A DNA stretch of 34,761 nt from Thermoflexus hugenholtzii JAD2 (lineage in GTDB: Bacteria > Chloroflexota > Anaerolineae > Thermoflexales > Thermoflexaceae), in the NCBI RefSeq assembly GCF_900187885.1, contig NZ_FYEK01000010.1:1-34761 (forward strand). Reading direction: 5' to 3'. The position numbers and the translations under genes are program-made. Position 1 is the first letter of the stretch, and the number at the start of each line of letters is the position of its first letter. This document shows positions 1-34,761 of the stretch, in pieces. Under the pieces are notes generated by a model, which had not been told where the DNA came from, ran no database searches, and saw nothing but the letters and a program-made list of their open reading frames with translations.

Positions 1-395
1 CACCACGCCGCCCCGGCGCTCCGGGCCGCCGGGGACATCGCCCACTGCCCCCGCACCGCCTGGCGAAGGACTTCCCCGGCCGCCTCAGAATAGGCCAGCA
101 CCGGAAGGCCCAGGCGTCCCGCGAGCCCCCAGTGGGGCGGAGCCGGATCCTCCACCAGAACCACGCCCCGCAGTTGCCAGTGGGTTTTTCGGAGGGCGGC
201 GTAGTGGCCCAGCCCGTTGCCGGCCGGCACCCGGAAGGCCAGGAGCACCACCTCGAGGTCCTCTTCCCCCTCGCGCCATCCCGGGCCGGCCAGCGGAAGC
301 GGCAACTCCCGAAGGTCCGGGCATCCCAACGCCCGCAGCGCCCTCCGGAGGGCTTCCCGACGCAGGGGGCAGGGCTCCGCGATCCCGACGACCAT
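1..395 (-). CDS. Degenerate NarL/LuxR-type response-regulator-like protein (partial)
   Basis: The gene runs off the left edge, so only its first 131 residues are seen. The ATG at 395 was chosen because GGAGG lies 5 bases before it; an in-frame ATG at 422 has no good ribosome binding site. The chain resembles a NarL-type receiver domain: a start like IAEPCPLRREALRRAL where receivers have IADDHPLVREGLR, a core strand EDLEVVLLAF, then LRGVVLVED, GLPVLAY and EVLRQAVRGQWAMSPA, which aligns with the end of receivers leading into a LuxR helix-turn-helix. The phospho-acceptor Asp and the acidic pair are missing, so phosphorylation is unlikely. The DNA-binding half would lie outside the window. A similarly degenerate gene lies at 26759. 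Family call is inference by motif reading. Confidence 0.6.
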   Translation of the reverse strand, partial: MVVGIAEPCPLRREALRRALRALGCPDLRELPLPLAGPGWREGEEDLEVVLLAFRVPAGNGLGHYAALRKTHWQLRGVVLVEDPAPPHWGLAGRLGLPVLAYSEAAGEVLRQAVRGQWAMSPAARSAGAAW

Positions 396-481
396 CCGAT
401 CCTCCTCGCTGTTGCTTCCCATATGGAATACCCCGCGAGCCGCCTTGTGGTGGGGGGGTCTCTTTTCCGATTCTCCGTGCC

Positions 482-503
482 GATCGTGACAAGATCGTGA
501 CAA
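482..503. promoter_or_regulatory. Tandem 11-bp direct repeat, operator-like
   Basis: Two perfect head-to-tail copies of GATCGTGACAA (482-492 and 493-503) lie about 90 bases upstream of the degenerate regulator gene starting at 395. On the minus strand the unit reads TTGTCACGATC. An 11-bp period is one helical turn and is the usual spacing for OmpR/PhoB-type regulator half-sites. The bound protein is unknown. Confidence 0.45.
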
Positions 504-658
504 AACCGGGCCCCGGTGTGTTAGAATTCTGCGGTGGATCGCGAGCGGGAGGGACGACCGGCGGGTTGTTCGGCTCCTCCGGGGGGACTTTCGGCTGGGC
601 CTGGGCGGGCGACCCGCGACGGGTTTCAAGCGGAGGGATCAGGGGACTCCCGCGTAAA

Positions 659-716
659 GGCGGGGAGGGCCGCAGGCCGATCGGGTTTTCCCCGGCTCGG
701 TCCGGCCCTCCCCGCC
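659..716. repeat. 14-bp perfect inverted repeat, probable terminator or RNA hairpin
   Basis: The arms GGCGGGGAGGGCCG (659-672) and CGGCCCTCCCCGCC (703-716) are exact complements around a 30-base loop. It lies 50 bases beyond the stop of the YceI lipoprotein gene, at the end of the long leftward operon, so an intrinsic-type terminator is one reading, although no U-run follows. The remaining stretch between 396 and 765 holds the 482-503 tandem repeat and no gene I can support. Confidence 0.45.
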
Positions 717-765
717 ACGCATGCGAATCAAATCCTCGACGGTTGTTGACCCTACGCCCTCCGGA

Positions 766-1500
766 TCACGGCCGCCGCTGAAGCACCGCGTCCACCTCGA
801 GGCGGATGGTCTCATCCACGCTCAGCACCACGGGCACGCGAGGCGGCTCCAGCCCGAAGTCAGCGAAGGTGAACTGGGTGCGCGCCTGGGCGATGACGCG
901 ATCCCCCTCCACCCGCGCCGTCACCTCCCAGGTCACCGGACGGGTGGTCTCCCGGATCGTCAGATCCCCGATCAGCCGGAAGGTGTGCTCACCCGAGGTG
1001 GGGAGGGGCGAGGGCAGCCCCTGGATCTCGCGGGGGACGAAGACGGCATACGGATAGCGGTCGGCCTGCAAAGTGTTGCGCCGGATGAAGTTGTCCCGCC
1101 GCGCCTGATCGCTGGTCAGCGTGCGCAGGTCCACCTGGAAGCGCGAGGCCTCAGGGACGACCCGGTTGCCCTCCAGAACCAGCACGCCGGTGATGGCCCG
1201 GGTGGTCCCCACCGCATCGTTGGGCAGATCAAACCCCACCAGCTGTTCCCGCACCCGGTAGCGGGCTTCGCTTTCCTCTGAAATCACCCCATAGGCGATG
1301 CGATCTCCTGCAGCCGCATCGGAGGGGGCTGCGGTGGGGGTGGGCGCAGGGGGCGCCGGAGGCGTGCTCTCCCCGCCCGGAGCGGATGTGGGGATGGGTG
1401 TGGCCGTCGGAGGTGCCCCGGATGGGGCCGCGCAGGCGGCCATCAGGCCGCCGATCAGGAGCAGCAGGAGCGTTCTCTGTAAGAGACGTGCAGAAGCCAT
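766..1500 (-). CDS. YceI-family lipoprotein
   Basis: This is an exported lipoprotein with a YceI beta-barrel domain, a lipocalin-like fold that binds isoprenoid or amphiphilic ligands. The N-terminus has a basic start, a leucine-rich core and a lipobox LMAAC (Cys 23), followed by a Pro/Thr/Ala-rich linker to about residue 60. The domain then shows the family pattern: EARYRVREQLVGFDL, VGTTRAITGVLVLEG, FQVDLRTLTSD, RRDNFIRRNTLQADRYPYAVFVP, and a C-terminal FADFGLEPPRVPVV strand. About 244 residues is normal for a YceI protein with signal and linker. It is the last gene of the leftward cluster of exporter and heme-binding protein, 42 bases after the methyltransferase. YceI genes often respond to envelope, osmotic or pH stress; the ligand here is unknown. 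Confidence 0.9.
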   Translation of the reverse strand: MASARLLQRTLLLLLIGGLMAACAAPSGAPPTATPIPTSAPGGESTPPAPPAPTPTAAPSDAAAGDRIAYGVISEESEARYRVREQLVGFDLPNDAVGTTRAITGVLVLEGNRVVPEASRFQVDLRTLTSDQARRDNFIRRNTLQADRYPYAVFVPREIQGLPSPLPTSGEHTFRLIGDLTIRETTRPVTWEVTARVEGDRVIAQARTQFTFADFGLEPPRVPVVLSVDETIRLEVDAVLQRRP

Positions 1501-1541
1501 CTTTTCACCCTCCCGATGGGATGTTCGAATGGCCGAGCGGC

Positions 1542-2132
1542 TCAGGGGGCATGAAGCGGCCGGAGCGCCCGGATCAGATAGGCGTCCTCATGCTGCCAGT
1601 CCGTCGGAAGGATATGGAAGCCGGCGGCCTCCAGGGCCTGACGGACGATCCCCGGAGGCAGCCGGTGATCCCGCGGCGGACCCTCCTCGTGAACCGCGTC
1701 CGGCCGCCAATCCAGAAAACCCACCCGCCCGCCGGGCCGCAGGACCCGATGGAGCTCCCGCATCAGCGCATCGAGGGGCTCCACCTCGTGGGCGATGAAG
1801 GCCCCCCACGCGGCGTCCACGGAGGCGTCCGGCAGCTCGATGCGTGGGAGCTCCGACCGCAAGGGACGCACCCAGGGCGGGGGCTGTCGATCGAGCAGGG
1901 CCTCCAGCATCTCCGGGCTGACATCCAGGGCCCAGACGATCCCATCCGGGCCCACGAGTTCCGCCAGGGGAAAGGTCCAGAATCCGGGCCCGCACCCCAG
2001 ATCCACCACCGTCTCGCCGGGCTGCAGGTGGAGGACGGCAAGCAACCGGGGCGGATCCCACTTCGCCCAGCGGGCGGGATCCAGCAGCAGCGCCCGCTTA
2101 TGGGGGTCGAAGCGCCGTTCGTGAGCGGCCAT
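1542..2132 (-). CDS. Class I SAM-dependent methyltransferase
   Basis: A 196-residue Rossmann-fold methyltransferase of the UbiE/Methyltransf_11 type. Motif I VVDLGCGPGFW binds SAM, motif II ends WALDVSPEM, and the later motifs are DAAWGAFIAHEVE and LHRVLRPGGRVGFLDWRP. The start at 2132 is preferred because GGGAGG lies 5 bases before it; an ATG at 2153 overlaps the end of the ABC ATPase gene and has no good site. The stop codon of the ATPase gene (2143) sits within this gene's ribosome binding region, so the two are translationally coupled. The substrate cannot be read from sequence. Its place between the MacB-like ATPase and the YceI lipoprotein hints at a lipid, quinone or exported small molecule, which is inference. 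Confidence 0.88.
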   Translation of the reverse strand: MAAHERRFDPHKRALLLDPARWAKWDPPRLLAVLHLQPGETVVDLGCGPGFWTFPLAELVGPDGIVWALDVSPEMLEALLDRQPPPWVRPLRSELPRIELPDASVDAAWGAFIAHEVEPLDALMRELHRVLRPGGRVGFLDWRPDAVHEEGPPRDHRLPPGIVRQALEAAGFHILPTDWQHEDAYLIRALRPLHAP

Positions 2133-2142
2133 GGCGGCCTCC

Positions 2143-2859
<717 letters not shown>

Positions 2860-2955
2860 CCCTTCCTCCTCCCACGGCATGTGCGAGGGTTTTGGATCTC
2901 TATTCATTCTGCCCTCGACTGGCCCTGGGCGCTACAACGCGCTATCCCTCGGGAT

Positions 2956-4197
2956 TCACTCGTATCGAAGCGCTTCGATCGGATTCAGGGCAGCAGCCCG
3001 GGCGGCCGGGTAGATGCCGAAGAACACGCCCACGGCCACGGCGAAGGTCAGGGCCAGGGTGATCACGTCCCCGGTCACCACCGGGCGCAGCGTCCCGGTC
3101 CCAACCTGGACGCCCCGGATCAGCTGAGCGGCGCCGATCCCCAGGCCCACCCCGATCAGCCCGCCCAGGCCGCTCAGGGTGACGGCCTCGGTGAGGAACT
3201 GGAGCAGGATGTCCCGCCGCCGCGCCCCCACGGCTTTGCGCAGCCCGATCTCCCGCGTCCGCTCCGTCACCGACACCAGCATGATGTTCATGATCCCGAT
3301 GCCCCCCACGATCAGGGAGATGGCGGCGATGGCCCCCAGGAAGACCGTAAGGGTCCCCGTGATCTGGGCCGAGGTCTGGATCAGGTCCTGCTGGCTGATG
3401 AGGGTGAAATCGTCGTCGTCGCCATCCAGGAGGCGGTGGCGCTCCCGCAGGACGGAGCGGGCGGCCTCCATCACCGCCGGCATCGCGGCCGTGCTCTCCG
3501 CCTGGATCAGGATCTGGGAGACCACCTCGCTGCCTCGGAACTGGCCGCCCCGGGCCAGCCGCTGGACTGCGGTGGAAAGCGGGACGAAGATCTGGTTGTC
3601 GGGGCTGCCGAACCCGGTGCCGCCCACCGGGGCGAGGACGCCGATCACGCGGAACGGGATGTTGTTGAGGCGAACGAACCCGCCGATGGGATCCCCATCG
3701 GGGAAGAGCTGGGCGGCCACGTTCGCCCCCAGGACCGCCACGGGGGCTCCGGTCTCCACGTGGGCGGAGGCGAGGAGGTCACCGCCGGCCACCTGGAGGT
3801 TGCGGACGGCGAAGAACTCCGGCGTCACGCCCTGGACGGAGACCCTCAGATTGCTCCGCCCGACGATCACCTGGGCGTTCGTCTGGAAGACCGGGGCCAC
3901 CGCCGTCACCCCGGGCAGCTCCGCCAGGGCCCGGGCGTCGGCCGCGGTCAGCGTGGAAGCGGAGCCGGGCGCCTGGGCGACCCCGCCCACCCGCAGGCTG
4001 CCCGGCGTCACGAAGATCAGATTGGTCCCGACCCGCTCGATCTGGGCGCGAACGGCCTCCTGGGTCCCCCGCCCGATGCTCATCAGGGCGATCACGGAAG
4101 CCACCCCGATGATCACCCCCAGCATCGTCAGGAAGGAACGCATCTTGTTGGCCATCAGGCTCGCCATCGCCGTCCGAAATCCCTCCAGAAGGCTCAT
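2956..4197 (-). CDS. MacB-like ABC transporter permease (FtsX domain)
   Basis: A 413-residue membrane subunit. The first transmembrane helix (about residues 18-40, KMRSFLTMLGVIIGVASVIA) precedes a large extracytoplasmic MacB periplasmic core domain of about 200 residues. Three C-terminal helices of the FtsX domain follow (about 275-300, 330-350 and 375-400), including the GGIGIMNIMLVSVTERTREIG motif region and RRDILLQFLTEAV. The chain ends PIEALRYE, typical of the family. ATG 4197 follows GGGAGG by 5 bases; a GTG two codons upstream overlaps that site and is not preferred. It is preceded by the fusion protein gene and followed by the ATPase gene. The family exports substrates taken from the outer face of the membrane; the substrate here is unknown. 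Confidence 0.94.
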   Translation of the reverse strand: MSLLEGFRTAMASLMANKMRSFLTMLGVIIGVASVIALMSIGRGTQEAVRAQIERVGTNLIFVTPGSLRVGGVAQAPGSASTLTAADARALAELPGVTAVAPVFQTNAQVIVGRSNLRVSVQGVTPEFFAVRNLQVAGGDLLASAHVETGAPVAVLGANVAAQLFPDGDPIGGFVRLNNIPFRVIGVLAPVGGTGFGSPDNQIFVPLSTAVQRLARGGQFRGSEVVSQILIQAESTAAMPAVMEAARSVLRERHRLLDGDDDDFTLISQQDLIQTSAQITGTLTVFLGAIAAISLIVGGIGIMNIMLVSVTERTREIGLRKAVGARRRDILLQFLTEAVTLSGLGGLIGVGLGIGAAQLIRGVQVGTGTLRPVVTGDVITLALTFAVAVGVFFGIYPAARAAALNPIEALRYE

Positions 4198-4269
4198 CCC
4201 CACCTCCCTTCCGTCATCCCGGCGGATGAAGCGGGCGCCAAGCCGCCTCGGCGATAGGGGCCGAAGGGC

Positions 4270-5673
4270 TCACCGGAAGATCCCGGGGCCGAAGAAGCCG
4301 GGTCCCGGGACACGGGTGCCGGAGGCGCCTGCTTGGGCAGTCGTCACCACCACGACATCGCCCTCCTGCAGCCCCTCCAGGACCTCCGCCATCGTATCCC
4401 CGCGCATCCCGATTCGCACCGGGAGGGTCTCCGTCTGATCGCCGCGCATGACAGTCACGAAGGTCTGCCCGCCCCGAGTGATCAGCGCCCGCCGCGGGAC
4501 GAGCAGCGCGTTCTCCCGACGGGCGACGGTGATCTGGACCTGCACGGTCATCCCCGCCCGCACGGACGGCGCGTTCTCCTCCAGGGCGATGGTCACCGGG
4601 AAGTTCACCACCCCCTGGACCTGGGTCCCTATCGGCGCCACCGAGACGACCTTCCCCTTGAGGCGGGTGTCGGGCGTGGCCTCGGGGATGATGACCGCCT
4701 CCTGCCCCGGAGCCACCTGGGCGACGTCCACCTCCGGGAGGTTCACCACCACCTCCAGACGGTTCAGGTCCCCGAGGGTGATGGCCGGCGTCCCGGCGGG
4801 GGCCGGACTCCCCTCCACCAGGTTCACCGCTGTTACCACCCCGTCGATGGGAGCCACCAGCCGGGCCTGCTCCAGGCGCAGCTCCAGCTGGCGCACTGCG
4901 ATCTCCGCCTGCTGCACCTGATACTGCGCCAGCTCCAGGTCCAGGCTGGGATCCTGCACCTGTAAGCGGGTCAGATTCGCCCGGGCCTGGGCCAAAGCGG
5001 CCTCGGCCGCTTTCAGTTGCTGCTCCGTGGGTCCGGATTGGGCCTTCTCGTATTGCAGGCGGGAGATCTCGGCCTGCAGCTCCGCCTGCCCCACCCGCGC
5101 CTGGGCCAGCTCCAGATCCACTGAGGAAGCGGTGGGCGAGCCGGCCGTCTTATCCCGGCTGAGCTGGGCCTGCCACAGGGCGTTCTTGGCCACCTCGTAG
5201 TTCAGCCGGGCGATCTCCCGATCGCGGGGGTCGGGGCCTGCCTTCAAGGCCTCCAGGCTGGCCTGGGCGTTGGCCAGGGCCGCCTGCGCCGCCGCCAGGT
5301 CGGCCGGGCGGGCCCGGGCGGTCGCCTGGGCCTGGGCCAGCCGGATCCGGGCGATCTCCAAGTTGATGCGGGCGTTCTGCAGCTGGAGCTCCAGATCCCG
5401 CGTGTCCAGCTCCGCCAGCACCTGGCCAGCCTTCACCGCGTCCCCCACCCCGACGTAGACCTTGCGCACGACGCCGGATTGAGTGAAAGCCAGGTTCACC
5501 AGAGTGTGGGGCTGAAGGTTGCCGGACCCGCTGACGGTGACCTCCAGGGTGCCCCGACGCACCCGGACCACCGTGTTCTGACCCTGCGGGGACTGGGCCG
5601 TCGAAGCCCCCGCGCAGGCGACGGCCAGGATCAGGATCAGCGAAACGAGAATCCCCCATTGTCCTTTTCGCAT
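4270..5673 (-). CDS. MacA/HlyD-type periplasmic adaptor (membrane fusion) protein
   Basis: A 467-residue exported adaptor for the MacB-like permease. It begins with a signal segment ending AVACAG, a plausible but imperfect lipobox (Cys 20). Next come a barrel-sandwich (lipoyl-like) half, QPHTLVNLAFTQSGVVRKVYVGVGDAVKAGQVLAEL, and a long Ala/Gln-rich alpha-hairpin coiled coil (about residues 95-265) rich in AQAALANAQ-type heptads. The second sandwich half RLVAPIDGVVTAVNLVEGS is followed by a beta-barrel and a membrane-proximal domain ending in a Gly/Phe/Pro tail. The hairpin is longer than in E. coli MacA, perhaps to span a thick wall. It sits between the heme-binding protein gene (22-base gap) and the permease gene. 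Confidence 0.93.
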   Translation of the reverse strand: MRKGQWGILVSLILILAVACAGASTAQSPQGQNTVVRVRRGTLEVTVSGSGNLQPHTLVNLAFTQSGVVRKVYVGVGDAVKAGQVLAELDTRDLELQLQNARINLEIARIRLAQAQATARARPADLAAAQAALANAQASLEALKAGPDPRDREIARLNYEVAKNALWQAQLSRDKTAGSPTASSVDLELAQARVGQAELQAEISRLQYEKAQSGPTEQQLKAAEAALAQARANLTRLQVQDPSLDLELAQYQVQQAEIAVRQLELRLEQARLVAPIDGVVTAVNLVEGSPAPAGTPAITLGDLNRLEVVVNLPEVDVAQVAPGQEAVIIPEATPDTRLKGKVVSVAPIGTQVQGVVNFPVTIALEENAPSVRAGMTVQVQITVARRENALLVPRRALITRGGQTFVTVMRGDQTETLPVRIGMRGDTMAEVLEGLQEGDVVVVTTAQAGASGTRVPGPGFFGPGIFR

Positions 5674-5694
5674 CAGTTCCTCCGTCTCTAAGAG

Positions 5695-6996
5695 CTAACG
5701 GGAAAGGGTTTCCTGCAAGCCTTGGATGAGCAGTTCCTTCTCCAGATCCGTGAGGCGCGCCTCCGGATGGATAAGCAGATAATCCGCTGGCGGCATGCTT
5801 CCATTGCGGATCACCCGAGCGATCTCCTCCGCCAAGCGGGCTTTGCGGGCCGGTGACAGCGCGGCCGGATCCAGCTCGGAGAGGTTGAGGGCCTGCCGGC
5901 CCTCGTTCACGTGTAGAACGGTCAGCCAGGAGGCCGGTGCGACCGCGGTATACCAGGGCCAGCGCGTTTCGTTGCTATGGCAGTCCGCACACGCCCGCTG
6001 CCAGAGGGCTTGGGTCTGAGGAGAATCCCATGGGATCGTCGCCCGAGCCGGCGGGTTGGTGCGCGGGACCGGGATCAGCTGGGCGATCAGCAAAGCGGCC
6101 AGGCTCAGCATGGCCCCGGCGCCCAGGGCCCGAAGGCCCTCCTGCGGCCGATCTCCCCAGATCGCCGCAGTGGGAACGTCCTCCATGCCCCATCGGCGTC
6201 GGCTCCAGCCCACTGCACCCAGCGCGAGAAGCGCCAGGGCGCTCAGGATGCCACCTCCGACCGCCATGGTGGACGGGGCCACCCGCACCGGCGCCAGCCC
6301 CTCCGGCGGCCGCCCCGGGAAGGGCCCCACGAACGGCTCCCCTCGGAATCGCTCCCCCGACGTGCCGAAAGGCGGCACGGCGCGAGCGCCTTCACCCAGG
6401 GTCTCCGGAGGGCCCAGGAAGCCGGGCACCCCACCGGGCCCGAAGCTCCCCTGAAGCCCTGCAAAGGCCGGAGCCGGCCCACGGGCCATCGCCAGCAAGA
6501 AGGCCAGAAGGAGGGAGAGGCCCGCAACCAGCCCGCTGGCCCCTCCCAACCCCAGCAGGGCCTGGACCCATTTGTGGATCCGGGACGGGAGATCCATCCG
6601 CAGGCCCGCGACGGTGACCGCGATGAGCAGCAACAGGGCGCTGCCCACGGTCCAGAGGGCCGCGAAGGGTCCCACCGTGCCGATTTGAAGGAGGAACATC
6701 AAGAGGCCCAGGAGCGTTAGGAAAAGAAACCAGGCAGGCAGGACAAGGAGAATCTTCCGGGGCCACGAAGCGGGCCGGAGGGCGGTGATCCCGGCCACGA
6801 GGGCAGCGGCCCCCAGGGCCGATAGGGCGCTCACCCCAATGGCCCAGCGGGAGACCTGCTGCAGGGCCGTGAACCCGGTCACGTTCCGATAAAGGAAGCC
6901 GAAGCGGGCGCCCAGGACCGTCAGGACGCCGTAGAGCAAGACTCCCAGGGCGATCCCCCAGAGCGGGATCAGGAAGCCAAACCATCGTCGCCCCAT
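5695..6996 (-). CDS. Multi-TM membrane protein with C-terminal heme-binding (CxxCH) domain
   Basis: A 433-residue membrane protein. The N-terminal half has four to five hydrophobic helices (about residues 8-27, 52-72, 84-106, 112-132 and 148-170). A Gly/Pro/Phe-rich extracytoplasmic stretch (about 175-245) and two more helices (about 248-265 and 290-310) follow. The last ~110 residues match the Haem_bd domain: covalent heme motif CADCH (336-340), then WPWYT, VNEGRQALNLSE and MPPADYLLIHPEA, with Met 401 a likely axial ligand. An electron-transfer or redox/NO-sensing role is inferred. ATG 6996 follows GGAGG by 5 bases. It lies directly after the sensor kinase gene (24-base gap) and before the fusion protein gene, so it is probably co-transcribed with both. 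The fusion of this long TM region to the heme domain is unusual. Confidence 0.85.
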   Translation of the reverse strand: MGRRWFGFLIPLWGIALGVLLYGVLTVLGARFGFLYRNVTGFTALQQVSRWAIGVSALSALGAAALVAGITALRPASWPRKILLVLPAWFLFLTLLGLLMFLLQIGTVGPFAALWTVGSALLLLIAVTVAGLRMDLPSRIHKWVQALLGLGGASGLVAGLSLLLAFLLAMARGPAPAFAGLQGSFGPGGVPGFLGPPETLGEGARAVPPFGTSGERFRGEPFVGPFPGRPPEGLAPVRVAPSTMAVGGGILSALALLALGAVGWSRRRWGMEDVPTAAIWGDRPQEGLRALGAGAMLSLAALLIAQLIPVPRTNPPARATIPWDSPQTQALWQRACADCHSNETRWPWYTAVAPASWLTVLHVNEGRQALNLSELDPAALSPARKARLAEEIARVIRNGSMPPADYLLIHPEARLTDLEKELLIQGLQETLSR

Positions 6997-7020
6997 GGGT
7001 TCCTCCAGATGATGGTGATG

Positions 7021-8613
7021 TCAGGCCACAGCGGCCCCGCTGCGCAGTGGGAGGATCAGCTCGAAGCGGCTGCCCTGGCCGGGCCAGCTGCGCACTTCCA
7101 CCTGTCCGCCGTGGGCTTCCACGATCCAGCGCACAATGGCCAGGCCCAAGCCGCTCCCCTCCGCCGGGGCGTTCCGCCCCCGATAGAAGCGCTCGAAGAT
7201 GTGGGGAAGGTCCTCCGGATCGATGCCGGATCCGGTGTCCTCCACCCAGATCCGGACGCGCTCCCCCTCCCGCCGGGCGCCCACCGTGATCCGCCCGCCG
7301 GACGGCGTGAACTTGACCGCGTTGTCCAGCAGGTTGGCCAGGGCCATCTCCAGCCGCCACCGATCCCAGATCCCCTCGATGGGCTCCGGCGGGAGCTCGA
7401 GGGAGAGGGCGATCCCCTTCCGGGCTGCTCCTTCCCGGAACAGGGAGAGCGCGGCCCGGAGGACATCCTCCAGGGCATGGGGGGCGAGGTCCAGGGAGAT
7501 CAGGCCGGCCTCCAGGCGGGAGAGGTCCAGGAGGTTGTGGGTGATCCAGGCCAGCCGATCCACCTGAGCCTGGCTCTCGGCGAGGAAGGCGGCCCGGGCC
7601 TCCGGGTCCTCCGCCGCTGGCCCTTGCAGGAGCTCCAGGAAGGTCCGGAGGGCAGTCAGCGGCGTGCGGAGCTGATGGGAGGCGTCGGCGATGAAGTGGC
7701 GCAGGACGTCCCGCTCCCGGGCCAGGGCCGTGAAGCTGGCCTGCAGGCGCTCAGCCATCCGATTGAGCTCGGCGGCCAGATGCCGCAGCTCCACCGGCCC
7801 GGCCTCCGGCGCGCGGACGTGGAGGTTTCCCTCGCCCATTTGCACCGCCGCGTGGGCCAGGCGACGGATAGGGCGGCTCAGCGCCTCGCTCACCCCCAGG
7901 CCCAGCAGCCCGGCCAGCAGGGCGGCGACGAGGCCGGCCAGGGCGAAGGCGCGGGTGGTGGCGGCGATCACCTCCAGGCTGGGCTCCACCCCGGCCTGCA
8001 GCTCCACATACCCGATGGGCGCCCGGGGATCCCCGATGGGCGCCCGCGCCACCAGTGGAAGCGAGGGCGCGGTGACCTCCTCTCCCGCCTCCGGGGACCC
8101 AGGCAGCGTCTCAAAGTGGAAGCGGCTGCCCCACGGGCTGCGGAACTGGCGGATCCGCATCCAGCGCATCCCGGGGGGGCTATGGGCGGGCCAGCCCTCC
8201 CGGCCCCGCAGATAGAGGGAGCCCCACGGAGGGATCCCGGCTCCCTCGGCACCGGGGGTAGACGCCGGGGCGGCCCAGAGGACCTCCCCGGCGGGGCCGG
8301 TCGGGAAGCCGGAGTCGGCCAGCACCCGGCCCTGGGCGTCCAGGATGCGCACCCGGGCGTTCCCCAGGAAGGCGGTGGCGTAGGCCAGGCGGGTCAACCC
8401 CTCCGGCCAGGGCTCCGGCTCCATGAACATCCGGGCCTGCCGGGCCACGGCCTCCGCGTTCGCCCGCAGCACCGCCTGCTCCTGCCGGATCCCATACGCC
8501 CGCAGCAGGCTCACCGTCAGCACCCCGGTGATCCCCACCGCGACGATGCTGAGCAGCAGATAGCTCCCGATCAGCCACCCGCGAATGGAACGGATCCGCC
8601 CGAACGTCCGCAT
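7021..8613 (-). CDS. Two-component sensor histidine kinase
   Basis: A 530-residue class I sensor kinase. TM1 lies at about 13-38 and TM2 at about 222-245, enclosing a ~180-residue extracytoplasmic sensor region with no motif I recognise. A HAMP linker (about 245-295) precedes the dimerisation domain ASHQLRTPLT with phospho-acceptor His 313. The ATPase domain has an N-box NLLDNAVKF, G1 VEDTGSGID, and G2 GSGLGLAIVRWIVEAHGG. All catalytic elements are present. Start ATG 8613 follows GAGGAGG closely. It heads the heme-protein and MacAB-like cluster. No response regulator is adjacent; the best partner is the OmpR-type gene at 11600-12298, from which it is separated by the TnpB/VapBC segment. Confidence 0.95.
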   Translation of the reverse strand: MRTFGRIRSIRGWLIGSYLLLSIVAVGITGVLTVSLLRAYGIRQEQAVLRANAEAVARQARMFMEPEPWPEGLTRLAYATAFLGNARVRILDAQGRVLADSGFPTGPAGEVLWAAPASTPGAEGAGIPPWGSLYLRGREGWPAHSPPGMRWMRIRQFRSPWGSRFHFETLPGSPEAGEEVTAPSLPLVARAPIGDPRAPIGYVELQAGVEPSLEVIAATTRAFALAGLVAALLAGLLGLGVSEALSRPIRRLAHAAVQMGEGNLHVRAPEAGPVELRHLAAELNRMAERLQASFTALARERDVLRHFIADASHQLRTPLTALRTFLELLQGPAAEDPEARAAFLAESQAQVDRLAWITHNLLDLSRLEAGLISLDLAPHALEDVLRAALSLFREGAARKGIALSLELPPEPIEGIWDRWRLEMALANLLDNAVKFTPSGGRITVGARREGERVRIWVEDTGSGIDPEDLPHIFERFYRGRNAPAEGSGLGLAIVRWIVEAHGGQVEVRSWPGQGSRFELILPLRSGAAVA

Positions 8614-8635
8614 GGTGCCTCCTCAAAGACCAGAC

Positions 8636-8663
8636 GTAGGGCAACTGCAAGCCGTTGCCCTAC
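8636..8663. repeat. 28-bp palindromic element overlapping a stop codon
   Basis: The 10-base arms GTAGGGCAAC (8636-8645) and GTTGCCCTAC (8654-8663) are perfect complements around an 8-base loop. The right arm contains the TAG stop of the small membrane protein gene (8660-8662). The GTAGGG...CCCTAC ends match the palindrome at 18448, so both may belong to one dispersed family of short hairpin repeats. It could also act as an mRNA processing or partial termination hairpin ahead of the kinase gene. Confidence 0.6.
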
Positions 8664-8821
8664 TCACTGGGGGCCGGCGTCGGAGAGACGGCGGGAGCCG
8701 GAGCGGCCATAACTCGGGAGAGCACTCCTTCGCGGGCGAGCAGGAACAGCGTCCCCACGACGACGCCGATCAGCCCTGCCATTCCCAGAACCCCCGGACC
8801 GGTCCATACCCACCGGCGCAT
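8660..8821 (-). CDS. Small single-pass membrane protein
   Basis: A 53-residue protein with one clear membrane helix (about residues 9-33, GVLGMAGLIGVVVGTLFLL) and a short Ala/Pro/Ser-rich tail. ATG 8821 follows GGAGGAG by 5 bases. It precedes the sensor kinase gene by 46 bases and lies just downstream of the probable response-regulator binding site, so it is likely the first gene of that operon. I do not recognise its family. Size and position suggest an accessory or regulatory subunit for the kinase or the exporter, which is inference. Confidence 0.65.
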   Translation of the reverse strand: MRRWVWTGPGVLGMAGLIGVVVGTLFLLAREGVLSRVMAAPAPAVSPTPAPSE

Positions 8822-8860
8822 CGATTCTCCTCCTCTCCACAAGGCCTGTCCGTGACGATC

Positions 8861-8916
8861 ATGCTACGCCTGGAGCATTGTGCCTCTGTTGCCCCTCTGT
8901 TAAGGCTCCTTAACAG
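8861..8916 (-). promoter_or_regulatory. Probable promoter with OmpR-type 11-bp direct repeats and a 9-2-9 palindrome
   Basis: Reading leftward, a perfect inverted repeat CTGTTAAGG-AG-CCTTAACAG (8897-8916) overlaps two copies of AACAGAGG spaced exactly 11 bases apart (plus-strand CCTCTGTT at 8883-8890 and 8894-8901). A -10-like TAGCAT (8861-8866) lies 16 bases beyond the proximal repeat, so the repeats occupy the -35 region. That is the classic layout for activation by an OmpR/PhoB-family regulator. The small membrane protein gene begins about 40 bases downstream. The likely binder is the product of the gene at 11600-12298. Confidence 0.55.
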
Positions 8917-8929
8917 GATGGCTGGATTT

Positions 8930-9023
8930 GCCATTGGGCCTTGAACCATGGGGGAAGCCTGGACGGGGCTTGCGGAGGGGTTTTCCTTCAGATTCTCCCG
9001 CAGGCGGCGGATCACGAAGAACC
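8930..9023 (-). pseudogene. Relic of an OmpR-type response regulator 3' end
   Basis: Bases 8972-9012 match 11652-11692, inside the 3' end of the intact response regulator gene, at 38 of 41 positions and in the same orientation. Translated, the relic reads IRRLRENLKENPSAS against IRHLREKLEENPSAP in the wing of the intact winged-helix domain. Similarity fades on both sides, with weak matches possibly reaching 8930. No start or full domain remains. It sits between the VapC gene and the kinase operon promoter, so it may mark where the original regulator-kinase junction was broken, or be the remains of a second regulator. Confidence 0.7.
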
Positions 9024-9057
9024 GGGGATACTGGCTCTCCAGGCGAAGCGTATGCCT

Positions 9058-9570
9058 CTAAGGCAGAGGGGCATTGGCGATCCAGTGGCGCTGTATGCCC
9101 GGCACACGATCGAAATCCCGGTCGTCAGAGGCAATCGCGGGGACGTTCAGGCGATCCATGATAGCGACGTGGAGAGCGTCCCGAGGCAGCAGTCCGTATC
9201 GGGAAGCGTGGTGCAGGAAACGATATGCATCCTCCGTCTCCACACCGACGAGATGCACGTTAGGCAAACGAAGTAGCATCTCAATAGCCCTGCGAATTGG
9301 CGGCGCGTGACGTCTTACCAGCCCTGCAGGATCCTGGCGTAACCCTGTGAGAGGATGCTGGCCTTCCTGTTCGCGAATGCGTGCTAACAGCAAGCGGTAA
9401 AACAGTTCATCCAGGACAGGAACCCCTACCAGGGCGGCAATCTCTCCCTTAATGACGCGCTCCAGGAAAGAGCGAACAACCGCCAGATATCGTCGGTCAG
9501 AACGGAGATACATGTACCACACATTGGTGTCCACATAGACAGGGCCGGGAGGGACCTCATCGAGCCTCAT
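9058..9570 (-). CDS. vapC: PIN-domain ribonuclease toxin, VapC-like
   Basis: A 170-residue PIN-domain protein, expected to cleave RNA using a Mg/Mn-bound acidic cluster. Acidic positions are visible in VYVDTNVW (Asp 14), VPVLDELFYRLL, LLPRDALHVAIM and IASDDRDFDRV. Start ATG 9570 overlaps the upstream antitoxin gene by 14 bases, typical translational coupling of toxin to antitoxin. It is somewhat longer than usual VapC (about 130-150), with an insert near residues 70-95. It lies within the segment that separates the response regulator from its kinase. Confidence 0.88.
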   Translation of the reverse strand: MRLDEVPPGPVYVDTNVWYMYLRSDRRYLAVVRSFLERVIKGEIAALVGVPVLDELFYRLLLARIREQEGQHPLTGLRQDPAGLVRRHAPPIRRAIEMLLRLPNVHLVGVETEDAYRFLHHASRYGLLPRDALHVAIMDRLNVPAIASDDRDFDRVPGIQRHWIANAPLP

Positions 9571-9802
9571 AAAAGCCCCCAACTTCGAGGTCGAAGTCGT
9601 AAAACTCAAAGGGTTCTTCCCCCAGACATCCGGCCAGTTCATCCAGCGTCTGATAAGGATCAGTCGGCTCTTCTGGAAGGATGGAAATCTCCCCCTTCCG
9701 CACAACAAGACGCAACCGTTTGCCCAGGAGAGCTTCGTCCAGCAGCTCTCGAGGCAATATAAGCGCCCCTTCCGCCTCCACCGTCAGCTCCCGCTCCGTC
9801 AT
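9557..9802 (-). CDS. vapB: AbrB-type antitoxin, VapB-like
   Basis: An 81-residue small protein whose N-terminal half (ELTVEAEGALILPRELLDEALLGKRLRLVVRKGEI) fits a swapped-hairpin AbrB/MazE DNA-binding fold. The C-terminal half has PYQTLDELAGCLGEE and an acidic, aromatic tail FEFYDFDLEVGGFYEAR that would wrap the toxin. ATG 9802 follows GGAGG by 8 bases; an upstream in-frame ATG at 9823 is less likely. It would neutralise the downstream PIN toxin and repress its own promoter. Confidence 0.8.
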   Translation of the reverse strand: MTERELTVEAEGALILPRELLDEALLGKRLRLVVRKGEISILPEEPTDPYQTLDELAGCLGEEPFEFYDFDLEVGGFYEAR

Positions 9803-9872
9803 GGGAATCACCTCCCGGCCCATTTCCGCCTACATGGTTTTCTGATTTCGACGTTTCCCTCATCACGCCCGC

Positions 9873-9900
9873 ATGATAGTTTTTACCATAGGATGCTCAA
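9873..9900 (-). promoter_or_regulatory. Sigma70-type promoter of the first VapBC pair
   Basis: Reading leftward, a -35 TTGAGC (9895-9900), a 16-base spacer and a -10 TATCAT (9873-9878) lie about 70 bases before the antitoxin start at 9802. The surrounding DNA is clearly more AT-rich than its neighbours. The rest of 9803-10120 contains no gene I can support; it should include the right boundary of the TnpB element. Confidence 0.55.
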
Positions 9901-10118
9901 GCCTCACAATCCCCACCCATCATCTCCGCTGCACACGCCTCGTCCGAATCGAGTCCTCCTCGGACTGCGCCACCGTCAGGCCGCCAGCGCCCTGCGCACC
10001 ACCGACGTGCGGCAACCGTCGATATCGTCCGTGCTTCCCCCTTCCTGGAAGCCCTATTACACCGACCGTCTGCATCTCTTTACCGGGAGACTGCCGTTCC
10101 GCAGCACATCGTCATTTA

Positions 10119-10300
10119 TTTCACCCCGAAGGGCGAAACAAACGACCGGCGGCTTCCTGCTTCAACGACCCGTAGCTCGTAGACCGGCTCATAGCCGTTC
10201 CGCCGCCAGAGGGATCTGGGGCACCCCAGCCGGTCTTCGACCGGCTGGGGACCCCGCGACAGGCGTGACTTCCCGGAGAACTCCCGGTAGGGCCTTTCAG
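10119..10300 (-). ncRNA. Probable omega-RNA (guide RNA) of TnpB, overlapping the tnpB 3' end
   Basis: TnpB genes of IS200/IS605 type carry an overlapping guide RNA at their 3' end. Here, minus-strand GTTGAAGCAGGAAGC (10152-10166) matches the conserved box near omega-RNA 3' ends as I recall it. It is followed by a hairpin at 10119-10138 with a TTCG tetraloop (TTTCGCCC/GGGTGAAA, one G-T pair). Further upstream a 12-bp perfect stem with a 3-base loop lies at 10224-10250. The 5' end is a guess. The guide would be read from the flank just below 10119, so it depends on the exact element boundary. Confidence 0.6.
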
Positions 10301-11476
10301 GGCGGCCAACCCGTAGTTTCTCAGATTGAGGGCCGCGTTGAGATCCCGATCCATCTCCAGCCCGCACGCCTCGCACCGGAACACCCGCTGCGAGAGCGGG
10401 AGCGCGGGAGCCACCCAGCCACAGCGCGAGCACCGCTTCGTGGACGGGAAGCCCCGCGGCGCCACGATGAGACGGGCCCCATACCAGGCGCACTTATACT
10501 CCAGCATCCGCCGGAAGGTTCCCCACCCCACATCCTGGATGGACCGGGAAAGGCTCCCGTTCCGCGCCAGACCCCGGATGTTCAGGTCCTCCACCACCAG
10601 AACCGGCTTGGCTTTCGCCAGCTCCGTGGTGATCTTGTGCAGGAAATCCCGGCGGATGTTCCGCACCCGGCGGTGCAGCCGGGCCAGACCCAACGCGGCC
10701 TTCTCGTAGTTGCGCGAGAAAACCGTCCGCTTTCGTTCCTCCCCCGTCTCCGGGTCCTGTTCCACCACCGTCCGCCTCTGCTTACGAGAAAGCTTTTTCG
10801 AACGCCGCTTCAAAAGCCGCAAAGCCCTCGCCAGCGGCTTCGGCGCTTCGATTCGCGTGCCATCGGAAAGCACGGCGAACGATTCCAGCCCCACATCGAT
10901 GCCCACCACGTCCTCCGGCCCTTGAATCTCCCGGGGCTCGGGGTCCGGGCGCTCCACCTCGCAGGTCAGGCTCACAAACCAGCGATCCGCCTCCCGGGAG
11001 ATCGTGGCCGAAAGGATGCGGGCCTTCCGCTCGTGGAGGAGGACGATCAGTTTATCGGTCCGCTCTTTGGTGCGCACCTTGCCGATGCGGGGAAGCTGCA
11101 CGTGCCGGGGAGTGACCCGGATGGAACCCGTCAGGCGAGCCTTGTTGTCCGCCAGAGCCTTCTTACGCTTGAAGCGGGGGAAGCCGGCCCGGCCCTCCCG
11201 CCAGTTGCGGATAGCCCGCTCCAGGTCCCGAAAGGCCTCCTGAGGGGCGCACTTGGAAACCTCCACCCACCAGGGGGCGTGCGGACGCTTCCAGACGTTC
11301 CACGCCTTGTGGAGGTCCATCGCGGATGGGATCCGCTCGCCGTGTGCCAGGGCCTCCCGGCAGCGGGCCAGGCCCCAGTTGTAGGCGAAGCGGGCAGCGC
11401 CCACGTGCTTCGCCAGGGCGATCCGGGCTTCCCGGTTCGGGTCCAGTTCAAAACGAAAGGCTTGAGTTACTCGCAT
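10121..11476 (-). CDS. tnpB: IS200/IS605-type TnpB RNA-guided nuclease
   Basis: A 451-residue TnpB. The N-terminal helix-turn-helix/WED region starts MRVTQAFRFELDPN. The RuvC nuclease motifs are present: GIDVGLESFAVLSDG with Asp 194, VVEDLN with Glu 296, and DRDLNAALN (376-384). The zinc knuckle cysteines are Cys 349, 352, 368 and 371. All catalytic residues are intact, so activity is plausible. The last ~60 residues are low-complexity and coincide with the guide-RNA region. ATG 11476 follows GGAGG by 7 bases. No TnpA transposase gene is nearby, so this is a solo element that cannot move unaided. It separates the response regulator from the kinase; upstream of its start is TTTTTATGATCAT, a possible target-adjacent motif. 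Confidence 0.95.
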   Translation of the reverse strand: MRVTQAFRFELDPNREARIALAKHVGAARFAYNWGLARCREALAHGERIPSAMDLHKAWNVWKRPHAPWWVEVSKCAPQEAFRDLERAIRNWREGRAGFPRFKRKKALADNKARLTGSIRVTPRHVQLPRIGKVRTKERTDKLIVLLHERKARILSATISREADRWFVSLTCEVERPDPEPREIQGPEDVVGIDVGLESFAVLSDGTRIEAPKPLARALRLLKRRSKKLSRKQRRTVVEQDPETGEERKRTVFSRNYEKAALGLARLHRRVRNIRRDFLHKITTELAKAKPVLVVEDLNIRGLARNGSLSRSIQDVGWGTFRRMLEYKCAWYGARLIVAPRGFPSTKRCSRCGWVAPALPLSQRVFRCEACGLEMDRDLNAALNLRNYGLAALKGPTGSSPGSHACRGVPSRSKTGWGAPDPSGGGTAMSRSTSYGSLKQEAAGRLFRPSG

Positions 11477-11599
11477 CCCATCGCCTCCGGCGCCCGCCGG
11501 GCCCGGTTCCGTGCGGACCACTCTGCTTCCGAGTCCGGGTGGAGCGCTTCATGGCCGAAATGGATGATCATAAAAACGGCAGCTGCTGGCAACCCTCTT

Positions 11600-12298
11600 C
11601 TACGGCTGGAACTTATAGCCCACGCCGCGTATGGTGACGATCCAGCGGGGGGCGGAGGGGTTTTCCTCCAGCTTCTCCCGCAGGTGGCGGATGTGGACGT
11701 CCACCGTGCGATCGTCCAGGACCTCACGGTCGTAGCCCCAGACGGCCTCCAGGAGCTCCTCGCGGGAGAAGGGGCGGTTCGGGTGGGTGACCAGGAATCG
11801 GAGCAGGCGGAACTCGGTGGGGGTGAGGGGGACAGGCCGGCCTCCCCGGGTCACCTGGAGCCGCTCCAGGTCCACCTCGATATCCCCGAAGCGGATCCGC
11901 TCCCCCGGGGCCGCCATGGCCAGCTCGCCGTAGGCCCGACGCAGCAGGGCCCGCACCCGGGCGATCAGCTCCCGCAGCCGGTAGGGTTTCACCACGTAGT
12001 CATCCGCCCCCACCTCCAGTCCCACTACGCGATCGACCTCCTCATCCAGGGCCGTGAGCATGAGGACAGGCTGCCGCAGGCCCTCGCCGCGCATCCGCCG
12101 GCAGACCTCGAATCCGTTGAGATCCGGGAGCCGGATGTCCAGGATGATCAGGTGGGGATCCCGCTGGCGGGCCAGCGTCAGGGCCTTCTCCCCAGTGTCC
12201 GCCCACAGGACCTCGTAGCCCTCCTTCTTTAGGGCATATTCGAGCCCGCGGGCCACGGCGGGCTCATCTTCCACGATCAGGATCCGCTCCCCAGCCAT
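11600..12298 (-). CDS. OmpR/PhoB-family response regulator
   Basis: A 232-residue transcription regulator. The receiver domain (1-120) has the acidic pair VEDEP, phospho-acceptor Asp 54 in LIILDIRLPDLNG, switch residue in LMLTALD and Lys in VVKPYRLREL. The winged-helix domain (about 132-230) shows PLTPTEFRLLRFLVTHPN, REELLEAVWG and TVDVHIRHLREKLEENP, ending RGVGYKF. It is complete and probably active. ATG 12298 follows GGGAGG by 7 bases. It starts 18 bases after the metal transporter permease, so it may be read through from the Fur-controlled operon. The best kinase partner is at 7021-8613, beyond the TnpB/VapBC segment; 11-bp direct repeats ahead of that operon fit this family's binding sites. 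Confidence 0.95.
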   Translation of the reverse strand: MAGERILIVEDEPAVARGLEYALKKEGYEVLWADTGEKALTLARQRDPHLIILDIRLPDLNGFEVCRRMRGEGLRQPVLMLTALDEEVDRVVGLEVGADDYVVKPYRLRELIARVRALLRRAYGELAMAAPGERIRFGDIEVDLERLQVTRGGRPVPLTPTEFRLLRFLVTHPNRPFSREELLEAVWGYDREVLDDRTVDVHIRHLREKLEENPSAPRWIVTIRGVGYKFQP

Positions 12299-12316
12299 CC
12301 GAATCCTCCCTGGGGT

Positions 12317-13162
12317 TCATTCAGAGGCTCCCCGCCCGCTGGGGACCAGGCGGACGATCAAGAACAGGATGGTGGCGGTGAGGACGATGGCCGCCCCGGA
12401 GGCGACGCCGGCGTAATACGAGGCATAGAGCCCCACCACAGCCGACAGCGCGGCCAAGAGGACGGCCAGGGCCATCATGGCCGGCAACCGCCGGGTCATC
12501 AGATACGCCGTCGCCGCCGGGGTCACCAGCATCGCCACCATCAGGGCCACGCCCACCGTCTGCAGCGCCACCACCACCGTGATGGCGATCAAAACCCGCA
12601 ACAGGTTGTCGAAGAAAGCGGCCGGCAGCCGGAGGGTGACCGCCAGGATGGGATCAAACGAGACCACCAGGAATTCTTTATAGAAGAAAAAGACCAGGGC
12701 GGCCACCAGGGCGGCGAAGATCGCCAGGCGGATGAGATCCCCTTCCCCCACCCCCAGCACATCCCCGAAGAGGAGATGGGTGAGGTCCACGGCGTAGCTG
12801 CGGGAGGTGGAGATCAGGACCACCCCCAAGGCCATGGCGCCGGCGAACAGGATCCCGATGGCGGTGTCCTCTTTGAGTCGCCCTCCCCGGCTGAGGGTGC
12901 CGATGACCAGGGCGGCCAGGAGGGCGGTCCCCAGCCCCCACCAGAACAGGTGGGCGCGGGAGCCGCCGCTGAGCAGGTAGCCGATGGCCAGGCCGGGCAG
13001 GATGGAATGGGCCAGGGCGTCCCCGAAGAAGGCCATCCCGCGGAGCACCACATAGGTGCCCACCAGGGCGCAGAGCCCGCCCGCCACCACCGCCGCGATC
13101 AGGCCCCGCACCATGAACGCGTATCGCAGCGGGTCCAGGAGAACCCCCATGATCTCGCTCAC
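12317..13162 (-). CDS. Metal-ion ABC transporter permease (ZnuB/MntB family)
   Basis: A 281-residue ABC-3 family membrane protein with about eight hydrophobic helices. Family signatures include YAFMVRGLIAAVVAGGLCALVGTYVVLRGMAFFGDALAHSILPGLA (first 55 residues), KEDTAIGILF and VGVALMVAMLVTPAATAYLMT. GTG 13162 is the preferred start: GGAGG lies 8 bases before it and it begins 4 bases after the ATPase stop; an ATG at 13150 is the alternative. It forms the membrane channel for the lipoprotein and ATPase encoded just upstream. The response regulator gene follows after 18 bases. Confidence 0.95.
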   Translation of the reverse strand: MSEIMGVLLDPLRYAFMVRGLIAAVVAGGLCALVGTYVVLRGMAFFGDALAHSILPGLAIGYLLSGGSRAHLFWWGLGTALLAALVIGTLSRGGRLKEDTAIGILFAGAMALGVVLISTSRSYAVDLTHLLFGDVLGVGEGDLIRLAIFAALVAALVFFFYKEFLVVSFDPILAVTLRLPAAFFDNLLRVLIAITVVVALQTVGVALMVAMLVTPAATAYLMTRRLPAMMALAVLLAALSAVVGLYASYYAGVASGAAIVLTATILFLIVRLVPSGRGASE

Positions 13163-13166
13163 CGTC

Positions 13167-14000
13167 TCACCCTCCCTCACAACAAGTATCCCCGACCACG
13201 ATCAGCTCCTCTCCCACGCGGATCAGGCGCAGGTGGCCGCCGTAGGCGGCCTGCAGGGCCTGCGGGGTGAGGATCTCCTCGGGAGGGCCGAAGGCGATCC
13301 GCCGTCGGTTCAGCAGCAGCACGCGATCGAAGTAAGACGCGGCCTGATCCAGATCGTGGGTGGTGAGCAGGACGGTGACTCCCTGCCGGCGCAGGCGCTC
13401 CAGGATCTCCAGGATCCCCTGCTGGGCGGGCAGGTCCAGCCCGGTGAAGGGCTCATCCATTAGCAGCAACTCGGCCTCCTGGGCCAGGGCCCGGGCGATG
13501 AACATGCGCTGCTGTTGACCCCCGGAGAGGGCCCGGATGGGACGTTCGGCCAGCTCCGCGATGCCCACCTCCTCCAGCGCGCGGCGGACGATCTCCCAAT
13601 CCCGCGGCCCGGGATGGCGGAACAACCCCATCTTGCCCACCCGCCCCATCATCACCACATCGGCCACGGTGAGGGGGAAGTTCCAGTCCACCTGGTTCCG
13701 CTGGGGGATGTAGGCGATGCACAGGTGACCGTGGGGGCCGTGGCCGTAGATCCGCACCGATCCGGCGGTGGGGGTCAGCACCCCGGCGATGATCTTCAGC
13801 AACGTGCTCTTGCCCGCGCCGTTGGGCCCCACGATGGCGATCCGCTCGCCCGCCTCCACCGTGAAGGAGACGTCCTCCAGGGCCACCACGCCATCATAGT
13901 GCATGGAGACCCCGGAGACCTCCAGGATCGGCAGGCCGGGGGAATGCCGCGCCTCCCATCCCTGCCGGGTAACCTTCCGCCACAGATTCACCAGCGCCAT
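13167..14000 (-). CDS. Metal-ion ABC transporter ATP-binding protein
   Basis: A 277-residue ATPase with Walker A GPNGAGKST, Q-loop YIPQRNQVDWNFPLTVADVV, signature [15 protein letters not shown], Walker B LLLMDEPFTGLD and H-loop LTTHD. The PQRNQVDWNFP stretch is characteristic of the zinc/manganese/iron chelate-type uptake ATPases (ZnuC, MntA/SitB, TroB). ATG 14000 follows GGAGGGAGC. Upstream by 30 bases is the substrate-binding lipoprotein gene; downstream the permease gene starts within 5 bases of the stop. The three genes make a complete importer. Confidence 0.95.
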   Translation of the reverse strand: MALVNLWRKVTRQGWEARHSPGLPILEVSGVSMHYDGVVALEDVSFTVEAGERIAIVGPNGAGKSTLLKIIAGVLTPTAGSVRIYGHGPHGHLCIAYIPQRNQVDWNFPLTVADVVMMGRVGKMGLFRHPGPRDWEIVRRALEEVGIAELAERPIRALSGGQQQRMFIARALAQEAELLLMDEPFTGLDLPAQQGILEILERLRRQGVTVLLTTHDLDQAASYFDRVLLLNRRRIAFGPPEEILTPQALQAAYGGHLRLIRVGEELIVVGDTCCEGG

Positions 14001-14030
14001 CGCTCCCTCCAGAAGAGGATACCGACCGGT

Positions 14031-15011
14031 TCAGCGCAGGGCCTCCACGATGCGGCGGACGTTGATGCGCATCATCCCGATGTAAGAATCCGCCTCGCTC
14101 CCCGGCTCGCCCAGGGAGTCCACATACAGTCGCACCAGGCGCGTCCCGGTGTCCCCCGCCACCCGTCGGGCCAGGGCGGGGTCCACCGTGCTGCTGACGA
14201 AGATGGCCTTCACGCCCAGGGCCCGGATGGCCTCCTCCAGGGCGGCCAGCTCCTGAGGGGAAGGCTGGGCGGTGGTGGTGACCCCCGGGAGGATCGTCCC
14301 CACCTGCTCGAAGCCGTAGCGGTGGGCGAAGTATCCGAAGACCTGGTGCTCCGTGACCAGCTTGCGGTTCTCCGGCGGGATCTGCGCCACCTGATCCCGG
14401 ATCCAGGCGTCCAGCTCCCGCAACTGCGCCCGATAGGCCTCCGCGTTGCGGCGATATCGCTCCGACCGCGCCGGATCCAGCCGGCTCAGCGTTGCCTCAA
14501 TAGTGTGGGTCCAGGTGATCACGTTGAGGGGATCCAGCCAGACGTGCGGATCCCACGGCCCTTCATGCTTGTGGCCGTGATCTTCGTGTTCGTGGCCATG
14601 TTCAGATTCCTCTCCCTCCTCGCGATGGCCGGCGATCGCCTCGAAGGGCCGCAACGGGATCCCCTCCGCCAGCTCCACATACAGGGCCTTTCCCCCCGCG
14701 TTCTTCAAAAGAGGCTCCAGAAAGGCCTCCAGGCCGGCCCCGACGGCGAAGATCACGTCGGCCTCCGCCACCCGGGCGACATCCTGCGGGCTGGGCTCAA
14801 AGGCGTGGGGGTCCGCCCCCACGGGCAACAAAACCGTCACCTGAACCCCCTCGCCGCCGATCTGGCGCACCACATCCCCCACGATGGAGGTAGTGGCCAC
14901 CACCGCAAGGGGACGGGCGCCGGGAGCCACGGAAGGCGCCCCTCCGACCGGGGCGCAGGCCGTCAGCCACACCATCACAGGCAGGAAAACCCGCCATCCT
15001 CGAAGCGCCAT
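14031..15011 (-). CDS. Zinc/manganese ABC transporter substrate-binding lipoprotein (ZnuA/TroA-like)
   Basis: A 326-residue cluster A-1 metal-binding lipoprotein. The lipobox is LTAC (Cys 19). Likely metal ligands are His 69 (GADPHAFEPSP), His 156 (DPHVWLDP), His 222 (TEHQVFGYF) and an Asp in the YVDSLGEPGSEAD region. His rather than Glu at the third site is the zinc-type arrangement, and a His/Glu-rich loop (138-149, HGHEHEDHGHKH) is a typical ZnuA feature; zinc is therefore the favoured ion. ATG 15011 follows AAGGAG by 5 bases. Longer in-frame extension upstream overlaps the regulator gene and is not coding. It lies 17 bases after the Fur-family gene and heads the transporter genes. Confidence 0.93.
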   Translation of the reverse strand: MALRGWRVFLPVMVWLTACAPVGGAPSVAPGARPLAVVATTSIVGDVVRQIGGEGVQVTVLLPVGADPHAFEPSPQDVARVAEADVIFAVGAGLEAFLEPLLKNAGGKALYVELAEGIPLRPFEAIAGHREEGEESEHGHEHEDHGHKHEGPWDPHVWLDPLNVITWTHTIEATLSRLDPARSERYRRNAEAYRAQLRELDAWIRDQVAQIPPENRKLVTEHQVFGYFAHRYGFEQVGTILPGVTTTAQPSPQELAALEEAIRALGVKAIFVSSTVDPALARRVAGDTGTRLVRLYVDSLGEPGSEADSYIGMMRINVRRIVEALR

Positions 15012-15028
15012 CGCATCTCCTTCTGAGA

Positions 15029-15445
15029 TCAAAGATCCCGACATGGCCCACAGAGGCCGACGAGCTGGAGCAGGTGATCCTCCACCCGGAAGCCGGTCCG
15101 CCGCTCCACCTGGGCGATCAGGCCGCTCAGGTCCTCCGCGCCGGGGAACTCCACGGCGCGGCCGCAGCGACGGCAAACCAGGAGATGGTGGTGGCCCGGC
15201 GAGGCCAGGACGTAGCCGTCGCACCGATCCTCCCGATGGACGCGGCGCACCAGCCCGGCCCGCTCGAGGACCATGAGGGCCCGATACACGCTCACCAGCC
15301 CCAGGGAGCGGTGGAGCCGGCGCCCCCGGGCGTGGATCTCCTGCGGGGAGAGGGGGCGCGCGGCCCGCTCCAGGACCCGCATCACCACCCGCCGGGGCAT
15401 CGTGATCCGCCATCCGGCCCGGCTCAGCTGCTCCTCCCAGCGCAT
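15029..15445 (-). CDS. Fur-family metal-responsive repressor (Zur/Fur-like)
   Basis: A 138-residue regulator. The winged helix (about 1-80) includes RITMPRRVVMRVLERA, LSPQEIHARGR and LGLVSVYRALMVLERAGLV. The dimerisation domain has GHHHLLVCRRCG and GLCGPC; the two CxxC pairs form the structural zinc site, and the His cluster is the sensory site. ATG 15445 follows GAGGAGG by three bases; upstream in-frame ATGs lie within the operator and promoter and are rejected. Its position ahead of a ZnuA-type importer argues for Zur function. A 7-1-7 palindrome between promoter and gene indicates autorepression. Confidence 0.93.
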   Translation of the reverse strand: MRWEEQLSRAGWRITMPRRVVMRVLERAARPLSPQEIHARGRRLHRSLGLVSVYRALMVLERAGLVRRVHREDRCDGYVLASPGHHHLLVCRRCGRAVEFPGAEDLSGLIAQVERRTGFRVEDHLLQLVGLCGPCRDL

Positions 15446-15459
15446 GGGCCTCCTCTTAC

Positions 15460-15474
15460 TGAAAAATTTTTTCA
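15460..15474. promoter_or_regulatory. 7-1-7 Fur-type operator
   Basis: TGAAAAA-T-TTTTTCA is a perfect 15-bp palindrome with one central base, the layout of Fur, Zur and PerR boxes. It lies 15 bases before the regulator start and just downstream of the -10 element, over the expected transcription start, so bound repressor would block the promoter. Confidence 0.75.
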
Positions 15475-15479
15475 AAAAC

Positions 15480-15508
15480 AGTGTATCGTGGGATCTCCGC
15501 ATTGTCAA
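15480..15508 (-). promoter_or_regulatory. Sigma70 promoter of the Fur and metal-uptake operon
   Basis: Reading leftward, a perfect -35 TTGACA (15503-15508) and a -10 TACACT (15480-15485) are separated by 17 bases. The transcription start should fall near 15473, inside the Fur-type palindrome. This is the clearest promoter in the window and likely drives at least the regulator and the three importer genes, perhaps also the response regulator. Confidence 0.8.
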
Positions 15509-15588
15509 ATCCGGGAGGTGGTTCAGGAAGGGAAGCTTGGAACCAGAATCAAGGAGAGCGGCCTTCGCGGAGAAGATGAAGGCGCAGA

Positions 15589-16116
15589 TCAGGTGGGGGA
15601 GCTATGGGCCTCTCCTGGGCGATACTCCCACCATTCGACCTGTCGCGCGGCGATGACCTCCGCAACACGTCGCTCCCGAGAGCTCAGCTTAGATCTTCCG
15701 GTTTTGACCTCGACGAACACCACCCGCCGGATCTCCCCTTCGCTCAACCCGTCGAAAACCACGAAGTCCACAGGGGATCCGATGAAGCGCGCATCTTGGG
15801 GATTGAACGGGAAATCTGGGAGACAAGGAGCCAGCTGCTCTGTCACCCGGCCCCTCACCACCGCTTGGCTTCGCTGGATAGCATCCTGTCTGATCTGTTC
15901 CTCGAATTCTTGTTTCCACCGCTCAAACTGGTTCTGCGCCTCCTGGAGTGCGAGCTCCTTGCTCTCCCTCCGGATCTGGTCTTCATATCGCTGGCGCCAT
16001 TCATCGAACTTACGCTGCAGGAGCGAGGGGATCTCCGCCTTAAGCGAAAGATAGCGATAGAAGAAGTAGGCGGCGATCCCGAGCGTCAGGATCCAGAGGT
16101 AGAGGAAGATCTCCAT
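15589..16116 (-). CDS. Membrane-anchored nuclease related to Holliday junction resolvases
   Basis: A 175-residue protein. An N-terminal membrane helix (about 2-20, IFLYLWILTLGIAAYFFY) is followed by a Glu/Arg/Gln-rich coiled coil (about 25-90). A PD-(D/E)xK nuclease core follows: GSPVDFVVFDG with Asp 117 and VVFVEVKTG with Glu 136 and Lys 138. This order matches the Endonuc_Holl family (endonucleases related to archaeal Holliday junction resolvase). ATG 16116 follows GGAGGG by 6 bases. It lies 32 bases after RecN on the same strand, so a repair role is plausible. Substrate preference is not known. Confidence 0.82.
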   Translation of the reverse strand: MEIFLYLWILTLGIAAYFFYRYLSLKAEIPSLLQRKFDEWRQRYEDQIRRESKELALQEAQNQFERWKQEFEEQIRQDAIQRSQAVVRGRVTEQLAPCLPDFPFNPQDARFIGSPVDFVVFDGLSEGEIRRVVFVEVKTGRSKLSSRERRVAEVIAARQVEWWEYRPGEAHSSPT

Positions 16117-16148
16117 CCCTGTCCCTCCTGCTGGGGAGCGGGGGCATC

Positions 16149-17909
16149 TTACCGACGGCGGGAGGGCACCCGGGCCTCCTCCCCGGCCTTCAACCGGGCT
16201 ACGTATTCCAGGATCTCTCGGGCGCTCTGCACCGCCGCCCGACCGGTCCCGCCCAGCATCTGGGCCAGCTCCGCCACCCGGGCCTCCCCTTCCAGGCGCT
16301 GGACTCGGGCGACGGTCCGCTCCCCGGCCACCTGTTTCTCGACCTTGAAATGGGCGTCCCCGAAGCCGGCCAGCTGGGGCAGATGGGTCACGCACAGCAC
16401 CTGGTGATGGCGCGCCAGGCGCCACAGCTTCTCCCCCACCACCGCCCCTACCCGGCCGCCGATCCCCTGGTCGATCTCATCGAAGATCAGCGTGGGCACC
16501 GGGTCCGCCCGGGCCAGGGCCACCTTGAGGGCCAGCATCAGGCGGGAGGTCTCCCCGCCCGAGGCGATGCGGGCCAGGGGCCGCAACCCCTCGCCGACGT
16601 TGGGCGCGATGAGGAAGGTCACCCGGTCCAGCCCGGTGGCGTCGAAGGCCCAGCGCGCGCCGTTCGCGTAGGCCCCCTCCTCGTCCGGCGTCCGCTCCAG
16701 GGCAACCTCGAAGCGCGCGCCGGCCATCCGGAGATCGGCCAGCTGAGCCTCCACCTCCCGGGCCAGCTGTTCCGCGGCCTCCTGACGCCGCCGGGAGAGC
16801 GCCTCTCCCAGCTCGCCGATCTCCCGCAGCAACCGCTCCGCCTCCTCCTCCAGGGCGGCCAGCCGCTCCTCCGCGTGGGTCAGGGTCTCCAGCTCCTGCC
16901 GAGCCCGCCGGGCGTAGGCCAGGATCTCCGCCACCGTGTCCCCATATTTGCGCTGCAGGCGCCGGATCAGGTCCAGGCGCTCTTCGATCTGAACCAGCCG
17001 CCGCGGGTTGAACTCGATCCGCTCCCGATAATCCCGGACCGCGCGGGCGAGATCTTCCACCTGAGCGCTCAGGCCCTCCATCGCCTCGAGATAGGGCTGG
17101 AAGAGGGGATCGATGCGGGCGAGGGCCTGCAGGGCCCGCGCGGCCTCGCTTAGGCGATCCAGGGCGGAGGGGGCTTCGTCCTCTCCCTCGTAGAGGGCCC
17201 GGTAGACAGCGTCGGCCAGATGGGCCAGCTGCTCGGCGTTGGCCAGGCGGTTGCGCTCCTGGAGCAGCGCCTCCTCCTCCCCCTCCCGCAGCCGCGCGGC
17301 CTCGATCTCCTCGATCTGGAACCGCAGCAGGTCCATGCGCCGCGCCTTCTCCCGCTCATCCTGGCGCAGCTGTTCGATCTCCCGGCGCACCGCGCGCCAG
17401 CGGGCCACCCGCTCCGCCAGGGCCGCCCGCAGCTCCCCGACCCCCGCGTAGCGATCCAACAGCTCCAGCTGCTCCCGGGCCCGCAGCAGCGAGAGGTGCT
17501 CCGTCTGCCCGTGGATGTCCACCAGGACCTGGCCGATCTCCTTCAGCACATGCAGGGGCACCAGCCGCCCGTTCACCCGGGCCACGTGGCGCCCGCCCTG
17601 CCGGATCTCCCGGCTCAGCACCAGCTCCGAAGTTGCTCCCTCCTCCCGCAACCCGTATTCATCCAGGATGGGGGCCAGCAGCGCGGCGGTCGCCTCATTG
17701 ACCTGGAAGAGGCCCTCGATGCGGGCCCGCTCCGCGCCGGCGCGGATCATCTCCACATCCGCCCGCCCCCCCACCAGCACCGCCACCGCGTCGACCAGGA
17801 GGGACTTGCCCGCCCCGGTCTCCCCGGTGAGGACGTTCAGCCCCGGCTCCAGCCGCAACACCACCTCATCGATGATGGCGAAATCCCGCACGTGAAGCTC
17901 CACCAGCAT
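16149..17909 (-). CDS. recN: DNA repair protein RecN
   Basis: A 586-residue SMC-like ATPase of double-strand break repair. The N-terminal head opens LHVRDFAIIDEVVLRLEPG with Walker A GETGAGKS (29-36). Long coiled-coil arms rich in Glu/Arg/Leu span about 150-370. The C-terminal head carries IASGGETSRLMLALK (signature), PTLIFDEIDQGIGG (Walker B) and VLCVTHLPQLAGFGD. The length is close to the family's 550-570. ATG 17909 follows GGAGG by 5 bases. It lies between the B-box membrane protein gene and the resolvase-related nuclease gene on one strand. Confidence 0.97.
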   Translation of the reverse strand: MLVELHVRDFAIIDEVVLRLEPGLNVLTGETGAGKSLLVDAVAVLVGGRADVEMIRAGAERARIEGLFQVNEATAALLAPILDEYGLREEGATSELVLSREIRQGGRHVARVNGRLVPLHVLKEIGQVLVDIHGQTEHLSLLRAREQLELLDRYAGVGELRAALAERVARWRAVRREIEQLRQDEREKARRMDLLRFQIEEIEAARLREGEEEALLQERNRLANAEQLAHLADAVYRALYEGEDEAPSALDRLSEAARALQALARIDPLFQPYLEAMEGLSAQVEDLARAVRDYRERIEFNPRRLVQIEERLDLIRRLQRKYGDTVAEILAYARRARQELETLTHAEERLAALEEEAERLLREIGELGEALSRRRQEAAEQLAREVEAQLADLRMAGARFEVALERTPDEEGAYANGARWAFDATGLDRVTFLIAPNVGEGLRPLARIASGGETSRLMLALKVALARADPVPTLIFDEIDQGIGGRVGAVVGEKLWRLARHHQVLCVTHLPQLAGFGDAHFKVEKQVAGERTVARVQRLEGEARVAELAQMLGGTGRAAVQSAREILEYVARLKAGEEARVPSRRR

Positions 17910-17930
17910 CCCATCCTCCACCCCAAAGCC

Positions 17931-18428
17931 CTACCGCCAGAACCGCAGGTAACCGATCACCGTGCTGATGGCCATGGCCAGATACACGCCATCCCAGAGG
18001 GCGCGCGGGAGGAGAAACGGAGAGGCCAGCCAGAGGGGCAGACGCCACAGGAGCAGGCCGGCGGCCAGCCCGCCGCTGGCCACCAGCCAGATCCAGCGCC
18101 CGCGGCGCCGCCCAATCAGGCGATGCACCGCGCCCGCGGTGAGGCTCCCCACCAGCGGCCCGACGAAGATCGCCCAGAAGCCCAGGGCGGCGACCAGCGG
18201 GGCGGCGATCAGGCCGAGGACCAGGGCGGCCACGGCCGCGATCCCGTAATCCAGCGGGCGGGCGTTGAAGAAGAGGGCCTGCTGACCGGCCACGCACTCC
18301 CGGCAACGATAGCCCACCGGCGTCTGCACCGCGCAACGGACGCAGATCGGCCGCCCGCAGCGGTTGCACCGCAGGGTCGTGGGGACGTTCGGATGAAAGG
18401 CGCAGAACAGGGTCTCCCCCTCCGCCAT
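17931..18428 (-). CDS. B-box-type zinc-binding membrane protein
   Basis: A 165-residue protein of unknown function. The N-terminal ~45 residues form a B-box-like zinc motif with CAFHP, RCNRCGRPICVRC and YRCREC. About four hydrophobic helices follow (roughly 60-77, 80-102, 110-130 and 140-160) with an Arg-rich loop. The architecture of a short B-box zinc finger plus membrane helices recurs in Chloroflexota and actinobacteria, with no established role. ATG 18428 follows GGGAGG by 7 bases. The gene precedes recN by 22 bases and probably shares its transcript. Confidence 0.75.
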   Translation of the reverse strand: MAEGETLFCAFHPNVPTTLRCNRCGRPICVRCAVQTPVGYRCRECVAGQQALFFNARPLDYGIAAVAALVLGLIAAPLVAALGFWAIFVGPLVGSLTAGAVHRLIGRRRGRWIWLVASGGLAAGLLLWRLPLWLASPFLLPRALWDGVYLAMAISTVIGYLRFWR

Positions 18429-18447
18429 CCCTCGCCTCCCGCGTGGA

Positions 18448-18476
18448 GTAGGGGCGCAGCGGCGCTGCGCCCCTAC
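18448..18476. repeat. 29-bp perfect palindrome, dispersed hairpin repeat
   Basis: Arms GTAGGGGCGCAGCG (18448-18461) and CGCTGCGCCCCTAC (18463-18476) are exact complements around one central base. The GTAGGG/CCCTAC ends are shared with the element at 8636-8663. It lies 20 bases upstream of the B-box gene start, close to its ribosome binding site, so it may form a hairpin in the leader. A -10-like TATCATAAT lies near 18535-18543 upstream of it. Confidence 0.7.
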
Positions 18477-18576
18477 ATTCCGGTTCCAACAACACCCAAC
18501 AGGAGGACCACCCGCACGCGGAACTCCTCCCTCAATTATGATAGAAGAGCGGACCGAGTGAGCGCTCCGGGCCGCT

Positions 18577-19386
18577 TCAGCCGATCCACGCCGCCCCGAT
18601 CCCGGCCAGGAGGGCGCCGGCCAGGGCGGCCAGGGCGTTCACCCCATCGTTGGTCAGCCACGGCCACCCCCGCACCAGCTGGGTTCGCCGGCCGCAACGA
18701 TGGACCGGGCGTTCGGTCTCCTTGCCGCAACGGTCGCACCAGTAGATCCCCTGGACCGTGGCCCCCAGCAGGCTGTCGAATAGGGCGGCGAGGAGGCCGG
18801 CCAGGCCCACGAGGAGCGCATCCCCTATGGATCCCCCAACCGGGCTTCCCAGCAGGGCGAGGAGCCCGATCCCCAGCGCCCCGATCCCCGCCGCGGCCGT
18901 CCCTTCTGGAGAGATCGCCCCGGAGGTGCCGGGTGGGACAAGCCGTCCGTCCCGGATCCGTCGGGGCGGCCGGGGGCTGAGCAGCCCGATTTCGGTGGCC
19001 CAGGTGTCCGCGGTGACCGCGGCGAGGCTCCCGGCGAAGGCCCACCAGAGGGTCGGGTGAGGGGAAAGCGCCCAGATCAGCGCAAGGAGAGCACCGACGC
19101 CGCCGTTGGCCAGGGCTTGGCCCAGATCCCGGCGCCCCCCTTTGGCGAACTCCCGCGCCACCCCCGCCTTCCGGCCTGCTCGATAATGGGTGAGGGCGGA
19201 GGAAGAGATGAAAAAGGCAAGTAACAGGAAGGCCCATGGCCAGCCCCCGAAGCCGAACACCGCCGTGCCCACCAGGACGGCGCCCAGCCATCCGCTGCGA
19301 TCCAGGGCTTCCAGCCGATAGGCCACCCCGCCGATCCCGAAGCTCAGCACCAGGCCCAGGGCCAGCCGCAGGGGAACCTCCCCCAC
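18577..19386 (-). CDS. DUF92-family membrane protein (possible prenyl/phytyl-phosphate kinase)
   Basis: A 269-residue membrane protein with six to seven hydrophobic helices. DUF92 hallmarks are visible: SSALTHYRAGRK near residue 65, AAVTADTWATEIG around 125, and a GTSGAISPEGTAAAG motif near 155. A loop CDRCGKE...HRCG with paired cysteines lies near residue 220, and LTNDGVNALAA near 250. Plant and cyanobacterial relatives (VTE6) phosphorylate phytyl-phosphate; other members are untested, so the activity here is only suggested. GTG 19386 is chosen for AGGAGG 5 bases before it. It is divergent from the molybdoenzyme gene at 19656. Confidence 0.85.
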   Translation of the reverse strand: MGEVPLRLALGLVLSFGIGGVAYRLEALDRSGWLGAVLVGTAVFGFGGWPWAFLLLAFFISSSALTHYRAGRKAGVAREFAKGGRRDLGQALANGGVGALLALIWALSPHPTLWWAFAGSLAAVTADTWATEIGLLSPRPPRRIRDGRLVPPGTSGAISPEGTAAAGIGALGIGLLALLGSPVGGSIGDALLVGLAGLLAALFDSLLGATVQGIYWCDRCGKETERPVHRCGRRTQLVRGWPWLTNDGVNALAALAGALLAGIGAAWIG

Positions 19387-19532
19387 GCTTCCCTCCTTCG
19401 TTCCGCGCTCCCCATCCCCTCATGCCAGTGTAAGCCGGATCCCCATCCCCGCCATGGGGAGCGCAGACGGAGAGTAGGGGCCCTCACCTCGTTCCTTACC
19501 CGTTTGCGCCGCAGGCCTCCGAGCGCCCGGAT

Positions 19533-19562
19533 GTGGCAGCGCCCGGGAAGGGACGCTAAGAT
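19533..19562 (+). promoter_or_regulatory. Possible promoter of the molybdoenzyme gene
   Basis: A weak -35 GTGGCA (19533-19538), an 18-base spacer and a -10 TAAGAT (19557-19562) lie about 94 bases before the start at 19656. The rest of the divergent intergenic region (19387-19655) shows only a short CCCCAT...ATGGGG inverted repeat near 19441-19459. Confidence 0.3.
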
Positions 19563-19655
19563 AGTAGAGATTGTGCGCAGATCCACCCCATAGGCCGGCA
19601 TGATGCGAACCCCCTCATCGACCGATGAAACAATGGGGCCGCGAAAGGAGGAGGG

Positions 19656-20258
19656 ATGATGCGGTTCGAACGCAAGATCCAGGAGGAGGCCGCCCGCGCG
19701 GCGCGACGCCTGCCGCCCGGACAGGTGCTCACGGACAGGTTCCCCGTCCTTCACTACGGGCCGGTCCCGAAGTTCGACCCGGCTACATGGGATTTCCGCG
19801 TCTTCGGGCTGGTAGAGGAGGAGCGGCGGTGGACCTGGGAGGAGTTCCAGCAGCTGCCCCGCACCACCATCACCGTGGACGTCCACTGCGTCACGGGATG
19901 GAGCAAGCTGGACACCACCTGGACCGGGGTGGCCTTCCGGGATCTGTTGCGGTTCGTCCGGCCCAAGCCCGAGGCCCGTTACGTGATGGCCCACTGTGAA
20001 TACGGCTTCACGACCAACATCCCGATGGAATACATGGAGGATGCCCTCCTGGCCACCCATTACAACGGGGAGCCCCTGACCCCCGAGCACGGCTACCCGC
20101 TCCGCCTCGTCGTCCCCCGCCTTTACTTCTGGAAGAGCGCCAAGTGGCTCCGAGCCCTGGAGTTCATGGCCGAGGATCGCCCCGGGTTCTGGGAGCAGGC
20201 GGGCTATCACATGCGCGGGGATCCGTGGCGGGAGGAACGCTACCGGGAGGACTGGTAA
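19656..20258 (+). CDS. Sulfite oxidase-fold molybdopterin oxidoreductase (MsrP/YedY-like, no export signal)
   Basis: A 200-residue protein spanning the Oxidored_molyb (sulfite oxidase catalytic) domain. The molybdenum-ligating cysteine is Cys 78 in [11 protein letters not shown]. Further family features are [63 protein letters not shown] and [14 protein letters not shown], with the last two close to MsrP. Unlike MsrP/YedY it has no Tat signal peptide, so it should be cytoplasmic. ATG 19656 or the adjacent ATG 19659 follows AGGAGG. The substrate is unknown; sulfoxide or sulfite are family precedents. Downstream a small ORF and metE follow on the same strand, a possible sulfur-metabolism link. 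Confidence 0.88.
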
Positions 20259-20269
20259 GGGGAACGGGC

Positions 20270-20470
20270 ATGAGCGGGAACATCGCGGTAGCCCACGAGA
20301 TCGATGCCCTCCCGGATCCGCTTTCAAAGCCGGGCGTGCGATGCCGTCAACATAATGAGGTCCGGGGGTATCTTCTCGAGTTCCCTGATTGGATCGGGGT
20401 GATCATTCAGGCAGTCCAGGCGGTTCGCCGCCATCTGCTGGAAGCGCACCTGCCGCTTAGCGAATCCTGA
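20270..20470 (+). CDS. Small hypothetical protein upstream of metE
   Basis: A 66-residue ORF starting ATG 20270, 11 bases after the molybdoenzyme stop and 19 bases before metE. Its upstream GGGG is a weak ribosome binding site. The C-terminal half (LLEFPDWIGVIIQAVQAVRRHLLEAH) would form an amphipathic helix. I do not recognise the family. It fills the gap between two co-directional genes, so it may be real or merely leader sequence. No SAM or cobalamin riboswitch is visible in this leader. Confidence 0.4.
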   Translation: MSGNIAVAHEIDALPDPLSKPGVRCRQHNEVRGYLLEFPDWIGVIIQAVQAVRRHLLEAHLPLSES

Positions 20471-20489
20471 GATCCGGAGGGAAAGGCCG

Positions 20490-22715
20490 ATGCAGACCTA
20501 TGCGTATGGGTATCCGCGTCTGGGGCGCAAGCGGGAATACAAGACCCTGATCGAAGGTTTCTGGCAGGGGAAGGTCTCCGAGGCGGAGCTGACGGCCGGC
20601 CTGGAAGCCTTAGAGGAGGAGCGCCTCGCCGCCTACCGCCGGTTCGTCGATCGCTTCCCCATCGGCGAGATGTCCCTTTACGACCCGATGCTGGACACAG
20701 CCCTGATGCTGGGCCTTTACCCGAACGGCGGCCGGCTGGAGGATTACTTCGCCCTGGCCCGGGGCGAAGGGGCCCTCGAGCTCACCAAGTGGTTCAACAC
20801 GAACTATCACTATCTGGTCCCCGAGATCCGGATGGAGGCCGGCACCCCGCCGCCCTTCCGGCTGGCCTGGAACAAGCCCCTCGAGGCCTTCCGGAAGCAC
20901 CCGGAGGGGTTGCCTTATGTCATTGGGCCCTACACCTTCGTCCGCCTGAGCAAAGGATATCCTCCCGAGGCCTTCGGGGAGATCCTGCGGGCGCTGCTGC
21001 CGGTCTATGGGGAGCTGCTGCGATCCCTGCGGGCGGCCGGCGCCGAGGCCATCCACGTCGATGAGCCCGCCTGGGCCCTGGACGTGCCCCCGGAACACGT
21101 GGCCCTCATTCGGGAGGCTTACACGGCCCTGGGCCAGGAGGCGGCGTTGCTGGTCTTCACCTACTACGAGGCGGTGGACTTCCTGCCGGCCCTCTACGAT
21201 CTCCCCCTCCGGGGCATCGGCCTGGACCTCCTCCACGGGCCCGGGAACTGGGAGGCCCTCCGTCGGGCCGGCTTCCCATCGGACAAGATCCTTATCGCCG
21301 GCCTGGTGGACGGCCGCAACATCTGGAAGACTGACCTGAGCAAGGCCGCGGCCCAGGTCGAGGACCTGCGTCGGCACACGGGGGCGGAGATCTGGATCTC
21401 CAACGCCGGGCCGCTCTATCATCTCCCGGTGACAGCGGAGGCGGAGGCGAAACTGGACCTCGCCCTGCGGGAGCGCATCGCCTTCGCCACGGAGCGGCTG
21501 AAGGAGCTGCGCCTCCTGAAGGCCCTGCTGACCGGGGAGCCGGATGAGGAAGCCCGGCGCTGGAACACCTACATCCATCCGGTGGATCACTGGCGTCATC
21601 CGGAGGTCCAGGAGCGGGTGCGCCGGCTGGGCCCGGCGGACTTCTCCCGCGAGGCCCCTTACGAGGAGCGGAACCGGCGGCAGCGGGCGCGGCTGAACCT
21701 TCCCCTCTTCCCCACCACCACCATCGGGAGCTTCCCGCAGACGGAGGACCTGCGCCGGGCGCGCACGGCCTTCCGCGCCGGCAAGCTCCCGGCTGAGGAG
21801 TATGAGGCGCTGATCCGGGAGCGCATCCGCTATGTGATCCGGCTGCAGGAGGAGCTGGGGCTGGACGTCCTGGTGCACGGGGAGTTCGAGCGCTCGGACA
21901 TGGTGGAGTTCTTCGCCGAGCGGCTGGAGGGCTTCGCCATCACCCAGCACGGCTGGATCCTCTCTTACGGCACGCGGGTCTACCGGCCGCCCATCCTGTA
22001 TGGGGACGTGCGCCGTCCGGCCCCCATGACCTTGCGGGAGATCACCTACGCCCAGTCTCTGACGGAGAAGCCGGTCAAGGGGATGCTCACCGGCCCGGTG
22101 ACCATGCTGGCCTGGAGCTACATCCGGGAGGACATCCCCGTCCATGAGGTCGCCTTCCAGCTGGCCCTGGCCATCCAGGACGAGGTGCGGGATCTGGAGG
22201 CGGCGGGCATCCGGGTGATCCAGATCGACGAGCCGGCCTTCCGGGAGCGGGCGCCCCTCAAGCGTCGGGATTGGCCGGCCTACTTCGACTGGGCGGTGAA
22301 GGCCTTCCGCCTGGCCTCCCGGGCCCGCCCGGAGACCCAGATCCACACCCACATGTGCTATTCGGAGTTCAACGAGATCATCGAATCCATCGACGCCCTG
22401 GACGCCGATGTGATCAGCATCGAGGCCACGCGGAGCCGGGGGGAGGTCATTCAGGCCTTCGAGCGCCACCGATATCCGCGCCAGATTGGACCCGGGGTCT
22501 ACGACGTGCACTCCCCGGCCATCCCGACCCCCGAGTCGATGGAAGCCATCATCGAGCGGGCCATCCGGGTGATCCCGTCGGAGCGCATCTGGGTGAACCC
22601 GGACTGCGGGCTCAAGACCCGGCGCTGGGAGGAGGTCATCCCCTCCCTGCGCCACATGGTGGCCGCCGCCCGCCGCCTCCGCGAACGCCACGGAGCGCCC
22701 GTCCCTGCCTCATAA
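20490..22715 (+). CDS. metE: Cobalamin-independent methionine synthase MetE
   Basis: A 741-residue MetE, transferring the methyl group of 5-methyltetrahydropteroyl-triglutamate to homocysteine. The two barrels are both present: the N-terminal one opens AYGYPRLGRKREYKTLIEGFW, and the catalytic C-terminal one starts near PTTTIGSFPQTEDLR (about residue 407). Zinc ligands His 621, Cys 623, Glu 645 and Cys 706 keep exactly the spacing of E. coli MetE (641, 643, 665, 726). The length is close to the usual ~755. ATG 20490 is preceded by GGAGG. It is the last gene of a rightward group after the molybdoenzyme and the small ORF; its end faces the second VapC gene. Confidence 0.98.
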   Translation: MQTYAYGYPRLGRKREYKTLIEGFWQGKVSEAELTAGLEALEEERLAAYRRFVDRFPIGEMSLYDPMLDTALMLGLYPNGGRLEDYFALARGEGALELTKWFNTNYHYLVPEIRMEAGTPPPFRLAWNKPLEAFRKHPEGLPYVIGPYTFVRLSKGYPPEAFGEILRALLPVYGELLRSLRAAGAEAIHVDEPAWALDVPPEHVALIREAYTALGQEAALLVFTYYEAVDFLPALYDLPLRGIGLDLLHGPGNWEALRRAGFPSDKILIAGLVDGRNIWKTDLSKAAAQVEDLRRHTGAEIWISNAGPLYHLPVTAEAEAKLDLALRERIAFATERLKELRLLKALLTGEPDEEARRWNTYIHPVDHWRHPEVQERVRRLGPADFSREAPYEERNRRQRARLNLPLFPTTTIGSFPQTEDLRRARTAFRAGKLPAEEYEALIRERIRYVIRLQEELGLDVLVHGEFERSDMVEFFAERLEGFAITQHGWILSYGTRVYRPPILYGDVRRPAPMTLREITYAQSLTEKPVKGMLTGPVTMLAWSYIREDIPVHEVAFQLALAIQDEVRDLEAAGIRVIQIDEPAFRERAPLKRRDWPAYFDWAVKAFRLASRARPETQIHTHMCYSEFNEIIESIDALDADVISIEATRSRGEVIQAFERHRYPRQIGPGVYDVHSPAIPTPESMEAIIERAIRVIPSERIWVNPDCGLKTRRWEEVIPSLRHMVAAARRLRERHGAPVPAS

Positions 22716-22743
22716 GATCGCTCCCTTCCATGGCGGGGGCGGC

Positions 22744-23181
22744 CTAGGGGGCCTCGCCCAGCCAGCGGATGGCGGGGAAGGCTCCCCGGACTGCGTTGTA
22801 GAGGCGTTCATCCGCCGTCCAGAACTCGCCTCCGACCATCTCGGTCAGGGCGAGGTAGCATGCGTCATAGGCGGCGGGGAGGCGGAGGCGGGAGGCCAAG
22901 TCGAAGGCCCTCCGGGGAAGCTCCGGCGGGTCCAGGAAGGCGATGTCCAGGGAGAGAGCGGCTTCTAGGGCCCGGCGTGCGTCCGCCTCCTGCATCAGGC
23001 TGCGGACCGCCTTCCGCCGGAGGGCCGAGGCGAGCTCATAGCGCAGCAGGCCCGGCGCGACCACCTGGGTTTCCCGGCTCATCCAGGCCGTCCAGAGCGT
23101 CAACGCCCTCTCGCTTCGGCTCTCCGGGGTCACTAGGGCGACGACCACGCTGGCGTCAACGCAGACCAGTGAGTTCAGCAT
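22744..23181 (-). CDS. vapC: PIN-domain ribonuclease toxin, VapC-like (second module)
   Basis: A 145-residue PIN-domain protein, a standard VapC length. Acidic residues expected to hold the metal are in VCVDASVVVALV (Asp 9), LLRYELASAL, AAYDACYLAL and FWTADERLYNAV. ATG 23181 overlaps the antitoxin gene by 26 bases. It converges on metE with a gap of 28 bases and no obvious terminator between them. It is not close in sequence to the PIN toxin at 9058-9570, so the two modules are independent acquisitions. Confidence 0.9.
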   Translation of the reverse strand: MLNSLVCVDASVVVALVTPESRSERALTLWTAWMSRETQVVAPGLLRYELASALRRKAVRSLMQEADARRALEAALSLDIAFLDPPELPRRAFDLASRLRLPAAYDACYLALTEMVGGEFWTADERLYNAVRGAFPAIRWLGEAP

Positions 23182-23422
23182 CCCGCTCCTCTCGCATCCG
23201 GCGGATGTCCTCAGACGAGTCGGGGAGCTGGCCGTATTTGGCCTGCAATTCCCGCTGAAGGGCCCGGAGCCGCTCCACGCTTTCCATGCGCTGGCGGCGT
23301 CGAAGCTCCCGCTCGGCGGCCTCGGCAATGACCCGGGAGCGCTGGCCGGGGGGGATCCGGCGCCGGATCTCCTCCCATAGGGCACGCGGGAAGACCAAGG
23401 TGACCCGGACGGTATCGCCCAT
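23156..23422 (-). CDS. vapB: Ribbon-helix-helix antitoxin, VapB-like
   Basis: An 88-residue antitoxin. The N-terminal strand TVRVTLVFPRALWEEIRRRIP and helix RSRVIAEAAERELRRRQ fit a ribbon-helix-helix (CopG/MetJ type) DNA-binding dimer. The C-terminal half is a charged helix (ERLRALQRELQAKYGQL, then SSEDIRRMREERDAE) that would bind the toxin. ATG 23422 follows AAGGAG by 5 bases. It should repress its own promoter at 23457-23486 together with the toxin. Confidence 0.85.
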   Translation of the reverse strand: MGDTVRVTLVFPRALWEEIRRRIPPGQRSRVIAEAAERELRRRQRMESVERLRALQRELQAKYGQLPDSSEDIRRMREERDAELTGLR

Positions 23423-23456
23423 GCATACTCCTTGTGCAAACGAGAATTCTGAATCC

Positions 23457-23486
23457 ATTATGCATCCATTCCGGCCGCCTGTCCAA
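23457..23486 (-). promoter_or_regulatory. Sigma70-type promoter of the second VapBC pair
   Basis: Reading leftward, -35 TTGGAC (23481-23486), an 18-base spacer and -10 CATAAT (23457-23462) lie 35 bases before the antitoxin start at 23422. Confidence 0.5.
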
Positions 23487-23755
23487 CCGGCTGGCTGCGG
23501 CAGTAGGAGGATCGATCAGGAGGCTGGCTTTCCGTCCGAATATCCCCGGGCCTTGAAAACCCTAAGCCTTCCCCCCACCTTCCTTTTCCGGCAGCCAGAT
23601 GACCGGGCCCTCCCGGCGCTCATCGAAGGTGAGAGGAGCGATTGCACTCGTCCGCGTTGCGGCGAGCATAGGCTTCCCCGGATGTTCCCGATCCCCCGGC
23701 GAGGGGCCTTCCGGGACCGCAGCGAGATCCGCTGGGGCCGCTCTACAGTGTGGGC

Positions 23756-23905
23756 TTAGGCCGCCGTCGCCTCCTCCGCCATGGTCCAGACCGGTCGGAG
23801 GGCATCCGCCTGCCGGCGGAGCCGGCCGCTGAGCTCCTCGAGCCGAACAAGCGATTCGGGAGTGAGGAACGAGCGAAGCGCAGGGAAGCAGGAAAAGGTG
23901 AAAGG
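23756..23905 (-). pseudogene. Possible 3' fragment of an unrecognised gene
   Basis: A minus-strand stretch reads LRSFLTPESLVRLEELSGRL followed by a helical Arg/Ala-rich tail and a stop. Its third codon positions are strongly GC, as in real genes here, whereas the surrounding DNA lacks a coherent frame. The upstream side dissolves into repeat DNA, so no start or full domain remains. The product cannot be named. The wider interval 23487-24384 holds no other gene I can support. Confidence 0.3.
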
Positions 23906-24002
23906 GCAGGGGCATCCAGACGCCCCTTCCCCTCGTGCCTTCGCCCGGAGGCATACGCGAGGCCGCGTCCCTCCCGTTGGCCAGGCGGGCCGAAATCCAT
24001 CC

Positions 24003-24195
24003 GGTTGGAGGAGGGGCTTTCGCCCCGAACCCCCGTCTTCGGTTACGGCTGAAGCCGCTCTTGTAGCCCGAATCTCCATCTTCGAGACGCCCAGGGTCGC
24101 GGCCCCTACAGGGGTTGATCTTTTGGTAGGAGGGACTTCAGCCCCGAACTCCCCTCTTCAAGACGACAAAGTCGCGGCCGAAGCCGCTCCTACAT
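24003..24195. repeat. Two diverged copies of a ~70-bp imperfect hairpin repeat
   Basis: Copy 1 (about 24006-24066) and copy 2 (about 24126-24195) both start GGAGGGG/GGAGGGA, pass through CCCCGAAC-CCC and CTTC, and end GCTGAAGCCGCTC or GCCGAAGCCGCTC near a TAC/TAG. In copy 2 the ends GTAGGAG and CTCCTAC are complementary, so the unit folds on itself. A half-copy between them (about 24067-24110) shares CGAA, CTCC, CTTCGAGACG and GTCGCGGCC. This looks like a dispersed non-coding element family filling a gene-poor kilobase. Confidence 0.55.
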
Positions 24196-24384
24196 CCGGG
24201 GCTCATCAGGAGGGCGATCCGCCTGAGCCTCAGGCCTGCTGTTCCCGACGATGTCGGATGGCGCGGCCCGCTCCGCGGCCGGGAGCCACTGCCCCTTTCC
24301 CGGCGAACCGTCCGATAATAAGAAGGGAACCCGCCCTTCCACCCGGGAGGATGGGTCCCGATTCCGGGATCGGGAGGCGGAGGA

Positions 24385-25422
24385 ATGACGGAGACCATGC
24401 GGGCTGTGGTCAAAGCGGCGCCGGGGCCGGGCCTGACGATGGCCCAGCGTCCGATCCCCACCCCCGGTCCGGGGGAGATCCTGGTGAACGTGAAGGCCGC
24501 CTCCATCTGCGGAACGGATCTCCACATTTATCGCTGGGACCCGTGGGCGCAGGGGCGGATCCGCCCGCCCCTGATCATCGGCCATGAGTTCTGCGGGGAG
24601 GTGGTCGAGACCGGTCCGGAGGTGGATGGGATCCGGGTAGGCGATTTCATCTCCGCCGAAAGCCACGTGGTCTGCGGCCGCTGCGATATGTGCCGCACCG
24701 GGAAAGGACACCTCTGCCGCAACACCCGCATTTTGGGGGTGGACCGCGACGGCGCCTTCGCGGACTTCATCGTCATCCCCGCCGAGAACGCCTGGGTGAA
24801 TCCCCCCGATCTCCCCCTTGAGGTGGCGGTCCTCTTAGAGAACTTCGGCAATGCGGTGCACACCGCCTTCGCCGTGGACCTGCGGGCGCGCAAGGTGCTG
24901 GTGACCGGCTGCGGGCCGGTGGGCCTGATGACCATCGCCGTGGCCCGGGCCATCGGCGCCCGCATGATCATCGCCACCGACATCAGCCCCTACCGGCTGG
25001 AGCTGGCCCGACGGATGGGGGCGGACCACGTCCTCAATCCCCAGGAGATCGACGTTGTGGAGGCGATCCGGGATCTGGCGGGCGGGGAGGTGGACGTGTT
25101 GCTCGAGATGTCGGGCGCCCCATCGGCCATCCGCGAAGGCTTCGCGGTCCTCAAGCCGGGCGGCCAGGCGGCCCTGCTGGGGCTCCCGCCAGGCCCCATC
25201 GAGTTCGACCTGGCCAACATGGTGATCTTCAAAGGCGTGACGGTCCACGGCATCGTCGGGCGCCGTCTGTGGGAGACCTGGTATGAGATCCGGGGGCTGC
25301 TCAACTCCGGCGCCGTCGATCTGCGCCCGGTGGTCACCCACCGCTTCCGCTTGGAGGAGTTCGACCAGGCCTTCGCGACCATGGCCAGCGGCCGCAGCGG
25401 GAAAGTGATGCTGATCCCATAA
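24385..25422 (+). CDS. tdh: L-threonine 3-dehydrogenase
   Basis: A 345-residue zinc-dependent medium-chain dehydrogenase oxidising L-threonine to 2-amino-3-ketobutyrate with NAD. Catalytic zinc ligands are Cys 42 in [10 protein letters not shown] and His 67-Glu 68 in [12 protein letters not shown]. Structural zinc cysteines are Cys 97, 100, 103 and 111. The Rossmann motif is [10 protein letters not shown]. The [10 protein letters not shown] and [16 protein letters not shown] stretches are typical of Tdh rather than other alcohol dehydrogenases. ATG 24385 follows GGAGG. A -10-like GATAAT/TAATAA lies at 24314-24321 without a clear -35. Next to kbl, it forms the classic threonine degradation pair. 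Confidence 0.96.
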
Positions 25423-25448
25423 GCCGATTCGGCGAAGGAGGGAACGCC

Positions 25449-26651
<1,203 letters not shown>

Positions 26652-26657
26652 CCCGGA

Positions 26658-26699
26658 GGGGGCGGCGAAACCGTTGCGTATCCCGCCCCCCACCGTTTT
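26658..26699 (+). terminator. Intrinsic-type terminator after tdh-kbl
   Basis: The arms GGGGGCGG (26658-26665) and CCGCCCCC (26683-26690) pair around a 17-base loop, followed by a short CCGTTTTG U-run. It begins 6 bases after the kbl stop codon. Confidence 0.65.
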
Positions 26700-26758
26700 G
26701 CGCTTTCCCGGGTCGCTCCTGATGAGCAGGAGGCGATCAACACGAGCGGAGGGATGGG

Positions 26759-27450
26759 ATGCTGCGGTCGGGCGGGATGGATCGACCCCTCTTCCTGATC
26801 GAGGATCCGATCCGGGGTCCCCCTCTGGCTCAGGCCCTCGCTGCCCCCCTCGGGGAGCCGGTTCACCCTCTGCACCCTTCCCAAACGATCCCCGCCATCC
26901 CCGGCGATTTCTTGATCGCCGCTGAACTGCCTGGCCGATGCAGCCTGGAGCTGGGCGGGAAGCTGGTCCAGAGCGCCGCCGGCCACTGCGTCCTGCTCTG
27001 GAGCCCTTCCTCGTCAGATCTCTATCTGTGGGTTGCCCACCTCCTCGGGTTCGCCGGATATCTGGACTGCGCAGCCTCCTGGGCGGAGAACCTCCGCTGG
27101 CTGCAGGCCTTCCGCGCAGGGCAGGAGGCGTGGCCCCCTGCCCTGCGCGCCCGGGCGGATCGCTTCGAGGCCGCCATTGGCGATCGTCTCCGCCAGCTGC
27201 GGCCAGAGGAGGCCTGGCGGCTCGCCGACCTAGTGGTTTGTCAGGTTTGTTTTTGTGGCTGGAGATTACCAACATGATGAGCGCAGAGACTCACAAAAGC
27301 ACGATTGACAAACCACTAGCCCGTCCCCTGCCCTGGAAGATGCGAGCCGCCCGCTGGGGGATGAGCCGGGAGGGCGCTCGACGCCCGCCCTGCTCCTGGC
27401 CCTGGAGGTTCTCCCCCAGCAGAGACAATCCCACAGGCCCTGATCCATGA
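26759..27450 (+). pseudogene. Degenerate LuxR-type response-regulator-like gene, interrupted by a MITE
   Basis: The open frame from ATG 26759 (GGAGG 6 bases before) reads 172 codons to 27277, but its last residues come from an inserted element. Upstream, VLLWSPSSSD, then VAHLLGFAGYLDCAASWAENL and FRAGQEAWPPALRARA align with the end of NarL-type receivers, without the conserved Lys or phospho-acceptor Asp. LRPEEAWRLADL then begins a LuxR helix-turn-helix. Removing 27233-27318 with one TA joins codon CTA to GCC and restores ARPLPWKMRAARWGMSREGARR, the rest of that helix-turn-helix. After this the best continuation (ALLLALEVLPQQ) needs one more frame change. So the gene was probably a pseudo-response regulator like the one at 1-395 and is now broken. 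Confidence 0.6.
27230..27319. mobile_element. MITE with 14-bp perfect terminal inverted repeats
   Basis: A 90-bp element runs from CTAGTGGTTTGTCA (27230-27243) to TGACAAACCACTAG (27306-27319). The ends are exact complements, and a further TTTTGTG/CACAAAA match lies inside. The outer TA dinucleotides suit a TA target duplication, as in Tc1/mariner or IS630 elements. The interior has no coding capacity and is more AT-rich than its neighbours. It must be moved in trans; no matching transposase is in the window. It interrupts the gene at 26759. Confidence 0.8.
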
Positions 27451-27512
27451 TCTTCCTCTGAACTCGGTGGAAGGAGACGCCTTCAAATCGTTTGTAAAAA
27501 AGCGCGGCGAGG

Positions 27513-27857
27513 TTAGAGGAGGGTCGGGCACGACGGGCGCAGTGGGCCCACAGAGGACGAAGCGACGCTGAAGGAGTCCGCCGGACCCGCCGGCGCATTG
27601 GTAGGCAGGCCGGTGGGCCCGGGATCCGTGATGGACGGAAGGTTCATCCCAAGGCCATCCGCCGGGTGGATCGCGATCCGCAACTGACCGGTCGGCGAGG
27701 GCGTTCTCCGCTGGTGCTCCGGAGGGATGTCGGTCGGACCCAGGGGGAGCGTTGGAATGGTGTGCTGCGCGATCGGCGGAACGCCTGGACCCGCCCAGAT
27801 GAGCCAAAGCTGGAAAGCCTTGCAATCACACCGGGGCCCATTCCTACGCTCCGGCAC
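27513..27857 (-). CDS. Possible hypothetical protein or gene remnant, Pro-rich
   Basis: A 114-codon frame from GTG 27857 has GC-biased third positions and a Pro/Ser/Thr-rich composition (HTIPTLPLGPTDIPPEHQRR, then QLRIAIHPADGLGMNLPS). It starts 16 bases after the stop of the secreted Cys-rich protein gene but has no good ribosome binding site. I recognise no family. It could be a remnant or chance frame. From 27451 to 27512 I see nothing. Confidence 0.25.
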   Translation of the reverse strand: MPERRNGPRCDCKAFQLWLIWAGPGVPPIAQHTIPTLPLGPTDIPPEHQRRTPSPTGQLRIAIHPADGLGMNLPSITDPGPTGLPTNAPAGPADSFSVASSSVGPLRPSCPTLL

Positions 27858-27872
27858 TCAAAGGCATAGCCA

Positions 27873-28334
27873 TCAACAGATCCTTCCATACCAGTAGTAA
27901 CTCGCGCACGATGCGGAGTAATCGGGCAATGATGTATAATACTCAGCGGGTGGCACCGACATCAAGCCCTGTAAAACGGTCCGGGTCCCCGCCTTCCGAT
28001 CATAAACACCTGAAGCGACCTCATTGGTGCTGACATGAGTGCAGCTGAAACAGGAATTCCATTTCCGATCCTGGATCTGGCAGGTCCCCATATAGCAATG
28101 CCAGATTCGAGTTTCGACATAGACATAGTAAAGTGGAGTGCTCATCGATCCCCCAATGCCGTAAGCATGCAGAATGCCATTATCCCAACCGGTGGTTCCC
28201 GCTTTGCCGACATAACCGATCCCTGGGGCGTAAACATACCACAGCATCTCCGCTCTCACCGTTCCGGATGTTATCCCGGCAATCAGGAAGGCCACCCAGA
28301 TTCCTGTCAACCGTCGAAGGCTCGCGGATCGCAT
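27873..28334 (-). CDS. Secreted cysteine- and tyrosine-rich orphan protein
   Basis: A 153-residue exported protein. The N-terminal signal peptide (basic start, hydrophobic IWVAFLIAGITSG) probably ends at TVRA-E near residue 28. The mature part is rich in Tyr, Trp and Gly (MLWYVYAPGIGYVG, LYYVYVETRIWHCY) and has six cysteines in HCYMGTC, NSCFSC, SASC and the C-terminal RIC, suggesting disulfides. ATG 28334 follows GGGAGG by 6 bases. Its DNA is visibly less GC-rich than the rest of the window. No family recognised. It follows the 247-residue protein gene directly and probably shares its operon. Confidence 0.65.
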   Translation of the reverse strand: MRSASLRRLTGIWVAFLIAGITSGTVRAEMLWYVYAPGIGYVGKAGTTGWDNGILHAYGIGGSMSTPLYYVYVETRIWHCYMGTCQIQDRKWNSCFSCTHVSTNEVASGVYDRKAGTRTVLQGLMSVPPAEYYTSLPDYSASCASYYWYGRIC

Positions 28335-28337
28335 CCT

Positions 28338-29081
28338 CTACCTCCCTTCGAAAGTCCGGAGGGCTTCCTGATACTGGGCCCGGATCTCGTAAACGCCTTG
28401 AATCGCCATCTGAAGCCGATGGAACAGCAGCCGCAGCTCCCCCTCCGAGTCCAGGCGGCCGATCGCCTTCCCGCCTCCGTGATACAGCGGACGAGCTATG
28501 CCGGCGGGCGCCTGGAATTCCCGCGATTCCCAGAAGTGTCCTGCCTCCCGCACGATCGCGATGTCCCGGGGATCCCCCTCCATCACCTCATAGACCATGA
28601 CATACTCCAGCGATCCCATGGGGATCACCCCCTCCTCCGGGAGCCGCAGCCGCTTCAACCCCAGCACCGGCGCCACCTCATCCTGATCCACCCCCAGCAC
28701 CACGATCACCACCCCCTCCCGGAACCGGGCCTGAAGCCACTTCTGATCCTCCGGGCGCATCCACCTCAGCGCCTCCCCATCCACGATCACCCCATCCAGC
28801 GGCCGCCCCATCGCCGCCAGCCGCAACGGAACCCAGCCCGAAAACCACGCCACCCCTTCGGCTCGAAGCGTCTCCATCGTCAGCAGCCCCCGGGCGAAGG
28901 GAAGCGGGCCCACAAAGGCCATGAAAGGCTCCCGCGGCAGCGCCGCCGCGTGGGCCGGCGAGGGCGTCAGGGCCGCCGGCACCCCCTCCCGCAACCCCAG
29001 GACCCCCAGACCCACCAGAACCCCCACAAACAGAAACCCCACCCCTCCCTTCATCCTTCCCGAGAACGCATGCCTGATCAT
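28338..29081 (-). CDS. Exported or membrane-anchored protein of unknown function
   Basis: A 247-residue protein. ATG 29081 follows GGAGG by 7 bases; longer upstream extension is not supported. A single N-terminal hydrophobic segment (about residues 12-30, GVGFLFVGVLVGLGVLGL) with AHA-AALP after it is a signal peptide or anchor. The mature domain has regular alternating strands and helices (FMAFVGPLPFARGLLTMETL, LDGVIVDGEALRWM, GVVIVVLGVDQDEVAPVLGL), reminiscent of a small alpha/beta sensor or ligand domain, but I name no family. It ends 3 bases before the start of the Cys-rich secreted protein gene. Confidence 0.7.
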   Translation of the reverse strand: MIRHAFSGRMKGGVGFLFVGVLVGLGVLGLREGVPAALTPSPAHAAALPREPFMAFVGPLPFARGLLTMETLRAEGVAWFSGWVPLRLAAMGRPLDGVIVDGEALRWMRPEDQKWLQARFREGVVIVVLGVDQDEVAPVLGLKRLRLPEEGVIPMGSLEYVMVYEVMEGDPRDIAIVREAGHFWESREFQAPAGIARPLYHGGGKAIGRLDSEGELRLLFHRLQMAIQGVYEIRAQYQEALRTFEGR

Positions 29082-29172
29082 TTCATCGCCTCCTTCACCA
29101 CACCAGGAGTCCCTCGTCTGATTGTTCTCCTCGCCTCGCAGTTCCAAGAAGAAAGGATGCACCACCCGGCTT

Positions 29173-29415
29173 TTACCAGCACACGACTCCCCAGGCCCCG
29201 GCATTCGAAGGGGGAGGAGGTGTCTTGATCAAGTGTCTCCCCAGATTCGCCAGCTGGGTGGCCCTGAAGCTGTCCACCATGGTGCGCATCCACGACCGCT
29301 CAATACGCCCCCGGGAACTGGAACATTGCTCACTGTCCACTGACACGACCAGGAACTCCATCCCGATTGAGCGTGAGCACATCGTAGCCAAAATCAGAAA
29401 TCCCAGGCGCCTCAT
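29173..29415 (-). CDS. Small hypothetical protein with signal-like N-terminus
   Basis: An 80-residue frame from ATG 29415, which lies 12 bases after the stop of the upstream gene and has GAGGGG 8 bases before it. The N-terminus MRRLGFLILATMCSRSIGME is signal-like and the rest is polar. Composition and position within the run of secreted orphan genes support it, but there is no recognisable family. Confidence 0.4.
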   Translation of the reverse strand: MRRLGFLILATMCSRSIGMEFLVVSVDSEQCSSSRGRIERSWMRTMVDSFRATQLANLGRHLIKTPPPPSNAGAWGVVCW

Positions 29416-29427
29416 CGCATCATCCCC

Positions 29428-30293
29428 TCATCGAGATGTAATCCACCCGATGCGCTGACACCGCTGCTCCGTCTCCACGGATAGGCGCAACGTCTCCCTC
29501 CGCTCCTCGACCATCACCGGCCCCCGGATCTCTTCATATTCCGTCCACCGGGCTTGTCCCTTCATCTCCGAACGCCCCAGCGCATACACCACCCACCCCG
29601 CCGGATCCACTCCCAGCACCCATACCCGCCGACCGCCATCCGGCACCTCCTCCACCCGCTCCCAGCGCTGAATCCAAGAGGGAACCTCCCCCCTGACCGG
29701 GAGCATCAGAAGGTCTGGCTCTGGAGTTGGGAAGGTCATCTGGCCCGTCAACCGGTAGCCTGAGGATTCCAGCCGCTCAACGATCGCCCGGGAGGGCAAC
29801 CCCGTCTGCAACACCGAGGCCTTCGGACCCGACTGCTTTCGAAAACAGAGCGGGGGATCCGAATTGTAGAAGCTCCGCTCCTCCTCTTGGTCCGCCAGAG
29901 ATTCATACCGGAGAAAGCCCCGAGGGTCTACTTCCCGTGTATAAACCTGCACCGGATAGCCGTCGGAGCCGGTGAGGACGACCCGCTCGACCCGATACTG
30001 CTGCTCCTGAACGGACTCAGGCCCGTCTGCGATCCGAATGCGAACCTGCGCCTCCTGACGCACCGTCCGCTGTGGGAATTCCGCCGCGTAACGGATGAAG
30101 GGGGGCGGCTCGAAAGATGTGGCAGATGAAGAGCCGGAGAGGAAAGCGCCGGAAGCGAGGGTGGCGATGGGATCCGGCGTTCGCGGCGGCTGGATGCGAA
30201 GGTCCGGCTGCTTCCATCCCCAAGGCTCAGTATAAGTCCCGCCAAGCCCGCCCCCAGAATCCAAAGACGCAACGCAAAAGACCCACGTTTCAT
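29428..30293 (-). pseudogene. Exported orphan protein, probably frameshifted near its signal peptide
   Basis: ATG 30293 follows GGAGGTGA and opens a classic signal peptide (MKRGSFALRLWILGAGLAGL, then ILSLG). That frame soon becomes low-complexity, whereas the frame one base back continues to a stop at 29428 with good codon bias for ~270 residues: VRIRIADGPES, RYRVERVVLTGSDGYPVQVY, RVWVLGVDPAGWVVYALGRS. A single extra G in the four-G run at 30218-30221 would join them. So either the assembly lacks a base or the gene is recently broken. The mature protein would be ~285 residues of beta-rich extracytoplasmic domain of unknown family. It heads a leftward group of four orphan genes. Confidence 0.55.
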
Positions 30294-30360
30294 TCTTCAC
30301 CTCCTCCATCCAACTCATCTCCACGATAAAACCCCGGTCGTCCGCTGTCAATGCCCATTC

Positions 30361-30388
30361 TGCCAACTCCGGTTGGCATTTTGCCAAC
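30361..30388. promoter_or_regulatory. Triple half-site operator: TGCCAAC-N4-GTTGGCA-N3-TGCCAAC
   Basis: Three perfect 7-base half-sites alternate in orientation: TGCCAAC (30361-30367), GTTGGCA (30372-30378) and TGCCAAC (30382-30388). They form two overlapping palindromes with 4- and 3-base spacers. The site lies about 70 bases before the secreted-orphan operon start (30293) and 290 bases before guaA, in otherwise gene-free DNA (30294-30679). A dimeric repressor is the natural reading; its identity is unknown. Confidence 0.55.
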
Positions 30389-30587
30389 TCCTCCATCCCA
30401 CCCCCCGCAGGCCCCTTACGGATGCGGTGAGGTCCCCGCTATATGGCTGCTTCCAAAACGGGCCGCCGCGAGGACCGCACAGGTCCATGCGGGCCCTCCC
30501 GCTCCTACGTCGGTCCGTTCTTGGACATCGGATCGTCCGCCAGCCGGCTTTTTCGGCGCCCAGGCCGGATTCGGTCGTCCCGCCCGG

Positions 30588-30596
30588 TGGTATCAT
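30588..30596 (+). promoter_or_regulatory. Extended -10 promoter element ahead of guaA
   Basis: TGGTATCAT is a TGN-extended -10 with a TATCAT hexamer, 84 bases before guaA. The -35 region is weak, as is common with extended -10 promoters. I see no purine riboswitch in the leader. Confidence 0.4.
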
Positions 30597-30679
30597 GCCG
30601 ATGAGGGTTCGGAGCAGGCTTCCGGCCTGGCCTTCAAGGGGATCGAGAAGCTTCCAGCGGAAAGATAGAGGTTCGGAAG

Positions 30680-32233
30680 ATGTCATCCCATCCTGTCCAT
30701 GATGCCATCGCGGTGCTGGACTTCGGCTCCCAGTATGCGCAGCTGATCGTCCGCCGCATCCGGGAGATCGGCGTCTACGCCGAGCTGTTCCCGTGGGACG
30801 CGGACCCCGCCGAGGTCCTCGCCCTGCGGCCGAAGGGCTTCGTCCTCTCGGGCGGTCCGGCCAGCGTCTACGAGCCCGGCGCTCCCTCGCTTCCCCCTTA
30901 CGTCCTGGAGAGCGGCCGGCCGGTGCTGGGGATCTGCTACGGGATGCAGCTGCTGGCCCACGCCCTGGGTGGGCGGGTCGCCCCCGCCCCGGCCCGGGAA
31001 TACGGTCGGGCGGAGGTGGAGATCCTGGAGCCGGAGGATCCCCTCTGGCACGGATTGCCCTCCCCCATGACCGTCTGGATGTCCCACGGGGACCGGGTGG
31101 AGGTCCTCCCGCCCGGCTTCCGGGCGATGGCCCGCTCCCCCAACGCCCCTTTCGCGGCCATCGGTGACCCGGCCCGCCGCCTCTACGGCGTGCAGTTCCA
31201 CCCCGAGGTCGCCCACACCCCCCTGGGCCGGGAGCTGCTGCGCCGCTTCGCCGTGGCCCTGTGCGGCGGTCGGCCCACCTGGACCCCCCGGGCGATCGCC
31301 GAGGAGCAGATCGCGCGGATCCGGGAGCGGGTGGGCGGGGAACGCGTGCTCTGCGCCGTCTCGGGGGGCGTGGACTCCACGGTGACGGCGGTGCTGGTCC
31401 ATCGGGCGGTGGGGGCGCAGCTGCAATGCCTCTTCGTGGACACCGGGCTGCTGCGCAAGGGGGAAGGGGAGGAGGTGGTGGCCGCCCTGCGGGCCCTGGG
31501 GCTGCCGGTGGCTGCGGTGAACGCCGCCGAGGCCTTCCTGGAGGCCCTGCGGGGGGTCACTGACCCCGAGGAGAAGCGGGTGCGGATCGGCCACACCTTC
31601 ATCGCCGTCTTCGCCGAGCACGCCCGTCGGCTGGGCCCCTTCCGATTCCTGGCCCAGGGCACCCTCTACCCCGACGTCATCGAGAGCCGGGCGCCGGAGC
31701 GGCGGGCGGCCGCCCGGATCAAGACCCACCACAACGTCGGCGGGCTTCCCCCCGATCTCTCCTTCGAGCTCATTGAGCCCCTGCGGTATCTCTTCAAGGA
31801 TGAGGTTCGCGCCCTGGGGGCGCATCTGGGGATCCCGGAGGCCCTGCTGCGCCGGCAGCCCTTCCCCGGCCCCGGGCTGGCCGTGCGCTGCGTCGGGGAG
31901 GTCACCTGGGAGCGGCTGGAACGGTTGCGGGCCGCCGACGCCATCGTGCAGGAGGAGCTGGCCCGCTCCGGATGGGCCGAGCGGGCCGCCCAGGCCTTCG
32001 CGGTGCTGCTGCCGGTGCGCAGCGTGGGCGTGATGGGGGACGCCCGGACCTACGAGGAGGTGGTGGTGGTGCGGGCGGTGGCCACCGAGGACTTCATGAC
32101 CGCCAACTGGGTCCCCCTGCCCCACGAGCTGCTGGACCGCATCGCCACGCGGATCGTGAACGAGGTCCCCGGGGTGAACCGGGTGCTGTATGACATCACG
32201 AACAAACCCCCCGCCACCATCGAGTGGGAATGA
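30680..32233 (+). CDS. guaA: GMP synthase (glutamine-hydrolysing)
   Basis: A 517-residue enzyme converting XMP to GMP with glutamine and ATP. The class I amidotransferase domain has nucleophile Cys 86 in GICYGMQLL and His 174/Glu 176 in VQFHPEV. The ATP pyrophosphatase domain has the PP-loop SGGVDS (228-233). The C-terminal dimerisation domain shows [12 protein letters not shown] and ends [10 protein letters not shown], the standard GuaA terminus. Length and motifs are typical. ATG 30680 has a modest AGAGG site. It is monocistronic here, with no gene facing it until the CHAT partner gene at 32333. Confidence 0.98.
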
Positions 32234-32332
32234 GCAGCGCCCCGGAGGGATTTTCCGCTCATCGTCGTGACCCGCTCTCATCCCGAGGGCCCGCCTCCCC
32301 GCTGGGGCGCATCGTCGGACCAGCGGCATCGC

Positions 32333-33151
32333 TTATCCCGCCAGGGGGATGCTCTCACGCTTCTCCCACGCCCGCTCCTTAGGCCCCACGGGGATGCTAA
32401 AGAGGCGGGCCTGGAGGTTGCCCTCGCCCAACACAGCCAGGCGCACCTGGCCGCATCCCGGCGGCTGCTCCACGATCATCCAGAAGTGATACACCCCCAG
32501 GATGGGCTTCTCTTTGGCCCGCAGTTCCCAGTAAGGGGCCCGCTCCTCCTCGCCGAAGAATCCCAGCGTCACCGGCGTGACCTGCCCCACGTGCAGGTCT
32601 GCGCTGAGCTTGCCGAGCTGCGTCCCTACTATTCCAGCTTTTAACCCCAAGCCGGCCTCTACCCGAACGGTGGTCGGTCCGCCCTCATAGAGGCGCTGCG
32701 GATAGAGGTCCAGCAGACGGGGCTGGGCGCTGCTCCCCGGAGAGAAGAGGTAGGCCCGGCACCAGGCCTCGGTGTAGGCCCAGCCTGCCTCTCGCGCTTC
32801 CGGGAGAACGTCAAACTCGATGCCCAGCCGCACCAGGTAGAGCTTTCCCTGTGCCAGAGCGCCTGGCGGCAGTCCACTCGGGGCGGTCTGTAAATGGGCC
32901 GCCTCCTCCGGGGCCAGCAGACAGTAGCGGGGATAATGCACCCGCAGGACGCCCCGGGCCCTCTCCTCAACGTATCGTCGGATGGCAGCGGCCTTGTCCT
33001 CCGCCCGTTGCAACGCCGCCAGGTCCAGGCTTTTCTCTTCCGCCAGACGGCGCTCATCCCGGGCGGCCAGTTTTTCCAGCCCTTTGGCCGTCTCCTCCAC
33101 CATCGCCTCCGGCGGGAGCAGAGGTTCTTCAAACCAGATTTCTTCGTTCAC
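32333..33151 (-). CDS. Uncharacterised partner of a CHAT protease
   Basis: A 272-residue cytoplasmic protein of unknown family. Residues about 15-70 form a charged helical region (EAMVEETAKGLEKLAARDER). The rest looks mainly beta-stranded (VLRVHYPRYCLLAPEEA, GKLYLVRLGIEFDVLPEA, GGPTTVRVEAGLGLKAGIVG, PILGVYHFWMIVEQPPGCG) and there is no signal peptide or clear membrane helix. GTG 33151 follows GGAGG by 7 bases; that GGAGG overlaps the end of the CHAT gene (stop at 33156), so the two are translationally coupled. CHAT proteases often sit next to the protein they activate by cleavage, which makes this a candidate substrate or regulator; that is inference. Confidence 0.7.
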   Translation of the reverse strand: MNEEIWFEEPLLPPEAMVEETAKGLEKLAARDERRLAEEKSLDLAALQRAEDKAAAIRRYVEERARGVLRVHYPRYCLLAPEEAAHLQTAPSGLPPGALAQGKLYLVRLGIEFDVLPEAREAGWAYTEAWCRAYLFSPGSSAQPRLLDLYPQRLYEGGPTTVRVEAGLGLKAGIVGTQLGKLSADLHVGQVTPVTLGFFGEEERAPYWELRAKEKPILGVYHFWMIVEQPPGCGQVRLAVLGEGNLQARLFSIPVGPKERAWEKRESIPLAG

Positions 33152-33155
33152 CTCA

Positions 33156-34761
33156 TTACCTCCAATCGCCGATCAGGATGAAAGGAGCCCAGTAGTAAGG
33201 GTCTGAAGGATCGAAGTGCTCCGTAGGGGACAGGAGTTCTCCGTTGCGCAGCGCCAGGGTGGCCTGCCGCAGCGCGGTGGCTTTATCCGTCTTCTTGTGG
33301 CCGCCCTTGTCCCACAGCCGGCGGTAGAAATCCACCATCAGGGAAGCGGTGGTCCAAGCGTTCACCGACCACAGCCCCACCAGCAGCGAGGAGGCCCCGG
33401 CGTAGAGGAGCGCCTGGCTCAATCCGGCCAGTTCGTCCCCCGCCAGGCGACCGCTCAGCCCCGTCTCGCAGGCGCTCAGGGTGACCAGATCGGCGCGCAG
33501 GTGGAGTTCCATCCACTGGCGGGCGGTGAAGAGGCCATCGGCCAGCAGGACGCCGGAGCGCAGGGGGTCTTCCCGATCAAAGGAACCGTGACAAGAGAGA
33601 TGGACCAGGCGCAAGGTCCGATCGCTCAGGACCTCCCGCAGCCGCTCGGCGGTGGCCTCCTGGTCCAGGAGCGCCTTCACCCCCATCTGTGCTGCCACCG
33701 ACTGCGCCTCGCCCAGGAAGAGCTGTCGTTCCACCTGCCCCTGCTGCGTTGTGGGATCGGCGGGGGTGTAGCCCACCACGACCGCCTCCCCTTGGGCGAT
33801 AGGCCCCCGCCGCCATTGTCGCTCCAGCAACCCCAGGGCGGGGATGTAGGAGAGGGCGTAGCGATCCAGGAGCGTTTCCCCCTCCCCGTTCAGCTCCAGG
33901 GCGTGGAGAGGCAGCAGGTGGAACAGGCTTTCAGGTGCAATCACCAGATGGGTGACGCCCTCCAGGTAAGGGAGCACGGGGGAGAGGAGGGGCCGGCCCA
34001 GGCCGCGCCAGCGGTGGGTGAGCGGCCGCCCTGCCTGAAGATGGCGGCGCCGGTTGAGCACCTCATCCGCATAGTTAGCAAGGTAAACATAGCGCAGTTC
34101 ATCGGGGGCAAGAGACACCTCTACGCTTTGAGGGCGCTCCCATCCGGCCCGCAGGACGAAGAGCAGGATGCGCTCGCCGGTGGTGAAGAGGGAGAGCAGC
34201 GCCGTTTGAGGGCCGAGGGCTTCAGCCAGGCGGACCAGACCCTCCCAGGAGGGGCGATCGCCGCGGCGCAGGGCCACGTAGTCGGAGGCCTGGGAACCAT
34301 AGCCCTCCATCTTTTGCCAGACGACCTGCAGTTGATCCACAAGGGCCTGCCGTTGTTGCAGGTGAGCCAAGCGGGTGACCCCCTCTTCGGCGGTCGCGGC
34401 CTGGCCGTGGCGGGACAGGGCGGCGGCGTCCAGGGCATTGAGGCGACTGGCCAGGGCGCGCTCTTGCGCCACCAGTTCGGCGGGGAGGACATCCGGGGCG
34501 GGAAGGTCGCCGCGGCTGAGCAGCGTCGTGAGGAGGCGGGATTTGGAGCCTTCGGCGATGGCGAAGGCCAGGGCCGGCCGTGCGGCGCGATGGCAGGCCT
34601 CCACCGCGCGGGCATAAAGGCCAGCCCACTCTTCTTGCAAGCCCAGTTGGGCAGCCACCGAGGCGGAGAGGAAGAAGCGATCGATCATTCCCAGCGCCTC
34701 CTGATAGGCGGCGATCGCCCGCTCCAAATTCGCCTCCCGATCCCGCACTTCCGCCAGACGC
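33156..34761 (-). CDS. TPR-CHAT domain caspase-like protease (partial)
   Basis: The frame is open to the right window edge, so the N-terminus is missing; residues are counted from the GTG at 34748. The visible start (ANLERAIAAYQEALGMID, CHRAARPALAFAIAEGSKSR) is helical repeat of TPR type. The CHAT domain occupies about 240-530, with catalytic His 387 in LVHLSCHGSF and Cys 427 in VTLSACETGL, then GLSQALLYAGASSLLVGLWSV. The dyad is intact. CHAT proteins are caspase/separase relatives that cleave a partner when a sensor domain is triggered, for example in type III-E CRISPR (Csx29) and gasdermin systems. No CRISPR array or gasdermin motif is seen here; the partner gene is at 32333. Confidence 0.92.
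   Translation of the reverse strand, partial: RLAEVRDREANLERAIAAYQEALGMIDRFFLSASVAAQLGLQEEWAGLYARAVEACHRAARPALAFAIAEGSKSRLLTTLLSRGDLPAPDVLPAELVAQERALASRLNALDAAALSRHGQAATAEEGVTRLAHLQQRQALVDQLQVVWQKMEGYGSQASDYVALRRGDRPSWEGLVRLAEALGPQTALLSLFTTGERILLFVLRAGWERPQSVEVSLAPDELRYVYLANYADEVLNRRRHLQAGRPLTHRWRGLGRPLLSPVLPYLEGVTHLVIAPESLFHLLPLHALELNGEGETLLDRYALSYIPALGLLERQWRRGPIAQGEAVVVGYTPADPTTQQGQVERQLFLGEAQSVAAQMGVKALLDQEATAERLREVLSDRTLRLVHLSCHGSFDREDPLRSGVLLADGLFTARQWMELHLRADLVTLSACETGLSGRLAGDELAGLSQALLYAGASSLLVGLWSVNAWTTASLMVDFYRRLWDKGGHKKTDKATALRQATLALRNGELLSPTEHFDPSDPYYWAPFILIGDWR

Follow-up and report, generated by a model that had tools for sequence, protein, structure and literature searches.

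Gene organization at the right end of the window

A pair of leftwards transcribed genes, a CHAT protease gene and a smaller gene that we refer to as the partner, occupies the rightmost part of the window (the whole 34,761-nucleotide stretch of Thermoflexus hugenholtzii JAD2 DNA that was analysed). Their features are as follows:

32333..33151, minus strand: partner gene, 272 amino acids, GTG start, of an undescribed family (open reading frame, alignment, no database match)
33156..34760, minus strand: CHAT protease gene, 3′ part, 534 codons (open reading frame and CHAT domain match)
33159..33163, minus strand: GGAGG, probable ribosome binding site of the partner, within the end of the CHAT coding region (sequence)
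33165..34001, minus strand: CHAT domain PF12770 (Pfam match)
33468..33470, minus strand: catalytic-type Cys codon in LSACETG (alignment with the Csx29 ACET motif)
33588..33590, minus strand: catalytic-type His codon in HLSCHG (alignment with the Csx29 CHG motif)

On its Pfam score (E = 1.4e-56, 192.5 bits against a curated cut-off of 24), the larger reading frame is a member of the CHAT protease family PF12770, and a putative protease; its His and Cys residues line up with the CHG and ACET motifs in Csx29 chains from the PDB, and the intact dyad reported in the preliminary description is thus borne out. The reading frame is open at its 5′ end because the contig stops at 34761. TPR-like helices had also been proposed ahead of the CHAT domain; these give no Pfam score in the truncated window gene, but TPR repeats do score in its relatives, including the G545 protein and others, some of which have an N-terminal CpXC domain. 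The full-length relatives in G414 (1308 amino acids) and G545 (1154 amino acids) have CpXC at the N-terminus and CHAT at the C-terminus, and the complete window gene is therefore most likely a CpXC-TPR-CHAT gene, with the TPR repeats and CpXC domain probably encoded in the 5′ part beyond the contig end. A search for this part among the other contigs of the genome gave just a weak match to the CpXC region, on contig C54. In one genome of the same genus (G001) one contig end carries a CpXC-TPR beginning and another a TPR-CHAT terminus, which suggests that the TPR repeats break assemblies at CHAT genes.

The junction between the CHAT stop and the partner start reads, 5′ to 3′, GGCGATTGGAGGTAATGAGGTGAACGAA. 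Four bases separate the TAA of the CHAT gene from the GTG of the partner, and GGAGG falls within the final CHAT codons, so that the close coupling of the two genes noted previously holds. To the left of the partner is guaA (GMP synthase, assigned from sequence; 30680-32233), which is convergent with the pair, and there is therefore no additional same-strand gene after the partner in the window.

The partner family

The partner is a genuine protein family that matches nothing in the databases used. Pfam, NCBIfam, PADLOC, PHROGs and the PDB gave no match for the window protein, in agreement with the earlier view that it contains no known domain, and it belongs to no housekeeping family that these would reveal; scans of 20 relatives (Pfam, PADLOC, PDB) were likewise without a match. 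As a single-sequence query it retrieved no relatives from the genome and viral contigs, and profiles were needed. The first profile search returned genuine relatives in G152, G414, G411 and G394; most other matches, at E values of 0.001 to 0.1, were short stretches in unrelated frames and were dropped. Iterated profile searches gave matches in 17 of the 396 genomes from the same class and in 8 of 400 from the phylum as a whole, both counts including the window genome itself, and a plasmid search added one relative. The phage searches yielded no relative, and the viral match L049 is spurious, corresponding to a phage portal-like gene. The total is 21 genes at 20 loci that are intact or nearly so, in Chloroflexota and on one Paraburkholderia plasmid. 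The partner is thus rare and, as described below, mostly found beside a CHAT gene, rather than widespread without one.

Several members are atypical. None of the own-genus genomes searched contains an intact partner, and one of them (G003), which has no CHAT gene, contains a decayed fragment of the Ktedonobacter type (L097, about 9510-9611; PSWDY...WMHLLVKAP). The G152 gene (L032, about 8971-9290) is frameshifted near codon 50, through either mutation or an assembly error, and G050 (L095, 1354-3176) has two diverged tandem copies with a glycosidase-like gene alongside and no CHAT gene nearby.

The partner proteins consist of a variable, helical N-terminal segment of about 70 residues and a conserved, predicted beta-rich core (about residues 70-272), which in the alignment of 20 sequences begins at about residue 74. 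For this layout, proposed before from the sequence, there is agreement with two low-confidence AlphaFold2 models only (pLDDT 35.5 and 39.6), which are unusable for assigning a fold. Residues P74, P151 and W208 are invariant in the alignment, and R108, P168, G200 and G219 are nearly so; these are Pro, Trp, Arg and Gly residues with no visible catalytic set, and the partner is most likely a non-enzymatic protein of the proposed cassette. No clear transmembrane segment was found, and the alignment contains no conserved cleavage-site motif.

By these sequence tests the partner is recognisable neither as Csx30 nor as a gasdermin. A gasdermin-like pore former that has diverged past sequence recognition would fit with the position next to a CHAT protease, since bacterial gasdermin operons typically hold caspase-like or CHAT proteases (PMC9612521), and several strands are present in the low-confidence models. 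Nonetheless, a profile of 20 partner sequences matches no PDB chain at E values up to 10, no gasdermin match emerged from Pfam or PADLOC, and 19 of the 20 members lack an N-terminal Cys (L094, with Cys7, is the exception, and in the window protein Cys does not occur until residue 77). Most bacterial gasdermins have a conserved palmitoylated Cys (PMC9079055), and we consider a hidden gasdermin to be very unlikely.

Association of the partner with CHAT genes

The partner lies immediately downstream of a TPR-CHAT gene at 14 of the 20 loci, in Anaerolineae, Ktedonobacter and Paraburkholderia, with a gap of 1 to 5 nt at five of these and of up to 529 nt elsewhere. At two further loci (L047 and L093) it adjoins, and precedes, a CHAT-NB-ARC gene. 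In L094 it comes after an NB-ARC-type gene with a truncated N-terminus, in L087 it is at a contig end, and in L048 and L095 there is no CHAT gene nearby, both genomes having CHAT genes elsewhere. The solo partner in L048 (G359; 9614-10273) is 2.8 kb from a gene (13036-14841) for a caspase-like protein with, as judged by eye, a formylglycine-enzyme-like domain. Fifteen loci with uncoupled CHAT genes, flanks included, contain no partner, not even a diverged copy, so that CHAT proteins in general do not need one. The TPR-CHAT gene of G001 (L099, 4297-6669), which has no partner, encodes a C-terminal cysteine-rich, metal-ribbon-like tail (CAEH...CPRCG) that is perhaps a fused replacement for it.

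The genes flanking the pair vary from genome to genome and are mostly ordinary housekeeping genes, and no third gene is common to the loci read; the pair thus behaves as a movable two-gene cassette. With regard to Cas7-11 (gRAMP), Csx30 and Csx31, the genes that accompany Csx29, these housekeeping neighbours are the view that the relatives offer, the upstream side of the window gene being beyond the contig. Two loci have defence-type neighbours. First, on the conjugative plasmid pBPHY02 of Paraburkholderia phymatum the pair, WP_012406444 and WP_012406445, directly follows a metallophosphoesterase-GASH-DO-GTPase1-GAP1-N1 conflict system. Secondly, AAA, McrBC and helicase genes come after the pair in G497. 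As an indication of a role in conflict these two neighbourhoods are thin.

Co-inheritance and divergence of the two genes

In a tree of 53 CHAT domains all nine coupled Anaerolineae domains with enough sequence for inclusion fall into one clade (support 0.99), with Ktedonobacter beside it and Paraburkholderia further out. Both CHAT-NB-ARC domains (L047 and L093) are in a distant part of the tree, so the association of partner and CHAT arose at least twice. The His/Cys dyad is retained in 15 of 16 coupled CHAT proteins; in the remaining one (L085, on a short draft contig) the Cys is replaced by Ser beside an intact partner. Pairwise distances of the CHAT and partner proteins are correlated (r = 0.77 over 55 pairs, with none of 10,000 permutations as high), a value to which shared species history contributes. 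The partner diverges faster than the CHAT protein, with, for example, the window and L033 sequences sharing 34% identity in the partner and 61% in CHAT.

The CHAT gene of K. racemifer (L034, 7528-8331) is a 268-codon in-frame remnant that lacks the TPRs and the first part of the CHAT domain and keeps the His and Cys; its K. robiniae counterpart is at L035, 8535-12476. K. racemifer has an intact partner with 92% identity to the K. robiniae protein, and a dN/dS of 0.12 between the two partners indicates constraint, although it does not date the K. racemifer CHAT deletion.

The proposal that the two genes just share an operon without working together, or were paired by chance in a single genome, draws on the solo partner genes of L048 and L095, and is contradicted by the other observations. 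The partner being directly downstream of CHAT in 13 genomes has a chance product of about 10^-41 (assuming about one gene per kb), the outer neighbours differ in each genome, and the monophyletic coupled clade is joined by a second, independent association with CHAT-NB-ARC; we give this explanation hardly any credence. A functional CHAT-partner pair that is conserved and co-inherited and keeps its dyad is well supported, and the dedicated protease-partner pair anticipated in the preliminary description is sustained by the adjacency at 14 TPR-CHAT and two CHAT-NB-ARC loci, the correlated divergence and the retained dyad; the more specific roles suggested there for the partner, a protease-activated effector or an inhibitor, are candidate roles.

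A possible role for the partner

Because both genes travel as a unit in many bacteria, the partner is very probably a dedicated target or helper of the CHAT protease. The contexts have CHAT (with TPR) in common, and from this we infer that the CHAT protein recognises the partner directly, by physical contact. Our preferred reading, to which we assign a probability of about 0.45, is that CHAT cleaves the partner as its substrate or effector in a two-gene conflict-type cassette; both the cleavage and a defensive outcome are guesses by analogy with known protease-substrate pairs. The first gene would encode a sensor-protease with a CpXC zinc-binding-type domain, TPR repeats and a CHAT caspase-like domain, and the dedicated partner would be made from the same message and recognised by it. 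A signal read by the CpXC/TPR part would switch on the CHAT domain, which would then cut the partner, and the cut partner would bring about a downstream response such as growth arrest, death or a regulatory switch. There is precedent in the cleavage of Csx30 by its CHAT neighbour Csx29 (PMC10028731) and of neighbouring bacterial gasdermins by caspase-like proteases (PMC9612521). The lack of a conserved cleavage motif is weak counter-evidence, because Craspases cut Csx30 at non-conserved sites (PMC11106740).

Other observations also count against the cleaved-substrate reading. First, the Cys-to-Ser CHAT of L085 with its intact partner leans slightly towards the adaptor role described below. Secondly, solo partners are present in L048 and L095, although both genomes have CHAT genes elsewhere. 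Thirdly, neither an effector-like domain nor a lipidation-type N-terminal Cys nor a membrane segment was found in the partner, and the neighbourhoods are mostly housekeeping.

Nearly as likely, and a serious contender at somewhat under even odds, is that the partner is an adaptor or regulator that keeps CHAT switched off, or that CHAT requires in order to become active and select its target, and that is itself uncut, with the substrate encoded elsewhere. The recurrence of the partner with two very different architectures, CpXC-TPR-CHAT and CHAT-NB-ARC, is as expected of a CHAT-binding subunit, and both its lack of effector-like features and the L085 dyad variant fit such a role. A precedent is CanB, a protein of unknown family that joins the caspase CanA in a soluble complex, the substrate of CanA being CanC (PMC12799240). 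However, the cassette contains no third conserved gene that could be the substrate, and the 15 uncoupled CHAT genes do without such a partner. Returning to cleavage, we speculate further that the partner may represent the first of a new class of effectors switched by proteolysis, of undescribed fold, with CpXC-TPR-CHAT proteins and, independently, CHAT-NB-ARC receptors as its activators, in an antiphage or cell-death module apart from Craspase and the gasdermins; this bolder version is rather improbable.

Comparison with known systems

The pair resembles Craspase (Csx29 plus Csx30, type III-E CRISPR) in having a TPR-CHAT protein that shares its CHG/ACET dyad motifs and, next to it, the gene for a non-enzymatic partner. 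The window CHAT is, by the curated model, not a Csx29, scoring 55.3 bits against a cut-off of 300, and the N-terminus of its relatives is CpXC-TPR; none of the loci read showed a gRAMP/Cas7-11 gene, with the contig end truncating the window on the upstream side of the pair, and the partner matches no Csx30-type model (NCBIfam, PDB). With the bacterial gasdermin systems the pair shares a two-gene arrangement of a caspase-like or CHAT protease and a cognate protein of about 240-280 amino acids. It departs from them in that the partner has no sequence match to gasdermins (PDB, Pfam, PADLOC; a diverged member could escape), the window protein has no N-terminal Cys, and the protease gene comes first at the TPR-CHAT loci here. 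The caspase-nuclease system Canu (CanABC) is similar in combining a caspase-like protease with a protein of unknown family, and in the TPRs of related loci, but no MBL-type nuclease gene is conserved in the CHAT-partner cassette. The GAP1-N1/DO-GTPase/GASH systems are conflict systems (Kaur 2020, PMC7159879) and are linked to the pair by its position directly after one on P. phymatum pBPHY02, a single locus; none of the Chloroflexota loci read contains such genes.

We conclude that the CHAT-partner module is real and, as far as the limited open-access literature extends, apparently undescribed, with substrate and adaptor roles for the partner both in play. To our knowledge, CHAT proteases are common and natural substrates are known for very few of them. 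The compact Chloroflexota pair, together with its distant relative on a sequenced Paraburkholderia plasmid, constitutes a directly testable protease-partner system, and the partner is an undescribed protein family whose structure could be solved. If the partner is cut, it would represent another kind of CHAT/caspase-like target besides Csx30 and the gasdermins.
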